Assembly: GCF_000759025.1 (NCBI RefSeq)
Contig: NZ_JPOS01000004.1
Coordinates: 62,001 to 126,000 of the forward strand
Origin: Phaeodactylibacter xiamenensis
Lineage (GTDB): Bacteria; Bacteroidota; Bacteroidia; Chitinophagales; Saprospiraceae
Direction of reading: 5' to 3'
DNA length: 64,000 nucleotides
The notes below the pieces were generated by a model that saw nothing but the letters and a program-made list of their open reading frames with translations, did no database searches and had not been told where the DNA came from. Positions 1 to 64,000 of this stretch are shown in pieces. Position 1 is the stretch's first letter, and each line of letters starts with the position of its first letter. Made by a program: the position numbers and the translations under genes.

Positions 1-245
1 TACATTAATAAGTCGATTTAACGGCTTGAGAGCTTAATCTTTAGCGACTACCAACGCGAAGCCTGCTGAACCTAAAGCTCCGAGAGGCAATCAACATCAA
101 ACAAAAGCACAGTTGCGACCAACCCTGCCTTTCCCCGATCGATCTGAAAACTAAATCATTTTACAGTAAAAGAAACGTCTTCATTTTTTGGCATAGTAAT
201 TGCACTTGACTTGAAGAGTTTCTTTAATATGTAAAATAGCTTGAT
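1..245. other. Non-coding region upstream of the ArsR-type gene
   Basis: I see no convincing gene here. The stretch just before the regulator is AT-rich and must hold its promoter, but no full TTTG/TAnnTTTG pair could be placed with confidence. Confidence 0.4.
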
Positions 246-584
246 ATGAGAAAACAGAAGAACGAAACCGTAACACTAAATCAGGGCGATAGCGATATCA
301 CACTGGATTATGCCGAGCTGCGAAAAGCTGTATTGGTTTTGCGCGCCATCAACCATAAGCTGCGTCAGCGGATTATCGGGCTGTTGGAAGAAAGCGAAAG
401 CATGACTGTAACCGATATTTACATCAAACTGCGGCTTGAACAGTCTGTCGCTTCACAGCATTTAGCTATTCTGCGGCGTGCAGGAGTGGTTGATACGGAG
501 CGACAGGGCAAGTTCATCAACTATTCGCTAAACCGGGACCGCATTGCGCAAATTTCCCGCCTGGTGGATGAGCTGGCTTCTTAA
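246..584 (+). CDS. ArsR/SmtB-family winged-helix transcriptional regulator
   Basis: A 112-residue cytoplasmic DNA-binding protein. Residues about 22-110 form the compact ArsR winged helix: a helix reading LRAINHKLRQRIIGLL, a helix-turn-helix ending in SVASQHLAILRRAGVV, and a beta wing (ERQGKFINYSL). The protein has no cysteine and lacks the alpha-3 metal site (ELCVCDL type) of ArsR or CadC, so it probably does not sense thiophilic metals; its ligand is unknown. It stands alone, followed by an intrinsic terminator about 150 bp downstream, and converges with gldN. The ATG was chosen because the fold begins shortly after it and the region before it is non-coding. Confidence 0.9.
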   Translation: MRKQKNETVTLNQGDSDITLDYAELRKAVLVLRAINHKLRQRIIGLLEESESMTVTDIYIKLRLEQSVASQHLAILRRAGVVDTERQGKFINYSLNRDRIAQISRLVDELAS

Positions 585-729
585 TCAGGCTAGCCTTCTT
601 TTCCTTCAATAAGCGCATACTTTTTTCATGACTTCTTTGGGAAGTTCATTTCTGTTTGTCAATGCCCCCAGCTTGACCCTGTGTGTTTATGCCACGATCT
701 GATTGTAGCTGTTACAGTTCAAAGCAATA

Positions 730-767
730 AAAAAGCGGTGCCGGACCTGAATCCGAAACCGCTTTTT
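730..767 (+). terminator. Rho-independent terminator after the ArsR-type gene
   Basis: Ten-base arms AAAAAGCGGT and ACCGCTTTTT are perfectly complementary; the loop can pair further (CCGGA with TCCG). Arms flanked by A and T runs can work in both directions, so it may also serve gldN on the other strand. Confidence 0.75.
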
Positions 768-779
768 CATTTTACAAAC

Positions 780-948
780 CTAGTGGTCTGTCAAGTGTTA
801 ATTTATGGGTTGAGTGGGAGCGAATTTTGAGGCTAATCAAGGCGGATGTTCCCGCGCATAGCAGCGCTACGTAAGGGGTTATCCAACGAAGAGTAGCCTC
901 AAAAGTCGCCGCAGGCAACCCCTAGTTTTAGTCTTGACAGACCACTAG
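780..948. mobile_element. MITE-like element, family 1, copy 1 (169 bp)
   Basis: Perfect 16-bp terminal inverted repeats, CTAGTGGTCTGTCAAG at 780-795 and its reverse complement at 933-948, enclose 137 bp without a gene. Inside them a second inverted pair is present (GCGAATTTTGAGGCTA against TAGCCTCAAAAGTCGC), so the whole unit can fold into one long hairpin. Both ends carry TA, which fits a TA target duplication of the IS630/mariner kind. The element at 35857-36024 has nearly the same ends and length. No transposase for it is in the window. Confidence 0.7.
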
Positions 949-1014
949 CTTCAGCAGCAATAGCGGAATAATTTCTCCAGCCTTTTGCTGCCTACACTAA
1001 AGCAAATTATTTCC

Positions 1015-1881
1015 TTAATAAGACCACAGATCGTGCTCAAAGTTGAAGATCTCCTGACGGATCCGTTCTGACTCCATAAGTAAGTCTGTACCGGAGAGGT
1101 AATCTTCAAGACGGCGGTCAAATACATTAGACTCTTTATAGATATAGCTTGAGAAGAACCGCATCTCAAACAGGTCCTCGTAGCTCATAGGGCTGGAGTC
1201 ATTGGCAATATTGAACACGCGCTCCCTTGCCAGTACTTCGCGAGCTTCAGGGTAGTAAACCCAGAACATAGGGCGCTCATATCTGAAATTGCCATTATCA
1301 TCAAACTCCTCGATAAGCGGTGCAATACCGAGGATGCGTACCTGCATGGTAGAGGTTTCCTCATCGAAGAACCAAATCTCCTTCAGGCGATAACGCTTGA
1401 CGTCAGTAGGGTCAACTTCGTTGCGGACAACCTGGAAAGTCTCTTCGTACGTTTCCGGGTCTACGGTGGCGATGGTATCCACACTGGCACCCATTGAGGC
1501 TACCTCATCGGGCGTAAGGGGAATAGAGAATTTATCGTCCTCAGTGCTGTAAACAGTAATTTCACCAGCTTCAGCAGCTTCCATCAAAATGGTGAAAAAC
1601 GGGCGCTCAGGATAAGCGAAAGCAAGGTTCATCTTCTCACGTACGTCAATGACCCGCCAGATGCGCTTTTCCCAGAAAATGTCTGCCTCACGGATATGGT
1701 CGTAAGGTAAAACGCGCTTCTCGAAGGTCAGGCGCTTTTCTACGATATCATCGAGGGGCTTGTCCGCATTCATCTCCCCTGACTCAGTCATGATGATGTT
1801 ATCGGGGGTCTGTGCATTAAGCGGACCAGCGAGGAAGAACATCAACAATCCTAAGCTGAAAAATTTCAGAGCGATCTTCAT
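1015..1881 (-). CDS. gldN: Type IX secretion/gliding motility protein GldN
   Basis: A 288-residue periplasmic protein with a cleavable signal peptide (residues 1-23, ending LNAQ). In characterised T9SS, GldN (PorN) binds GldK and forms the periplasmic ring beneath the outer-membrane translocon. Support comes from the family-typical body (ADIFWEKRIWRVIDVREKMN, then MQVRILGIAPLIEE, then MFWVYYPEAREVL), normal length, and position as the last gene of porP-gldK-gldL-gldM-gldN. It is separated from gldM by 543 bp, unusually far, and that spacer holds hairpins and a repeat, so it may have its own promoter or be read at a different level. Confidence 0.95.
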   Translation of the reverse strand: MKIALKFFSLGLLMFFLAGPLNAQTPDNIIMTESGEMNADKPLDDIVEKRLTFEKRVLPYDHIREADIFWEKRIWRVIDVREKMNLAFAYPERPFFTILMEAAEAGEITVYSTEDDKFSIPLTPDEVASMGASVDTIATVDPETYEETFQVVRNEVDPTDVKRYRLKEIWFFDEETSTMQVRILGIAPLIEEFDDNGNFRYERPMFWVYYPEAREVLARERVFNIANDSSPMSYEDLFEMRFFSSYIYKESNVFDRRLEDYLSGTDLLMESERIRQEIFNFEHDLWSY

Positions 1882-2040
1882 GGCTGATTTTTTAATTTAA
1901 TTTGTTTGAACGAGAATTTGACCACGGCCAAAAGCCTTAGGATGCGAAAAATACTGCTTTTCCTATGAAGGAAGAAAGTATAGCAGCGGATTAACACCAC
2001 GTTTTTCCTTTTCGCGCCACCAGATGACCGCAAAAATAAA

Positions 2041-2151
2041 CTATACGCAATACGAAGTGGTTTGCGACATCGGAGCAAGCCACTTCCCAGCGTAAATGCT
2101 GACATTGAGTAGGTTTGCTGTGGCAAACCACTTAATCGTCAGTATAATCTG
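2041..2151 (+). repeat. Palindromic repeat, family 2, copy A (gldM-gldN spacer)
   Basis: This 111-bp unit matches 51512-51653 in reverse orientation with only a few mismatches outside a roughly 31-bp block missing here. It contains three copies of the GGTTTGC/GCAAACC module: GAAGTGGTTTGC near the start, then a hairpin GGTTTGC-TGTG-GCAAACC, so it can fold on itself. It has no open frame of note. It lies inside the T9SS locus between gldM and gldN, so it would be transcribed if the operon reads through. Confidence 0.65.
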
Positions 2152-2346
2152 TTACAGTGGTGCGTTCTTGGGAATTATTCCGGCTAGATTGAATATATAG
2201 TTTTCTGCTACGCACCAGCTTTCACGGCAAGCCATCAAAGCTTTTCTGTATTAGAACTAACGGCAATTTCACGGCTGCTATTTTACAACCTCTGCAAAAT
2301 AACAGAAATTCCTACCGCTTAGATTTTCAATACATTAGCCCTTTCA

Positions 2347-2393
2347 GGCTGAATGGACTTCAGCCAGCTCTCCCGTTTGAAAAGCTGGCTGAA
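2347..2393 (-). promoter_or_regulatory. Mutually exclusive stem-loops between gldM and gldN
   Basis: Read in the direction of transcription, arm 1 (TTCAGCCAGCT, 2393-2383) pairs perfectly with arm 2 (AGCTGGCTGAA, 2369-2359), and arm 2 can instead pair with arm 3 (TTCAGCC, 2353-2347). No U-run follows, so it is not a classic terminator. It could stabilise the 3' end of gldKLM mRNA or modulate read-through to gldN. The pairing is visible; the function is inferred. Confidence 0.4.
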
Positions 2394-2424
2394 ACCGCTA
2401 AATCCAATCAGGTAAATAAATACC

Positions 2425-4053
2425 TTACTTGATTTTGAATACCATTGAGTTGATCGGGCGGCCCACTTTATCACCAGGGCAACGAGCCTTCACATCATCA
2501 TAGTAGTAGATATCGCCCGGCTTAGCCTGATTAACCAAACGGCGGGACTGATCATTGTATCGTGCGCCGGCGTTGATTACTTCAACAGGGTCCTGACGGG
2601 AAGCCACATAAACCAGGGTGAAGCCCTGAATCTGACAAGTGGCATCAAAGTCAAAGTTATCCAGGAATGCTCCTACACCGCCTTGTGCTTTGAAGGTACC
2701 GTTACCCATGGTTCCACCGCTAGACTGAGAAAGGCGGGCAACCGGGTCAGGAATTTTCTTGACGCGGAAGTCAAATGTAGTACTAGGCAGACCACCACCA
2801 GAAAGGATGATTTTTGCGTCACCTGGCTTATCTGCTGTGACCACATACTTACCACTGGCTTTATTTGTTGCCCGGATAGAACAACCGGAAGCCCGAACAT
2901 CAAGATCGTTGGAAGACACACCGGAAGCAGAAACAGATACGGGGTTATCCACACCGATGTAGAATACATTCATCTTATCCGCAGAAACGGTAGCAGAACG
3001 GGTACCTACTTCATATTCGTAGATGCTTTCCCCTTCTGACACTTCGCCGGTCAGTGGGTTACGGACTTCTACTTTCAGCTTCAGCTGCTTGTTACCTGTA
3101 GAAGTGGTGCGGGTGGTGTACTCCGCTTTACCGCCTTCGCCTACAGAAACAGCACTGCCGTTGACGTAGATATTGATGTCATCCGGGTTGATCTGAGAGC
3201 TGTAGGTACCTACAGAAATCTCTGCCTTGAATGGATCACCCTTAATAACGTATGCTTTCTCAGCCTGAACGACCGGGAAGAAAGAGTCAAACTCAACCAC
3301 ACGGCCGCCGGCCAGCTCAGCCATACTGTTGATCAGTGCAGCTTCAGAGCTTTTTGCATCAGACTGCATCTGGCTCATGAGCGGGAGTACAGCAGCAAGG
3401 GGCATCTGACGGAATTTAAAGTCCGCCCAGCTCGTCTTGTCTTTGCTTGCCTTCCAGGTTTCGTCATCGATGCCAAATGGAAGGTTGTTGCCGATGTTCT
3501 CGATCCGGTTGTTGATTTCTGCGTCTTTCAAACCAAAGGCTTTGCCATGGTTGCGAAGCAGATCGGTATAGATCTTAACAAGTTGCTCTTTCGTTTTAAT
3601 GATTTCAGCCTTGAGTTCTTCCCCACGGCCTTCATCTACGAGCATACGGGTAGTGATATCTTTGTTTTTCTTACCCTTTGGGACCACCTTACCATAGCTT
3701 TCGGTGTAGTCATCATCATCCACTTCACCGTTTTGGTTACCTGCGGAGTCAATCAGATTACCCCGAAGATCATTGACGTAGCTGTTGAAGCTGGAAATGG
3801 TTTCACGAACCTGATCCACGGCAGGTTCGATTGGGCGGTACTTGGCTTTGGACTCGTCGCTAAGCAGGCTTTTCAGCCCGCCTACTGTTTGCTCCAACTG
3901 AGACTCTACAGTTGCGATACTTTCTTTGTTACCGTCATCCAGTGTAAAGAAAGCATTCATTACCTCGGCCGATACGTTAAGGGCAAGTAGCGCGGTCAGC
4001 ACCAGATACATGAGGTTAATCATGAGCTGCCGCGGTTCCTTAGGTATTGACAT
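2425..4053 (-). CDS. gldM: Type IX secretion motor protein GldM
   Basis: A 542-residue inner-membrane protein with one N-terminal transmembrane helix (about residues 11-33, LMINLMYLVLTALLALNVSA) and a long periplasmic part. In studied systems a GldM dimer surrounded by GldL forms the proton-driven rotary motor that powers T9SS and gliding. After the helix comes a coiled, helical domain (to about 250), then Ig-like beta domains (KGDPFKAEISVGTY, the RSATVSADKMNVFYIGVDNP region, and a C-terminal domain ending INSMVFKIK). The opening MSIPKEPRQLMINLMYLVL is characteristic. It lies 48 bp downstream of gldL on the same strand. Confidence 0.97.
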   Translation of the reverse strand: MSIPKEPRQLMINLMYLVLTALLALNVSAEVMNAFFTLDDGNKESIATVESQLEQTVGGLKSLLSDESKAKYRPIEPAVDQVRETISSFNSYVNDLRGNLIDSAGNQNGEVDDDDYTESYGKVVPKGKKNKDITTRMLVDEGRGEELKAEIIKTKEQLVKIYTDLLRNHGKAFGLKDAEINNRIENIGNNLPFGIDDETWKASKDKTSWADFKFRQMPLAAVLPLMSQMQSDAKSSEAALINSMAELAGGRVVEFDSFFPVVQAEKAYVIKGDPFKAEISVGTYSSQINPDDINIYVNGSAVSVGEGGKAEYTTRTTSTGNKQLKLKVEVRNPLTGEVSEGESIYEYEVGTRSATVSADKMNVFYIGVDNPVSVSASGVSSNDLDVRASGCSIRATNKASGKYVVTADKPGDAKIILSGGGLPSTTFDFRVKKIPDPVARLSQSSGGTMGNGTFKAQGGVGAFLDNFDFDATCQIQGFTLVYVASRQDPVEVINAGARYNDQSRRLVNQAKPGDIYYYDDVKARCPGDKVGRPINSMVFKIK

Positions 4054-4101
4054 GCTATATAGCTTTTAGAAAATTCAAAAATAGGGGTGCGTCAACTCAG
4101 A

Positions 4102-4713
4102 TTATTTGCCAACGTTTGACATGGCAGAGATTACGTTGCCATACACGTTGTTCAGCTGTGCGTAAGTGCCGTTCAGCTGTCCGATGTTCTGGTTGAGTGC
4201 GTTGAGCTGCTCCTTGTATTGCTTGGTGTCTTCCAGTGAGTCAGACAGGTCAGCCATTGCTTCATTCAGTTTAGAGTAGAAGTTGCTCATGGCTTTGATC
4301 TGATCGCTCGTACCGGAAAAGTCCACTTCCTGTAAAGCTTTTAATGAAGATAAGCTTTTGGACATGGTTTGCAATTCAGAGAGCATGCCTCCAAGCTGCT
4401 GCTCCACAACTTCTCCGTTCAGAGGAGCTGCTGCAGGAGTATTAGGAGTGCCGCCGGCCGTCAGTGGTGCAATATTTGAGCTGTAATCGCTCAGGCCTGG
4501 GTACAACTTGTCCCAGTAGTAGTCAGGCTCAGGGCCGATAAGACCAAGGAAAAGGAAAATAAATGCCTCAACGGACAGACCGATGATCAACATTTCGGAA
4601 GCGCCTTCCCAGCTTTCAAGCTTAAAAAGTGCACCCATCAATACCACTGATGCACCGAGACCGATGATCAGGTTTTTAATGTACTTAAACCCTTTTGACT
4701 TCAAGAAACTCAT
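4102..4713 (-). CDS. gldL: Type IX secretion motor protein GldL
   Basis: A 203-residue inner-membrane protein with two transmembrane helices (about residues 14-31 and 40-58) joined by the short loop KLESWEGASE, then a cytoplasmic helical tail with coiled-coil character. GldL is the stator-like half of the GldLM motor. The acidic residue in the second helix, which in Flavobacterium johnsoniae is Glu49 and is linked to proton coupling, is at the same number here (SVEA, E49). It is followed closely by gldM; upstream, a 321-bp spacer separates it from gldK, which is unusual because these genes are usually close together. Confidence 0.96.
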   Translation of the reverse strand: MSFLKSKGFKYIKNLIIGLGASVVLMGALFKLESWEGASEMLIIGLSVEAFIFLFLGLIGPEPDYYWDKLYPGLSDYSSNIAPLTAGGTPNTPAAAPLNGEVVEQQLGGMLSELQTMSKSLSSLKALQEVDFSGTSDQIKAMSNFYSKLNEAMADLSDSLEDTKQYKEQLNALNQNIGQLNGTYAQLNNVYGNVISAMSNVGK

Positions 4714-5034
4714 CTTAGTTCTCTTTTAATAGTTTTGATGATCTAAATTCTTAGCAATTTGGGAGATTGATTCCTCCAAACTCTACCACATAATGCACTG
4801 CTCCTGATTGGTTACAGGCTTCAATAATTTTTTTCGCTTTTTCCCAGCAATCGAACCGGACATTTAAAGAAATGCCCCTCAAAACGGCGTCAATCACAGA
4901 CTTGTCTGAGGCGTGAGAAAAGCTTTGATGAAATGATGAGGTGAGCTTATAGATAGAGGAGATAACCAAAAACATATTGGATGCATGCCCCTTATATTCA
5001 AAGCATGCATCCAATAATAATTATGGTGTTATCA
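4714..5034 (-). other. Long gldK-gldL spacer with a perfect hairpin and a doubtful small ORF
   Basis: Most T9SS operons have little space here; this one has 321 bp. At 4977-5014 a perfect 12-bp inverted repeat (TTGGATGCATGC / GCATGCATCCAA, loop 14) lies just after the gldK stop. On the same strand a frame from 5014 (TTG) or 4974 (ATG) to 4751 encodes 74-87 residues ending VEFGGINLPNC. Its middle looks protein-like (WEKAKKIIEACNQSGAVHYV), but I recognise no family and see no clear ribosome site. It may be a small gene, a remnant or chance. Confidence 0.35.
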
Positions 5035-6276
5035 TTAGAAATCGTTCAGTGAACGACCCAGGAAAGTCAGTGCACAACGGAACCCGATGTAGGACTTCGT
5101 TGTATCCTGATACTCCCAATGGCGTGTGCCAGTCTGAAGGAAATGCGCAACATCCTTCCATGAACCACCGCGAATCACTTTGCGCTTATACGCTTCAGGA
5201 TCATCATCCTTTGCATCATAGCGGATATCAGGGTTGAGGTCATGCAGGAAAGAATATGCGTTGTCGTAGTAAGCGGTTACTGTCCACTCCGCAACGTTAC
5301 CGCTCATGTTGTACAGACCGAAATCGTTGGGGAAGTAAGCATCTGCACGCACTGTGTAATAGCCACCGTCCTCAGGGTAGTTACCACGGCCAGGCTTGAA
5401 GTTGGCAAGCAGACATCCCTTAGCATTACGAGTGTAGTACAAACCCCATGGGTACATCGCTACATCGTGGCCACCGCGTGCTGCATATTCCCACTCGTGC
5501 TCGGTTGGCAGGCGGAAGTCCTCAGAGTTGATACCATCGCCCCGTGTCAGCGCGTAAGTATTCCACAGCTTGGTACGCCAGTAAGCGAAAGCATTCGCCA
5601 TATGCCAGTCCACACCCACTACCGGGTAGTCGTCAAAGGCAGGGTGCCAGAAATAGTTCCGCGTCATTGGCTCATTATAAGAATAGGCGAAATCACGAAC
5701 CCATACAAGCGTGTCCGGATAGACATTCACCTTGCGGCGCTGAATGAAGGCATTGCGCGGAGAACGCCCCTGATCATGTGCGGCCTTCTGCCAGTCGAAC
5801 CACTCGTATTCGAATACCAGCTTACTGGCATCGAGTTCTTTCTTACCAGCAAAACGGTCATCGCCCTGATAGTACAAATCTTCCAGGGTTTCGTCTTCCC
5901 AGTCGATTTCATACTCCCAGTCGATCCGCTCTTCACCGTCTTCGGTTTCGACGTAGTGGTCGAGGTAAGAGTGAGCTAATGAATCCCGGACCCAGTTAAC
6001 AAACTGGCGGTATTCGTTATTGGTGATTTCGGTATCATCCATATAGAATCCCTGAATAGAGATGGCTTTCTGACGCTGCACGAACGTATTACTAACGTCC
6101 TGGTCAGATGGGCCGATGTGTAACGTACCGGAGGGTACGTAAACCATTCCATATGGATTAATTCCTTTCCAGTCCGGGCGGTCTAATACACCTACCAGCT
6201 GGCCGTTTTCACTGCTGCCACAGGACGCGGCAACAAACACTAGCAAGACTAGTGAAAGCTTGATTAATTGTTTCAT
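5035..6276 (-). CDS. gldK: Type IX secretion lipoprotein GldK (FGE-sulfatase fold)
   Basis: A 413-residue outer-membrane lipoprotein. The signal peptide ends in a lipobox (VAASC, Cys19). The rest is a formylglycine-generating-enzyme-like domain, recognisable from FRLPTEHEWEYAARGG, NMSGNVAEW, VIRGGSWKD and IGFRCA. In T9SS it serves as a structural ring component with GldN rather than as an enzyme. It begins the gldKLMN series; a good promoter candidate lies at 6332-6362. The gap to porP upstream is 296 bp with no gene visible. Confidence 0.97.
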   Translation of the reverse strand: MKQLIKLSLVLLVFVAASCGSSENGQLVGVLDRPDWKGINPYGMVYVPSGTLHIGPSDQDVSNTFVQRQKAISIQGFYMDDTEITNNEYRQFVNWVRDSLAHSYLDHYVETEDGEERIDWEYEIDWEDETLEDLYYQGDDRFAGKKELDASKLVFEYEWFDWQKAAHDQGRSPRNAFIQRRKVNVYPDTLVWVRDFAYSYNEPMTRNYFWHPAFDDYPVVGVDWHMANAFAYWRTKLWNTYALTRGDGINSEDFRLPTEHEWEYAARGGHDVAMYPWGLYYTRNAKGCLLANFKPGRGNYPEDGGYYTVRADAYFPNDFGLYNMSGNVAEWTVTAYYDNAYSFLHDLNPDIRYDAKDDDPEAYKRKVIRGGSWKDVAHFLQTGTRHWEYQDTTKSYIGFRCALTFLGRSLNDF

Positions 6277-6331
6277 GTTAACACCCTTGTTTTCCTTCAG
6301 AATATATAATGCGGTCTAATAAACGCAGTCG

Positions 6332-6362
6332 TAAATATAGGCTGTTTGCCTATCTTATCAAA
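6332..6362 (-). promoter_or_regulatory. Candidate Bacteroidota-type promoter for gldK
   Basis: Read on the minus strand: TTTG (6362-6359), 19 bp, then TATATTTA (6339-6332), close to the TTTG/N19-21/TAnnTTTG consensus. The -7 element is about 56 bp upstream of the gldK ATG. The rest of 6277-6572 holds no gene. Confidence 0.5.
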
Positions 6363-6572
6363 AATTAATTTTTTTCTTTTCTGTTTCTGCCCACGAAAAG
6401 CCGGGCAGCTTACATTTTGAAAAGGGCTGGTACAGCAGGCTCCCGCTGTTTAACAGACTTGAATCAATGCAACCACTTTTGTGGTTAAAATAATTCTGCC
6501 CTGCCAATTTCCTTTTAGAAAAGAACCGGACCACCGAGCCACATCTGTCATTTCACGCCTTCCCACTCAAAA

Positions 6573-7547
6573 TCAGAGGGAACGTGGGTTATAAATGATC
6601 TTGGGTGGACGGCCGGTACCCAGCGATTTATTCAGATTATAGCTGACCATAACTTCGTGCGAGCCATTGCTCACCTGATTCAAAGTAGACAGCGTAAAGT
6701 CATAGGCATAACCTACTGTGATATTATCACTCAGCTTGAAGCCAACGATTGCCGCTACAGCATCAATCGAATTGCTGTCGTAACCTCTAAACGAAGCCCC
6801 TGCTATTATATTGTCGTTGTAATGAAAAAGGGCAGCAATATCAGTTTGGGTCTGTATCAGGTCTGAACGCACCAACAACGCCGGATGGAAGCTGACCATA
6901 GAGCTGAGGTCGAAGTGGCCTTCCGCATTAAAGAAGAAAGCCCGGGAAAGGCGGATACTTAGTGCGTCCCCAACCGGCGTAACCGGCTCAGTAAGGTTAC
7001 GGACGGCTAAACCGGCTTCAAACCGCTCCGTCAGCAGATAAAGGCCTGCCCCGTAAGTGAGCGCACTGCCTGAGACTGCAGTGACCGGCAGAAGATCATC
7101 GTTATGAATTAGGATTCCATCCGAAGGGGAATAGTCGCCATCCGGTGTGCGGAGTGCGGCACCATCGAGGGTGCGCTGGGCATACCCCACGCTGCCGCCT
7201 GCAGCAAGGATGCCCCAGCGGCCAAGCTCCACCTGATAGTTGTAGGATAGGGATCCGGTAGTGCGCTGCCGGGCCCCCAGTTCGTCATTCTCCAGGTTCA
7301 ACCCAAAGCCGCTTCTAATCACGCTTACCGGCAGGTGCACGCCGATATTTTGAGTAACCGGATTGCCGGGAAGGCCCTGCCACTGCGACCGGTAGATGCC
7401 TGTAGCGACCAGAGAGTTCTCCATCCCTGCATAGGCGGGGTTCCAGTTAAATTTGTTCATCATGAACATGCTGTACTGAGCAGCCTGCTGAGACCAGCCT
7501 ATACCGGTAATCAGCGTAACCAGAAATATTGTCAATAAATGCTTCAT
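6573..7547 (-). CDS. porP: Type IX secretion outer-membrane protein, PorP/SprF family
   Basis: A 324-residue protein with a signal peptide (MKHLLTIFLVTLITGIGWSQ) followed by the family start QYSMFMMNKFNWNPAYAGM and alternating beta strands of an outer-membrane barrel, ending near VMVSYNLNKS. PorP/SprF proteins help secrete or anchor T9SS substrates, especially type B sorting-domain adhesins such as those at 36022 and 58616. The ATG at 7547 is preferred over an upstream in-frame start because the signal peptide begins exactly there. It lies 26 bp after the DUF255 gene and 296 bp before gldK. Confidence 0.92.
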   Translation of the reverse strand: MKHLLTIFLVTLITGIGWSQQAAQYSMFMMNKFNWNPAYAGMENSLVATGIYRSQWQGLPGNPVTQNIGVHLPVSVIRSGFGLNLENDELGARQRTTGSLSYNYQVELGRWGILAAGGSVGYAQRTLDGAALRTPDGDYSPSDGILIHNDDLLPVTAVSGSALTYGAGLYLLTERFEAGLAVRNLTEPVTPVGDALSIRLSRAFFFNAEGHFDLSSMVSFHPALLVRSDLIQTQTDIAALFHYNDNIIAGASFRGYDSNSIDAVAAIVGFKLSDNITVGYAYDFTLSTLNQVSNGSHEVMVSYNLNKSLGTGRPPKIIYNPRSL

Positions 7548-7573
7548 GCTTGCCGGGTTTGAAATTTTGATGA

Positions 7574-9625
7574 TCATCCGTTGTTGTTTAGCAACTCAAG
7601 CGCTGCTGCTACCGTATCAACGGGGCGTTTACAGGCATATTCTTGGCACACATATATATTGGTATCACCACCAGTATCCCTGCCAGCCAGCAAAGGCCAG
7701 TCTTCATTTGCTGTTGCGGATGCCATCACAACAGCATTCGGGATAAAAGATTGTTGCAGATGTATGGCTTTAGCAGCAGCCTGTTGCCCTACTAAAGCTA
7801 TTTCGTAATAGGGATAGCTTTGGTATAATAATGCGTTCGCCCAGCGCCCGAAAGAATTGGGGTACTGCTCTACTGAGGTTTTTACGCCCCGCAACATATC
7901 AACGGCCAACTTACTGAAAACTGGTTTACCAAGGAGCAACCCCAGTTTATGGAGGTTGTGTGCCATTGTAGAGTTACCGGAAGGCGTTGCGCTATCGTAA
8001 AGTTCCCTTCGTCTAAGCGGGATATCTTCCTGGGACTGACCAGTAAAATAAAACAAATTATGCCCGGAATCAAGGAAGTGGTCCATCAGATACCTACATA
8101 AGTCTCCGGCTTGACGCAAAAGTGCTGTATCGAGATTGATTTGATAAACCTCGATGAGGGCTTCAATAAGAAGGGCGTAGTCGTCGAGAAAGGCATCATA
8201 TTGTGCCATCCCTTCCTTGTAAGTGTGGAAAAAGGAAACACCATCGGGCTGCCTGAACTTGTCCAGAAGGAACTGAATATTGGCTACTGCTGTATCCAGA
8301 TAGTCCTGCTCGCCAATTGCTGCATAGGCTTTGGCATAAGCCGTAGTCATCATGGCATTCCAGCCCAACAGAATTTTGTCGTCAAGCCCCGGGCGCACCC
8401 GCTGCTCCCTGGCATTGAACAGCTTCATGCGGCCGGCGGCGAGGGTAGCCTGTAATGCTTGCGGATCTTGTCCGCGAGCGGTGCAAAAATCATCATTAGA
8501 AACCGGCCGGTGCAAAATATTGGTGCCTTCCCAGTTGCCGCCCGGGGTGATGTCATAAAACGAACAAAACACCTCAGCATCATCGCCCAGCAATTCTTGC
8601 ACCTCCTCATAAGACCAAACATAAAACCTCCCCTCCTCCCCTTCTGAGTCTGCATCAAGTGCAGCGTAGAAGCCACCTTCCGGACTGGTCATTTCTCGTT
8701 TGACCCAGCCCAACGTTTCCCGTAAGGTGGTTTCATAAATTGGATTGGGCGTGTGCCTATGGGCATCCGCCAGCAACCCTGCGAGAAGGGCATTATCGTA
8801 CAGCATCTTTTCGAAATGAGGCACCAGCCATTTCCGGTCAGTGGCGTAGCGGGCAAAACCGCCGCCAAGCTGATCATAAATACCGCCTCGTATCATTTGA
8901 CTCAGTGAAAAATGAAAGTGCTGCAGCGGCGCTTCATCACCTGACAAGTAAGCGTATTCCAGTAAGTACCGCAGCCCCATCGTACCGGGAAACTTCGGCG
9001 CACTGCCAAAGCCACCGTGTTTGCGATCAAAGGACTGTGCCAGGTTTTCGTAAATGGCTTTGGGGCCACCCGTGGAGAAAAGTTCCTCCGAAGGAACATT
9101 CAAAAGATCCTCTTTGAGAAATATGGTGTCGCTTCGAGCCACAGAGTCCATTAGCCGGCCGGCCTGCTTTTCCGCTTCCTCATACCGGTCATGAAAAGCA
9201 TCTTTCATATACTGTAGTACCTGAATCCAGGAGGGGCGGTTATGCATTGGCCGGGGCGGGTAATAAGTGCCTGCGAAATAAGCTCTGCGGTCAGGCAGCA
9301 GGAAACAATTTAAGGGCCAGCCACCGCTTCCGTTTATCACCTGGCAAACTTCCATATAAATCTGATCGACATCAGGCCGTTCCTCACGATCCACTTTGAT
9401 GTTGACGAAATGCTCGTTCATAAAAGCGGCGACTTTGTCATCTTCGAAACTCTCCCGCTCCATTACGTGGCACCAATGGCAAGTGCTGTAGCCTATGCTA
9501 ACCAGAATTGGCTTATTTTCCGCTTTGGCTTTTTCGAAAGCCTCTGGTTTCCAGGCATACCAATGGACAGGATTGTTAGCGTGTTGCAGAAGGTATGGGC
9601 TCGTTTCTTGCCGTAGTCGATTCAT
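7574..9625 (-). CDS. DUF255 thioredoxin-domain protein (YyaL/SPATA20 family)
   Basis: A 683-residue protein. The N-terminal domain (about residues 1-165) is thioredoxin-like, starting [21 protein letters not shown] and carrying a CHWC redox-type motif (C49, C52). The remainder is an alpha/alpha-barrel resembling N-acylglucosamine epimerase folds ([36 protein letters not shown]). This is the full length for the family. The exact substrate is not established; family members are assumed to be cytoplasmic. It lies 26 bp upstream of porP on the same strand, possibly co-transcribed. Confidence 0.93.
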
Positions 9626-9627
9626 AT

Positions 9628-9644
9628 ATAAAGCAGTGCTTTAT
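9628..9644. promoter_or_regulatory. 17-bp near-start palindrome before the DUF255 gene
   Basis: ATAAAGCAGTGCTTTAT is a perfect odd palindrome two bases upstream of the ATG of the DUF255 gene. It could be a protein-binding site or a small hairpin over the ribosome site. The role is unknown. Confidence 0.3.
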
Positions 9645-9704
9645 GGAAGAACGGGAAGGCAGCAGCTGTAGTTCACGGACAATCCAATTCCAGTAAAGCC
9701 TGAA

Positions 9705-10172
9705 TCAGGCAGACAAAATTTGGATGAGGTTGTCATTACCCTGCATACGGGCATGATCGATGGGGGAATGCCCTTTATGGTCTTTCACTACCGTATTCGC
9801 ACCGTGGGCCAGCAAGATGCGGGCGATGTCGGCCTGCCCGAATGTTGCAGCGAATGTTAATGCTGTGGCACCGTTGTGATTTTGAATATTCACGTTGGCA
9901 CCTTTGGACAGCAGCATCTTTACAATATCATTGTGCCCTTTGTAGACCACTCCCATCAGCGCGGTGTTCCCGGAAGCATCCTGTGCATTGATATTGGCAC
10001 CTTTTTCCAGGAGGAATTCCGCTATAGCCTGACTCCCGGTATAGGTGGAAAGTACCAAAGGCGGGAAACCACGCTGATCAGGAATATTAATGGATTCGGG
10101 GTTAGACTCGATTGCTGCAGCTACGCCTTCCAGGTCATTGGACCGGATAGCATCGAACAGTTTTTCGTTCAT
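9705..10172 (-). CDS. Ankyrin-repeat protein
   Basis: A 155-residue protein made almost entirely of about four ankyrin repeats of about 33 residues (for example FPPLVLSTYTGSQAIAEFLLEKGANINAQD, SGNTALMGVVYKGHNDIVKMLLSKGANVNIQN and ATALTFAATFGQADIARILLAHGANTVVKD with small changes), each with the helix-turn-helix and GAN/GAD tips. There is no signal peptide, so a cytoplasmic protein-binding role is likely. It lies 120 bp downstream of the S24 repressor on the same strand and may share its transcript. The partner is unknown. Confidence 0.88.
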   Translation of the reverse strand: MNEKLFDAIRSNDLEGVAAAIESNPESINIPDQRGFPPLVLSTYTGSQAIAEFLLEKGANINAQDASGNTALMGVVYKGHNDIVKMLLSKGANVNIQNHNGATALTFAATFGQADIARILLAHGANTVVKDHKGHSPIDHARMQGNDNLIQILSA

Positions 10173-10292
10173 AGAGCGTCATGTGTAGTTGGTTTCTAAA
10201 TCTCAGATATCGCCAAGATAACGCCCGTTTCACCCTATAAGTTCTTCTGTCGATACAGGAAGCAGGAACGCTTTGCAGTCTATAACCCGAAT

Positions 10293-11012
10293 TCAGGCAA
10301 TCGCGTAGGAAGTCAACCGGCATTTGACCTTAAGGATCTGGCGGATTTCCTCCAGCTCCACCGTGTAAGGCTTGTATACGTGGTCATTATCAGAAATCAA
10401 CCGAAGGCTGGTGACCCGGTCTCCTTCGCGGACCTGCTGAATCCGCTTGGCCACAACAGAGTCCGTAACCACAACATAAACATGGTTATCCCGCAAAGGC
10501 TCCCCTCTTTCGATAGGGTCGCATACGACGAGGTCTCCGTTAGTGATGGTCGGCATCATGCTGTCCCCCTGAATCTCAAAGGCGATCAGCTCTCCATCGA
10601 GGTTAGGGATGGAAAACTTGGTAAGATTTTTCAGGTAGGAGCTATCCTGATGCTCAAGTGCGTAGCCAGCCATGGCCTGCTCAGGGACCAGGGTGATATT
10701 GCTGCGGCTGCCCATTTGCCGCTCGCTAATAGAGCGCACCGGAATTTCTCCCGGCAGGGTTGCGCCATCGGCAAAAATATCATCTGCAATCCCAAAGAGG
10801 TAGTTTGCATCGACACCGTAGGTTTCAAACAAGCGGTGCAGCTGATCGACGGTAATATTCCGCTGCCCTTTCAGAATACTATTGATGACATGATTGTAAG
10901 TCCCTAAATGTTTGGCAATATCAGACTTGCCCTTAATGAGATTCAGGCGCTCCAGCTCATAATAAACATCCTTAAAGCGCTGATTTACAATGTGGTCGGA
11001 AAAATCTGCCAT
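10293..11012 (-). CDS. Phage-type repressor: XRE HTH plus LexA/S24 peptidase domain
   Basis: A 239-residue transcription factor. Residues about 8-75 form a Cro/CI-type helix-turn-helix (DIAKHLGTYNHVINSILKGQ). Residues about 135-230 form an S24 peptidase with the nucleophile in GDSMMPT (S151) and the general-base lysine in VVAKR (K189), 38 residues apart as in LexA/UmuD. An Ala-Gly pair (A115-G116, in QAMAGY) lies in the linker where autocleavage would occur. This supports a damage- or stress-cleavable repressor; the trigger is not visible. No phage genes surround it. It is divergent from the glucosaminidase gene, and the shared region contains palindromes suited to an operator. Confidence 0.92.
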   Translation of the reverse strand: MADFSDHIVNQRFKDVYYELERLNLIKGKSDIAKHLGTYNHVINSILKGQRNITVDQLHRLFETYGVDANYLFGIADDIFADGATLPGEIPVRSISERQMGSRSNITLVPEQAMAGYALEHQDSSYLKNLTKFSIPNLDGELIAFEIQGDSMMPTITNGDLVVCDPIERGEPLRDNHVYVVVTDSVVAKRIQQVREGDRVTSLRLISDNDHVYKPYTVELEEIRQILKVKCRLTSYAIA

Positions 11013-11025
11013 TTTAAATGAAAAT

Positions 11026-11125
11026 GTTTTAAAACAAACTTGCTTTTTAAAAACTTATTGTTTTATATTTGTAGCAAGAGATGAAACAATAACTCAATTT
11101 GTTGCGAAAGATACAAAACGTTTTG
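11026..11125. promoter_or_regulatory. Divergent control region: promoter and palindromic operator candidates
   Basis: A strong Bacteroidota promoter reads rightward: TTG at 11040-11042, 21 bp, TATATTTG at 11064-11071. Two AT-rich palindromes flank it: GTTTTAAAAC (11026-11035), next to the repressor's start, and CAAAACGTTTTG (11114-11125), just upstream of the glucosaminidase start. The shared GTTTT/AAAAC half-sites suggest binding by the adjacent S24 repressor, giving autoregulation and control of the enzyme. Binding is inferred. Confidence 0.5.
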
Positions 11126-11142
11126 CAAAAAACCTAATTCAT

Positions 11143-11940
11143 ATGCCTACCTACCAACAACATAAGTATGCCGTGCGGGAGAAGGAGCAGACTGCCGCCC
11201 GCCAGCCCCGTCAGGAAAAGGTGCTCAGCCGTTCTTCCCGATCAGCTATCCATTTGCCAACGCTGCAGGAGCTTTTACATAAGCTTGGCATTGGCCTTCA
11301 GAAGCTATTTACTGCACTGCGGTTCCGGTTTCATCAGGCAACCGGTGGTACGCTAAGTGAAGTGCGCCTGCCTTGGTTTAAAATTGCGCTGGCAGCGATT
11401 GCTTTCTTTATCCTGACGCAAAAAAACATTCAGTTTTCGATCAATATGAAGTCGCCCATGTCTGGCTTTTCTGACGACCGGGAGGCCGATGGGCAGGCCG
11501 AACAGATGTCTTTGGCACAGCCTATCTCCCTTAGAAAGAGCGCTCCTCACTTGCCCACTCTGTCCAAAAATCAGGTGGAAGCCTATGTGGAGCGCTTCGG
11601 CAAAGTTGCACAGGCAGAGCAGGATAAATATGGTATACCGGCCAGCCTGAAAATGGCACAAGCCATATTGGAAAGCCATGCAGGGCTGAGCGAAGCAGCA
11701 AAATCCCGGCACAACCACTTTGGTGCTCCATTGGCCAACCGTATTTTCGACAGCGCCTGGGAGAACTGGCGTGCTCACAGCCTGATGCTGGTCCGGTATT
11801 TTCCGGAATTAGCCGGGCAGCACGCGCCGGCAGCAGATTGGGCCGCCGCACTGCAGCAATCGGACCTGGTCAGTGACAAAAACTATGCAAAAAAATTAAT
11901 GGCAGCCATTCACCAATACCAACTGGATGAACTGGATTAG
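11143..11940 (+). CDS. Glucosaminidase-domain (FlgJ/LytG-like) peptidoglycan hydrolase
   Basis: A 265-residue protein. After a basic N-terminus it has a single transmembrane segment (about residues 83-98, WFKIALAAIAFFILTQ), so it is probably anchored in the inner membrane facing the periplasm. Residues about 140-262 are a mannosyl-glycoprotein endo-beta-N-acetylglucosaminidase domain: IPASLKMAQAILESHAGLS with the catalytic Glu, then SRHNHFGAP, WENWRAHS and the C-terminal KNYAKKLMAAI. It would cleave glycan strands in the cell wall. I chose the ATG at 11143; the longer upstream frame overlaps the promoter. An intrinsic terminator follows. Confidence 0.9.
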   Translation: MPTYQQHKYAVREKEQTAARQPRQEKVLSRSSRSAIHLPTLQELLHKLGIGLQKLFTALRFRFHQATGGTLSEVRLPWFKIALAAIAFFILTQKNIQFSINMKSPMSGFSDDREADGQAEQMSLAQPISLRKSAPHLPTLSKNQVEAYVERFGKVAQAEQDKYGIPASLKMAQAILESHAGLSEAAKSRHNHFGAPLANRIFDSAWENWRAHSLMLVRYFPELAGQHAPAADWAAALQQSDLVSDKNYAKKLMAAIHQYQLDELD

Positions 11941-11983
11941 CCTAAAAATCTCTCCTTAAGTGGTTTTCTCATGATTGAAGCAG

Positions 11984-12012
11984 GCCGCCCCATATGCGGG
12001 GCGGCTTTTTTT
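11984..12012 (+). terminator. Rho-independent terminator after the glucosaminidase gene
   Basis: GCCGCCCC and GGGGCGGC form a perfect 8-bp stem with loop ATATGC, followed by seven T. Confidence 0.92.
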
Positions 12013-12109
12013 GCCCGGAGCCCAAAAACGTGTTACCACCTTCTTAATGCGCCCCTATACAAAAACATGTTTTCCCGGGTAGTGTTATTGCAAATAAATC
12101 CCGTTGCTC

Positions 12110-14431
12110 ATGTCCACTTATTCCAGCTTCAATCTGAATTACGCGCCCGGCGTTCAATCGCTTGTACCTATTCTGTATACCGCCTGGGCGGACCATATCC
12201 TTACACCTACTGAAATAAAAACGCTGCGCCGGCTGGCAGAGGAAGCGCCTTTCCTCACCGCTGAAGATAAAACGACGCTACTTCAGTGGGGACAGCCTAC
12301 CCGCCCTCCTTCGCCTCATCTTTTTCGCTATTGGGAAGTGGAACTGCAAAGGGCTGCCGAGCAACTGCCAGCTGGCAAGCCCCAAACCCTGGCAGAGCTG
12401 GGCTTCTACATGGCTCAACAGGCAAGTGAGCAGCCGGAGCAATGGGATTCACCAGAAATTTTACAATACCTCACAGCATTTGAAGCCGCTCTTGGGCAGG
12501 TCAGCCTGGATACACACCGGTTCATTTTCAATCTGCCAGAGCCCGACCTGGAAGGGCAGGCACCGGGCACGCCATCCTATCAGGACCTAAAAGCAGTACT
12601 CGACGGAGACTTCGGCGAAATCAGAGACCGGATGCGTACTTTCCTTTCCGACCCTGTTTTCCAATACAGGGAATACAACGATAAACATCAGCACCGGGAG
12701 CAAGTCGTAGAGTGGCTCCATCTGTTGTCTGAGCAGGGATTTGGCGCCCTCGCCTACCCTTTTGCGCAAGGCGGGCAGCACGATATGGGCACTTATGCCA
12801 CCGTTTTTGAAATGCTGGGCTACCACGACCTCAGCCTGGCCATCAAATTTGGCGTGCAATTTGGATTATTTGGCGGCAGCGTACAGCAACTGGGCACCGC
12901 CCCCCATCACAAAAAATACCTCGAAGCCATCGGTAAAGGGGAACTACTGGGATGCTTTGCCATGACTGAAACCGGGCATGGCTCGAACGTGCGCGGCCTG
13001 GAAACCACCATCACCTATGATGTTAAAAAAGAAGAATTTGTAGTACACTCTCCAAAGGAAGAATCTGGCAAAGAGTACATAGGCAATGCTCTTCATGGGG
13101 AATTAGCTACCGTATTTGGGCAATTGATCGTAAAGGGGGAAAGCCATGGCATCCACGCTATTTTGGTCCCATTACGGGACAAATCCGGAGCCACCCTTCC
13201 CGGTATACGGGTGGAGGATTGCGGTACCAAACTGGGGCTCAATGGAGTAGACAACGGGCGCATCTGGTTCGATGCAGTTCGAGTGCCCCGGGCCAATCTG
13301 CTTAACCGGTTCGGTGATGTTTCCAAAGACGGTCAGTACAGCAGCCCTATCGAAAGCCCGGCCCGCCGGTTTTTCACCATGCTGGGCACACTCGTAGGCG
13401 GGCGGGTATGCGTACCCCGGGCTGGCTTAAGCGCTGCCAAATCGGGACTAACCATAGCCATTAAATACGCACTCAAACGGCGGCAGTTTGCGCCCCGTCA
13501 AAACGAACCGGAAACCTTATTGCTTGACTACCCGAGCCATCAGCGCCGCCTGATGCCAAAGCTGGCTAAAGCCTATGCTCTGCATTTTGCCTTAATGGAA
13601 CTGAGTAAGCGTTTTGTAGCTCACGAAGAAGAGGACATGCGGGAAATAGAAAGCCTGGCCGCCGGGCTGAAGTCCGCCGCCACCTGGTTTACTACCGAAA
13701 CCTTACAGGAATGCCGGGAAGCCTGCGGGGGCAAAGGCTACCTTTGGGAGAACCGCATTGCCGACCTGAAAGCCGACACCGATATCTTCACTACCTTTGA
13801 AGGGGATAACACGGTACTGGCTCAGCTCGTGGCCAAGGGCCTGTTATCGAAATTCAAAAAAGCCTTTAATGAAGAAGGCAACCTGGCATTACTCCGTTAT
13901 GTTTCCAACCGGGTAACCACGGCGGTCACGGAGCAGAACCCCTTCGCCGTGCGCAACACCAGCCGAGGGCATCTGCTCAGCGAAGAATTTCACAGTAGTG
14001 CCTTTGATTTCAGAGAGAACCGGCTTACGGCTTCCTTAGGGCAACGTTTACGGGGGCACATCAAAGCAGGTATGCCTTCTCATGAAGCCGCCATGAAGTG
14101 CCAGCCTCATATGATTGCCCTGGCCGAGGCTTACGTGGACCGGGTGACCCTGGCTGCTTTTCAAAAATCACTCCGGCAGGATATGCCGGCAACGGCTCAG
14201 GCCGCTCTTCGTACATTATATCAGCTTTATGCTTTGCACACTATAGAGTCCCACAAAGGCTGGTACCTGGAAAGCGACTACATGCTTGGCGTCAAAACCA
14301 AGGCTATCCGCAGTGAAGTGGACCGGCTGTGCGCAGAAGCCCGAACGTGGGCTAATGTGTATGTAGAGGCATTCGCAATTCCCAATCCACTACTCGGGGC
14401 CGCAATCGTGCAAACCAAAGATAAATCATGA
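12110..14431 (+). CDS. Acyl-CoA oxidase/dehydrogenase family protein (peroxisomal ACOX-like)
   Basis: A 773-residue FAD flavoenzyme that would introduce the 2,3-double bond into acyl-CoA in the first step of beta-oxidation. Domains in order: N-terminal helical extension (1-190), acyl-CoA dehydrogenase N and middle domains (GCFAMTETGHGSNVRGLET, the family's flavin-site signature), then two C-terminal helical domains (ARRFFTMLGTLVGGRVCVP, ECREACGGKGYLWENR, TDIFTTFEGDNTVL). Length and the long C-terminus match eukaryote-like acyl-CoA oxidases rather than the shorter bacterial dehydrogenases. The ATG at 12110 is preferred to a TTG six bases upstream. No other beta-oxidation gene is adjacent. Confidence 0.92.
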   Translation: MSTYSSFNLNYAPGVQSLVPILYTAWADHILTPTEIKTLRRLAEEAPFLTAEDKTTLLQWGQPTRPPSPHLFRYWEVELQRAAEQLPAGKPQTLAELGFYMAQQASEQPEQWDSPEILQYLTAFEAALGQVSLDTHRFIFNLPEPDLEGQAPGTPSYQDLKAVLDGDFGEIRDRMRTFLSDPVFQYREYNDKHQHREQVVEWLHLLSEQGFGALAYPFAQGGQHDMGTYATVFEMLGYHDLSLAIKFGVQFGLFGGSVQQLGTAPHHKKYLEAIGKGELLGCFAMTETGHGSNVRGLETTITYDVKKEEFVVHSPKEESGKEYIGNALHGELATVFGQLIVKGESHGIHAILVPLRDKSGATLPGIRVEDCGTKLGLNGVDNGRIWFDAVRVPRANLLNRFGDVSKDGQYSSPIESPARRFFTMLGTLVGGRVCVPRAGLSAAKSGLTIAIKYALKRRQFAPRQNEPETLLLDYPSHQRRLMPKLAKAYALHFALMELSKRFVAHEEEDMREIESLAAGLKSAATWFTTETLQECREACGGKGYLWENRIADLKADTDIFTTFEGDNTVLAQLVAKGLLSKFKKAFNEEGNLALLRYVSNRVTTAVTEQNPFAVRNTSRGHLLSEEFHSSAFDFRENRLTASLGQRLRGHIKAGMPSHEAAMKCQPHMIALAEAYVDRVTLAAFQKSLRQDMPATAQAALRTLYQLYALHTIESHKGWYLESDYMLGVKTKAIRSEVDRLCAEARTWANVYVEAFAIPNPLLGAAIVQTKDKS

Positions 14432-14480
14432 AAACTCTTATCTTGCCCATCCCTAAACAGGAGCGAAAAAGCAGTCCCGT

Positions 14481-15617
14481 ATGAAATCAGTCATCCAAAA
14501 TATTTTTATCGCAGTGGTTAGCGCTGCCTGTACTTTCCTGTTCATGCAGCGGTTCTACCAGCAGCCACAGACTGTGGCTCAGCCCGCTGCTACAGCTCAA
14601 CCATTACTAACCGGCCAGGAACCTTCCGGCCCAATGCCCGACATTGAAGCGCCAATTAATCAGCGCCCCCGGGCATGGGCGGAAAGCCCTATTGAGGACT
14701 TCGTCAACACCTCCAAGCTGGTCACATCAGCAGTGGTGAACATCAACACGCTAAGTGCCAGCGGATACCGGGTCTCTTCCGGCTCCGGGGTGATCATAGC
14801 TACAGACGGCTACATCATCACCAACCACCATGTGATAGAGGATGGCGCCAAATACGAAATCACCATGTATGACAAGCGTAAGCTCGAAGCTGAGCTTATA
14901 GGTTCCGACCCCACTACCGACCTTGCGCTGCTCAAACTTGACGTCCGGGGGCTTAAACCAGTACTTTACGGCGATTCCGACAAAGTGGAGGTTGGACAGT
15001 GGGTCCTTGCAGTGGGCAACCCCTTCAACCTTTCTTCTACTGTGACTGCAGGTATTGTGAGTGCCAAAGCACGCAATATCAATATCTTGCGTGGATCGTA
15101 CAGCATCGAGTCTTTCATACAAACGGATGCCGTAGTCAACCCCGGCAACAGCGGAGGCGCACTGGTGAATGAAAAAGGCGAACTAATCGGCATCAATACG
15201 GCCATCATCAGCGAGTCGGGTGGCTACGAGGGCTACTCCTTTGCTATTCCCGCTAATCTGGTCCGGAAAGTGGTACGCGATATCCGTGAATTCGGCACAG
15301 TGCAACGGGCTATCCTTGGCGTAGGCATTGCTGAAGTCACCGGCGAGATCGCCCAGCAACAGGCATTGCCAGGCGTAGCGGGTGTCTATATCAACAGCGT
15401 CAGTCAGGGCAGTAGCGCAGCAGAAGCCGGTCTGCGGGAAGGCGACGTGATCATCAGTATCAATAATGCCAGTACCAACTCCGTGCCTGAACTGCAGGAG
15501 CAGATCGCCCTATTCCGCCCTGGCGATAAAATAAGCCTGGAGTTTTACCGGCAGGGGCAAAAATTCCGGCGGGACAACGTGGTCCTGCAAAGCTTATCGG
15601 AAGCCGGTAGCCGGTAA
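14481..15617 (+). CDS. HtrA/Deg-family serine endoprotease with one PDZ domain
   Basis: A 378-residue envelope protease with an N-terminal membrane anchor or signal (residues 6-22) and a proline-rich spacer, a trypsin-like domain with catalytic H117 (NHHV), D147 (TTDLALLKL) and S224 (NPGNSGGAL), and a single C-terminal PDZ domain (about 285-370: SVSQGSSAAEAGLREGDVIISI). The DegS-like layout of one anchor and one PDZ is compatible with quality control of exported proteins, which may include T9SS components, but that link is inference. It lies 50 bp after the acyl-CoA oxidase gene and converges on manA. Confidence 0.94.
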   Translation: MKSVIQNIFIAVVSAACTFLFMQRFYQQPQTVAQPAATAQPLLTGQEPSGPMPDIEAPINQRPRAWAESPIEDFVNTSKLVTSAVVNINTLSASGYRVSSGSGVIIATDGYIITNHHVIEDGAKYEITMYDKRKLEAELIGSDPTTDLALLKLDVRGLKPVLYGDSDKVEVGQWVLAVGNPFNLSSTVTAGIVSAKARNINILRGSYSIESFIQTDAVVNPGNSGGALVNEKGELIGINTAIISESGGYEGYSFAIPANLVRKVVRDIREFGTVQRAILGVGIAEVTGEIAQQQALPGVAGVYINSVSQGSSAAEAGLREGDVIISINNASTNSVPELQEQIALFRPGDKISLEFYRQGQKFRRDNVVLQSLSEAGSR

Positions 15618-15621
15618 AAGA

Positions 15622-16830
15622 TCAGCTACTGACCGGCACGAGTGCTTTGAATAATGTGGTGTGCTCCTCTACATCAAGCTCATAGCTTGTCCCGGCAGGT
15701 ATAAAGAAGGCTTCTCCCTGCGCGAAGACCTGCCCGTCGTTACCGGAGACAACTGTTCCTTCGGTAACGAGTACAATCTCTGCTGTCTTAGGAGGCTCAG
15801 GCTTGTACTTTCCTCTTTCCGGGAAATACACCCGGTTCAGCTGAAAGTCGGCTGCCGGTGTTTTATAGGCTGCTTCGAAGCTGTTAAGCGCTTCTCCTTC
15901 CAGAACTTCCGGCGTGACCGCATCAAACTTCAGGTGGCTCAGCAGCATAGGCACATCCACATGCTTGACCGTTAGGCCGCCCCGGAAGACGTTGTCTGAA
16001 TTGGCCATGAGTTCCACGTTGACGCCTTCCAGATAGGCGTGCGGGATGCCCGCGCCCTGAAAAATGCCCGCGCCAGGAGAAATGTGCACAAGGTTGAACA
16101 AGTAAATGGAAAAAATGCCCCGGTCATAATCGCTGCCTTCTCCACCATATTGTTCAAATGCTCGCTTAGCCCAGAAATCAGGGTATTCCTTATCTGTCAG
16201 GTGAGCCCTTGACAATCGGGACTGAAGGGGTTGCAACACCTCATTTATTTGTTGTTGTGGCCACTCCATGATGGTTTTGTACAAACCATAAATGCCTGAA
16301 TCCTTCAGAATAGGTTGTAGTGCTGCAAAAGCAGGCTCTGATTCCAGGGTCGCCAATATCTCAGCTTCCGGTTTGAACCCATGTAGCAACCAGAAATCCG
16401 TGAGGGCTACCATAACTTCGGGCTTGTGGTTGTCGTCCTTGAAGTTGCGGTGAGGCGCAGACAGCGGTATTCCGGCCTTGTTTTCCGCTTCGAAGCCCTG
16501 CACTGCCTGTTCCTTGGTGGGGTGGGACTGAATCGACAGCATTTCACGTACATCCAGCACCTTAAAAAGAAATGGCAGCTGATCGCCGAATTTAGCCCGG
16601 GAAGCCCCAAGAGCATCAGGATGGGCAGCCAGCCAGTCCTTTAGCAAAATTTCTTCACCCCCATCAGTCAGCACTGCTGGCCCACGGTCGTGTACGCCCA
16701 TCCATAACTCTGCGAAGGGTTCCTGATCAGGATTTTTCTGCCGAATCAATTCAGGAATATATTCATATCCGCCCCATGCGTAATGTTGCACGACTCCTCT
16801 AAGCGGAAATAGCGTTTCGTTGTTTTTCAT
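15622..16830 (-). CDS. manA: Mannose-6-phosphate isomerase, class I
   Basis: A 402-residue zinc enzyme interconverting mannose-6-phosphate and fructose-6-phosphate. The N-terminus (LFPLRGVVQHYAWGGYEYIP), the metal-site segment LSIQSHPTKEQA, the segment PGAGIFQGAGIPHAYLEG with further metal and active-site residues, and the C-terminal cupin (FFIPAGTSYELD) are all present at family length. It could feed GDP-mannose for the glycosyltransferases at 17982-21661, although genes for later steps are not here. It ends five bases from the HtrA gene (convergent). Upstream is a repeat-bearing region of about 800 bp. Confidence 0.95.
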   Translation of the reverse strand: MKNNETLFPLRGVVQHYAWGGYEYIPELIRQKNPDQEPFAELWMGVHDRGPAVLTDGGEEILLKDWLAAHPDALGASRAKFGDQLPFLFKVLDVREMLSIQSHPTKEQAVQGFEAENKAGIPLSAPHRNFKDDNHKPEVMVALTDFWLLHGFKPEAEILATLESEPAFAALQPILKDSGIYGLYKTIMEWPQQQINEVLQPLQSRLSRAHLTDKEYPDFWAKRAFEQYGGEGSDYDRGIFSIYLFNLVHISPGAGIFQGAGIPHAYLEGVNVELMANSDNVFRGGLTVKHVDVPMLLSHLKFDAVTPEVLEGEALNSFEAAYKTPAADFQLNRVYFPERGKYKPEPPKTAEIVLVTEGTVVSGNDGQVFAQGEAFFIPAGTSYELDVEEHTTLFKALVPVSS

Positions 16831-16852
16831 TTTGATACCTTTACTATGCTGG

Positions 16853-17027
16853 CTAAGTAGTTTGACAGACCTGCCTGTTCGGCCATGGCCTCTCGGATGG
16901 GCAGGCAGGAATAAATGATACCATATTCTTTAGGATTCACTAATATTTCCCCACAACCTCCCTTTGATCAGTTGTTTAGAAAATTTTAGCGAATCAAAAT
17001 GGTATCAGTTATTTTTTCTCCGTCACT
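16853..17027. repeat. Hairpin repeat, family 3, copy A
   Basis: The core at 16916-17007 has ends TGATACCAT / ATGGTATCA and inner arms TTCACTAATATTT and AAATTTTAGCGAA around a CACAACCTCC...GTTGTT loop. The same layout and much of the same sequence recur at 55262-55390, including the AGTAGTTTGAC lead and the TTATTTTTTCTCCGTC tail. This copy has an extra block of about 40 bp (16867-16910, with its own CCTGCC/GGCAGG arms). It is non-coding, upstream of manA. Confidence 0.6.
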
Positions 17028-17639
17028 AAGATAAAAACTCCCTTCGGATAAACGCCCGAAAGCCGCCTATCTCTTAAAGCAAAAACAGGTAGCTCAACTT
17101 TGTACACGATACTGTATTTATTTAAGAAACTCTGAATTGGCAGTCCATTTGCCAATACAGGCGGAAAAAAATCAAAATCCAACTTATTTGTGACAACACA
17201 AAACACCAAAAACAACAAACACACAAAATAAAAATCAACCCAAACTACTGAAAATCAGAAATCTAAACAACAAAAACAAACTCCAAAGTGCAACACACTA
17301 GATTTAATAAGGAATTCCCTTGAACTTTGTTGGTATCAAACAAAAGGCATTAGAAAGGTCTATCCTCTTCTAATTTCTCCATCCGGAACAAACCACAACA
17401 ACTAAGGCTGCTTATTGCATACTGGGCATGATGATTCAATCAAAGTCCGGAAAGTTTCTTTTTTCTGGGGATAACGATTCAACCCTTACTTTGAACAACC
17501 TCCTGACCAAACATTCTCTGACAACACAACTTCAGATAGCTCCTCCGGGAGCTTTCTGTATTTTTGGCCCAGCCGTTGTGACCCAAATCACTGATTAACC
17601 GCCCGCGTGCCTGCATCTTTGTAAAAAAACAACAAGACC
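17028..17639. other. Gene-poor AT-rich spacer upstream of the rhodanese gene
   Basis: About 600 bp without a recognisable gene. A 71-codon frame on the minus strand (17224-17009) ends inside the family 3 repeat and has an unremarkable sequence. Near the right end, TATTTTTG (17559-17566) resembles a -7 element and could belong to the rhodanese promoter, about 74 bp from its ATG; no clear -33 partner is seen. Confidence 0.4.
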
Positions 17640-17960
17640 ATGTTTGGAGTATTCAATCAAATATTCGGAGGCGGCGCAGAGGCCGTAGATGTGAAAGCTT
17701 TAATCGATCAGGGTGCACTGCTTATTGATGTACGCACCCCGGCAGAGTTCAACAGCGGTGCCGCACCTGGCGCTAAGAACATTCCATTGCAGGAGCTGCA
17801 GCACCATATTGGCAAACTGAAGCAGACAGGAAAACCGGTAGTAGCCTACTGCCGTTCCGGCAACCGCAGTGGAATGGCTGCTCAGATTCTGAATGAAAAA
17901 GGCATCGAGGCTTACAATGCAGGCAGCGTTGGGCAAGTACGCCAGATGCTGGCTAAGTAA
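17640..17960 (+). CDS. Single-domain rhodanese (sulfurtransferase)
   Basis: A 106-residue rhodanese-like protein: LIDVRTPAEFNSGAAPGAKNIPLQEL, then the active-site loop YCRSGNRSGMA with the catalytic cysteine, and a C-terminal helix. It would transfer sulfane sulfur between thiols, or act in redox homeostasis; the acceptor is unknown. There is no clear signal peptide, so it is probably cytoplasmic. It is monocistronic: it is followed within 30 bp by an intrinsic terminator and a convergent gene. Confidence 0.93.
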   Translation: MFGVFNQIFGGGAEAVDVKALIDQGALLIDVRTPAEFNSGAAPGAKNIPLQELQHHIGKLKQTGKPVVAYCRSGNRSGMAAQILNEKGIEAYNAGSVGQVRQMLAK

Positions 17961-17981
17961 AAGGAAAGAAAACGGTATGAA

Positions 17982-19337
17982 TCAAAGAGCGGAGATGGGC
18001 ATAGCCTTGATCCGCTTTTTTTGTTGCCGCCACTCCCATAGCGCATAACCTGCAACCACAACGTACTCCAATGCAACCAGCCATAGATGTTCCTGATATT
18101 CCAACCCGGCATAATTGGCATAGGTCAGCAGGATAAGACCTGACCAGAGTACCGGAAAGCGATAAGGCGTAAAGGTGCAAAGCATCAATGGCAGAGCAAC
18201 GTACCAGGGATGTACAGTGGGGGTAAAAGCCAGGTATAGCAAAATTGCTGCCAGGCAATACTGCATGAGCCCGGGGAGGCGCAATGCTTCACCTTTCAGA
18301 GAACGGAAACCCGCACGTATGGCCATAAGAGTCACTCCGGTGAATGTGCCCAATGCCAGTGCCGGCCCGATTATGGCGATCTGATTATACCCTGTCAGCT
18401 TAAAGCCCATCCAGCGCAGGATATAGTAAACGCTGGCATTGAACTCAAAACGCCGGAAGTACAGGTCGAGGCTGCTGCCAAATCCATTCAGGAAGGCTTC
18501 ACCCAGCAGGGGCGCAAACAACAAAAGCAAAACTCCGCCCAAAAGGGCAAAATACTGCAGGCTGCGCTTCCAGCCCAAAACGGGGATCAGGAACATTAAG
18601 AATAACAGCGGCAACAACTTGGCAGCAACAGAAAGTGCCATCGCCACTGCGCTTGCCCACCACTTTTGCTGGTGTAGCCACCAGAAACTTAGTACCAGAA
18701 AACCAATCATGACGCCTTCGAAATGTAAGTTCCCAATGGTTTCTATCAGAATCAGGGGGTTGAGCAAATACCAAAGCGACCGTTTGGGCGAAAGCCCCAT
18801 CACCTCCAGCAGTCGTGGCAGGAATACGATCGTGCCGATGTCCGACAGCAATAAAAACACCTTCATCAACAGCGTACTAAAATAGATACTTTCCGGAGCC
18901 AGCCAGCAGGATATGCCAAATACAGCTTGCGCCACCGGCGGATAAATGGTGAAGTATTCCGGGGAATTGAGTTGTCTGAACAGGTCTTCTGTAAGCCCTG
19001 CAGGCGGATTAGGCAATGCCTGATAGTATGCGGGCAGATGCTCAAAAGGGTTAATGCCGTTGAGCAACAGCCGGCCATCCCAAATAAAGCGGTAGATATC
19101 ATCGGATAGCTGCGGCATAGCGGGCAGGATGATCAGACGGGCAGCCACCGCCAGACCAAGGTACCAGTCAAGGGGTAGCCCTTCAGAACGATAACACAAC
19201 CACAGATAGCCCAGAAAAGCAGGCAGGTAGAAAAGCAGGAGTTCAAAAAAATCAGACTGCCCCGGGTCATAAGCCAACCCGGCAACCGATAACAGCAACA
19301 GCCCGCTACCCAGCCCAAACCGCACCCGCTCAGACAT
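17982..19337 (-). CDS. GT-C-type polyprenyl-phosphate-dependent mannosyltransferase-like membrane protein
   Basis: A 451-residue integral membrane protein with about 11-12 hydrophobic helices. Near residue 78 the loop LSDDIYRFIWDGRLLLNGINPFEH matches the acidic first loop of GT-C glycosyltransferases of the DUF2029/GT87 kind, which use lipid-linked sugars on the outer face of the membrane. FTPTVHPWYVALPLML near residue 385 is another typical stretch. It lies 6 bp downstream of the GT2 gene at 19344 and in the same orientation as the GT2 at 20963, which could make the lipid-linked sugar donor. The exact sugar and acceptor are unknown. Confidence 0.82.
   Translation of the reverse strand: MSERVRFGLGSGLLLLSVAGLAYDPGQSDFFELLLFYLPAFLGYLWLCYRSEGLPLDWYLGLAVAARLIILPAMPQLSDDIYRFIWDGRLLLNGINPFEHLPAYYQALPNPPAGLTEDLFRQLNSPEYFTIYPPVAQAVFGISCWLAPESIYFSTLLMKVFLLLSDIGTIVFLPRLLEVMGLSPKRSLWYLLNPLILIETIGNLHFEGVMIGFLVLSFWWLHQQKWWASAVAMALSVAAKLLPLLFLMFLIPVLGWKRSLQYFALLGGVLLLLFAPLLGEAFLNGFGSSLDLYFRRFEFNASVYYILRWMGFKLTGYNQIAIIGPALALGTFTGVTLMAIRAGFRSLKGEALRLPGLMQYCLAAILLYLAFTPTVHPWYVALPLMLCTFTPYRFPVLWSGLILLTYANYAGLEYQEHLWLVALEYVVVAGYALWEWRQQKKRIKAMPISAL
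17989..18023 (+). terminator. Intrinsic terminator after the rhodanese gene
   Basis: AGCGGA (17989-17994) pairs with TCCGCT (18012-18017), followed by a run of T to 18023. It overlaps the 3' end of the convergent glycosyltransferase gene. Confidence 0.5.
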
Positions 19338-19343
19338 AAAAAC

Positions 19344-20936
19344 CTACTTGATGCTCAGGTGACGCAGGGTGTAGTAAAAAATAGCTCCATAGCCCAGCGC
19401 CAGCATGAAGTGAAAGACCAGGAATGTGGTATTCTGAATGTAAAGCCCGCCCACTACTGCCCCGGCAAAGTACAGGGCCAGCAAACCTTCCAGCACTGTA
19501 GTCCAGGTGATTTTCTTGCTCAGGTACTTATGCTTGCGGAAGCTGTCGCGCATGGTTTTAATGTTGAACTTGGGCGTGCGCACAAATGGTGACTTTTTAC
19601 CGCGGAATCCCTGCAGTACAGCCACGGTATTGTGCAGCGAGAGCCCCATCGACAAAGCCAGGAATAGAGGGAACAGGAAAATGAATTTAAACAGGGCTTT
19701 CCCGAACGAGTCCCTGTGCACGGGGGCCTGCACATTAGCGACATAGTAAATACCAATAACAGAAAGCAGCCCCACCAGGAAATAAGCAAAAAAGTTCTTG
19801 CTAAAGCCCAATTCAATCAGGTCGCCCAAAAGGAACAACAACGGCACACTAGATACACCGGTGATAAACACAAACAGGAAAATGGAACTCGCCAGCAGGT
19901 GACTCGTCGCATGTATTTTCTGATTCAGGGTAAAGGTGGTGGACCGCCATACCGCAGGCAGCATTTTCTTAGCCGTTTCCGCACCGCCCTTCATCCAGCG
20001 GAATTGCTGGGACTTCAGGCTGTTCATTTCCACCGGCAGCTCCGCCGGCGAGCCAATATGCTCCAGGAAGTGGATGCGCCAGCCTTTCATTTGCGCCCGA
20101 ATACTGAGGTCGAGATCTTCCGTCAGCGTGTCGGCTTCCCATCCACCAGCATGTTCGATCGTCTCCCGCCGCCAGACACCAGCCGTACCGTTGAACTGCA
20201 GCAGATAATCTCCTGACATGCGCCCCACCTGCTCTACGGTAAAGTGGACATTCAACTGCAGCGCCTGCAGGCGGGTAATCAGCGAATAATCCTGATTGAT
20301 GTGTTCCCACCGGGTTTGCACCACACCTACTTCCGGATCCTGGAAATGAGGGATGGTTTGTTGCAGGAAATCTGGCCGGGGCAGAAAATCAGCGTCGAAA
20401 ATGGCAATAAATTCGCCCTGAGCATACTCCATACCATCCCGTAGGGCGCCCGCCTTAAAGCCCTGCCGCTTTTCCCTTCGGATTTGCTCAATATTGAAGC
20501 CCTTCGCCCGTACAGCCTCCACCTTCTTGCGCACCACCTCGATGGTCTCATCTGTGGAATCGTCCAGAATATGGATTTCAAAGCGGTCTGTAGGATAATC
20601 GAAAGCGGCCACGCTGTCGATCAGGCGCTCAATAACATACAGCTCGTTATAGATAGGCAACTGCACGGTCACGAACGGCCATTCTTCAGCAGCAGCATCA
20701 GCCAGTACCAGGGTCTCCCCCTTGTCTTCTCCGTAGCGGCTGGCCCTGGCGCGTTTTAATTCGCCGTGTTGGTTAACCGTAAGGGGTTCCTGTGCGGCAG
20801 TTTGCGGTGCGGCGCCTCCTTTTTGGTACTTCTTGTAGTGATAAAGGAGGTTGAATTGCATCACACAGTAAACCGTGATGTAAAACAGCGCAATCGTATA
20901 AATGGCTAAAACCGAATAGGCGAGTATGGATATCAT
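19344..20936 (-). CDS. Membrane GT2 glycosyltransferase (cellulose synthase-like)
   Basis: A 530-residue processive-type GT2. It has an N-terminal transmembrane helix (residues 1-30), a GT-A catalytic domain with VTVQLPIYNELYVIERLID, the DxD-type IFDADFLPRPDFL, TLTEDLDLSIRAQ (catalytic Asp) and QQFRWMKGGAET (QxxRW), then about five C-terminal helices. This layout matches cellulose/glucomannan synthase-like enzymes that polymerise or transfer sugar at the inner membrane. I take the ATG at 20936 because the upstream extension would overlap the preceding gene's stop at 20963. It is part of a three-gene same-strand run. Confidence 0.9.
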   Translation of the reverse strand: MISILAYSVLAIYTIALFYITVYCVMQFNLLYHYKKYQKGGAAPQTAAQEPLTVNQHGELKRARASRYGEDKGETLVLADAAAEEWPFVTVQLPIYNELYVIERLIDSVAAFDYPTDRFEIHILDDSTDETIEVVRKKVEAVRAKGFNIEQIRREKRQGFKAGALRDGMEYAQGEFIAIFDADFLPRPDFLQQTIPHFQDPEVGVVQTRWEHINQDYSLITRLQALQLNVHFTVEQVGRMSGDYLLQFNGTAGVWRRETIEHAGGWEADTLTEDLDLSIRAQMKGWRIHFLEHIGSPAELPVEMNSLKSQQFRWMKGGAETAKKMLPAVWRSTTFTLNQKIHATSHLLASSIFLFVFITGVSSVPLLFLLGDLIELGFSKNFFAYFLVGLLSVIGIYYVANVQAPVHRDSFGKALFKFIFLFPLFLALSMGLSLHNTVAVLQGFRGKKSPFVRTPKFNIKTMRDSFRKHKYLSKKITWTTVLEGLLALYFAGAVVGGLYIQNTTFLVFHFMLALGYGAIFYYTLRHLSIK

Positions 20937-20962
20937 GCCCGAAACTTTAAGTTCACAGTTGG

Positions 20963-21661
20963 TTAAATCAATTTGAAAATGGTCCAAAGGATTTTATGGC
21001 CCGCAAGGATACTCCCTTTGACGGTACCTGAAACCTTTGAGACACCGATGCGGCGACGATATTGTACGGGTACTTCTGTGGATTTGAACTGTAGTTTTGC
21101 AGCTTTGACCTGCATTTCCACCGTCCACCCAAAATTAGGGTCCCGCATATCCAGCTCCAGCAATCTGGCATATTTAATGGCTCGGAAAGGGCCTAAATCG
21201 GTAAATCGATAATTGTAGATCAATCGGATGAGTGTGGTAGCCAGCCAGTTACCGAAAATCTGCTGGGGCTGCATGGATCCAGGTTCGAGGTTGCCCAAAG
21301 CCCTGGAGCCAATCACCAGGTCATAGTTTGATTCGATTATAGGCTGAACTACTTGTGGTAGTTCTTCAGGATGATCAGAGTAATCTGCATCGAGGAACAC
21401 AACAATATCGGGCCGCTCTTGTTGAGGGCGGCGGGCAATATGTTCCATTCCTTTCAGGCAGGCATTGCCGTAGCCTTTTTGGGGCTGTAGCAAAACCGTA
21501 GCACCGCCGGCAGCAGCAACAGCCGCTGTATCGTCGGTACTGCCATTATTACATACAATCACTTCCCTGACCCACTCGTTGGGAATGTCTTGCAGTACTT
21601 TTCCTATAGAATCTTCCTCATTGAAAGCAGGAATGATGACGTCTATTACCGGTTTGCTCAA
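20963..21661 (-). CDS. GT2 glycosyltransferase (dolichyl/polyprenyl-phosphate sugar synthase type)
   Basis: A 232-residue cytoplasmic or membrane-associated GT-A enzyme. It begins VIDVIIPAFNEEDSIGKVL, has the donor-site VVFLDADYSDHPEEL, the ND-type VIGSRALGNLEPGSM and the C-terminal VPVQYRRRIGVSKVSGT, as in DPM1-like enzymes that move a sugar from a nucleotide sugar to a polyprenyl phosphate. There are no C-terminal transmembrane helices. As the first gene of the run it could provide the lipid-linked donor used by the GT-C protein. The sugar is inferred to be mannose or glucose only by family. Confidence 0.88.
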   Translation of the reverse strand: MSKPVIDVIIPAFNEEDSIGKVLQDIPNEWVREVIVCNNGSTDDTAAVAAAGGATVLLQPQKGYGNACLKGMEHIARRPQQERPDIVVFLDADYSDHPEELPQVVQPIIESNYDLVIGSRALGNLEPGSMQPQQIFGNWLATTLIRLIYNYRFTDLGPFRAIKYARLLELDMRDPNFGWTVEMQVKAAKLQFKSTEVPVQYRRRIGVSKVSGTVKGSILAGHKILWTIFKLI

Positions 21662-21795
21662 TATTCACCCTGATTTGCGGCAAAGGTACAGCAAATATCA
21701 TCAACTTAACTGTCCTCCCTGCAACATTTAATGGGTTGACACAGCCCTGGATTTCGGAATACCTGCACAAGCACAAAAAAGCACCAACATTTCTC

Positions 21796-21803
21796 TATTT
21801 TTG
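21796..21803 (+). promoter_or_regulatory. Candidate -7 element upstream of the lipoprotein-hutH pair
   Basis: TATTTTTG matches the Bacteroidota TAnnTTTG -7 box about 70 bp before the lipoprotein ATG. No good TTTG partner is seen at -33, so this is weak. Confidence 0.35.
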
Positions 21804-21872
21804 GGCCACTGTACAGAAATCATGGATTGCCCCGTTATTAGGAGGACAATCTTTAATGCATAATTTTGACCC

Positions 21873-23372
21873 ATGAAGAACGTGCCCTACATCGTACTCG
21901 GGCTGTGCCTGAGCCTGGCTTTTTTCTCCTGCGACAACGAAGCGGATTTCCTGACTGGCGGCGAATTCGAACTGGAATTCTCTTTGGATACCCTGCGCTT
22001 TGATACCGTTTTCACGGAATTGGGCTCCGCTACGCGTTTCTTTAAGGTCTATAACCGCAGCAGCAATCCTGTGCTGATTGACGCGGTGGCTCTAACCGGC
22101 AACGAAGACGGCAAATTCCGCATGAACGTCAACGGCACCGCAGGCGACCGGGTGGAGCAGGTGGAAATCTGGGCCAATGACAGTATTTATGTCTTTGTGG
22201 AAGTGACCATCGACCCCGACGCCCCGCTCTCCATCAGCCCTTTTGTCATCGAAGACCAGGTGGTGTTTGAAACCGGTGAAAAACGCAGCAGCGTCCTTCT
22301 GGAAGCCTGGGGGCAAAACGCCAACTACTTCCCCAGCCGCTTCAACCGGGGTGTGCCAACGCTGCTCACCTGCAACAACCAAACCATCGTATGGGACGAC
22401 CCTAAACCCTATGTCATTTACGGGCAGATACTGATTGACAGCTGTGCGCTGGAAGTAGCTGCCGGTACGCGGATTTATGTGCACGGCGGCATTGCTCAAA
22501 ATGACCTCTTCGGCACCTTTAATGATGGTATTATCTATACCCTGGCCAATGGGCAGATTCATTTTAAAGGCACGGCGGAGGACTCCATCGTCGTGCAGGG
22601 CGACCGCCTGGAGGAAGGCTTTGCAGAAGAGCCCGGCCAATGGCAGGGCATCATCATCGGGCGGGGCTCCAAGGGCAATACGATGAGCTATACCACGGTC
22701 AAGAATTCCATATTTGGCGTCTATGTGGATTCTGTAGGGCAGCTGACCGCCCGTAATTCCCGCTTTTACAATACCAACAGCAGCGGCATCATTGGCTTCC
22801 ACAGCCGCATTGACCTTGAAAACTGCCTGGTGTACAACAACTTCGCCAATTCCGTGCAGCTGGTCAACGGGGGCGACTACAACTTCGACTACTGCACGGT
22901 AGCCAGCTACGGTGTGGACGCCTCCGCCATGTCCCTGTCCAACTTTTTCTGCTACGACAGCCCCTTCACCTGTCAGGTGCGGAACGACTACCGTATCCGG
23001 GCCAACTTCCGCAACTGTATCTTCTTCGGTACCAGCCGGGATGAGCTGCAGTTTGCAGATGTGAGCGGGGGCAGTGTACCGCAGCTCTTTCAGGTTCAAT
23101 TTGAAAACTGCATCGTCAAAGTCGACCAACTGCTCGAACAGCAGGAAGGGCTCTATGCCAACTTCCTGGAATCTGATGCCTGTATCAACTGCATCAACGG
23201 GGAGCGGACAGACACCCTCTTTGCCGACCCTAATGGCGATGTTTACCTCCTGGATAGCCTGTCCATTGCGGAAGGCATGGCCCGCCCCCTGCCTGGCATT
23301 ACTACCGATCTTGTAGGTAATGAACGGGACCCCGTTGCCCCGGATATCGGCTGTTTTGAGTACCAATACTAA
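21873..23372 (+). CDS. Outer-membrane lipoprotein with right-handed beta-helix
   Basis: A 499-residue exported protein. The signal peptide ends in a lipobox (AFFSC, Cys20). Residues about 25-155 form beta-sandwich-like sequence (FDTVFTELGSATRFFKVYNRSSNP). Residues about 215-400 are rich in short repeated strands with N/D/G turns (NSIFGVYVDSVGQLTARNS, GIIGFHSRIDLENCLVYNN), the pattern of a pectate-lyase-type parallel beta-helix. No catalytic assignment is possible. It is followed after 23 bp by hutH on the same strand, probably one transcript, although the functional link is unclear. Confidence 0.85.
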   Translation: MKNVPYIVLGLCLSLAFFSCDNEADFLTGGEFELEFSLDTLRFDTVFTELGSATRFFKVYNRSSNPVLIDAVALTGNEDGKFRMNVNGTAGDRVEQVEIWANDSIYVFVEVTIDPDAPLSISPFVIEDQVVFETGEKRSSVLLEAWGQNANYFPSRFNRGVPTLLTCNNQTIVWDDPKPYVIYGQILIDSCALEVAAGTRIYVHGGIAQNDLFGTFNDGIIYTLANGQIHFKGTAEDSIVVQGDRLEEGFAEEPGQWQGIIIGRGSKGNTMSYTTVKNSIFGVYVDSVGQLTARNSRFYNTNSSGIIGFHSRIDLENCLVYNNFANSVQLVNGGDYNFDYCTVASYGVDASAMSLSNFFCYDSPFTCQVRNDYRIRANFRNCIFFGTSRDELQFADVSGGSVPQLFQVQFENCIVKVDQLLEQQEGLYANFLESDACINCINGERTDTLFADPNGDVYLLDSLSIAEGMARPLPGITTDLVGNERDPVAPDIGCFEYQY

Positions 23373-23395
23373 AACCAAAATTTCAAGCCCAACCC

Positions 23396-24952
23396 ATGTC
23401 ACCATTTTTATACGGAAAGCATCATCTCACTGCCGGGCTGTCGCTCAGCATCAGCCGGCAGCATAAAACCGGGGAATTAGACCGTGCTCAGCGGGAAAAG
23501 GTAGCGGCTTCGGCTCAGATCGTCCGCAATTTTGCCAAAGGCAGGGATGCGGTCTATGGCATCAACACCGGCTTTGGCCCCCTGTGCAGCACCAAAATAT
23601 CACCGGACGACACCGCACAACTACAGCACAATCTGCTCATGAGCCATAGCGTGGGCGTAGGCTCTCCCATTCCCCAACAGACGGCCAAGCTCATGCTCAT
23701 CCTTAAGGTGCATGCACTGGCGCAGGGGTTTTCGGGTATTTCCCTGCCTACCCTCGATCGCATCCTCTGGCATATCGACCAGAATGTTATCCCGGTGGTG
23801 CCCAGGCAGGGCTCCGTGGGAGCTTCGGGCGACCTGGCACCGCTTTCCCACCTGTTTTTGCCGCTCATCGGTCTGGGGCAGGTGCACTACAAAGGACAGG
23901 TGGTGCCTACGCCAGAGATGCTGCAAAAAGAAGGACTTGCCCCATTGCAACTGCAGCCCAAGGAAGGCCTCGCCCTGATCAACGGCACACAGTTCATCAC
24001 CGCTTTTGGAGTGGAGGTAACCGACCGCCTGCAAGCCTGCCTGAGTCAGGCGGACCTGATCGGGGGAATGATGATTGAAGGGCTGTTGGGTTCCGTTGCG
24101 CCCTTCCATCCGGAACTGCACAAGATGCGCCCCTACAAAGGCAACCAACATGTGGCTGCACGCATCCGGGCGCTACTGCAAGGCTCCGAAATCCTCAACT
24201 CCCACAGCCACTGCGACCGGGTGCAGGACCCTTACTCCCTGCGCTGCATCCCTCAGGTGCATGGGGCTTCCCGCAATGCCTGGCTGCACCTCCGGGAAAC
24301 CCTGGAAATTGAGCTCAACTCCGTCACAGACAATCCGATCATCGTGAATGAAGAGCTCTCGATCAGCGGGGGCAATTTCCACGGGCAACCGATGGCCCTA
24401 CCGCTGGACTATGCCTGCCTGGCAGCCTCGGAAGTTGGCAATGTTTCCGACCGGCGCTGCTACCTTTCGCTTACAGGCATAGATGGTGCCGTCCCCAAAT
24501 TGCTGATGCAAGAGACCGGGACGAATTCCGGGTTTATGATCCTGCAATATACCGCTGCTGCCCTGGCGAGCGAGAACAAGAGCCTGTGCTTCCCGGCCAG
24601 TGCTGACAGTATTTCGACTTCACTGGGGCAGGAAGACCACGTGAGCATGGGCTCCATTTCCGGCCGCAAAGCCCTGCAGGTCGTAGGCAATCTGGAGCGG
24701 ATACTGGGGATCGAACTCGTATGCGCAGCTCAGGCATTCGACTTCCGCCGGCCACTAAAGTCGAGCCCGCTGATGGAAAACCTGCACGCCCGGGTACGGG
24801 AAGAGATTGCATTTGCGGACAAGGACCGGGTATTCGCTACCGATCTGGATAAAGGGGCGGAGCTGGTTCGGGAGCGCGCGCTGATTGAGGTGGTGAAGCA
24901 GAGCAGTCAGGATATTAGTACTGAATTTGAGGGATTGTTTGAAAATTTTTAA
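23396..24952 (+). CDS. hutH: Histidine ammonia-lyase (aromatic amino acid lyase family)
   Basis: A 518-residue enzyme that deaminates L-histidine to urocanate. The Ala-Ser-Gly that forms the MIO cofactor is in GSVGASGDLAPLSH. YGINTGFGPL, NHLLMSHSVGVG-type residues (LQHNLLMSHSVG; the Ser-His pair favours histidine over tyrosine or phenylalanine as substrate) and the Q/E-rich C-terminal motif (GQEDHVSMGS) are present. hutU, hutI and hutG are absent from the window, so histidine degradation must be completed elsewhere, or the urocanate has another use. It shares a transcript with the upstream lipoprotein and converges with the gene at 24965. Confidence 0.93.
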   Translation: MSPFLYGKHHLTAGLSLSISRQHKTGELDRAQREKVAASAQIVRNFAKGRDAVYGINTGFGPLCSTKISPDDTAQLQHNLLMSHSVGVGSPIPQQTAKLMLILKVHALAQGFSGISLPTLDRILWHIDQNVIPVVPRQGSVGASGDLAPLSHLFLPLIGLGQVHYKGQVVPTPEMLQKEGLAPLQLQPKEGLALINGTQFITAFGVEVTDRLQACLSQADLIGGMMIEGLLGSVAPFHPELHKMRPYKGNQHVAARIRALLQGSEILNSHSHCDRVQDPYSLRCIPQVHGASRNAWLHLRETLEIELNSVTDNPIIVNEELSISGGNFHGQPMALPLDYACLAASEVGNVSDRRCYLSLTGIDGAVPKLLMQETGTNSGFMILQYTAAALASENKSLCFPASADSISTSLGQEDHVSMGSISGRKALQVVGNLERILGIELVCAAQAFDFRRPLKSSPLMENLHARVREEIAFADKDRVFATDLDKGAELVRERALIEVVKQSSQDISTEFEGLFENF

Positions 24953-24964
24953 CAAGGCTTACCA

Positions 24965-26449
24965 TTAATCCACAATTACTTTCCCTACTTGCAACAGGGC
25001 TCCGGACTGGCTTATCTTATACAAGTAAAAGCCTGAAGGGAGCTGAGCCGTGTCCCAAACATACTGCCCGTTTATTTCTGCCTGATGCACCAATGCACCG
25101 CTTTCATTATAAATTTCCAGGCGGGCCGATCCTGAAGGTGCCTTGCTTTCAAAAGACAAGGGCCCACGTACAGGATTGGGATAGACCCGATAGGAGTTTT
25201 GTGGCTTGGCCCATGCTGAAGCACTCACTACCTCTCCAATCGGGTTGGTTCTGACCAGCCATGTTGTTGATGTAGCGCTTGGGCCAGAGAAAGGTGTGTA
25301 TTGCCCGAGCAGCAGGAATGAGGCATCTGGCAGTTGTTTTATGTCTTCAGGGTAACAATACCCCAACAAGTCGCTGTAGATTTCTACTGTAGTTGCCTGC
25401 CCTAAAGAGTCGGTAACGATGAGCACAGGATGGTCATAGTAGAACGCAGTCAGCATAGCAAAGCCCCCTTCCATAGTACGTACCAGGGGACCAGCCCAGG
25501 TGCCTATGCCTCCCAGCTCATCATAGTACTCTTCTTCCCAAAGTATTGTTCCGGAAGTATCTATTTTCACTAACGCTGGCACAATGCTATTGTACGCTTC
25601 GTAGGAGATACCCACCGACACCATCAGGTTCCCATCTGCCGTAGTAACCATGTCTTCGGGCTGGGCGTCACCACCCATATCATAGACCTCTGACCACAAC
25701 AAATCGCCCGTTGCCGAGAACTTGGTCACCATCAAATCAAAAACATACAAATGATAACGGGCCTGGCTCAGCACGTAAATATTGCCTGAATCATCGTGAA
25801 CAATGGAAAGGGGAAAAAGCTGGTCCTCATCTTCACCTTCAATAAGCTTGATATCGCGCTCCCACAACAGTTCACCGTCACTTGCTATACGCCATACGCC
25901 ACCGTACCAGGGATAATTTGACGAATTCACATCTATTTTCCTCCCGCACAGTGTGTAGCCCCCCAGGGGCGAAGGGGCAATTGAAATGCCCCATTCATGG
26001 GCCCGGTTATAGTCAAGCACTCCGTAGGTCTTTATCCAGTTCAGTTCTCCAGTTTTGGTGTGGCTGGCAATAAATGCATCCTTAGAATCAGAACTTAGAA
26101 AAGGGTACTCCTTTGAAATACTACCTATCGAAAGTACCTCATCGTTATGCACTATTCCACTGTGTAAATTTATAGAGTTGGTATCAGAAAGGTTGAAATT
26201 GTAACGCTCTATTAACTGCCCGCTACCCATATCGATGCGCCGGTTAAAGAGCGACCATTTGGCGCTCAGGGTATCAATCAGCTTACCTGATGTTAAAATA
26301 ACTGCTTCTTCACTGCTGATGGGTAAGATAACGCCCGGCCCTTCTGCTTCTATTCCATTGTTGTCATACTCCATGGCGTAATTGATCTGCCCGCTAAGGT
26401 TCATACAGGAAACCAGTACGCTGAAAAAGCTTAGGAAAATATGTTTCAT
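24965..26449 (-). CDS. T9SS-secreted beta-propeller-like protein (type A sorting domain)
   Basis: A 494-residue secreted protein. The signal peptide is MKHIFLSFFSVLVSCMNLSGQ. The body has repeated strand-rich units of the kind found in propeller or quinoprotein-like folds (SPLGGYTLCGRKIDVN, DDSGNIYVLSQARYHLYVFD, EDMVTTADGNLMVSVG). The last about 75 residues form a T9SS type A sorting domain (YRVYPNPVRGPLSFE ... LPSGFYLYKISQSG). I chose the ATG at 26449 because the signal peptide starts there; the longer frame is read from the hairpin upstream. The function is unknown. It lies 66 bp downstream of the split tyrosinase gene. Confidence 0.88.
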   Translation of the reverse strand: MKHIFLSFFSVLVSCMNLSGQINYAMEYDNNGIEAEGPGVILPISSEEAVILTSGKLIDTLSAKWSLFNRRIDMGSGQLIERYNFNLSDTNSINLHSGIVHNDEVLSIGSISKEYPFLSSDSKDAFIASHTKTGELNWIKTYGVLDYNRAHEWGISIAPSPLGGYTLCGRKIDVNSSNYPWYGGVWRIASDGELLWERDIKLIEGEDEDQLFPLSIVHDDSGNIYVLSQARYHLYVFDLMVTKFSATGDLLWSEVYDMGGDAQPEDMVTTADGNLMVSVGISYEAYNSIVPALVKIDTSGTILWEEEYYDELGGIGTWAGPLVRTMEGGFAMLTAFYYDHPVLIVTDSLGQATTVEIYSDLLGYCYPEDIKQLPDASFLLLGQYTPFSGPSATSTTWLVRTNPIGEVVSASAWAKPQNSYRVYPNPVRGPLSFESKAPSGSARLEIYNESGALVHQAEINGQYVWDTAQLPSGFYLYKISQSGALLQVGKVIVD

Positions 26450-26468
26450 GGTTGGTGCAATATTGAAA

Positions 26469-26500
26469 CATGGCAAGCGCATAGCGCTGCGCTTGCCATG
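26469..26500. terminator. Perfect 13-bp hairpin between the tyrosinase and propeller genes
   Basis: CATGGCAAGCGCA and TGCGCTTGCCATG pair perfectly around the six-base loop TAGCGC. It follows the tyrosinase stop by 14 bp on the minus strand. The following bases are only modestly T-rich, so it may be a weak terminator or an mRNA-stabilising hairpin. Confidence 0.5.
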
Positions 26501-26514
26501 AGGTAATTTTAATT

Positions 26515-27708
26515 TTAAAACTTAGAGATCACTCTGGTGTAAAGCTCTCCGTCCAGAAAAAACTGAATAGCATGGTTTCCAGTGCTCCAGCCAGAGGTAC
26601 TAACCGTCAGTTGCACTGTTTGACCGCCAGCCAGCGTACCCGGTGACCATAATACAGTGGTCATATTTTTAGCTAAATCTACATGTCGTATTTCCAGCGT
26701 CTTCCCTGTACCGCTATCACTTTGTATTTCTATTTCCACAGGGCTGAAACCACCAACCGGATTAGGCCATACTTCGATATCATAGTCACAGAGTATTCGA
26801 TATCCCAATGCGGGGTCTGTGTAATGGTGAGGAATGGAAAGACTTACTAGCTTTGCATCAAAACTACATTCATTTTCAGCACTAACCAATAGGGTAAAAA
26901 CATCTCCTCCTTCCAGGTTATTGAGCCGCCAGGCTTCATCAATACACCCATTGGCATCAAATGGAAGGCTAACGGTATTGCCCAATTGGTCTTCTACATT
27001 GATCACACTAAGATTACTGAAGTCGCCTGTACCACTAAAATCAAGACAAGCTGTAAATTCGCTTTGCTGAGCCTCTTCAGCAACCGAAATATGGCCACAG
27101 CCCTCACACAGGTCTTGATAACAATAATACAGCTCATCTATGTAAGCATGGAATAGCCAGAAAATAGCAGCAGCGGAAGCTGTTTGACTATGAACCATAG
27201 CACCTCCCAGCGCTCCATGCACTATATTATGACTTGCATAATCATCATTATTCGCACGAATATACCCGGCAAAGGCGTCAATATCGCTGAACTGCGAGCA
27301 GGTCATGTCATCCACCTGATACATACCATAGGTATTAGCCGGGATTTGGTTAACGGGCATCCCAAATTGTGTACCTCCGGCAGCGTATTGATAAGGCGTA
27401 TTATAGACTTCAGAAACCATAGCCGACTCGGCCAAAAACTCATCAGGTACTGATGTATTGGGATTCCAACTGGGTAGCGGGACGTAGTCGTGGTAGCCTT
27501 GTTCAAGCAGGTAATCTTCGAGCCCACGGATATAGTCCCGGTGCCAGCTTAGGAAAAGCTCAGTATCGCTATGCCAGGTAATGGAGACTGAGGGATCCCC
27601 GTAGGCGGAATGCGCAGCTACTACTTCGTACTTTAAGGAAGGGTGCCTAAGAGTAACTTCGGGGTGATTGGGGTCATACCCGGACCACTCTTCCGATGTA
27701 AGGTAATC
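26515..27708 (-). pseudogene. Secreted tyrosinase-type copper protein, 3' part (interrupted by IS66-like element)
   Basis: This encodes about the last 400 residues of a type-3 copper (tyrosinase/polyphenol oxidase) protein. Copper-ligand regions are recognisable: WHSDTELFLSWHRDYIRGLE (CuA) and HNIVHGALGG with FWLFHAYIDELYYCY (CuB). The end (EVWPNPVGGFSPVEIE ... YTRVISKF) resembles a T9SS type A sorting domain. The gene's 5' part is at 29192-29472 on the far side of the insertion. Joining the halves over one copy of the 8-bp duplication gives one frame of 488 residues (LIIDY/LTSEEW). As it stands this part lacks the signal peptide, and a frame opening inside the IS (27771) would give an unexported product. 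Confidence 0.88.
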
Positions 27709-29191
27709 GTAACTATTTAGGTGTGGGTTCCTGCGGCAGCGTAGCTGCGAAGGAACGACTCGCCCCGCCAAGCGTTGAGCAACTCTTCATAGGCAGACAA
27801 GCCGTGCTTTTTTGCCGTGCTGCAAAAGCTTTTGATCCTTGCATAGTGCCGCGCACCCTGTAGGGTACGGAAGCAGCCACTGACTTTTAGCTTCGTTTTT
27901 AACGGGCGGATATCACGTTCGGCCAGGTTATTAGTGAAGGGCACTTCGTGCTCCCGCGTGAACCTCAGTACTTCTTCTTCGTATCGTTCCAGCCTTTCGA
28001 GCAGGTTCCTCCCTTTTGTTTTCTTCGCCCGGCCTTTTGGGCGGAGTTCGGGCGGCGGCTCTTCACGGCTGGCTTCTTTTAAGATTTGCCGGTAGCGGGA
28101 CAGGACCGTTTTATATTTTTTAGCCGGCAGCACTGAGCTCCCGCCACTGCTAAATTCGTAAGCGTACATTAACAAACTGTGCATCTTGTCAGCCCACTGG
28201 CGCTCATGGTTTTCAGCTAGGCCTCTAAGCTCGCGCAGCAAGTGCGCCCCACAAAGCGCATGGCGGGCGTTTTCCAAGCCAAAATAGCTTGCCCAGCAGT
28301 CGTGCACCAGTGTGCCTGTATAGTTTTGAGCTATGCTTTCGTCGCTGTGCAGCGCCTGTGCGCCTCTTTTCTCATGCACAAACAGATAAGTAAACAGGCC
28401 ACAGACAAAATTATGTGCCCAGTGCAGTTTGCCTGCCACCCGGGCACCGCTTTCGTCAGCATGCGCTACGGGGCTGGACAATGCCTGCTCTTTGATAACC
28501 GCCTCATCATCGGCCAGCTTCCCGTACATGCGCTGTACGGAAGTGGATACTGTATTCTCATTAAGCTCATACCCTGTCAGGCTGGCAAAGAGCTCCCCTA
28601 TGCGCCCTACGGGCATGCTTTGCTCCACATTCAGCAGGCTGACTAAGGCATGTACCCTGTCGCCGTATTGTACGGGGGCTGGCACGCCGGACGGGAAGCT
28701 GCCTGTATGCTGCTCGCCACAGCAAGGGCAATGTTTGACCTCCAGGCGGTGCTCTTCTATTTGCAAAAGCTTCGGGGGGAGGTCAAAAACCTGGCGGCGC
28801 TCTAAGCTTATGCTTGGCACAGTGCTTTCCAGGTTCTGGCCGCAGCTGCATTTTTGCTCAGCTACCGGGTGGACAACAAGGCGGTCTGCTGCAGACGGGG
28901 CGACCATCTCAAGCGTCTTCCCCTTATGCCCAGACTGGCCTCCCTTCTTGCCGCCTTTCTTGCGCGGGAAAGCAGGGGCCTTCTTCAGCCCATCGCTGCT
29001 CGGAGGCCGCGACGAAGTCCGGCTGTTGGCTTTCAGCTGTGCTTCCAGCTCTGCAATACGAGCCAGCGCTGCTTCCAGCAGTGATTCCAGCTTTGCTATT
29101 TGCTCAGCTTGTTGCGCTATGATCTCGTCCTTGTTCACCTGTGCTAGTTCGCTATTTTTTCGCTATTTTGCAAATTGACCTAAATAGTTAC
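27709..29191 (-). mobile_element. IS66-like insertion sequence (1,483 bp, transposase only)
   Basis: The ends are perfect 14-bp inverted repeats GTAACTATTTAGGT (27709-27722, and reversed at 29178-29191), beginning GTAA as is usual in IS66. The target duplication AGGTAATC (8 bp, the normal IS66 size) is at 27701-27708 and 29192-29199. Only a TnpC-type transposase is present; the tnpA/tnpB helper genes of typical IS66 are absent, as in the ISBst12-type branch. The stop codon of the transposase lies within the left inverted repeat. The element splits a tyrosinase gene. Confidence 0.95.
27717..29138 (-). CDS. IS66-family transposase (TnpC type)
   Basis: A 473-residue transposase. In order: an N-terminal leucine-zipper-like coiled coil (residues 5-38), a basic linker (FPRKKGGKKGGQSGHKGK), a zinc-finger-like region (CSCG at 97-100 and CPCCG at 137-141), the DDE catalytic domain with D228 (HADESG), D280 (VHDCWASYF) and E407 (NNLAERDIRPLK), and a C-terminal IS66 tail. 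It looks intact with no stop or frameshift, so the element may still be active. It lacks neighbouring tnpA and tnpB. Confidence 0.96.
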   Translation of the reverse strand: MNKDEIIAQQAEQIAKLESLLEAALARIAELEAQLKANSRTSSRPPSSDGLKKAPAFPRKKGGKKGGQSGHKGKTLEMVAPSAADRLVVHPVAEQKCSCGQNLESTVPSISLERRQVFDLPPKLLQIEEHRLEVKHCPCCGEQHTGSFPSGVPAPVQYGDRVHALVSLLNVEQSMPVGRIGELFASLTGYELNENTVSTSVQRMYGKLADDEAVIKEQALSSPVAHADESGARVAGKLHWAHNFVCGLFTYLFVHEKRGAQALHSDESIAQNYTGTLVHDCWASYFGLENARHALCGAHLLRELRGLAENHERQWADKMHSLLMYAYEFSSGGSSVLPAKKYKTVLSRYRQILKEASREEPPPELRPKGRAKKTKGRNLLERLERYEEEVLRFTREHEVPFTNNLAERDIRPLKTKLKVSGCFRTLQGARHYARIKSFCSTAKKHGLSAYEELLNAWRGESFLRSYAAAGTHT

Positions 29192-29472
29192 AGGTAATCA
29201 ATGATAAGACCGGCTAACTCTGCCCTTTCTTCCGGCTCAAGCTCATAGATATCCTTGCGATAACCATCACAAACACTATTCGTGTTCAAAGACTGTACCA
29301 CCGTTGTTGAGTAGCTGAAATAATCAGAATAATCTATGAAGGATGGAGAACTTTGGGCTCTAGCATTCGTCAAAACAAAGCTGGCCAGAATGATGCCCAT
29401 TAACTGAGGCTTAAGCCATTGTGTGTGTGTGTAAACAACACTTTTGCACCACTGCTGTAATGTAATTTTCAT
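29192..29472 (-). pseudogene. Secreted tyrosinase-type protein, 5' part (interrupted)
   Basis: The first about 93 residues of the tyrosinase gene. There is a long n-region, then a hydrophobic signal core (LMGIILASFVLTNARAQ), then VCDGYRKDIYELEPEERAELAGLIIDY, the helix that precedes the first copper site in this family. The frame stops two codons after the target duplication because the IS end supplies TAA. A (TG)6T tract at 29420-29432 lies in the n-region. With its partner at 26515-27708 it forms one gene. Confidence 0.82.
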
Positions 29473-29673
29473 TACCTGTGGAATTTGAAAAGTTAAAGGA
29501 GATTAAGAGCGCTTACAGAGATGCTCTCAATTTATCGTGCGTAAGATAAGCAATGTTGTCAGAAAACACAGCAGGAAGCTGATAAATTCTCCTGAACCAG
29601 CACACCGGGAACTTACTCAAAGCAGTGTTTCAACCAAAAGTATGGAAAAATATTATATTTATCGCAGTGACTA

Positions 29674-29916
29674 CTAACAAGCCTTAGGCAGCGGCTTCCC
29701 ATCCACCGAAATCAAGTGGTCGAGGCGGATGTCCAAACCGGTGCTGAGCAGCATATACTCCACCTTGCTGCGGATGTAGAGGTCTTTGATCACAGCCTCT
29801 GTGGTTTGAACCTGACCGGAAGCATCCCGAAATTCAATAGGGCAGGAACGCCGAAGCGTGGCGCGGGCTTCCAATTCGTCGTAAAAATCACAGCTGATGG
29901 GTTGGTAGTGGTCCAT
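29674..29916 (-). CDS. Rof-like Rho-binding antiterminator family protein
   Basis: An 80-residue small protein. The N-terminus YQPISCDFYDELEA closely follows the E. coli Rof pattern (YQPINCDDYDNLE), and KDLYIRSKVEYMLLSTGLDIRLDHLISVDG fits its small beta-barrel (Sm-like) fold. In E. coli, Rof binds Rho and inhibits termination; whether this homologue does so is untested. I chose the ATG at 29916, at the first conserved residues, rather than the upstream extension. It is divergent from the epimerase gene at 29992. Confidence 0.75.
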   Translation of the reverse strand: MDHYQPISCDFYDELEARATLRRSCPIEFRDASGQVQTTEAVIKDLYIRSKVEYMLLSTGLDIRLDHLISVDGKPLPKAC

Positions 29917-29991
29917 TTTCGGGAAAGTTTTGAATAGAATAATAAGCTTTTCAGGTTTGAAATTGTTGCATAGCCAAAACATCGATAAACT

Positions 29992-30810
29992 TTGATCCAG
30001 ACCATTTCCATTTTAGGTTGCGGCTGGCTGGGGCTCCCGCTCGGCCAAACCCTGGCGCAGGCGGGCTACACCGTAAAAGGCTCCACCACCACAAGCGACA
30101 AGCTACGCACACTGACCGAAGCCGGCATTACCCCCTTTCTGATCAAAGCCGGCGACCAACTGGAAGGCGACAACCTGCGCGACTTCTTCCAGACCGATCT
30201 GCTTTTTGTAAACATCCCTCCCGGTGGGCGGCGCGACCCCGATGTGGAAGAAACGTACCCCCGGAAGGTCAAAGCTATTGTGGAAATGGCTATGCGGATG
30301 GAAGTGCCGGAGCTGATTTTCGTTAGTTCCACGGGCGTATATGGTAATGACAATACCACCCTGGACGAAAGCGCAGCCCTGAACCCGTCCACAGCTTCCG
30401 GCCGGGCCCTGGTGGTGATCGAACGGTATTTACAATTACTGCGCGCGCCCCGGTCTACCGTCTTAAGGATGGGTGGGCTGGTAGGCGGCAGCCGCAAGCC
30501 CGGCCGTTTCCTGGCAGGCAAAAAGGACAGCCCCAACGGAGAAGCTCCCGTCAACCTGGTGCACCTGGACGACTGCATCAAGCTTATAGCGTCGCTGATT
30601 GAGCAGGAAGCCTTCGGGCACACTCTCAACGTGGTAGCCGATGAGCATCCAACAAGAGCCGCTTTCTACACCGCTCAGGCGGAAAAAGAAGGGCTGGAGC
30701 CGCCCACCTTCAAAGGGAATAAGGAATTGGCGTACAAAATCATCAGCAATGAGCGGGCTAAAACACTATTGACGTACACTTTCCGGCACCCGGACCCGAT
30801 GATGTTTTAG
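29992..30810 (+). CDS. NAD(P)-dependent epimerase/dehydratase-like protein (YeeZ type)
   Basis: A 272-residue Rossmann protein. The dinucleotide loop is right at the start (ISILGCGWLGLPLG, GxGxxG type), followed by FVNIPPGGRRDP, FVSSTGVYGN and VNLVHLDDCIKLI, as in short-chain YeeZ/SDR proteins. The start codon is TTG at 29992; no ATG lies close by and the fold begins immediately, so TTG is needed. The substrate is unknown. Its stop overlaps that of the convergent serine hydrolase by 4 bp. Confidence 0.85.
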   Translation: MIQTISILGCGWLGLPLGQTLAQAGYTVKGSTTTSDKLRTLTEAGITPFLIKAGDQLEGDNLRDFFQTDLLFVNIPPGGRRDPDVEETYPRKVKAIVEMAMRMEVPELIFVSSTGVYGNDNTTLDESAALNPSTASGRALVVIERYLQLLRAPRSTVLRMGGLVGGSRKPGRFLAGKKDSPNGEAPVNLVHLDDCIKLIASLIEQEAFGHTLNVVADEHPTRAAFYTAQAEKEGLEPPTFKGNKELAYKIISNERAKTLLTYTFRHPDPMMF

Positions 30811-32096
30811 TGGATGACAATTCGCTCCGTACCTGACAACCCTTTCGTTGTCCATATCCGGAGGAAGTAGATGCCGGGCACAAGACCGGCTACGTCCATG
30901 CGCTGATCCGCTACGTTGCGGACCACTACCCCACTGCTGTTCAATAGCTCTAAATGAGCAATATCCGCTTTGCCGCTCACCCTAATTTCATCCGTCGTTG
31001 GGTTGGGGGCAATGGTCCAGTCGGGCCGGGGCTCAACTTCAGCGGCAGCAGTCAGGCACTCCATTTCCGACAACCGGGCCCACAGCTGATTGTCGAAGGA
31101 AGAAGCGGCGGCGGCTACCGGGCCTGCGTTATTGCCCTGCCGCACAACGACCAGCCTTTCGCTGGGGACCACGTAGATTTTCTGGTCGTTTTTGCCCAAT
31201 GCGGCATACATATCGGCTGGTGCTTCGGGTATCATTGGACCATTCAGCACCAGTTGAGTAGCCGGCAGCATAAATGAAGGCTGCCCGTTGAGCCACCAAA
31301 GGTACCCGTAGCTTTGGTTGAGGCTCTGAGAAGGGGTAATCATAGCGTTGAAATAGGCCGTATCGGTCATGACCGGTGTGCCACCCCATTGCCCCTCTGC
31401 CAACATCAACAAGCCAAAGCGCGCCATATCCCGCGCCTTGCTGTAGTAGACATTGCCAAACCAGCCCCCCTTCATGCCGATCGCGTTGCCCAGGCGCAGG
31501 CGGGTGTAAAGGGTGAGGTTAACGCCAGTGGCGGCTTCCACCAATTCCTGGGTATAGTGGTAGGGGGAGTTATGGTAAGCCCAGCGCGTGCCTGCATCCA
31601 CCAGGTACTGAAAGCAGGCAGGCTCGAAGCAGCTGTTGGTGGTGTCATTCTCCACGGCATCGTCCAGCCCGGTGGTCATTGTGATTTGGTTGCGGATGGT
31701 GATAAGGGCTTCCTTCTCCGGCGGGCATTCCGTCCAGCCTATTCCCATATAGTCCGAAACCGGATCATTGATATCCAAATAGCCATCTTCCTGAGCCAGC
31801 CCGATGACGGCTGCCATCAGGCTTTTGCCGGCGGAGGCCCAGTACCATATAGAGTCCTGCTGAAAAGTACCAAAATACCGTTCCAGCACGATTTTTCCGT
31901 CCTTGAGTATGATGAAGGCTTTTGTATCCCGGCTTTCCACGAAGGCCAGCAGGCTGTCGACTTTCTCCGGGCACCAGTTGAGGCTGTCGGATTGGAGGGT
32001 TGCCCATTCATCGCCCTCTGTAGGTGGGAAATAGAGCGATTGGGCTGAAGCTGCATTTAGCAAGCTGAGCAGGAAAAAGGTATAAATCAGGCGCAT
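30807..32096 (-). CDS. Secreted serine hydrolase (class C beta-lactamase fold) with T9SS sorting domain
   Basis: A 429-residue exported protein. The signal peptide is MRLIYTFFLLSLLNAASAQ. The beta-lactamase/PBP4-like domain has the SxxK motif SAGK (S88, K91) and YxN (AYHNSPYHY). The last about 70 residues (WTIAPNPTTDEIRVSG ... PGIYFLRIWTT) are a type A sorting domain. It would act at the cell surface as an esterase, peptidase or hydrolase of unknown substrate; antibiotic hydrolysis should not be assumed. The stop overlaps that of the epimerase gene. Confidence 0.9.
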   Translation of the reverse strand: MRLIYTFFLLSLLNAASAQSLYFPPTEGDEWATLQSDSLNWCPEKVDSLLAFVESRDTKAFIILKDGKIVLERYFGTFQQDSIWYWASAGKSLMAAVIGLAQEDGYLDINDPVSDYMGIGWTECPPEKEALITIRNQITMTTGLDDAVENDTTNSCFEPACFQYLVDAGTRWAYHNSPYHYTQELVEAATGVNLTLYTRLRLGNAIGMKGGWFGNVYYSKARDMARFGLLMLAEGQWGGTPVMTDTAYFNAMITPSQSLNQSYGYLWWLNGQPSFMLPATQLVLNGPMIPEAPADMYAALGKNDQKIYVVPSERLVVVRQGNNAGPVAAAASSFDNQLWARLSEMECLTAAAEVEPRPDWTIAPNPTTDEIRVSGKADIAHLELLNSSGVVVRNVADQRMDVAGLVPGIYFLRIWTTKGLSGTERIVIH

Positions 32097-32291
32097 AGGC
32101 TTTTTTTATGGCTTAGACGCTTGGGTGTGGTAAGGGTTTAAATATGAAAGGCCCGGATGTGAGATTGTGAATTCTGGTCTGATACTCCTGTATCCTATCT
32201 TTAGTCTTTATGTCTCTTGCGTAGCAGATAAGCATAGGAAATACCAAACAAGGTGCTTTGTTGCCTGACTGGCAGCTCAGTGAGATAAGGG

Positions 32292-32594
32292 TCAGGGCCG
32301 CATATCATCTGGATTCTGGCGCGTATCAAAGATGTCCGTAACAAAAATGAAAGGTGCTGAAACCAGGTAAATTAATTTGTAAAGCTTTGCTACAATAATG
32401 TATCGATGCCCCTGCCCCAATTCCTTCAGGTAATCTTCTTCCTGACCAAGCTCAGGATTTTGGCTTAACAAAGCAGACTTCCGGCTAATTTCCTGCTTCA
32501 GCTTTGCGAAGTGAGACCGGTTGCCTTTCTTTTTGTAGTAATCGTCAATTTGGCTAAGCCGGCGCTGAGCTGGCTTTGTGATCCTTACTTTCAT
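32292..32594 (-). CDS. RelE/ParE-family toxin
   Basis: A 100-residue basic protein of the ParE/RelE fold: KVRITKPAQRRLSQIDDYYKKKG at the start, LKQEISRKSALLSQNPELGQEEDYLKELGQGHRYIIVAKLYKLIYLV and a C-terminal FVTDIFDTRQNP. Toxins of this kind cut mRNA on the ribosome (RelE) or block gyrase (ParE); which applies cannot be read here. It sits 2 bp after the antitoxin gene, as expected for a toxin-antitoxin operon. Confidence 0.85.
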   Translation of the reverse strand: MKVRITKPAQRRLSQIDDYYKKKGNRSHFAKLKQEISRKSALLSQNPELGQEEDYLKELGQGHRYIIVAKLYKLIYLVSAPFIFVTDIFDTRQNPDDMRP

Positions 32595-32596
32595 AA

Positions 32597-32833
32597 TCAG
32601 TCTCCCAACTCCGCAAGCGCATCATCTATGTCGACATGCTCCCCCTTTGCAATAGCTTGATTAGACTCCTCTGCTCGTGCTACCAGTTCTTTTTTTGTCA
32701 TTGGCTTGAGCGCAGCTTCATAAGCACTTGCTTCATTGTCTTCTTTTACCCGAAGTAAGTGCTGTACGACCTCAGCGTCTTGTAGTCGTGCCAACCATTC
32801 GATAAGCTGTAATTTTTCTGCCTGTAAATTCAT
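32597..32833 (-). CDS. Antitoxin of the RelE/ParE-type pair
   Basis: A 78-residue acidic protein: helix-rich NLQAEKLQLIEWLARLQDAEVV, then MTKKELVARAEESNQAIAKGEHVDIDDALAEL, a pattern common in Bacteroidota antitoxins of ParE/RelE pairs, whose C-terminus wraps the toxin. The ATG at 32833 is preferred to an in-frame upstream start. It is directly upstream of the toxin and would autoregulate the operon. Confidence 0.8.
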   Translation of the reverse strand: MNLQAEKLQLIEWLARLQDAEVVQHLLRVKEDNEASAYEAALKPMTKKELVARAEESNQAIAKGEHVDIDDALAELGD

Positions 32834-32911
32834 TCTAAGCCATTTTTCAATTATCAAAGATAACGGATTTATGAATTAATCCGTTCACGCAGCCACTTAG
32901 TCTCAATATAC

Positions 32912-32949
32912 AAAAACGGGGCGGCCTTCCCAACTGGAAAACCGCCCCG
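32912..32949 (-). terminator. Intrinsic terminator of the DUF2911 gene
   Basis: On the minus strand CGGGGCGG pairs with CCGCCCCG (32949-32942 with 32924-32917), followed by five T. It lies 24 bp after the DUF2911 stop. Confidence 0.9.
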
Positions 32950-32973
32950 CTTAAGCTTACAATAGATGCAAAA

Positions 32974-33825
32974 TTACTTGCTCCACTCCTCGATAGACGC
33001 CTTATTCATGCGCACATAATCGTCGTTGCCTGCCTGTTCAGCCAGCTTCATCGACATTTTAGCAGCTTCGATCGCATCTGCTTTCTTACCCATATCCGCC
33101 AGGATGAGTGCCTTGCGGCGTACCTGCCAGAAACGTGGGCTGTCTACATCGGTAGCGATGGTAATCCACTCCAGCGCTTTGTCCAGGTCTTTGCCCATAT
33201 CGTGGTAGTAAGAAGCAGCAGCGTAGTAATCGTTTGGCGTAGGGCCTGCCATTACGCCGTCAATTGAGGCCTGCACCTGCTTTTCGGTGTGTACTTCCAC
33301 AGGGATTTTCACCATAGTCTTGTCCCATGCGAAAACGATATCTGCACCAGTCATAGTGATGTTATCCACCGTAAAACGCATTTGCTCGACCATTACCGGG
33401 CTTTTCTCCGGCTTCACAGAGACTGTTGCAGCAGGGTCTTTGTCTACATAGCTGCCCCAGCTTCCAGACTCGTATGGATAAAACATCAGCATCCACTCCT
33501 TAGCCATTGGCTTGCAGAGTACTGCGTATTCGCCCGCTTCCATTTCCTGGCCGCCAACTACCACGTCCTTATCAAAAGCAAATTTAGTCGCTGCGTTTGC
33601 ACCGAAGCGCCAGACTTTGCCGTAAGGTACCAGGCCGTCTTCCCCGAAAACAGTACGCCCCTTCACACCCGGACGGGAATAGTTGATCTGAATATCCGTC
33701 AATCCAACCATTTGCTCGATTTCTGCCGAAGGGCTGGGAGCAGGCGTTTGGATTTGTGCATTTACCTGCGGCACCATCAGGGCAATGAGTGCCAAAGCGA
33801 CAAGTGAGCTTAACAGTTTCTTCAT
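32974..33825 (-). CDS. DUF2911-domain exported protein
   Basis: A 283-residue protein with a signal peptide (MKKLLSSLVALALIALMVPQVNAQ). Residues 30-175 are the DUF2911 domain (SRPGVKGRTVFGEDGLVPYGKVWRFGANAAT, EMEAGEYAVLCKP). The C-terminal 100 residues are helical with TPR-like repeats (YYAAASYYHDMGKDLDKALEWITIATD). Function is unknown. The ATG at 33825 is preferred because the signal peptide starts there. A terminator follows directly, and mgsA is divergent upstream. Confidence 0.9.
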   Translation of the reverse strand: MKKLLSSLVALALIALMVPQVNAQIQTPAPSPSAEIEQMVGLTDIQINYSRPGVKGRTVFGEDGLVPYGKVWRFGANAATKFAFDKDVVVGGQEMEAGEYAVLCKPMAKEWMLMFYPYESGSWGSYVDKDPAATVSVKPEKSPVMVEQMRFTVDNITMTGADIVFAWDKTMVKIPVEVHTEKQVQASIDGVMAGPTPNDYYAAASYYHDMGKDLDKALEWITIATDVDSPRFWQVRRKALILADMGKKADAIEAAKMSMKLAEQAGNDDYVRMNKASIEEWSK

Positions 33826-34001
33826 TTTACTTGGTTTTAAGTTTAGAATTGTCAAAATTCGTGCACGAAAGTAAGACTTTCGCAGCAACCAAAGAACAAC
33901 GGGAACATAACTTAGTTGTTTTCGCGGGGACACATTAATCACAAATGATTCAGAGCAGGGATATCCCAAATGCCTGAATACTGAAGTAACCTCTGGCTTT
34001 C

Positions 34002-34370
34002 ATGAGTATGACAATCGCAATTATCGCCCACGATGGCAAAAAAGCGGAAATGGTGGCTTTTATCAAAGACCACGCACCGCTGTTCCAGCAAAAGAATATA
34101 GACCTTATCGCCACCGGCACCACCGGTTCTCACCTCGAACGCGCCGGTCTGGAAGTGAAGCGCATGGAAAGCGGCCCCATGGGCGGTGACGCGCAGATTG
34201 CCAGCCGCCTGGTGGAAGGCAAGGTGGACATGGTCATCTTTTTCCGGGACCCGCTCGGCAAGCACCCGCATGAAGTGGATGTCAATATGCTCATGCGCCT
34301 TTGCGATGTACATAATATCCCGCTGGCGACCAATCAGGCAGCCGCGATGCGCTTTGTGAAGACCTTGTAA
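34002..34370 (+). CDS. mgsA: Methylglyoxal synthase
   Basis: A 122-residue enzyme converting dihydroxyacetone phosphate to methylglyoxal and phosphate, a bypass of lower glycolysis used when phosphate is low. IAIIAHDGKK, LIATGTTGSHLE (phosphate loop), SGPMGGDAQIA with the catalytic aspartate, FFRDPLGKHPHEVDV with the active-site histidine, and IPLATNQAAA are all in place. Family length is about 130-150, so this is on the short side but whole. It is 46 bp upstream of the lytic transglycosylase gene on the same strand. Confidence 0.95.
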   Translation: MSMTIAIIAHDGKKAEMVAFIKDHAPLFQQKNIDLIATGTTGSHLERAGLEVKRMESGPMGGDAQIASRLVEGKVDMVIFFRDPLGKHPHEVDVNMLMRLCDVHNIPLATNQAAAMRFVKTL

Positions 34371-34416
34371 TTTAAACCTTTGCAGTGCCCAGCCCGTTTT
34401 ACTACAAAACCCTGGC

Positions 34417-35859
34417 ATGCAAAGACTTATATTTGCAACACTATTTCTCTGCTTACTTTTCGCCACCTGTTCACCCGAAGAGCAAGTGCAGGCAGTGAAC
34501 CCCGACGCTGCATTTCCGATGGTAGACCGGGACCTGGAAAACATACAGGAGTCTGGCGTACTTAGAGCTATTACGGTCTACAGCGAAACCAGCTATTTCC
34601 TCTACCGGGGGCAGCCGATGGGTTTTGAATACGAGCTGCTGACCAGACTGGCGGACCACCTCGGCGTACGCCTGGAAATTGTGCCCGCTCATGACCTGGA
34701 CGAACTTATTAATATGCTCAACCGGGGGGAAGGGGACCTCATCGCCCACGGGCTGACCATCACCAAACCCCGAAAGCAATACATTGACTTTACCAACTAC
34801 CTCTACCTCACCAAACAAGTGCTGGTACAGCGCAAGCCTGAGAACTGGCGTAACTGGAAACTCCACGAAATAGAACGGACGCTGGTTTCTGACCCTATTG
34901 AGCTGATTGAAGATACGGTTTCCGTCCGGCTGGCCTCTGCTTACCACGACCGGCTGAAAAACCTGGAGCAGGAAATTGGCGGTGATATCTACATCGACAC
35001 CGTATCCGGGGATTTATCTACGGGCAGGATCATCAAGAAAGTCGTGGAAGGCGAGTTGGATTACACCGTTGCCGATGATAATATTGCAGAGATCAACAGT
35101 GCCTACTACCCTATCCTTGACGTTTCCACGCCGATCAGCTTTTCGCAACGTGCGGCCTGGGCAGTACGCAAAAACGCCCCAAATTTGCGCCAAGCCCTCA
35201 ACACCTGGATTGAAGAAATGCGGCAGAAGACCGATTACTATGTGATCTACAATAAGTACTTTGAGAATGAGCGTGCATTCCGGGCCCGCATCGAAAGCGA
35301 TTTTTTTAGCGAAGCGGGCGGGAAAATCAGCCGGTACGACAGCATCGTCAAACAATTTGCGGACTCTATCAATTGGGACTGGCGCTTTCTAAGCGCCCTG
35401 ATTTATCAGGAATCCCAGTTTAATCCATCGGCTACATCCTGGGCCAAAGCCAAAGGATTGATGCAACTGATGCCTGCCACTGCGCGGGAGCTGGGCGTCT
35501 CAGACAGAACGAACCCTGAGGATAACCTTGAGGCGGGTACGGTCTACCTTGAGGAACTCTACAACCGCTGGGAGAGCATACCTGACAGCGTACAGCGGGT
35601 GAAGTTCGCCCTGGCCTCCTATAATTGTGGCTATCAGCATGTCGTGGACGCTCAGGATTTGGCGGAGAAGTACGGCAAAGACCCAGGCGTCTGGGATGAA
35701 CAGGTCGAGGTGTTTGTCAAGCGCCTGTCCTATCCCAAGTATTACAATGACCCGGTGGTGGACTATGGCTACGTTCGGGGCATTGAGCCGGTCACCTATG
35801 TCGATCAGATTTTCGAGCGGTTTGAGCACTATCAGCAGCTGATCCCGGAAGAATCCTAG
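34417..35859 (+). CDS. MltF-like lipoprotein: solute-binding domain plus lytic transglycosylase
   Basis: A 480-residue outer-membrane lipoprotein with lipobox LFATC (Cys18). Residues about 45-290 are a family 3 solute-binding domain (LRAITVYSETSYFLYRGQPMGFEYEL, GLTITKPRKQYIDFT). Residues about 315-470 are an SLT lysozyme-like domain with catalytic E332 (LIYQESQFNP) and AKGLMQLMPATAREL, as in MltF. The enzyme would cut peptidoglycan to a 1,6-anhydro product, with the N-terminal domain regulating it by binding muropeptides. Its stop codon TAG lies exactly at the left end of a MITE-like element. Confidence 0.92.
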   Translation: MQRLIFATLFLCLLFATCSPEEQVQAVNPDAAFPMVDRDLENIQESGVLRAITVYSETSYFLYRGQPMGFEYELLTRLADHLGVRLEIVPAHDLDELINMLNRGEGDLIAHGLTITKPRKQYIDFTNYLYLTKQVLVQRKPENWRNWKLHEIERTLVSDPIELIEDTVSVRLASAYHDRLKNLEQEIGGDIYIDTVSGDLSTGRIIKKVVEGELDYTVADDNIAEINSAYYPILDVSTPISFSQRAAWAVRKNAPNLRQALNTWIEEMRQKTDYYVIYNKYFENERAFRARIESDFFSEAGGKISRYDSIVKQFADSINWDWRFLSALIYQESQFNPSATSWAKAKGLMQLMPATARELGVSDRTNPEDNLEAGTVYLEELYNRWESIPDSVQRVKFALASYNCGYQHVVDAQDLAEKYGKDPGVWDEQVEVFVKRLSYPKYYNDPVVDYGYVRGIEPVTYVDQIFERFEHYQQLIPEES

Positions 35860-36024
35860 TGCTCTGTCAATGATTAAATGACGGATAAGGTGTCTGCGAA
35901 TTTTTGTTCAGACCAAGAAGCACCCGGAGCCTGATAGCCAAAGCTATCAAGGCGAGGAGGCGACGCAGAGCTGGACAAAAAGGCGCCACAGATTACCCGT
36001 TAATTTGATATTGACAGAGCACTA
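35857..36024. mobile_element. MITE-like element, family 1, copy 2 (168 bp)
   Basis: The terminal repeats TAGTGCTCTGTCAAT (35857-35871) and the perfect reverse complement at 36010-36024 differ from copy 1 by only two positions in 15. Length differs by one base from copy 1. Inside is a GATAGC-caaa-GCTATC hairpin and partial inner arms. The TA at each end fits a TA target duplication. Both convergent neighbouring genes use a TAG stop codon lying in the element's ends (35857-35859 for the lytic transglycosylase, 36024-36022 for the adhesin). Confidence 0.7.
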
Positions 36025-39000
36025 ACGCAACAAAGTCACATCACCGTTGAGCTCTACCACTTCACCATTGGGCGTTTCCACGAAACACTGGTAGAAGTAG
36101 ACTTCAATCGGTGCATCCTGCCCGTTGAAGCGGCCATCCCAGCCGGTTTCCGGGTCATCCGTTTCGAAAACAATACCGCCCCAGCGATTGAATACCCGGA
36201 GTTCAAAGCTGGTGGCCGGGCAATTGCGGAGCAGCTCAAAGGTATCGTTGGTGCCGTCTCCATTTGGTGAGAAGGCATTAGGCAAGGCATAGGCACAACC
36301 ACCATCCGGCTCACAAAAGCGGACCTCAAAGCTGAAGTTGTCGCTGTACGTGCAGCCTGCTTCATCAACGGCCAGCAGCACCACACTGTAAATCCCATTC
36401 TCTTCGAAGGTCGCCGATGGCATGGGCTCATCAGCGCTTCCACCCACATCCAGATTCCAGTCGTAAATGACGATACTGTCCGGCCCGGAAGCGGAGAAGA
36501 TTGCAACATCTCCGAGGCAAACCACGCTGTCTCCTTCAATGACGAGTTCCGGATTATCCAGACAGGGGTCAAGTTCTTCGCATATTTCAATTTCAAAAGA
36601 GAGGCTCCCAGTCCGGGTACAGCCATTGGCATCCACGGCAGTTAGTGCAGCCGTGAACAGCCCGGTTTCCTGAAAGACGTTTTCCGGACTAGCTGCTGTG
36701 CTGGAGGTCAGATTGGAAAAAGCCCAGTCGTAGGTGACCAAATTGGCGCCACTGGCACTAAATACCAGGGTGGAATCCAGGCATAGCGGACCGGTCACAT
36801 TCAGTTGCAATTCCGGGAGCCCCTCGCAAGGATCGTCCCCGCAGTCCACCAGGTCATCCTCAATGGCAATGGAGTAAATGCAGCCATTCACATCTGTTGC
36901 TTCCAGAAAAACGGTGCCTACGCCGTCCTCATCAAAAGTTACGGTGAAGGCAGGCTGATCACTTGTCGCGCCGTTGTTCGCACTCCAGGAGTAAGTGACC
37001 AAATCAGCAGAAGTCTGAGCCGTAAAGGTCAGAGGTTGCTGTAAACAATACTGGTCCGGCGGAATGATGGCAATGGGAGGCTGCCCAATGCAGGGGTTAT
37101 CACTGCAATCCTGAATCTGTACCTCATTTTGCCCGATGTAAGAGCAGCCCTGCAGGCTGATAGCTTGAAAGGTTACCGTATAGTTACCGGGAACCGGAAA
37201 GGCGTACTCCAATGCACTTAGGTTTTCAAAGGTCTGCCCGTCTACCGTCCAGGTGATCTCCAGGGGTGGGTCATTGATTAAGAATTCTGTGAGTGGAAAG
37301 ACCAGGACGGAATCCACACAGGCAAAGCCTTCAAATTCCAAATCCACCAGCTCAGGCCCGCAGCCACCGCAATCGAGCACCTCGAGTGTAGCGGTAGCCG
37401 TATATTCGCAATTGAGCTCGTCCCGCACGGTGACTGTGATGGTGTACGTTCCGGATTCATTAAAGTTCACCTGCGGATTCAGCCCGCTGGTCTGCCCAAT
37501 CCCGCCTAAATCCCAGGTTGCACTCACCGCCTGCCCTTCAAAATCGATACCCAACTGCGCCGGGCTGTTGGCACAAATCTCAATAGGAGCCTGTATGCTT
37601 AGGCTTAGATCATCCGGACAGGGGTCCTCTTCACAAAGCTGAATGGCCACCTCCAGCGTATCCGTGAAAGTGCCGGTGCTGGTGGTCAGTGTGAGCACAA
37701 CGGTAGAGGTGCCAATATCTCCATAACTCATAGCAGGGTTATTCTCAGCTGAGGTTTGCCCATCTCCAAAATCCCAGTTGACATCAGTGACATTCAGGCT
37801 GGTTTGATAACTCCACTGTAAGGTAGAGTCTACACATAATACCCCTTCCACCTGAATGTCAAGGCAAGCATATTCCTCTTCCTCCACCTCGGTGTACCCG
37901 GCAAAGTAGGTATAGGCATCGGCAAAACCTCTGCCATACACATAGGCCTGAAAAAGCTCAGGACTACTAAGTGTATGTTCCCCCGGGCCTAAACTAATTT
38001 TGCGGTATACCTTGTTGGGGTCGCCAAGATAGCCCATCCACACCCCAGCAGGCAGTGGAGCGCCATCCAGCAGAATATTATCCACCTCGTCCGCATTGGC
38101 CACAATATTCACGCTATGCTGGGTGAAGGAGGCATCACCAATTAGCTCATTGAAACGGTCCAGGCTTTTGAAGCGGACTTCACGGGTTTTGTAATCAGCG
38201 GGCCAGAGCCAAAGCATATTAGGGTCGCCCAGCCCCGATCCCGGTGATGAACAACCCCCGTTCGTATTAAATTGGGCTACAGCTATCGGGCGGCTGGCAG
38301 AAATCACCCGCCCACTCAGGTAGGATTCATCATAAACGGTGTAGTACTCACCCTGATCGAGCGTTGCTACCTGATTGCAGTCCACAAACACCTCTGTATT
38401 ATCTTCGGAAGCAAGCACCCGGATGACTTGTATGCCCTGATTTTGGAAGGGCGTATGGTAGTACAGCGTCCCCCATTTATCTACCGGTACAGCCTGATCA
38501 TAAACGTGGCTATCTGCTGGTTGCCCGCAATCAATGATGTCTGCCTGTTTGGCACCGGAAAAGACCGCTATTGGCTGACCAGAGACACTTTGCACTCTGC
38601 TACCAGTCAGGTCTCCCACCGCCTGCACCTGGTAAATCTGTCCGGCATTGAGCGTAATCGTGAAGGGCACACCGGGTGGGCGGAGCCCCAGGGTCAGGAC
38701 AGCGGGCGTAATCTCGATTTCCGTTCCATCCTCGGTGCTAAGCACCACAAATGAGGAGGGATCATTGCCCACATCATCGGCATAACAGATGGGAAAGTAC
38801 TCCGTGCCCAGCTCCGGTTCCGGCAGCAGGTGCGTGGCTTCTGAAAAGTAGGCCCGGTAGTGGACGCCCGTAGCCCGTACCGGTACATCTGAGACAACTC
38901 GAATACCGGTATTGCCCGTGATATCCGAGCCCTGAATATAGTAGAGGGCAGGCGGCAGCTCCACTTCTTCGGTACCTCCCGCGCTAACTGAAAAGGGGAT

Positions 39001-39204
39001 GGAAAAGCCCGTTACCGGGATTTGTATTTCGCCGGTAGCTTCCTGATCCGCATGCAAAACAACGGCGAAGACAGGATCGTCGTTGAAGATCAGGTCAAGG
39101 TTCTCCATGTAAGCCAGCCAGAACGTGGTGCCGGTACTGGTTTGACCTGCAAGGGTACTAATATTCAGTGCAAGAACTGAAAAGAACAGGAGCAGTCGTT
39201 TCAT
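36022..39204 (-). CDS. Large T9SS-secreted adhesin: IgGFc-binding-like domain, PKD repeats, type B sorting domain
   Basis: A 1,060-residue cell-surface protein. The signal peptide is MKRLLLFFSVLALNISTLAGQ. Residues about 25-450 resemble the IgGFc-binding domain (DVPVRATGVHYRAYFSEATH, SFVVLSTEDGTEIEITPA). Six PKD-like repeats of about 85 residues follow, each beginning near a Cys-containing strand and ending with C..DPC-type spacers (for example VNWDFGDGQTSAENNP). The C-terminus (AFSPNGDGTNDTFEL ... FNRWGGIVFE) is the type B/gliding-motility domain. Type B cargo usually depends on PorP/SprF-like proteins such as the one at 6573. The ATG at 39204 is used because the signal peptide begins there. 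Confidence 0.9.
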   Translation of the reverse strand: MKRLLLFFSVLALNISTLAGQTSTGTTFWLAYMENLDLIFNDDPVFAVVLHADQEATGEIQIPVTGFSIPFSVSAGGTEEVELPPALYYIQGSDITGNTGIRVVSDVPVRATGVHYRAYFSEATHLLPEPELGTEYFPICYADDVGNDPSSFVVLSTEDGTEIEITPAVLTLGLRPPGVPFTITLNAGQIYQVQAVGDLTGSRVQSVSGQPIAVFSGAKQADIIDCGQPADSHVYDQAVPVDKWGTLYYHTPFQNQGIQVIRVLASEDNTEVFVDCNQVATLDQGEYYTVYDESYLSGRVISASRPIAVAQFNTNGGCSSPGSGLGDPNMLWLWPADYKTREVRFKSLDRFNELIGDASFTQHSVNIVANADEVDNILLDGAPLPAGVWMGYLGDPNKVYRKISLGPGEHTLSSPELFQAYVYGRGFADAYTYFAGYTEVEEEEYACLDIQVEGVLCVDSTLQWSYQTSLNVTDVNWDFGDGQTSAENNPAMSYGDIGTSTVVLTLTTSTGTFTDTLEVAIQLCEEDPCPDDLSLSIQAPIEICANSPAQLGIDFEGQAVSATWDLGGIGQTSGLNPQVNFNESGTYTITVTVRDELNCEYTATATLEVLDCGGCGPELVDLEFEGFACVDSVLVFPLTEFLINDPPLEITWTVDGQTFENLSALEYAFPVPGNYTVTFQAISLQGCSYIGQNEVQIQDCSDNPCIGQPPIAIIPPDQYCLQQPLTFTAQTSADLVTYSWSANNGATSDQPAFTVTFDEDGVGTVFLEATDVNGCIYSIAIEDDLVDCGDDPCEGLPELQLNVTGPLCLDSTLVFSASGANLVTYDWAFSNLTSSTAASPENVFQETGLFTAALTAVDANGCTRTGSLSFEIEICEELDPCLDNPELVIEGDSVVCLGDVAIFSASGPDSIVIYDWNLDVGGSADEPMPSATFEENGIYSVVLLAVDEAGCTYSDNFSFEVRFCEPDGGCAYALPNAFSPNGDGTNDTFELLRNCPATSFELRVFNRWGGIVFETDDPETGWDGRFNGQDAPIEVYFYQCFVETPNGEVVELNGDVTLLR

Positions 39205-39293
39205 AAGTCGGGGAAGTCTTGTTGTCCAATATGCAACGGCAAATAGCTGGTTTAGGTGCAAAAAACCTAAAATGGAGCTCAAAAAAGCAGGAT

Positions 39294-39464
39294 ATGGCAA
39301 GATTACGGCAATTCGGGCAAAAGCCTTATTTTGATTCCAAAATTGCCCCTATGCCTCAGTCCGCCCCGGAACGGATCACTACACGCCACCTGATCAACGA
39401 CTTGCTCCTTATTGCCAACCTGGAGAAAGGCTTTGGCTACACCGTTAAGCAATTGTTCCGGTGA
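39294..39464 (+). pseudogene. Truncated DUF3667-like gene fragment
   Basis: Residues ERITTRHLINDLLLIANLEKGFGYTVKQLF match the conserved opening of DUF3667 membrane proteins, but the frame stops at once afterwards and the membrane part is missing. Upstream, only GQK remains of the usual zinc-ribbon (C..CGQK). It therefore looks like the decayed 5' end of a gene, lying between the adhesin and LOG genes. The assignment rests on a short match. Confidence 0.4.
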
Positions 39465-39536
39465 CCAACTTTTTAATACTCATCGCGTTTTTTGGGTATT
39501 GGGTTTACCAATCTATTTTCTCATAAAAATCCAGGT

Positions 39537-40112
39537 ATGAAATCAGCACTCGTTTTTTGCGGTGCAAACACAGGCAATCATCCGCTTTACGCGGAGGCCG
39601 CACGGGAAGTAGGGCAACAGCTGGCACAGCGCGACATCCGACTGGTTTATGGTGCGGGCAAAGTGGGCCTCATGGGCGAAGTTGCGGAAGGCGCTTTGCA
39701 AGCCGGCGGTGAGGTCATTGGCGTTATCCCTTTCTTTTTGCGCAAAGCGGAAGTCTGCCATGAGGGGCTCAGCCATTTGTACGTCGTTGACAGCATGCAC
39801 GAGCGAAAGATCAAAATGGCACAATTGTCAGATGCGGTCATCGTCTTGCCAGGCGGCTACGGCACCATGGATGAGGTATTTGAAATGCTCACCCTCGCGC
39901 AGGTCGGGCAGGGGCAGCACCCAGTTTGCTTTCTCAATGTCAATGGCTACTTCGATTTGCTCCTGAAGCAACTGGACCACATGGAGGCAGAGGGCTTTCT
40001 AAAACCGGTGCACCGGCAACTGACGATGACCGCATCGAGCCTGCCTGAATTATTCGAAAAACTCGAACAATACGAAGCCCCGCCCAAAGAAGGCAAATGG
40101 ATCAAGCTTTAG
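39537..40112 (+). CDS. LOG-family protein (TIGR00730, nucleotide 5'-monophosphate phosphoribohydrolase type)
   Basis: A 191-residue Rossmann-like protein. It opens SALVFCGANTGNHPLYAEAA, has LVYGAGKVGLMG and the family signature PGGYGTMDEVFE, which binds the phosphoribosyl group. Members remove the base from (cytokinin) nucleoside monophosphates, and many bacterial ones act on AMP. I chose the ATG at 39537. It lies 149 bp upstream of the adenosylhomocysteinase gene, which has its own promoter. Confidence 0.92.
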   Translation: MKSALVFCGANTGNHPLYAEAAREVGQQLAQRDIRLVYGAGKVGLMGEVAEGALQAGGEVIGVIPFFLRKAEVCHEGLSHLYVVDSMHERKIKMAQLSDAVIVLPGGYGTMDEVFEMLTLAQVGQGQHPVCFLNVNGYFDLLLKQLDHMEAEGFLKPVHRQLTMTASSLPELFEKLEQYEAPPKEGKWIKL

Positions 40113-40163
40113 CCTCTGATGCCTGATAAAGCATCAGTTTCTACAAATGCCTGACGCTCAAAA

Positions 40164-40194
40164 TTGAATAAGGCCGGGAAATACCGTATTTTTG
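40164..40194 (+). promoter_or_regulatory. Bacteroidota-type promoter for adenosylhomocysteinase
   Basis: TTG (40164-40166), 20 bp, TATTTTTG (40187-40194), a full match to TAnnTTTG. It lies 67 bp upstream of the ATG. No riboswitch could be recognised in the leader. Confidence 0.6.
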
Positions 40195-40261
40195 CGGCAA
40201 AATAGCAGCGGAGATTACTTCCCTGCGTGCATTTATTTTCACTTTAAAAACCAATTCTTTA

Positions 40262-41575
40262 ATGCAATCAGTAGATCAAAAGCTGAAATACAAAGTTAAG
40301 GATATCAACCTGGCGGACTGGGGCCGTAAGGAGATTGAACTGGCAGAAGCAGAAATGCCGGGCCTTATCGCCCTGCGCGAAAAGTACGGCGAATCCAAGC
40401 CACTCAAAGGCGCTCGTATTGCGGGCTGCCTTCACATGACGATTCAGACGGCCGTGCTGATCGAAACATTGGTTGAGCTGGGTGCAGATGTCACCTGGTC
40501 TTCCTGCAATATTTTCTCCACACAGGACCACGCTGCTGCTGCCATTGCGGCTGCCGGTATCCCGGTATACGCCTGGAAAGGCCAAACGGACGAAGAATTC
40601 TGGTGGTGCATTGAGCAGACGCTGTTTGCATTTGAAGACGGGCAGCCCCTGAATATGATCCTCGATGATGGTGGCGACCTGACCAACACCGTTTTGGACA
40701 AGCATCCTGAGTTGATTGAAGGCGTTCAGGGCCTGAGCGAAGAAACGACTACCGGCGTACACCGTTTGTACGAGCGCATGCGCAAAGGCACTCTGCCTAT
40801 GCCGGCGATCAACGTCAACGACTCCGTAACGAAGTCCAAGTTTGACAACAAGTACGGCTGTAAGGAATCTGCAGTGGATGCGATCCGCCGTGCCACCGAC
40901 GTGATGATGGCGGGCAAGGTAGCTGCTGTTGCCGGTTATGGTGATGTGGGCAAAGGTACCGCCGCCTCTCTCCGTGGCGCTGGCTGCCGGGTGATCGTTA
41001 GCGAAATCGACCCAATCTGTGCCCTGCAGGCGGCCATGGACGGCTTCGAAGTGAAGCGCATGGAGAATGCCATTCCGCGTGCCGATATCATTGTGACGGC
41101 AACAGGTAACAAGGACATCATCAGCGAGAAACACTTCAAGATGATGAAGGACAAGGCCATCGTTTGTAACATCGGCCACTTTGATAACGAGATTGATGTT
41201 GCCTACCTCAACCGTGAGCACGGCCACACCAAGACCGAGATCAAGCCACAAGTAGACAAGTACACCATCGACGGCAAGGATATCATCCTGCTGGCAGAAG
41301 GCCGCCTGGTCAACCTGGGCTGCGCTACCGGCCACCCTTCCTTCGTGATGTCCAACTCCTTCACCAATCAGGTACTGGCCCAAATCGAGCTGTGGACCAA
41401 CGGTGACAAGTATGAGAACGAGGTCTACACCCTGCCTAAGCACCTCGACGAAGAGGTAGCTCGCCTGCACCTGGAAAAAATCGGTGCCGAGCTGGAAACC
41501 CTGCGCGAAGATCAGGCGGAGTACATTGGCGTGAAAGTGGGAGGCCCGTACAAGCCGGAATACTACCGCTACTAA
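40262..41575 (+). CDS. ahcY: Adenosylhomocysteinase
   Basis: A 437-residue NAD-dependent enzyme that splits S-adenosylhomocysteine into adenosine and homocysteine, keeping methylation reactions running. The sequence has [36 protein letters not shown], the NAD-binding [19 protein letters not shown], and the end [12 protein letters not shown], the family's typical C-terminus. Length is normal (SahH 430-470). The gene has its own promoter upstream and a strong terminator downstream. It appears monocistronic and is probably highly expressed: its codon choice is strongly biased (many CTG, GGC, AAG). Confidence 0.97.
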
Positions 41576-41615
41576 GCCGATATCACCAAGGGTCTTTACC
41601 CAAAATTAATATCAT

Positions 41616-41662
41616 AAAGAGCGCCGTTTCGGGGAATAAACTGGGACGGCGCTTTATTTTTG
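41616..41662 (+). terminator. Intrinsic terminator of ahcY, overlapping a possible hupE -7 element
   Basis: AGCGCCGT (41620-41627) pairs with ACGGCGCT (41646-41653), flanked by AAA/TTT, then a T-rich tail. TATTTTTG at 41655-41662 inside that tail also fits a -7 box for the next gene. Confidence 0.8.
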
Positions 41663-41685
41663 CATCAGACTAACCGCACCAATCT

Positions 41686-42297
41686 ATGCAATCTGTTTTT
41701 CAGACTTATCTCCAACTGGGTTTCAGCCATATTTCTGACCTGGAAGGCTATGACCACATCCTGTTTATCGTAGCCCTTTGTGCCATTTACCAGCTCCGGG
41801 AGTGGAAGAGTGTGGCTCTGCTAGCCACGGCATTCACCATTGGGCACTCCATCACGCTGGCCCTTGCGGTTTTGGGGATTATTCCGGTCAATGCTGCCTG
41901 GATAGAGTTTCTGATTCCGGTAACCATCGCGCTGACGGCCATCTACAACGTCGTTGCCCACCGCAAAGCCGGCAGCAACCGGGTGTGGGACCGGACTATG
42001 AAAGTGAATTACGGTTTTGCCGCCCTCTTTGGACTCATCCACGGCATGGGCTTTTCCAATTTTTTGCGGTCCAGCCTGATGCCCGGGCAGGAAGATCAGC
42101 TCGTGACCCAGCTACTGGCTTTTAATATAGGCGTTGAACTGGGCCAGCTGGCGATTGTGGCGGTGGTACTGATGCTTTCCGCTGTAGCCCTGCAACTCAT
42201 GCGGGTCCGGCAACGGGAGTGGAACCTCTTCATTTCCGGAGGCGCCTTTGGTTTGGCGCTGGTCATGGCGCTGGAGCGGGTGGGCGCGGTGCTTTAA
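41686..42297 (+). CDS. HupE/UreJ-family membrane protein
   Basis: A 203-residue membrane protein with about six transmembrane helices. The opening HISDLEGYDHILFIVALCAIYQLREW carries the family GxDH motif; TAFTIGHSITLALAVLG and GLIHGMGFSNFL follow. Members transport or chaperone nickel or cobalt in hydrogenase/urease clusters, but many Bacteroidota copies have no such neighbours, as here, so metal transport is only a possibility. It converges with hemC. Confidence 0.85.
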   Translation: MQSVFQTYLQLGFSHISDLEGYDHILFIVALCAIYQLREWKSVALLATAFTIGHSITLALAVLGIIPVNAAWIEFLIPVTIALTAIYNVVAHRKAGSNRVWDRTMKVNYGFAALFGLIHGMGFSNFLRSSLMPGQEDQLVTQLLAFNIGVELGQLAIVAVVLMLSAVALQLMRVRQREWNLFISGGAFGLALVMALERVGAVL

Positions 42298-42346
42298 GGC
42301 GCAAGATCGAAGTTTACCCTTATTTCAAATCCGCTCAAAACAGAAC

Positions 42347-43297
42347 CTAAGACTTATGCAAAGCCTCTACTACGCGCTCCGCCAACTGGTGTTTGGTGCT
42401 CTGAGAAAGCTGTACCCGCCTCAGGGGTGCATTCCACGCATCAGCGAGCGCTGCCCATACATGGTAGTTCCCGGCCGGGTCCTTCTCACAATAGGCCCCC
42501 AGTGGCATCTGACAGCCCCCGTCGAGCAGATTTAAAATCTTACGCTCAATATTGGTCAGCTCAGCAGTTTCCTTTTCGTGTATGTGTTTGAGCAGGCGGC
42601 GGGTGGGCTTGTCCTCCTCCCGGGTTTGCCAGGCCAGTACGCCCTGTGCAGGCGCTGGAATGAATTCTTTAGGGTTGAACTTCAGGATTTCCAGGTCTTC
42701 TGCTTCAATTTTAAGGCGGGTCATGCCGGCAGCAGCCAGTAGAATGGCGTCAAACTGCCCTTCCCGCAGCTTGTTGAGCCGGGTGGGAACGTTACCGCGT
42801 ATGTCTTTGATCTCCACATCGGGCCGAAAATCCAAAATTTGCGCCTTGCGCCGGGCAGAGGAAGTACCGACCACTGCTTTCTCCGGCAGCCATAAGTCCT
42901 GCGCTTTATCCAGCTTTTCCTTACGGATGACCAGCCAGTCTGCCGGATTTTCCCGGTAAGAGACGGCTGTGATGCAGAGGCCTTCCGGCGAATTGGTCGG
43001 GAGGTCCTTCATGGAGTGTACCGCCACGTCAATTTCATTGCGCAACAGCGCGTCCTCAATTTCCTTAGTGAAGAAGCCCTTGCCTTCCATTTTATCGAAG
43101 CTCAGGTGCTGGATGCGGTCGCCCTGCGTCTTTATGATGATCAGCTCAGTTTCAATGCCTGCTTCTGAGAGGCGGTCTTGTGTATGGTGGGCCTGCCAAA
43201 GGGCCAGTTTGCTGCCCCGGGTGCCTATACGTATTTTATCGCTCAAGGTGTCTTGTATTTTCTGCTTTTTGAAAGCCCCAAAGGTAAGCATTTTCAC
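42347..43297 (-). CDS. hemC: Hydroxymethylbilane synthase (porphobilinogen deaminase)
   Basis: A 316-residue enzyme that joins four porphobilinogen units into hydroxymethylbilane for haem synthesis. IRIGTRGSKLALWQ, GFFTKEIEDALL, AVHSMKDLPT, VGTSSARRKAQI and the cofactor-carrying cysteine in LLDGGCQMPLGAYC are present. The true start may be a little downstream of the first ATG, since the fold begins near residue 21. No other hem genes lie nearby. Upstream is a decayed acyltransferase gene. Confidence 0.96.
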   Translation of the reverse strand: MKMLTFGAFKKQKIQDTLSDKIRIGTRGSKLALWQAHHTQDRLSEAGIETELIIIKTQGDRIQHLSFDKMEGKGFFTKEIEDALLRNEIDVAVHSMKDLPTNSPEGLCITAVSYRENPADWLVIRKEKLDKAQDLWLPEKAVVGTSSARRKAQILDFRPDVEIKDIRGNVPTRLNKLREGQFDAILLAAAGMTRLKIEAEDLEILKFNPKEFIPAPAQGVLAWQTREEDKPTRRLLKHIHEKETAELTNIERKILNLLDGGCQMPLGAYCEKDPAGNYHVWAALADAWNAPLRRVQLSQSTKHQLAERVVEALHKS

Positions 43298-43321
43298 CCT
43301 TCCTACCCACCGGCTGGCGTT

Positions 43322-43920
43322 TCACAAGCTCAGCCTTCCACTATTTACGCCTTCTCTATCACAAATACTTGCAATCCTTTCACTTTCCATTTGGGCTTCC
43401 GGGATCACCATATCCCTTACTAACAGCAAAGCAAAGGCTACTGCCGTCCAGATTGCCCAATGCCCAAACTTGTCCAACCGCTTGAACGCATCCAGCAGGC
43501 CTACCGCCAGAAACACCCAGAAAAGCGAGGGCAAATACCAGTAAAGCGTGTAGGGGAACACGTAAATTTTCCAGATTTCAGCGAGGTTCCCGGTTTTATT
43601 GGTGCCCGGTACGATGTACTGCAACAGAAAGTAAGCCGTGCCCACAAAAACCATGAGGTACAAAATCCGCCTTACTTTTTTTGTGGTAAAGGCTTTGTAC
43701 TTTTCAAGGGACACCGGCCGGAGTGCATAAACCCAGCCGGAAATCACGGTGAACAGGGGCATCCTCAGGTATTCAAATGTAAAATAGAGGTGCCTCCAGC
43801 CTGAATCATCGCCTACTTTCATGCCCCATCGGAGCCGGAACCGATCACATGCCCCATTACCACCAGAATGATTGCGAAACCGCGAAGGGTTTCTACGGAG
43901 TAGTCTTTTTTTGTGCTCAC
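43322..43920 (-). pseudogene. Acyltransferase 3 family gene, frameshifted and truncated
   Basis: A GTG-initiated frame from 43920 gives the standard family start (YSVETLRGFAIILVVMGHVIGS) but stops at 43819 or so. The next frame (from 43822) continues as MPLFTVISGWVYALRP with several transmembrane helices. Adding one G in the GGGG run near 43829 would join the two frames (GSDGG-MKVGDDS). At the 3' end the helices stop after RDMVIPEAQ and unrelated residues follow, about 130 residues short of the usual 330-350. So this is probably a dead O-acyltransferase gene, with a sequencing error possible for the frameshift alone. Confidence 0.75.
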
Positions 43921-43972
43921 TTTGTTTAATGTTTTGTGCCTCCTGGATTTAAGGATATGCGGTTAGCATTTC

Positions 43973-45100
43973 TCAGGCCTTGGGCAAAGTAAATGCAAAA
44001 GTGGTGCCTTCACCGACGGTGCTTTCAACACTTATTTTTCCATTGTTTTTCTGAACAAAGTCCTGAACCAGCAGCAATCCTAAGCCGCTGCCTCCTTCCT
44101 TGTTCGTGCCTTCCGTAGTGGTCTGCACATTGGGGTTGAAGATCTTGTCCAGGTTTTCCGGTGGTATACCCACGCCAGTGTCTGCCACTTTTATGACCAC
44201 CTCATCACCGTCTTCCGCTGCGGTGACGGTGATCGCGCCACCGGTGGGCGTGAATTTTGTAGCGTTGGAAATCAGGTTGCGGACAATGGCGTTGAGCATA
44301 TGCAGATCGGCCATGACCAGCACATCTTCCGGGATGTTGAGGTCAAGCTGAATCTTTTTGTTATCCAGGTTGAGTTTCACCAGGCGGGCAATACTCTCGA
44401 TAGCATCCCGCAGCTCAATTTCCTCCGGGGTCACGATCAGGGCATCGCTCTGTGACTTGGCCCAGCCTAATAGGTTTTCGAGCAGGTTGAGCCCCTCATC
44501 CGTTGACTGCAGCAGCTTAATGACGGTGTCCTTAAAATCCTCTTTACGGGGGTCAATCAGCCCCCGGTTGATAAAGTCGAGGCTCAGCTTAAGGGAACCA
44601 AGAGGCGAGCGTAAATCGTGCCCGATGATGGAAAACATCCGTGACTTCAGGCGATTAGCGGCAGCCAGGTCGGTAGCCTGCCGTTCTACCTTACGGCGGC
44701 TCGTCAGCAGGTCAATATGGTTTTTGATACGGACCAGCAGTACCTTTTTATTGAAAGGCTTGGTCACATAATCCACTCCTCCCAGTTCGAAACCTTTGAC
44801 AATATCCTCCGTCTGATCTAACGCTGTGATGAAAATAATGGGCAGGTTTTCATTAGCCGGGTCCTTTTTGATGCGCCGGCAAACTTCAAAACCGTCAATA
44901 TCCGGCATCATGACATCGAGCAGCAGCAGGTCGGGCTGTTCGGCTTCCAGCGCCGCGATGCCGTCCTCCCCGTTAGAAGCGACAACGGTTTCATACCCGG
45001 CTTCATCGAGTATGAATTTCAGCAATTTTGTATTGAGGGGGCTATCGTCAACGATCAGTATCTTGGGCGCAAGATCGGTTTGCGCTTCGGTTGCCTTCAT
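43973..45100 (-). CDS. Response-regulator/histidine-kinase hybrid without a sensor domain
   Basis: A 375-residue cytoplasmic signalling protein. It has an N-terminal receiver domain (residues 12-130, LLLLDVMMPDIDGFEVC with phosphoacceptor D62), a coiled linker, a dimerisation domain with phosphorylated H161 (FSIIGHDLRSPLG) and an ATPase domain with the N box (NAIVRNLISNATKFTP) and G boxes (ADTGVGIPPEN, GGSGLGLLLVQDFV). It has no transmembrane segment, so it must be controlled by partner kinases or regulators through its own receiver. No partner is adjacent. Confidence 0.93.
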   Translation of the reverse strand: MKATEAQTDLAPKILIVDDSPLNTKLLKFILDEAGYETVVASNGEDGIAALEAEQPDLLLLDVMMPDIDGFEVCRRIKKDPANENLPIIFITALDQTEDIVKGFELGGVDYVTKPFNKKVLLVRIKNHIDLLTSRRKVERQATDLAAANRLKSRMFSIIGHDLRSPLGSLKLSLDFINRGLIDPRKEDFKDTVIKLLQSTDEGLNLLENLLGWAKSQSDALIVTPEEIELRDAIESIARLVKLNLDNKKIQLDLNIPEDVLVMADLHMLNAIVRNLISNATKFTPTGGAITVTAAEDGDEVVIKVADTGVGIPPENLDKIFNPNVQTTTEGTNKEGGSGLGLLLVQDFVQKNNGKISVESTVGEGTTFAFTLPKA

Positions 45101-45310
45101 GGGGTATCTAGTTAAGCAAGTTTTTGTGCATAAGGACCTTCTTTAAGCAGGTGGCTTAAATTTGTTACAAACTACATAAATTCGTATGATCTTCAAAAAC
45201 CCGTGCTCAATTGAAAGGAAAAAAGGAGGAGCGCCCCTCTTTCCCGATCAAGCCTAATACACCTCAATTGCCTTACTCGTGCGCCCCTATTCAGCTTCTT
45301 GATACCAAGA

Positions 45311-47002
45311 CTACTCTGATATTACGATCTTTTCCACCCATCGCCCTGCCTGCCCTGAAACGTCCAGTATATACATCCCACTTTTTAGCCCGCTAACATC
45401 AATAGTAGAGGCCCCTTGCAAATCCGTAACCTGCTGCTGCCAAACCAATCGCCCCTGTAAATCTGCCAGGCGCATACTCAAAGGGCCTGATACCGAACCC
45501 GTTTCAGGAAATAAATGTAACACCCCATTTTTAACCGGATTAGGATAAGCTGAAAAGGACAACGGCTGCCAGGGCACAGCTACCGTTGAAACGGGGACCT
45601 GAGGCAGCAGCTTTACCTTGGCGATGAACATATTCCTATTAAAAGGCCCGCCGTTACTGCCTACTCTTCCTACAAAATATACGCCTGTAGAGTCGATGGC
45701 ATACGCCTGGACAATCCCGTGAATAAAAGGCAGCCACTCATAGCTGGAAAACAGGACTCCATTGCCCTGAGCACCAACAAACTCATTTTGCACAAAGTTA
45801 CTGTCCAGCTGTCCGGCCTCATCCATGCGCATTAGGCCGAAAGTCAATCCTGAGTGCTCATCATCCCAGGTAACGTAAGTCATTTCCCCGATTTGAATAG
45901 TGCTGGTCGGCTTTATAGACTCCGTCCCTCCAATGATATTTTTAATAAAGTAATCTCCTCCTAGAAAAGAAGAGTCGACCTCTCCATTCGGTAGAAGCCG
46001 GGCTATAAATACGTTGGTGGGCCAGTTGAGAAAACCAAAAGTAACGCCTCCGGAAATCACGATTTTGCCATCTGCTCGAATCTCCATCGAATAAGGTACA
46101 CCCTCTATTGAAGGGAGGACCACCGCTCCTTCTTCCCCAAAGGAGAGATCTGCCTCTCCATCCGGGCTATGTTTAAAAACAAACATCCCATTCTCGAGGC
46201 AATAACCATGTTCCCAGTTCAATTCGCCCGGATAGGGGTCATAGCTTATACCAGCAATTACGATACCCCCATCTGGTGCCAGTGCCACATCCGCGATCAT
46301 CGGTGCCAGACAGCCACCGTAGTCCTGAGGGGTATGGTACAAAATTCCGTTATTTGCAAAAGTAGAGTCTATTCGTCCATTGGGCAAAAGTCTTACTACA
46401 AAGTGGTGGGTAGAATCCGACTCATACCAAAGTTGCCCGCCGTAAAAGGCATTTCCAGCTACCAAAATTTTCCCATCTGGCAACGAGATAGCCTCCGTTA
46501 TCATTTCTTCTTTAGACGGCAGGTCCAGAATCAGGTGCCCGCCATTTCCAAAAGTGGAATCAGGTACACCATCAAAATCCAGTCTGGTCAAAAGCCCTAC
46601 GTAATCCTTCTGCCCTGGCAGATAAGTGCACCCGCCCATTAAAAAACGGCTTTCATCGTAATTGGCGATCAGGGTACAGCTGTCGTTTGCGTATCCAATA
46701 TCTATAGTCTTACGTCCCATAGGGCCTATAGCCGTATCGTACCGGCCGTTAGGCAGCAAACGAGCCATAAGAAAATCAAGGCTGTCATTTTTTACCGTGT
46801 AGCCTCCTAGAATGATTTTGCCCCCGGGCGTATGAATGGCACCTTGGCAAACATCGTCTCCTACCTCACTGAGTATTACAGTGTTGCCAAAAAAAGTTCC
46901 TACTGGCCAAGAGTTAAATTCCCCGAAGGTAGAGTCCGGTACTTGGGCAGATGCTTTAAAAAGAAGTAGGTATACAAATATAATTGCAAGTGAATATTTC
47001 AT
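45311..47002 (-). CDS. T9SS-secreted protein with delta-60 repeats
   Basis: A 563-residue exported protein: signal peptide MKYSLAIIFVYLLLFKASAQ, then about six delta-60 repeats of about 55-70 residues, each of the kind LLPNGRIDSTFANNGI / ISLPDGKILVAGN, predicted to form a beta propeller. The end (FSAYPNPVKNGVLHLF ... GMYILDVSGQAGRWVEKIVISE) is a type A sorting domain. The function is unknown, probably surface-exposed binding. The ATG at 47002 is chosen for the signal peptide. It is followed 113 bp upstream by another cargo gene on the same strand. Confidence 0.88.
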   Translation of the reverse strand: MKYSLAIIFVYLLLFKASAQVPDSTFGEFNSWPVGTFFGNTVILSEVGDDVCQGAIHTPGGKIILGGYTVKNDSLDFLMARLLPNGRYDTAIGPMGRKTIDIGYANDSCTLIANYDESRFLMGGCTYLPGQKDYVGLLTRLDFDGVPDSTFGNGGHLILDLPSKEEMITEAISLPDGKILVAGNAFYGGQLWYESDSTHHFVVRLLPNGRIDSTFANNGILYHTPQDYGGCLAPMIADVALAPDGGIVIAGISYDPYPGELNWEHGYCLENGMFVFKHSPDGEADLSFGEEGAVVLPSIEGVPYSMEIRADGKIVISGGVTFGFLNWPTNVFIARLLPNGEVDSSFLGGDYFIKNIIGGTESIKPTSTIQIGEMTYVTWDDEHSGLTFGLMRMDEAGQLDSNFVQNEFVGAQGNGVLFSSYEWLPFIHGIVQAYAIDSTGVYFVGRVGSNGGPFNRNMFIAKVKLLPQVPVSTVAVPWQPLSFSAYPNPVKNGVLHLFPETGSVSGPLSMRLADLQGRLVWQQQVTDLQGASTIDVSGLKSGMYILDVSGQAGRWVEKIVISE

Positions 47003-47139
47003 GAGAGTAGTAAACTTGAGTGGCACCTGTCAGGAAAGGTGCTACACCGAAACAAGTCCAAACTAAATAGTTAGTAGTCTTCATTACCAAAATTGTTCCG
47101 GTTCAAATCATTCCTGCCAGGCACCAGTAGTTATTAAAT

Positions 47140-49579
47140 CTATGGTTTGACAACAAAGGTTTGACGCATTAGGCGTTCATCATCCAATTGAACGTGCATT
47201 ATGTACAAGCCAGCCGGGAGACCAGATACTGACAGGGGACTAACTTGTCCAATCAGATTTATGGCTCTAACCTCTCCTCCCTGACTGTTGAATACTTTTA
47301 CCAAGCCACTTTCAAAAGGCTGCATGATTTGGACGTTTATCAAATCAGTAGCAGGATTAGGAAAAATTTTAATGCCGCTCTTATCGGAATAGTGAACACT
47401 GCCTTCCGGGCTTGCCTCTGGTACCTGAATCGGTTGTGCACCACAATCAGCATCCTGAGGGTATTCAAATTCAGGATCAAGAAAACCACGAGCCAAAACC
47501 ACAGCATATCCTCCGGATAATCTGCATTTATTGGCGATCGCTTCTATGATTACTTGCTGTGTATCTGATAGTTCATCATCTAAGTTATGGGACTCCAGCA
47601 AAACCTGAAGTACAGACTTCATATCAATTTCATAAGGTTCAGCTACCGTTATTGCAGACAATTCCGTTTTCAAATCGCTTACTATCAGGGCTACCTGATG
47701 GTTCAATTCAGCAGTCGCTGTCTTTAAAACCGCTTGCCATTCTACGATCAAAGAATCCGCTTCTAGCATTTGCTGCTGTACGGCATGATTCTCTTCTGGG
47801 CTGATTGAAAGTAGATGCTGCAAAGCAAACCGGTTATTAATCGCTTCGTTAAGAGAATCTGCTAAAGAAGCAACTTGCAAAGCGGAAGGTGCATCATTCC
47901 ATCGGTTTAGGTAAGCCTGGTATACCCTGTTTAAGCTACTGTAAGTTTCCTCGTAGGTATCTGAGAAATACTGTGCTGTTTCCGGACTACTGTCAACAAG
48001 ATGAGGGTTGCGATTGAGCCGGTCCGCAAACTGCCATCGTGCTTCCCATTCTAAAGCGGGATAACCAAACGGAGCCTCGTAAGTGCCGTTTAGAATAGTG
48101 CTATCAGTGCCGGCTAGGCGACCCTCAAACTTTGGAAAAGGTTCCTTAAGGAAACATGCTATCACCGTCTCATCTGCTTCTGGACCAGAGGAAGCAGGGA
48201 CAAACCAAACAAAGTTATCTGGAGACGTATTGATCAGTCGTGGGTCCGGCCAGAAAAAACTACCTAAATTGCTACTGTTTATCTCAAAAACAGAGGTCAA
48301 AGCAGAAGTCAGGTTTTTAGCATAAGCCTCAATATTAGAGGCGCTACCATACCACCGGTTTTCTTTGTTGATTTGATTCCCCATGATGTTTAAAGGCTGA
48401 GAAATCTGTGGGTGTCCCAAAGCTAACCCTATATCATGGGTATTGAATTCATTCTCTAAAAAGTCTGTATTATCACAGTTCCCGATAAAGAGAGCCCCGG
48501 TATTAATATTATCCATATAATTGCATTGGAATATTCCATTTGGCGACTCATCCCATCTGATGCCATAACCTCTGCTATAATTTGTACCCGCTCCTTCGAT
48601 CTCATTATATAGTACGCGAATACCATTACAAGGTTCTGAAGCCCAAATACCATTAAAAGCTCCGAAATTACCTGTTAGACCTGTGCCTCGTATAGTGTTT
48701 TGTTCAACGGTCAGATAAGAAAGGTATTGCAATTCAATCCCTGTAGAAGCCCCTGTAAAACCTGAGTAGAGTGAGATATCATTGTTAAAAACCCGGCTAC
48801 GTGAGAGATCAATAATTTCTGATGAAGTGTTTACCCTTCGCACAACAATTGCAAAACGATTAACACCGAAAGCATCAATAGCATCTGCAAATTCATTATT
48901 TGAAATATCCACATAAGCTGACTTTCGTAAATCGATTCGTGCACCAACTATATTAAAATCAAGAATTTGATTATCACGGATTTGGCAACTATACGAATTT
49001 TGACTGCTATTAGCATTTCTGGTCCGGATACTAATCACAGAGCCTCTTGAGACTATATTTTCAACTGCCGCATTTACTCCGAGAAGATTTATATCCTCAA
49101 AACAGTTTTCAAAGTTGCTGTTTTCAATAATCACGCTTGGAAGGATCGTTTCGAGACTATATGCATATATAGCTTCTGCATCAATAGCTTGTTGCGGGTT
49201 AGTAGAATTATAAACTCCAAAGTTCATAAATTCACAATTTGTAATCGAAGCACTGGATGTATGTATCCTAATTCCTTGCGCCTGGGTAATGTCGGATAAT
49301 GCAAAATCTCGAAACACATTAGCTGCATGGCTATCATTTCCGATATTCAGCGCAGCTACCTTTTGCAGCCAAATTCCTGCAAATGGAAAATCAGATAATA
49401 TAGGAGAAGCGCCAATAGCTCCAGGGAGTGAAGAAGGGCTGATGGATTCCAATAATTGTGTATCCCCCTCAAAAGTGTTCCCCGACAACCCATTAGAACT
49501 CGCTAAAAAAATACTCATTGGTGCTATGATTGGGTTGCCTCGGTCTGCATAGATACCACAAGCATTTGCTCTAAATGTG
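47140..49579 (-). pseudogene. T9SS-secreted beta-helix protein, 3' part (interrupted by IS4-like element)
   Basis: This encodes about the last 810 residues of a surface protein. It has many short strands with N/D/S-rich turns (ISNNEFADAIDAFGVNRFAIV, NGIRVLYNEIEGAGTNYSRG), typical of a right-handed beta-helix, then a helical, coiled region (residues about 500-680 of this piece) and a type A sorting domain (IKIFPNPATDLINVQIM). Its 5' part is at 50919-51457 beyond the IS. Joined over one copy of the 7-bp duplication, the frames merge into 992 residues (ILIADN/TFRANACG). Alone, this part lacks a signal peptide. Confidence 0.85.
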
Positions 49580-49586
49580 TTATCAG

Positions 49587-50918
49587 CTGACCTTTCGCAC
49601 GCGAAATATTTGGAAAATTGATTAATAATGTCAGGGCAGTTATCTTGCAGCTCAAAGGAGCGAAAGATGAAAGACCCAAAGTTACTAGACTTCTATTCGG
49701 ACTACCTGCTGGCATCGTTTCGCATGGCGACAGCCACCGGCTTGTCCGAGCTGACCGATCAGGCACTGAGCCATGACAAGATCAGCCGTTTTTTAGGGCA
49801 GGAAGCCTTCACGGCAAAGGACTATTGGCGTTGCATAAAGCCTTTGGTACGTAAAGTGGAGCACCCGGACGCGGTCATCAAGATAGATGACACGATCGAG
49901 GAGAAGCCGCACTCTACGGAGAATGAAGTGGTCACTTGGCACTGGGACCACTCCAAGAAGCCGAAAGCGGGGCACACCAAAGGGATCAACATCCTGAATT
50001 TCCTTTACCAGAGCCCACAGGGCATAGAGCTGCCTGTTGCTTTTGAGATCGTGCGCAAGTCGCAAGAATACGTGGATACCAAAAGCGGGCAGGTAAAGAA
50101 GCGCAGCCCCCGCAGCAAGAACGAGATGCTGCGCGACCAGCTTTTTGCACTTGTCAAATACAACCGCGTGCCCTTCCGCTATGTGGTCTGGGACACTTGG
50201 TTTGCTGCCAAGGAGAACTTTGAGTTCGTGCACTATGAGCTGGGCAAGCATTTTATCAGTGCCTTAAAGAGCAACCGCAAGGCTGCCCTTACCATGGAAG
50301 ACAAACTGGAAGGCAAGTTCCACCGAGTCGACGGGCTAGAACTGCAAGCAGGCCAGGCCATTACTGTTTACCTTAAAGGGCTGGACTTCCAAGTCCAGCT
50401 GGTCAAACAGGTCTTTATAAACCAAGACGGCTCAACTGGAGACTTGTACCTGGTCACCAACGATCTGGAGCTAAGCGGCCCAGCTATCTGCACAACCTAC
50501 GGGACACGCTGGGGAGTGGAGGTATTCCACAAATCGCTCAAACAAAACGTGGGGCTGGAAAAGTCCCCCACCAAGCACGAGACATCCCAGTGCAACCATG
50601 TTTTTGCTGCCATGATTGCCTGGACTAAACTCGAACTGCTGTCTGCAAAAGAGCAGACCAACCACTTTGCCCTAAAAACCAAAATTTATGTCAATGCCCT
50701 CAGGGCGGCTTTTCAAGAGGTGCAAAGGCTCAAAGCCTATGTCCCTGCAATTGGGCCGCCAAACGGGCTAGCCACCCCTCTTTTGGGGTAAGGCTTTGAT
50801 TAACTTGTTCATGCGAGTGCTTTTTCAGTGCCATGCACTGAGTGGGATTGCTGTGCCAAGCACCCTGAATACTGCTAATTTTTTCAATTATCATAACCTT
50901 TCGCGTGCGAAAGGTCAG
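49587..50918 (+). mobile_element. IS4-like insertion sequence (1,332 bp)
   Basis: The ends are inverted repeats with the first 20 bases identical (CTGACCTTTCGCACGCGAAA) and about 29 of 34 matching over a longer stretch. The target duplication TTATCAG (7 bp) is at 49580-49586 and 50919-50925. Each inverted repeat contains its own inner palindrome (TTTCGC..GCGAAA). One transposase gene is inside. A 7-8-bp duplication is known for some IS4 branches; the exact subgroup cannot be fixed here. Confidence 0.93.
49667..50791 (+). CDS. IS4-superfamily DDE transposase
   Basis: A 374-residue transposase. The catalytic residues are visible: D74/D75 (IKIDDTIEEK), D176 (VVWDTWFAAKENF) and E285, the last within the YREK signature Y-x2-R-x3-E-x6-K (Y278, R281, E285, K292) that defines IS4 relatives. 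No stops or frameshifts. The ATG at 49667 is preferred over an upstream in-frame start close to the element end. It runs opposite to the gene it interrupts. Confidence 0.92.
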   Translation: MKDPKLLDFYSDYLLASFRMATATGLSELTDQALSHDKISRFLGQEAFTAKDYWRCIKPLVRKVEHPDAVIKIDDTIEEKPHSTENEVVTWHWDHSKKPKAGHTKGINILNFLYQSPQGIELPVAFEIVRKSQEYVDTKSGQVKKRSPRSKNEMLRDQLFALVKYNRVPFRYVVWDTWFAAKENFEFVHYELGKHFISALKSNRKAALTMEDKLEGKFHRVDGLELQAGQAITVYLKGLDFQVQLVKQVFINQDGSTGDLYLVTNDLELSGPAICTTYGTRWGVEVFHKSLKQNVGLEKSPTKHETSQCNHVFAAMIAWTKLELLSAKEQTNHFALKTKIYVNALRAAFQEVQRLKAYVPAIGPPNGLATPLLG

Positions 50919-51457
50919 TTATCAGCAATAAGTATTTCCGCCCGATCCCGGAGCAGGATCGCTGTAATGGCATCCTCAAAAGTCGAAGATTGCGCAATTA
51001 TGCTCCCTTGAACACGGACTTCCACTCCCTTCCAAAGTTTGTTACATCCTCTTAGATGGCTGCTATTTAAGGTTAGTTCTGCACCTATTTCTACCCGAAA
51101 TCCGCTATTATTGTCTAGAAAAATAATATCTGAGCCCGGAGCGAAAGTGTAGTCTAAAGTGAACGTAACCATTCCTGTTATTTTCAAAAACTGAGGAGTA
51201 GTTTGAGCCTGGGCAGGAGGCAGCAACTGACTACCATACAAATCTAATGCCTCAAAATCGCCTTGGATTTCAGTATAACCAATGCCTTCATTACACGTTT
51301 CCTGTGCAAAACTACCAATTGGGATGCAAGCCAAACAGATAGTCATCAATACAACACAAAGCAAACAGAAGGTTTTACCCCCCCCAAAGACATTGCCAAA
51401 AATGATACTAATATTCACATTAAATGTATTAAATAGGTTAAATGATGACAAATACAA
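50919..51457 (-). pseudogene. T9SS-secreted beta-helix protein, 5' part (interrupted)
   Basis: This encodes the signal peptide (VVLMTICLACIPIGSFAQ) and about the first 180 residues of the beta-helix protein (VRVQGSIIAQSSTFEDAITAIL), stopping three codons into the target duplication because the IS end supplies TGA. The start is uncertain: a G8 tract at about 51379-51386 lies between an upstream ATG and the signal peptide; adding one G would give a second in-frame start (MSLGGGKTF). The rest of the gene is at 47140-49579. Confidence 0.78.
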
Positions 51458-51511
51458 AGAATACGCGGCAATGCCATCTTGATTTGCAGGATGGAAGAGC
51501 GCTATTCAAAC

Positions 51512-51653
51512 CAGAATATACTGACGATTAAGTGGTTTGCCACAGCAAACCTACTTAATGTCAGCATTTACGCTGGCAAGTGGCTTGCTCTTGTCCTGAC
51601 AAGCTACGCTTCGTCAGTGACCGATGTTGCAAACCACTTCATATTACGTATAG
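51512..51653 (-). repeat. Palindromic repeat, family 2, copy B
   Basis: A reverse-oriented relative of 2041-2151, 142 bp. The two match closely from CTATACG to TCAGTATAnTCTG, with about 31 extra bases here (near 51590-51620). It contains the same GGTTTGC-TGTG-GCAAACC hairpin. It lies about 50 bp upstream of the split beta-helix gene. Confidence 0.65.
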
Positions 51654-52254
51654 AACAGGAATGTACCTAAAAGAAGCAGACAAAAATCTACCTCTTTAGC
51701 AGACCCATAACAAGATCCATGACAGATTAATAAGTTGCCTCGCCAATCTTTTGTGGATAACTTACCGTAGGCTGAAAACTGATTTTAAAACATACAGGAA
51801 CGCTTCTGATTATTACAGAAAACGCAAAAACATTATTTTGAATTTACAAAGCAAATATAAACAATGTCTGCAAATATCGCAAGCAAGACAAAATAATAAC
51901 CTGAAAAAAACCAAGGTAATTATAAAAATCACTTCTACCGGAAAAATGTATGCCTGTCAACCCAAAAGGCAGCCATTCTCTTACACCTGAGTTCATTAGG
52001 CTGTTACCTAATGCCAACATGGAATGTGTGTATGACAAATTGCACTTTTTGAATAGCTTGGCAGCATTTGCTGTTTGCCTTTCTTGGATAAGCTGGAGCA
52101 GAGCGGGAAGCTCTACCCCAGCAGCCATAGCGCTTAAGTGCAGAGGATTGCCTTTCTGTTTTTTGCAATGTACGATGCACACCTATGGAATTAACGATGT
52201 ACAATAACTGGCAATTTATGTACCTTAGTTTCCTATTATAACAGGCTCTATCAT
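51654..52254. other. About 600 bp with no convincing gene upstream of the LytTR regulator
   Basis: AT-rich, with several frames under 115 codons on both strands that look like chance. No RNA gene or repeat was recognised. It must hold the promoter for the LytTR gene, whose ATG is at 52255. Confidence 0.4.
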
Positions 52255-53013
52255 ATGAGATTCCTAATCGTAGAAGACGAATACCCCGCAGCCAAACGGC
52301 TCAGCCAGCTGATCCTGAAGATAAGGCCGGGCACTGAAATATGCGGCACTTTGGACAGCGTGGAAAGCACCCTGCAATGGCTGAAGGACAACCCAACTCC
52401 GGATCTGGCTTTTTTCGACATACAGCTGGGGGATGGGCTGAGCTTTGACATTTTCCAGCATTCGCCCTTTATGGGGCCGGTGGTTTTCACCACTGCCTAT
52501 GACCAGTATACCCTGAAGGCTTTTAAGCAGGACAGCGTAGACTACCTGCTCAAGCCGATTGAAGAGGAAGAGCTGGCCGCCGCCCTGCAAAAATTCGACC
52601 GCCGGCAACAGTCGCCCAATATGCTGTCCCCGGACGTCCTGCAATCTCTGGTCAACAGCCTGTCCCAACCCCAGTATCAGTCCCGGTTTATCATCAAGAT
52701 CGGGCAACAGCTGAGCTACATTGCCACCGATGAAATCCAGTACTTTTATTCTGAAGACGGCATCGTTTTTGCGCAACTGGAAGGCAAAAAAAGGCACGCC
52801 CTGGACTATACACTGGATGCACTGGAGCCCCTGCTGGACCCCGCCTCTTTTTTCCGTTTAAACCGCAAAGTCATTGCGCATATACAATCCGTACATAAAG
52901 TAGCGCCTTTTTTCAATGGCCGGCTGCTGGTCACCCTTAGGCCCGCTGCTGATTTTGAGGTGACGGTCAGCCGGGACCGGGCTTCCGACTTCAAACGGTG
53001 GCTGGGGGCATAG
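52255..53013 (+). CDS. LytTR-family response regulator
   Basis: A 252-residue transcription factor. Residues 1-118 are a receiver domain (LIVEDEYPAAKRL, phosphoacceptor D55 in AFFDIQLGDG, TTAYDQYTLKAF, SVDYLLKPI). Residues about 148-250 are a LytTR DNA-binding domain (IKIGQQLSYIATDEIQYFYSEDGI, FFRLNRKVIAHIQSV, VTVSRDRASDFKRWL). Usually such regulators pair with a LytS/YehU-type histidine kinase; none is next to it. It ends before a hairpin shared with the convergent blaR-like gene. Confidence 0.95.
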   Translation: MRFLIVEDEYPAAKRLSQLILKIRPGTEICGTLDSVESTLQWLKDNPTPDLAFFDIQLGDGLSFDIFQHSPFMGPVVFTTAYDQYTLKAFKQDSVDYLLKPIEEEELAAALQKFDRRQQSPNMLSPDVLQSLVNSLSQPQYQSRFIIKIGQQLSYIATDEIQYFYSEDGIVFAQLEGKKRHALDYTLDALEPLLDPASFFRLNRKVIAHIQSVHKVAPFFNGRLLVTLRPAADFEVTVSRDRASDFKRWLGA

Positions 53014-53016
53014 CGA

Positions 53017-53044
53017 AACAGCCAGGCAATGTTACCTGGCTGTT
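53017..53044. terminator. Hairpin between convergent LytTR and M56 genes
   Basis: AACAGCCAGG (53017-53026) pairs perfectly with CCTGGCTGTT (53035-53044), loop of 8. It lies between two convergent stop codons. There is no long T-run, so it may be a weak bidirectional terminator. Confidence 0.5.
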
Positions 53045-53076
53045 CTAAACGATCTAACTATGCGCCAATTTCTTCT

Positions 53077-55236
53077 TTAGGGCTTCTTATTGATCTCTAC
53101 CTCATCCCCTTGCCCCAGGCGGGAACCGGTAGACCGCTCGTACAGATTCTTATACCGTTCAAAAACACCATCCGGCATGCGCTTGCCATTGATGCGCAGT
53201 TTGCCCTTGCCGCTGAGCTGAAATTTGTATTCCTCTGTACTTTCTATAAATCCGTCACGGAGCATTTGCTGCTCAATGGTTTGCTTCATGCTGCCTCCTC
53301 CGGGCCTGGGAAAACGATAGTCTGCTCCACGAAGCTCCGGTGTGGTAAATACCTTGACCTCAGGGTGAGTCCCCCCAAGCCCAAAGCCGTCCATCTCTAT
53401 TTCGACATCATCGAAGTCATAGGTTGTAAGCCCTTTTTTACGCAGTTCCTCAAATGCTTTCTGAGTAGATTCATGGGCTTCCTTCAGGATGATCTCCATT
53501 TCTTCCGTTGACCGGAGGCCTTTCAGCATCTCCTTGTCGCCCGTCCAATTGAAGTCAAAGTCAAAATCCTTGTCTTTGCCGTTGAAAAAGAACACGTTCC
53601 GGTCTTCGTCCTCGATCACCAGGCTGTCCCCTACCTCGATAATTTTCTCATCAATGCGGATGATCTGCCTGCCGTCTTTTTGTTCAACGATCACTTCCAT
53701 AGGCGCGCCGTTGCGCTCATCCTGTATTTCAATAATTACACTGCCATCATCGCGCTTTTCCGTGCGGACTTTTTTATCCGTGCTGCGCTCCAGGCGCAAC
53801 AGGCGGGGTGCTTCCGGTGCGGCAGGGGGGCTTGGAGGCGTGGGGGGCGTTGGTGGTGCAGGGGGCGCTGGCGCATTGGGCACTCCCGGTGGCGCCGGTG
53901 GTGCAGGGGGTGCCGGAGGAGGAGGCATGTCTGCAAGCATTTCCTCCACCAAACCTTCGTATTTTGGGAATTCAGCTTCCGGGATTTCCTTTCCATCGAT
54001 ACTTAGCTTGGTGATCTTCCCATCCTGTAGTTCAGCGTCGACCGTGCGCCCGTTGTCCTCGGTTTGGAGCTGAATGATCTGACGAGGGAGGGTATCGGGT
54101 GCTGACCAGCGGGAGGCCAGGGTTGTCAATGGTAGCGGTGGCAATTCATCTAAAGCTTCCATTACTGCACGCTCAGCAGTTTCAGCGCTGTTGTGCGCGT
54201 AGGAGAAAGAGAAGAACAACAGAGCAGCCAGCAATAAGCCGGTAGCGGTCATTTTTTCCATGGTGTACATTTTTTGTGGTGGTTGATTGAGGATGCGCCG
54301 TACGCGCTGCAACAGGAAAGGGCGCCCTTTCGAAGCCATGGCCATCGCCATCCTTGGATGCCGCTGAGCGGCTTCTTCAATTTTGACGAGGGCTCTTGCG
54401 TAGCCCAGGGCGTCATCACTAAGGACTACTGCGATGTCGTCACAGCAGTTTTCCCTTTCCATGCGTATGTAGGCAGAAATCCACCAAACAGCCGGGTTGA
54501 AATAATACAGTGCCTCAATTATCGATTGCATGATATTGAGTAAATAGTCTTGCCGGTAAATATGCGCCAGCTCGTGGGCCAGTACCGCCTCCACCTGCGC
54601 CGGTGTCAGGGCATTGATCGTGCCTACCGGAATCAGAATTACGGGTTTCAGCCAGCCGATCACTACCGGAGATTGCACCAGTGCAGATTCAAGCAACTGC
54701 ACCCTGCGGCGCAACCGGAGACGGCGCGAAAGGGCCTGCAGCTTGCCCTGCCAGGGCTCCCCCATCGGCCGGACAGACCGGTGCCGAAGGTGCTGCACAT
54801 AACCCAGCCCGGCCAGCATACGCAGCAAAAAGAAGGCTACGCCTAATAACCAGGCAGCCACGATCAGCGGTAAATGCTGCTCGAAATAGGCCTGTGCCTG
54901 TGCCCGCCAGAAAGCGAGGCCTTGCAGTGGGGTGGCTTCGGTAGTCATTGACGGGACAACGCCTTCAGCCATTGGAGCCGGAGCCGCGGCCAGATCATTC
55001 CCAGCGCCATCCGGCACCTCAAAATACAGGTAAAAGGTAGCAGCAGATGCGGCGGCCAGCAGCAACAGTGCTCCAATAGCCAGCCCGTACCGGAAACGCG
55101 CGGTCCGGCGCTGCGCCAAAATCATCCCACCGGCTAAGCCCAAAGCGATGAGCATACCCTGCCAAAGGGAGTGGACGACGGTCCAGCCGAGGGCGTAAAC
55201 CAGAGGATCCGCAAGAAAGTCAAGTGTGGTAGACAT
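53077..55236 (-). CDS. BlaR1/MecR1-like M56 antirepressor with a proline-rich extracytoplasmic region
   Basis: A 719-residue inner-membrane protein. Residues 1-330 form the M56 metallopeptidase with four or five transmembrane helices and the zinc motif HELAH (H221, E222, H225). In BlaR1 the C-terminal sensor is a penicillin-binding domain; here none of its motifs (SxxK, SxN) is apparent. Instead there is a stretch of about 45 residues rich in Pro and Ala (about 450-495) and a charged beta-type tail. The likely job is to cleave the BlaI-type repressor upstream when a signal is sensed, but the signal is unknown. It follows blaI-like by 134 bp, the gap being a family 3 repeat. Confidence 0.88.
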   Translation of the reverse strand: MSTTLDFLADPLVYALGWTVVHSLWQGMLIALGLAGGMILAQRRTARFRYGLAIGALLLLAAASAATFYLYFEVPDGAGNDLAAAPAPMAEGVVPSMTTEATPLQGLAFWRAQAQAYFEQHLPLIVAAWLLGVAFFLLRMLAGLGYVQHLRHRSVRPMGEPWQGKLQALSRRLRLRRRVQLLESALVQSPVVIGWLKPVILIPVGTINALTPAQVEAVLAHELAHIYRQDYLLNIMQSIIEALYYFNPAVWWISAYIRMERENCCDDIAVVLSDDALGYARALVKIEEAAQRHPRMAMAMASKGRPFLLQRVRRILNQPPQKMYTMEKMTATGLLLAALLFFSFSYAHNSAETAERAVMEALDELPPLPLTTLASRWSAPDTLPRQIIQLQTEDNGRTVDAELQDGKITKLSIDGKEIPEAEFPKYEGLVEEMLADMPPPPAPPAPPAPPGVPNAPAPPAPPTPPTPPSPPAAPEAPRLLRLERSTDKKVRTEKRDDGSVIIEIQDERNGAPMEVIVEQKDGRQIIRIDEKIIEVGDSLVIEDEDRNVFFFNGKDKDFDFDFNWTGDKEMLKGLRSTEEMEIILKEAHESTQKAFEELRKKGLTTYDFDDVEIEMDGFGLGGTHPEVKVFTTPELRGADYRFPRPGGGSMKQTIEQQMLRDGFIESTEEYKFQLSGKGKLRINGKRMPDGVFERYKNLYERSTGSRLGQGDEVEINKKP

Positions 55237-55261
55237 AGTCGGGTGATTACTTTTTCTTCTC

Positions 55262-55390
55262 AGTAGTTTGACGGAAATAAACGATGCAATTTTTTTTAAG
55301 CTTCGCTAATATTTTCACACAACCTCCTCCTCGTCAGTTGTTGTGAAAATATTAGCGAATCAAAATTGCATCATTTATTTTTTCTCCGTC
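55262..55390. repeat. Hairpin repeat, family 3, copy B
   Basis: Arms AATAAACGATGCAATTTT and AAAATTGCATCATTTATT pair with one mismatch; inner arms TTCGCTAATATTTTCACACAAC and GTTGTGAAAATATTAGCGAA pair perfectly in 20 or more positions. The layout matches 16853-17027. It fills the spacer between the two genes of this operon, and the last five codons (RRKNK) and stop of the BlaI-like gene lie in its right end. Confidence 0.65.
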
Positions 55391-55772
55391 CTTCAGTTTC
55401 GATTTCCTCTATCAGGGCTTTGATTTCGTCCAGCTCCGCTTCGGAGGCATTGTGGTTGCCCAAAGCCTGCATAACCAGTTTCATAGCCGAGCCTTTGAAG
55501 GTGCGGTCTACAAATTGGGTGAGCAGGTTCTGTTGCGTCTCCGCTTCCGTTACCGCCGGGCTGTAGATGTGCGTGCGCTGCGAAGTATCGCGCTCTGCCA
55601 GCCCCTTTTCTGCCATAATCTGCATGAGCTTAAGGGTGGTGGTGTACCCTACCTCCCGGTCTTCATTCAATTGGTCATTGACAAAGCGCACGGTGGAGGG
55701 GCCGTGTTCCCACAGCACCTGCAGGATTTCCAGCTCGGATTCGGTGGGCCGTATTTTCTTGGATTGACTCAT
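55371..55772 (-). CDS. BlaI/MecI-family transcriptional repressor
   Basis: A 133-residue winged-helix repressor. It starts SQSKKIRPTESELEILQVLWEHGPSTVRFV, then YTTTLKLMQIMAEKGLAERDT (recognition helix and wing) and a C-terminal dimerisation helix. BlaI proteins are cut by their membrane partner, and sites like this sit before the operon. I chose ATG at 55772 rather than the TTG nine bases upstream. The last residues are encoded by the family 3 repeat. It is the first gene of a two-gene operon; three palindromic operators lie directly upstream. Confidence 0.93.
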   Translation of the reverse strand: MSQSKKIRPTESELEILQVLWEHGPSTVRFVNDQLNEDREVGYTTTLKLMQIMAEKGLAERDTSQRTHIYSPAVTEAETQQNLLTQFVDRTFKGSAMKLVMQALGNHNASEAELDEIKALIEEIETEGRRKNK

Positions 55773-55794
55773 AATCAACAATTAAGCAGCTTTT

Positions 55795-55866
55795 TACGAA
55801 ATACTTCGTAGACAAAGTTATACGAAGAAATTCGTAATTGCAAGTTTTAATACGAAAAACTTCGTA
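55795..55866 (-). promoter_or_regulatory. blaI-type promoter with three TACGAA-N4-TTCGTA operators
   Basis: Three 16-bp palindromes are present: 55795-55810, 55821-55836 and 55851-55866, all TACGAA-N4-TTCGTA. On the minus strand a promoter reads CTTG (55844-55841), 20 bp, TAACTTTG (55820-55813). Operator 2 lies between -33 and -7, operator 1 just downstream of -7 at the start site, and operator 3 upstream of -33. The BlaI-type repressor is the obvious candidate binder. The palindromes are seen directly; repression is inferred. Operator 3 may also affect the divergent gene at 56001. Confidence 0.8.
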
Positions 55867-56000
55867 AATGCATCAGGCTGCCTTTTGGGTTCTTACTAAA
55901 CCCGTTTGAATTCAATGGCTTGCCAACTTATTGCCCTACCTTTCGTTTTATAAAGAGCGCCTGCCGGAAGGTGAGGTTGCGTCCATCCAAATACAACTTC

Positions 56001-56939
56001 ATGCGATTATTCAGCTACTTGCTACCGGTCTTACTTTTGCTTACGGGTTGTGCCGATTCCTCCTCCACTGACACGGAAACCGCCACTACGGAACCCACCG
56101 ATACGATTGCCCCGGCTATTGTCCGTCAGGCACCACGCCCGGAGTGCCCGGTTCCGGGAAAAGTGCTGTCCGGCAACACCTACAACAGCCCTGCTCAGGA
56201 GCTCTACCTCGCCATCGTGGCCGACAGTACCACCTATGATGAAAAATTAGGCGACAGCCACCGCAAGCTGATCGTTTTCAATAGCAGCAATTGTGAGCGC
56301 CTTTTGGAACAAACCCTGCCCGTAGACCGCTCTGCTGATTTTCATTATCAGATCGCAGACATCAATTACAACAGTGCTGTGCAGCAACTCGCCATAAGGG
56401 GCACCACCCATTTTTTCCTGTTTGACCTGGAAGGGCGGCAGCTTAGTGGCCCTTTTCAGCCTCAGTTTAAGAGCGAGCGCTATGGGGTGGATGCCCAATC
56501 CGGCAACATTCAGCACCTGGAGATGTGGGAGTCTTACCTCATCGGTTATGTGCAGGATTATGGGGCTTTTGTTTTTCGCCTGGACGATGGGGAATCCCCC
56601 GGTCCGGTTTTCCCGGCTGCAGAGTATCAGGATGAAATAGAAGCTTACCATCAGGCTTTTCTCCTGCCTTCTGATCAGGGCACCCAGGTCCTTATGCCTT
56701 CTTATGACCGGCGCGACCGCCTGTTTCGCATCAATCCCGTTTTTGAGCGCCCCATAGCTTTGCAGCCACAGGATGGCCTGACCGCACAGGAGAACCGGTT
56801 TTTACTCCTGCGGGAAGACAGCACCAATGAACGCGCCATCGTCATTGATCTGAAAAACCGGGAACAGGCGGAGCTGCCCTCCGACATTCAGTGGAAAAGC
56901 GATGAAGATGTGCTCGACTGGATGAAGGTGATGCAGTAG
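56001..56939 (+). CDS. Lipoprotein of unknown function
   Basis: A 312-residue lipoprotein with lipobox LLTGC (signal RLFSYLLPVLLLLTGC). A Thr/Ser-rich spacer follows, then sequence with repeated strand-type units (EQQLAIRGTTHFFLFDLEGRQL kind; YQDEIEAYHQAFLLPSDQGTQVLMPSYDRRDRLFRINP) compatible with a beta propeller. I recognise no named family. The ATG at 56001 is used because the signal peptide starts there. It is divergent from the blaI-type operon and may respond to the same operators. Confidence 0.72.
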   Translation: MRLFSYLLPVLLLLTGCADSSSTDTETATTEPTDTIAPAIVRQAPRPECPVPGKVLSGNTYNSPAQELYLAIVADSTTYDEKLGDSHRKLIVFNSSNCERLLEQTLPVDRSADFHYQIADINYNSAVQQLAIRGTTHFFLFDLEGRQLSGPFQPQFKSERYGVDAQSGNIQHLEMWESYLIGYVQDYGAFVFRLDDGESPGPVFPAAEYQDEIEAYHQAFLLPSDQGTQVLMPSYDRRDRLFRINPVFERPIALQPQDGLTAQENRFLLLREDSTNERAIVIDLKNREQAELPSDIQWKSDEDVLDWMKVMQ

Positions 56940-57039
56940 CTCCCTGTTTCGTCTTAAGGTAGCGAAATACCTGCTGTAGCTATTTTATGAGCCCTGGCTT
57001 ATGTTGTACATTAAAGTTTGCACCAAAAATACTTCGCGT

Positions 57040-57537
57040 ATGCGACTGCTGCTGATTCTTTGCTTTTTCACGACTACCTTTTCCCTGCCAGCCCAGGGCA
57101 AGATGAATTTGCGAAAGATGGAAAAGGCATTCCGCAAAGCAGAGATCAGCTACGAAGGCGACCCCGGTGCATGGCTGCTCTACACACAAGACCATATCCT
57201 GCTGGTACTCTCTGATGAGGAGAACAACCGCATGCGTATTTTCACCCCCATTATCGAGGCAGCTGACGCCTCTCCCCTGCAACTGGAAAAGATGCTGCGC
57301 GCCAACTTCCACTCTGCCCTTGATGCCAAATACAGCATTCACGATGGGTTTGTGGTGAGTGTCTTTACCCACCCGCTGCAAGAGCTTAGCCGGGAACAGT
57401 TGCTCGATGCCATTGACCAGGTCATTACACTCTCCAAGACCTTTGGTACGACTTACTCAAGTACTGAACTTGAGTTTGGGCATCCGGAAGAACAACAGTC
57501 AATTAAAGAAGACTCCAAGCCTAATAAACGGACTTAA
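57040..57537 (+). CDS. Exported small protein of unknown function
   Basis: A 165-residue protein: signal peptide MRLLLILCFFTTTFSLPAQG, then an alpha/beta domain (YEGDPGAWLLYTQDHILLVLSDEENNRMRIFTPIIEA, MLRANFHSALDAKYSIHDGFVVSVFTHPLQELSREQLLDAIDQVITL). The layout recalls small chaperone-like (YbjN/CesT-type) folds, but that is only an impression. Its stop overlaps that of the convergent Rieske gene by 4 bp. Confidence 0.7.
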   Translation: MRLLLILCFFTTTFSLPAQGKMNLRKMEKAFRKAEISYEGDPGAWLLYTQDHILLVLSDEENNRMRIFTPIIEAADASPLQLEKMLRANFHSALDAKYSIHDGFVVSVFTHPLQELSREQLLDAIDQVITLSKTFGTTYSSTELEFGHPEEQQSIKEDSKPNKRT

Positions 57538-58604
57538 ACCTTCATGGCCTGATCTATCAGTTGATGAAAGTGGTGCACGCAGCGTTCCATTTTCGGTGAA
57601 AACCGCCCGCGCTTGTACAGTCGGGACTGAATCCCCTTTTGAACGCTCTCCACAACCGCTTCGTCTTCCAGTTCGGTTTGGTCGATATTGTTGGCAGCAC
57701 GGTTAAAGGCAGTGCCCGGGAAAGCGTAAGACCGAAACCGTACCCGCGTTTCTCTGATGGACAAAGGCTCCACCACATTGAGCGACAAGCCCCAGGGATA
57801 GAAATTAAACATCAGGTTGGGGAAGAGGAAAAAGTAGTAGGCGTAAACCCGCCGGCCGTAGTCGGGGTGGCCTTCCGGCAAATCGAAAGCAGGCTCTTCC
57901 GGCTTAGCAATGCCAATCTGCAGGTTACACCAGTCAAAAGTTTCGTAATCGTAGGCTCCGAAGTTCAGTGCGGTATTCAAAGCCGGGTGCACAAAAGGCA
58001 CATGAAAGCCCTCCAGGTAATTATCGCAGTAAAGCGCCCAATGTGCCTTCACCAGGTGGTCCTGACTCCCCTCTTCCATGAATTTGAGCTTATCCAGCGG
58101 CAAAAAACCTACCCGCTCCTGAATTGGGGCCACCGCCTCCCGGAAGTCTGCGTATGGCTCAAGACTCGTAAACAGCAGCCCCAGCCATTCTTCCAGCGGC
58201 AACTCTGGCAGATGGTCTGCCTCCGATGGGAAATCAGCGGCCTCTTCAAACGCAGGCATACTTTTAAAGGTCCCGTCGAGGCGGAAGCAGCGCCCGTGGT
58301 ACCCGCAACTCAGCTGACGAACCGGACCGGGCGCTTCCACAATGATTTTCCCCCGGTGGGTGCATACATTGGACAGGCAGCGCCGCCGCCCTTCGGCATC
58401 ATTTGCGATAAGCAGTGGTTCATCCAGCACTCCGGGCAACAGGGTGAAGGGGTGCGCATAGCCCGCCGCAGACAGGTCCGCCACGTCCTCCACATAGTGC
58501 CAGGCTTTCACCCAAATGCGGTCTGCCGCCGCCTCAAATAATGCCGGGTCCCGGTAAAATTGCCCTTCCAGCGTATGAGCTTTCCGGATATCAGAGTCGA
58601 TCAT
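57534..58604 (-). CDS. Rieske [2Fe-2S] aromatic-ring-hydroxylating oxygenase alpha-subunit-like protein
   Basis: A 356-residue oxygenase. The Rieske cluster ligands are C81-x-H83 (NVCTHRGK) and C100-x2-H103 (SCGYHGR). The mononuclear iron site is visible in NYLEGFHVPFVHPALN (H201, H206), and a late acidic residue is expected in ELEDEAVVESVQKG. This is the family of choline/carnitine monooxygenases and ring-hydroxylating dioxygenases. No reductase, ferredoxin or beta subunit is adjacent, so electrons must come from elsewhere and the substrate is unknown. It lies 11 bp downstream of the large adhesin gene on the same strand. Confidence 0.9.
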   Translation of the reverse strand: MIDSDIRKAHTLEGQFYRDPALFEAAADRIWVKAWHYVEDVADLSAAGYAHPFTLLPGVLDEPLLIANDAEGRRRCLSNVCTHRGKIIVEAPGPVRQLSCGYHGRCFRLDGTFKSMPAFEEAADFPSEADHLPELPLEEWLGLLFTSLEPYADFREAVAPIQERVGFLPLDKLKFMEEGSQDHLVKAHWALYCDNYLEGFHVPFVHPALNTALNFGAYDYETFDWCNLQIGIAKPEEPAFDLPEGHPDYGRRVYAYYFFLFPNLMFNFYPWGLSLNVVEPLSIRETRVRFRSYAFPGTAFNRAANNIDQTELEDEAVVESVQKGIQSRLYKRGRFSPKMERCVHHFHQLIDQAMKV

Positions 58605-58615
58605 GTTCTTTAGAT

Positions 58616-61483
58616 TTATCGGACCAGCATAATGCCGCCCTTTAGCGTTACCGCTTCCCCTTCGCTGTCGAGTACCTCAATGTAGTAAGTATACAGCCCG
58701 GTATTCAGCGGTTCTCCCGCAGCGGTACCATCCCAGTACGCTGCCCTGTCCTCCGAGCCAAAACCGGAGGCTTCGTAGAGCAGCCCGCCCCAGCGGTCAA
58801 AAATCTGGTATTGTGCTACAAAGAAAGGTAGTCCGGAGAAGAGTTCAAAGCGGTCATTGCGGCCATCGCCGTTGGGAGAAAATGCCGAGGGGGCATAGAT
58901 GGGGCAATCGGTAGCCACCGTCACGCTATCCATGCGGGTGCAGCCTTCAGCATCGGTCAGCAGTAGTGGCATTGTGCCCGCAGACAGGTTGTCAAATACA
59001 GGCTCGTTCTGCTCCTGTCCATTTACAGTGTACAGGTAGGGTGGCGTGCCCCCGCTTCCGGCGAGGGTAAGCCGGGCATTAGGAGCTGCACACAGGGCTG
59101 GTTGGATATCCTGAACACTCAGCCGCAAAGGCTCTGCGCCTGGCACCTCCACCGGTAGTATTTCTGAAATACAACCCGCCGAGTCCGCCACCGTCAGTTG
59201 ATAGCGGCCAGCGGACAAACTGGTAAAAAGACCGCTGCCCTGAGGCAATCCACTGTTGAGCTGAAATTGCAGCCCGCCGTTCCCGCCGCTGCCACTAACC
59301 TGCAGGGCACTTTCGCCTGGCCCGCAACCACGCACAAAGTCCAGGGCAATTGATAAAGCCGGTACTTCGGTTATCGTAACTTCCCGTACTGCTGTGCAGC
59401 CGTCGTCATCCCGGGCCTCTACGGTGAATGTACCGGGGCTTAGCCCTTCAAAAACAGGGGCAGGCTGCCAGGGCTCCTGGTCGACCCGAAATTCCAGTCC
59501 TGTCCCACTCCCTCCACTGGCAGATACCGTGAGCGTACTGCTCCCCTCTCCGCAGGAAGCCGTGGAAATACTGATGCTTAGGGGGGCGCTTTCACCTATC
59601 GCCGCTGCTGCCTCCAGGGTACAGCCCTGGGCATCCTCCACATTCAGAACGTAAGTACCAGCAGGCAGGCCTTCAAAAAAACCATTATCCTGTAGGGTGC
59701 CGGCGTCCAGTTGATAGGTAAAGGGAGGAGTACCACTTGTCAATGCCCATTCCAAAGACCCGTTATCTTCTCCGCAGGTGGTATTCTGAACCAGCACCTC
59801 CTGCAACTGCGGGCCGTCTTCCAGGTCCTCTACCTCCACTTCAAAGTTTTCGGTACAGCCCACCTCGTTTCTTACCGTTACCGTGTAGGCTCCGGCAGGC
59901 AGGGCACTAAAGGACGGGGTTTCGCCAAACGGGTCGCCATCAAGGCTGAAGGAAAGCCCACTGAAAGGGCCCGGCCCGATGCTGACCGTACCTCCGTCAT
60001 TGGTGCAGCTGACCGGAGTGGTGCTGGCAGACAACGCAGGCAGAGGGGTGGCTTCCGGTACGTCAACTGTTTCAGTGGCTTCACAACCGGCGGCATCCAC
60101 CACCGTAACGGTGAGCAGGCCACTGGGAATATTTGGGAAAAATGCATCAGACTGGAAAGCCACTCCGTCAATGCTGTAGGTATAGGGCGGAGTGCCGTTA
60201 AGTGCCATAACCGTCAGGTTGACGCCAGATGCCTCACAGGGATCCACATCAAGCCCGGAAACCAGGGGCGCAGTACTGCTATCTATTTCCACTTCCACCG
60301 CATCCGCACAGCCCTGTGCATCAAGGATGGTGGCAAGGTAAGTACCAGCGGGCAGGTTTTCGAACGTGGGCTCATCTTGAAAATCCTCCCCATTGATGCT
60401 GAACGTGTAGGGCATTAGCCCGCCTTCTGCCACAATAGTCAGACTGCCGTTGTCGGCTCCACAGGCTGTTCCTTCCGGGAGGATTTCCTGAATAACCGGT
60501 GCCTCCCCTTCTGTTTCCACTTCTGCTTCCACTTCCAGCGTGCAGCCAAAGCTGTCTTCCACCAAAATCGTATAAATGCCAGGCAGCAAACCACTAAACA
60601 CATTGGAGGATTGAAAAGCCTGCCCGTCGAGACTATACATCAGCCCGCCGTTGCCTCCGGAGACCTCCACGGTAATGCTGCCTACAGGGTCCGCGCAATC
60701 GGCCGGTAAGGTTTGTACCGCCTCCAGTTCGAGGGGTGCCGCAGCCAGAAACTCCAGTTCGCTGGCTGCCCCGTAAATGACCACGCCTGCGTTACAGACC
60801 GGCGTCAATTGCCCGTTATCAAAATCGATGGCAAAAATAGTACCCTGCCCGCTGTCGTTGCTGGCATAGGTCACTGTGTTTTCACAGTCTTCCACGAAAG
60901 TGACCACCCCGAAAATGGAGCCGCCTACGTTGAAATTGAGAATGGGTGAGCTGTTTTCAGGATTGTCAAGGTCAATCTCGATCATCTGATTGGAAGTCCC
61001 GGCCATCACCAACTGCCCGTTCACGAAAGTGAGGTCCCCTGCCGATCCATATTCAGATTGCCCAAGAAAAGTGGCGGTATCAGTTGCCGGATTGTAGGTA
61101 TAGACATTCCCATTTGAACCCACCGTATAGATCAGTCCATTTTGGTCAGCTACCAGACTGGTGTAGAAAGAGAAGCCCCCCTGTGGGATGATGGTCATCA
61201 GGATAGTGGTGCCGGTATTCGGATTGACCCGGAACAAGCGCCCATCCGTAGAGATACCCCAAAGCTGCCCATCTGGAGTGTAGGTAATATCGGCAAAACT
61301 GACAGAAGGCGGAGAAATGGAAGCCAGAAAGTTCACCTCACAGGCACCGATGTCTACCGAATACAGATTCTGGTTTTCGGCGATGATGGTGAAGTCCTGC
61401 GTGTGAGCTATACCGGGCTGCAGAAGTATGCACAGCCCTATCAGGAAAGCGCGGAACGGGTTTGGGGTCGAGTTGGAGTTCAT
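58616..61483 (-). CDS. T9SS-secreted adhesin with eight SprB-type repeats (type B sorting domain)
   Basis: A 955-residue surface protein. The signal peptide is residues 1-28. Residues about 30-250 look like a beta-propeller-type domain (ADITYTPDGQLWGISTDGRLFRVN). Eight SprB-like repeats of about 70 residues follow, each like GGLMPYTFSINGEDFQ ... FENLPAGTYLATILDAQGC. The C-terminus (PSAFSPNGDGRNDRFELF ... FDRWGGLLYE) is a type B/CHU_C domain. SprB repeats occur in the mobile adhesin that drives gliding. This copy is far smaller than SprB itself. The next gene on its strand (Rieske) is 11 bp downstream. Confidence 0.91.
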   Translation of the reverse strand: MNSNSTPNPFRAFLIGLCILLQPGIAHTQDFTIIAENQNLYSVDIGACEVNFLASISPPSVSFADITYTPDGQLWGISTDGRLFRVNPNTGTTILMTIIPQGGFSFYTSLVADQNGLIYTVGSNGNVYTYNPATDTATFLGQSEYGSAGDLTFVNGQLVMAGTSNQMIEIDLDNPENSSPILNFNVGGSIFGVVTFVEDCENTVTYASNDSGQGTIFAIDFDNGQLTPVCNAGVVIYGAASELEFLAAAPLELEAVQTLPADCADPVGSITVEVSGGNGGLMYSLDGQAFQSSNVFSGLLPGIYTILVEDSFGCTLEVEAEVETEGEAPVIQEILPEGTACGADNGSLTIVAEGGLMPYTFSINGEDFQDEPTFENLPAGTYLATILDAQGCADAVEVEIDSSTAPLVSGLDVDPCEASGVNLTVMALNGTPPYTYSIDGVAFQSDAFFPNIPSGLLTVTVVDAAGCEATETVDVPEATPLPALSASTTPVSCTNDGGTVSIGPGPFSGLSFSLDGDPFGETPSFSALPAGAYTVTVRNEVGCTENFEVEVEDLEDGPQLQEVLVQNTTCGEDNGSLEWALTSGTPPFTYQLDAGTLQDNGFFEGLPAGTYVLNVEDAQGCTLEAAAAIGESAPLSISISTASCGEGSSTLTVSASGGSGTGLEFRVDQEPWQPAPVFEGLSPGTFTVEARDDDGCTAVREVTITEVPALSIALDFVRGCGPGESALQVSGSGGNGGLQFQLNSGLPQGSGLFTSLSAGRYQLTVADSAGCISEILPVEVPGAEPLRLSVQDIQPALCAAPNARLTLAGSGGTPPYLYTVNGQEQNEPVFDNLSAGTMPLLLTDAEGCTRMDSVTVATDCPIYAPSAFSPNGDGRNDRFELFSGLPFFVAQYQIFDRWGGLLYEASGFGSEDRAAYWDGTAAGEPLNTGLYTYYIEVLDSEGEAVTLKGGIMLVR

Positions 61484-61766
61484 AATTTAAAACATCAGGG
61501 TAGTTGAAGGTATGGTATTTAGCATTACACAGGCAGCCCAATCAAAATATCAGACAACAGTATAACGCAGTAAACTCAAAGTTCAGAGCCCTGGCCACTG
61601 ATTTAACGCTTTTTTATTGGTCAGTATCACACCCTTGGGTAATCGTACGGGCCTGCCTTTAAACCGATGGCCCAATTATTGCGTTCTTCATCTGTTTTGA
61701 GCAATTATTTTTGGTATTTTCGCCAACTGCCTCAGAAAGATCTCACTAACAAACTAAAAGCAGCGC

Positions 61767-63473
61767 ATGTACTTCAACAGCAAGGGCAAAACCGACAACA
61801 CCTATGATGCCATCGTCGTAGGCTCGGGCATCAGTGGTGGCTGGGCCGCCAAGGAACTTTGCGAGAAAGGCCTGAAGACCATCGTTCTGGAACGTGGGCG
61901 TATGGTACGTCACGGCGACTACCCCACTGCCATGAAAGAAATCTGGGAGTTGCCCAACCGCAACAAGCTCACACAGGAGGAACTCAAAGATTACCCCAAA
62001 CAGCAGCGTACGGGTTATACCATGGCACCTTCCACCAAGCACTGGTGGGTGAAGGACACGGAGCACCCTTACACTGAAGAGAAGCGCTTTGACTGGATAC
62101 GGGGCTACCACGTGGGTGGCCGCTCCATCATGTGGGGCCGGCATTCTTACCGGCTGAGCGATCTGGATTTCGAGGCCAACGCCAAAGACGGCTACGGCGT
62201 AGACTGGCCCATCCGCTACAAAGACCTGGCGCCCTGGTACGACCACGTGGAGCGCTTTGCAGGCATTCAGGGCACTGCCGAGGGGCTACCCCATCTACCG
62301 GACGGGCAATTTCAGCCCGGCATCCCCCTCAACTGTATTGAGGAACACCTCAAAGACAGCATGAAGGCCAACTTCGGCAGAACTTTGACCATCGGCCGTA
62401 CAGCCAACCTCACGCAGGCCATCCATGGGCGGGGCGCCTGTCAGTTCCGCAACCGCTGTATCCGGGGCTGTCCGTACGGTGCCTACTTCAGCAGCAATGC
62501 CGCTACCCTGCCGGCTGCAGAAGCCACCGGCAATATGACGCTGCGCCCAAATTCAGTGGTGCACTCCATTATTTACGATCCGGAAACGCAGAAAGCCAAA
62601 GGCGTGCGGGTGCTCGATGCAGAGACCGGAGAGGCGATGGAGTTCTATGCGAAGATCGTCTTCCTTTGTGCTTCTGCCCTGGGCTCCACGTTCATCCTGA
62701 TGAACTCCGCCGATGAGTACAATCCCGATGGGTTGGGCAACAGCTCCGGACAACTCGGCCATAACCTAATGGATCACCACTTCCGGGCCGGTGCACAGGG
62801 CATACACGATGACTATGGCGACCGGTACGATGAAGGGCGGCGCCCAACCGGCTTTTACATCCCCCGTTTCCGCAACCTCGACAAGCGTACCGAGCGCAAG
62901 GATTATATCCGTGGCTTCGGTTATCAGGGTGGTGGCAGCCGCCAAAACTGGGTACGGGGCATTAAGGAAATGGATAAGGGGCTGGGCGCGGAGTACAAAG
63001 CGCAACTCATTACACCAGGCCCCTGGCAGGTAGGCATGGGCGCATTTGGGGAGTGCCTGCCTTATTATGAAAACCACGTCAGGCTGAACAAGGACGTTAC
63101 CGATAAGCATGGGCTGCCTACTCTTACCATCGACTGTGAGTTTAAGGAAAATGAGCGTATCATGCGGCAGGATATGATGGACTCGGCAGCTGAAATGCTG
63201 GAGGCTGCGGGTTTCCGGAATGTCGAAACCTTTGACGCCGGTTCCTATCCGGGGCTGGGCATACACGAAATGGGCACCGCCAGAATGGGCCGCAGCGCGA
63301 AAACCTCCGTGCTCAACGGTACCAATCAGGTATGGGATTGCCCGAATGTTTTTGTGACCGATGGCGCCTGTATGACCTCCGCTGGTTGCCAGAACCCATC
63401 GCTTACCTACATGGCACTTACGGCACGCGCTGCCGATCATGCAGTGCAGGAACTCAAAAAAATGAACCTCTGA
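61767..63473 (+). CDS. GMC-family FAD oxidoreductase (gluconate 2-dehydrogenase large-subunit type)
   Basis: A 568-residue flavoprotein. The ADP-binding loop is VVGSGISGGWAAKELCEKG near residue 13; GHNLMDHHF and the C-terminal GMC motifs (GIHEMGTARMG, VFVTDGACMTSAGCQNPSLTYMALTARAADH) complete it. A Cys cluster (CQFRNRCIRGCPYG) is typical of this branch. It would oxidise a sugar or sugar acid. It has no signal peptide of its own and is followed 2 bp later by its small partner subunit, which carries one, as in periplasmic dehydrogenase complexes. Confidence 0.93.
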   Translation: MYFNSKGKTDNTYDAIVVGSGISGGWAAKELCEKGLKTIVLERGRMVRHGDYPTAMKEIWELPNRNKLTQEELKDYPKQQRTGYTMAPSTKHWWVKDTEHPYTEEKRFDWIRGYHVGGRSIMWGRHSYRLSDLDFEANAKDGYGVDWPIRYKDLAPWYDHVERFAGIQGTAEGLPHLPDGQFQPGIPLNCIEEHLKDSMKANFGRTLTIGRTANLTQAIHGRGACQFRNRCIRGCPYGAYFSSNAATLPAAEATGNMTLRPNSVVHSIIYDPETQKAKGVRVLDAETGEAMEFYAKIVFLCASALGSTFILMNSADEYNPDGLGNSSGQLGHNLMDHHFRAGAQGIHDDYGDRYDEGRRPTGFYIPRFRNLDKRTERKDYIRGFGYQGGGSRQNWVRGIKEMDKGLGAEYKAQLITPGPWQVGMGAFGECLPYYENHVRLNKDVTDKHGLPTLTIDCEFKENERIMRQDMMDSAAEMLEAAGFRNVETFDAGSYPGLGIHEMGTARMGRSAKTSVLNGTNQVWDCPNVFVTDGACMTSAGCQNPSLTYMALTARAADHAVQELKKMNL

Positions 63474-63475
63474 TC

Positions 63476-64000
63476 ATGGACAGAAGAGAAGCCATAAAAA
63501 GAACCGTTTTGCTGACCGGTGCGGCCCTGTCTGCTTCCACCATAACCGCTGTGCTTAATGGCTGTCAGGCAGAAGCCTCCACCGCAACTGCCTGGGCACC
63601 GAAGTTTTTTGATGCCCAACAGGCAGCCGCCCTTTCGGAAATTGCAGAGACCATACTGCCCGCCACAGAAACACCGGGCGCGAAAGATGTGGGCGTACCG
63701 GAATTCATCGACCAGCTTGCCGCTACCTGTCTGCCGGAAGAAGAGCAAATGTCCCTGCGCGATAGTATAGAGCAGATTGAAGCCCAAGCTCAGTCGAAAC
63801 ATAACAAAACCTTCACAGGCCTTGACTCCGAAGAGCGGCTCGCCTTGCTCAATACCATAGATGCAGAAGCCCGCAGTATAGAGACGGTGCCGGATGATAT
63901 GGGCGAGACGGCATGGTCCGGCTTCCTTAAGCTCAAGCAACTCGTGCTGCTTGGATATTTCACTTCGGAAAAGGTAGGTACGGAAGTGACCGCTTTCCTG
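63476..64000 (+). CDS. Gluconate 2-dehydrogenase subunit 3-like protein (partial, runs off window)
   Basis: At least 175 residues, with no stop before the window end. The N-terminus DRREAIKRTVLLTGAALSASTITAVLNGC resembles a Tat-like or Sec lipoprotein signal (RR followed by a hydrophobic core and lipobox VLNGC). The mature part (FDAQQAAALSEIAETILPATETPGAKDVGVPEFIDQLAAT) is the standard subunit 3 pattern. It starts 2 bp after the GMC gene, so the two are co-translated and probably form a complex, with this subunit carrying the enzyme across the membrane. Confidence 0.9.
   Translation, partial: MDRREAIKRTVLLTGAALSASTITAVLNGCQAEASTATAWAPKFFDAQQAAALSEIAETILPATETPGAKDVGVPEFIDQLAATCLPEEEQMSLRDSIEQIEAQAQSKHNKTFTGLDSEERLALLNTIDAEARSIETVPDDMGETAWSGFLKLKQLVLLGYFTSEKVGTEVTAFL

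Follow-up and report, generated by a model that had tools for sequence, protein, structure and literature searches.

A recently active insertion sequence of the IS66 family, single-ORF and ISBst12-like, appears to have inactivated an accessory tyrosinase-type gene in Phaeodactylibacter xiamenensis, apparently a marine member of the Saprospiraceae, a reading to which we assign a probability of a little over nine in ten. The element transposed into the gene in one event, duplicating 8 bp of target, and the region bearing six copper ligands is now cut off from both the predicted export signal and the initial stretch of the enzyme domain, so that no intact secreted enzyme can come from the split gene and its activity would presumably be lost. 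The split gene is in all likelihood a pseudogene of recent origin, and the locus is best accounted for by the simple inactivation of a tyrosinase that was acquired and probably secreted; the event is real and recent, and ordinary in kind. IS66-type elements are a common sort of bacterial mobile DNA.

The inserted element and the interrupted frame

The window (the whole 64-kb stretch analyzed, G000:C4:62001-126000; GC content 50.6%) belongs to a draft genome, referred to hereafter as G000, of 7,866,110 bases in 164 contigs. Features of the locus are collected in Table 1.

Table 1. Coordinates, in window numbering, of the insertion sequence and of the gene parts flanking it
Feature	Position	Strand	Basis or remark
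Tyrosinase gene, 5' part: export-signal-like hydrophobic N-terminus and first conserved enzyme-domain segment	29192..29472	-	homologue alignment
Tyrosinase gene, 3' part: six predicted copper-ligand histidines and C-terminal region	26515..27708	-	Pfam PF00264, 58.8 bits (cut-off 22.6)
IS66-family insertion sequence, single ORF, ISBst12-like	27709..29191	-	1,483 bp; genome comparison
IS left end, terminal inverted repeat	27709..27722		14 bp
IS right end, terminal inverted repeat	29178..29191		14 bp
Target-site duplication copy 1, AGGTAATC	27701..27708		abuts IS left end
Target-site duplication copy 2, AGGTAATC	29192..29199		abuts IS right end
IS66-family transposase (473 aa), begins with GTG and lacks internal stops	27717..29138	-	NF033517, PF03050

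An earlier note, made from the letters of this DNA, had described perfect ends and a flanking duplication for the element, and all of these features were found: the ends (GTAACTATTTAGGT and ACCTAAATAGTTAC) start with GTAA, are identical at 14/14 bases and diverge beyond, and the same octamer abuts both borders. This octamer occurs five times on the + strand of the window, and identical octamers would flank the element by chance with a probability of 4^-8 (~1.5e-5). The IS66-like character that the note gave the element is borne out by its transposase, which exceeds the curated cut-offs of NCBIfam NF033517 (281.2 bits, cut-off 180) and Pfam PF03050 (141.6 bits), as well as those of the Pfam families zf-IS66 (30.1 bits) and DUF6444 (51.1 bits). 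Outside the transposase ORF the element has just 8 and 53 bp, with neither tnpA nor tnpB; because the transposase fills all but these two stretches, the layout is of the single-ORF type and, judged by sequence, the element is a member of the ISBst12 group of the IS66 family (the single-ORF call uses family matches for the transposase strand).

Scripted removal of the element and one duplication copy gives 1,467 bp open in a single frame (488 codons plus stop), reproducing the in-frame join of 488 residues that had been claimed; the other two frames of the joined strand contain 23 and 51 stops. The ORF of the 5' part (29188-29472, 94 codons, of which ~91 precede the duplication) has no Pfam or NCBIfam match when searched alone, and the frame of the 3' part is open back into the element as far as a TTG at 27771. 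Taken together, the sequence data support the interruption of one tyrosinase-family gene by an IS66-family element, and annotators would do well to treat the two neighboring partial genes and the transposase as one broken tyrosinase.

Homologues, copper ligands and export

ORFs no shorter than 120 codons, drawn from loci L025-L083, were searched for homologues of the joined protein; at E<=1e-4 there are 26 distinct homologous ORFs (28 rows, two of which are one ORF fetched twice). The alignment spans the cut within one ORF in 16 of the 26, begins after the cut in nine and covers the C-terminal region only in one. Because 16/26 ORFs align across the cut, the reading of the locus as two naturally separate genes is rejected; the earlier note had named homologues with separate parts as the finding that would speak against a single split gene, and in these 16 the parts are not so arranged. 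The best homologue (L083, contig JAGFJD010000138.1 of a metagenome-assembled Phaeodactylibacter sp.) aligns through the cut over 259 columns, at 58% identity; it differs from the window gene in being an uninterrupted ORF with a longer C-terminal part, and it is also retrieved by the N-terminal part alone (46% identity to residues 147-205 of L083, E 1.7e-9). When aligned by MAFFT with the window gene, 12 homologues (L083, L077, L074, L080, L025, L026, L063, L064, L069, L078, L072 and L027) all extend to either side of the cut, and most carry a segment like R-x-D-I...F-x-x-x-E-R-x-x-L-x-x-L-I just N-terminal of it.

These alignments also bear on an assembly artefact, in which the assembler would have set a copy of the repeat between flanks that do not belong to it. 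The draft state of the genome would allow for this, in that some contigs are broken inside other copies of the element (C2/C3, C10/C11 and C104), but the two flanks share the octamer, form one frame when joined and together match intact homologues over the junction, making such an error exceedingly improbable.

Five histidines (H124, H147, H251, H255 and H278, joined numbering) are conserved in 13/13 aligned rows and a sixth, H137, in 9/13; the six are predicted, by analogy, to be copper ligands. All fall after the cut (at approximately residue 92), and the C-terminal part therefore keeps the ligands and loses the export signal and first domain segment. The retention of all six predicted ligands, with a frame open to TTG 27771 and a transposase read in the same direction, leads to a further reading, in which the C-terminal part is made from that TTG or by transposase read-through, as a cytoplasmic product with some activity. 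We consider this very improbable: the TTG is out of frame with the transposase and has no known initiation signal, and the product would be without the signal and the first domain segment, which 16/26 homologous ORFs carry within the ORF.

To assign the family, profile A1, built from an alignment of 23 sequences, was searched against solved structures. It matches the tyrosinases of Streptomyces (1wx2, E 2.8e-30) and Bacillus megaterium (3nm8, E 3.1e-27) and also molluscan hemocyanins; the top per-chain scores belong to multi-domain hemocyanins, and the single-domain hemocyanin 1js8 reaches 79 bits vs 109-112 bits for the best single-domain tyrosinases. An AlphaFold model of the C-terminal part has a mean pLDDT of 58 and is confident for part of the enzyme core only; a Foldseek search with this low-confidence model ranks tyrosinases first (E 1e-3 at best, TM ~0.3), weakly backing the family. 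Sequence comparison, chiefly the profile search, supports a tyrosinase-type (type-3 copper) enzyme as the gene product, and by the same likeness its substrate would be a phenol. Classical tyrosinases have a His before the third CuB histidine (HH); this residue is Trp, Phe or Tyr in the window gene and 11/12 relatives, and His in L077. These relatives make up a divergent tyrosinase group in the bacterial family of the host, often on long multi-domain ORFs.

Residues 24-40 comprise a hydrophobic stretch with an A-x-A-like site (judged by eye), suggesting that the ancestral enzyme was probably secreted. The more specific claim of type IX secretion (T9SS), approached in four ways, was not confirmed: C-terminal segments of 111 and 161 residues have no NCBIfam or Pfam match, sorting domains included, at E<=10, and a tail profile of our own is borderline. 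This profile (seeded on two neighbors and L083, iterated over 271 ORF tails, 34 accepted) scores the tyrosinase tail at E 0.021, below the inclusion limit and at rank 37 of 62 listed, a value that is generous because one of the seed sequences is related to the protein being tested. The tail of L083 itself matches the T9SS type A sorting domain TIGR04183 (25.1 bits, cut-off 23) and falls below the cut-off of PF18962 (25.8 bits, cut-off 27). BLASTP of the tyrosinase tail against that of a neighbor aligns 29 residues around PNPV (E 3e-4, as a single comparison), and the AlphaFold model places strands, at low confidence, at the C-terminal end. A divergent T9SS sorting domain in the tyrosinase tail is plausible.

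Copies of the element and distribution of the gene

The element has 13 matches in G000, eight of them full length: five are 100% identical (the tyrosinase copy included), two 99% and one 96%. An 8-bp duplication sits at the same offset in 7/8 full copies, that in the tyrosinase gene among them; the exception (L006, G000:C90:411039-412521) has perhaps undergone recombination between copies. Contig ends interrupt two additional copies, with the same 8-mer on both flanks (CAAAACAG for C2/C3 and CATTAAAC for C10/C11; L009-L012), such that each contig pair probably adjoins through one copy of the element. Since four of the eight full copies (L001, L003, L005, which is the tyrosinase copy, and L008) sit within frames that stay open for 100 codons or more to either side, the element has probably struck several genes. 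For L003, both flanks adjoin with a single target copy (88% identity) in the congener G004, an empty site, and they give adjacent matches in G005 too (from match positions only; a direct alignment did not reproduce this site, probably because the G005 matches lie on the opposite strand). The flanks of L001 have no match in either genome. The element has been recently active, the tyrosinase gene being one of several gene insertions. That insertion looks recent, in keeping with the earlier note, because both gene parts are otherwise open and five copies of the element are identical.

Among the congeners, no transposase relative was found at E<=0.001 in G003, G004 or G005; G001 has a partial relative (49%), and G002 a 21-residue identical transposase piece corresponding to the first 75 bp of the element, 100% identical, at a contig end (L100, G002:C35). 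This last match means that the element is not private to G000 and occurs in more than one species of the genus. Six more IS66-family transposases in G000 (on C93, C122, C123, C109, C101 and C126) are just 39-40% identical to that of the element and, by sequence, represent a second IS66 lineage.

The interrupted gene is, on comparative sequence evidence, accessory, since the closest congener, G004, is without it at a collinear site: on its contig L107 (~90% DNA identity) window position 26484 joins 29531 with few bases between, and neither tyrosinase nor element is present. In G001 the histidine ammonia-lyase-like and epimerase-like genes that flank the locus in the window lie ~40 bp apart. With collections of one genome per species, the C-terminal half has matches in 8/147 genomes (G000 included) and in 0/5 congeneric genomes (completeness 61-99%), and a Pfam search gives some tyrosinase match in 68/398 genomes of the family; tyrosinases are hence common but patchy within it. 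G000 itself has no other PF00264 gene, the two stretches matched being both of the same frame. A search of G004 with the N-terminal half gave no match, but was run without a positive control and shows little. Third-position GC is 0.415 and 0.447 in the two tyrosinase parts, 0.504 in the neighbor at 24965-26482 and 0.67-0.69 in three other neighbors. Gain of the gene in this lineage is a simpler reading than its loss in G004.

An uninterrupted tyrosinase copy was sought with the C-terminal half in the five congeneric genomes, and none was found; congeners without the gene are therefore unfit as the enzyme-positive comparison proposed in the earlier note. G002 has a Pfam tyrosinase hit that is weak (21.6 bits, under the cut-off) and contains two stops; it was dismissed as spurious, its similarity to either half being no better than E 1.3. 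None of the papers covered by our literature search mentions both Phaeodactylibacter xiamenensis and tyrosinase.

Two other differences from G004 were seen in the window. Positions 32142-32904 are absent from G004, whose contig L107 has the two sides immediately next to each other (3557/3558); this apparent small accessory cassette contains a ParE-family toxin gene (32292-32594, PF05016 33.3 bits) and, upstream of it, a small partner ORF (32597-32857) with no Pfam match. Positions 34374-35763 are likewise missing (L107 5025 to 5031), a gap that removes most of an ORF (34417-35859) matching SBP_bac_3 and transglycosylase SLT.

Comparison with known systems

The excerpts available of PMC11946415 give IS66 at large an 8-bp target duplication and inverted ends of 20-30 bp. 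The closer reference is ISDge4 of Deinococcus geothermalis, presented in excerpts of PMC12898284 as an ISBst12-group element whose ends are GTGACTACTCAGCA/GTAACTGCTCAGCA, with 8-bp repeats and a transposase of 449 aa; its insertion knocked out phytoene desaturase, a gene with a visible product, and its transposition is described there as copy-and-paste.

This mode of transposition bears directly on the phenotype switch that the earlier note had proposed, taken here as a reversible one: the element would exit precisely at a useful frequency, and the population would alternate between enzyme-positive and enzyme-negative states. In its favor stand an unbroken transposase frame and a perfect duplication, and precise excision is described, in the excerpted part of a review (PMC8944449), for another family (IS5 at fucPIK), making rare loss of the element conceivable. 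Against this, the related ISDge4 (end GTAACTGCTCAGCA, 8-bp repeat) is described in the PMC12898284 excerpts as copy-and-paste, a mode that leaves the donor copy in place, and for this reason an intact transposase is no argument for the reversion that the note had drawn from it; moreover, the element lies at many sites, the tyrosinase site being one of eight full copies, with no sign of a dedicated switch. We therefore leave the switch proposal unsupported and judge it highly improbable. Just as doubtful is a slow on/off form of it, for a secreted phenol-oxidizing enzyme in an alga-associated bacterium, in which cells free of the element persist or re-arise; were a switch real, the two states would be set apart by how melanin forms or phenols are cross-linked on the surface of the alga.

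Simple inactivation, the reading we prefer, has little significance beyond this genome. It shows a recently active IS66-family element in Phaeodactylibacter xiamenensis and contributes a tyrosinase gene of patchy distribution, absent from the closest congener; a strain carrying the gene intact, were one to be found, would form with this one a natural knock-out pair for the function of secreted tyrosinase in such a bacterium.

Compared with solved bacterial tyrosinases (Streptomyces 1wx2 and 6j2u; Bacillus megaterium 3nm8 and 4p6r), the window gene appears by sequence to share the type-3 copper domain, the match being far weaker by single sequence than by profile; it differs in its extra C-terminal region and in being broken here. 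The resemblance of the element to ISDge4, as that element is set out in the excerpts of PMC12898284, is close: both have one transposase ORF (449 aa in ISDge4, 473 aa here), similar ends (GTAACTGCTCAGCA in ISDge4, GTAACTATTTAGGT here) and 8-bp direct repeats, and in both a gene is knocked out by insertion (phytoene desaturase there and, presumably, a tyrosinase-family gene here). At 14 bp the ends fall short of the 20-30 bp quoted for IS66 in general and are like the 14 bp of ISDge4, from which the present element is set apart by the perfect match of its ends, its Bacteroidota host and its tyrosinase-family target.
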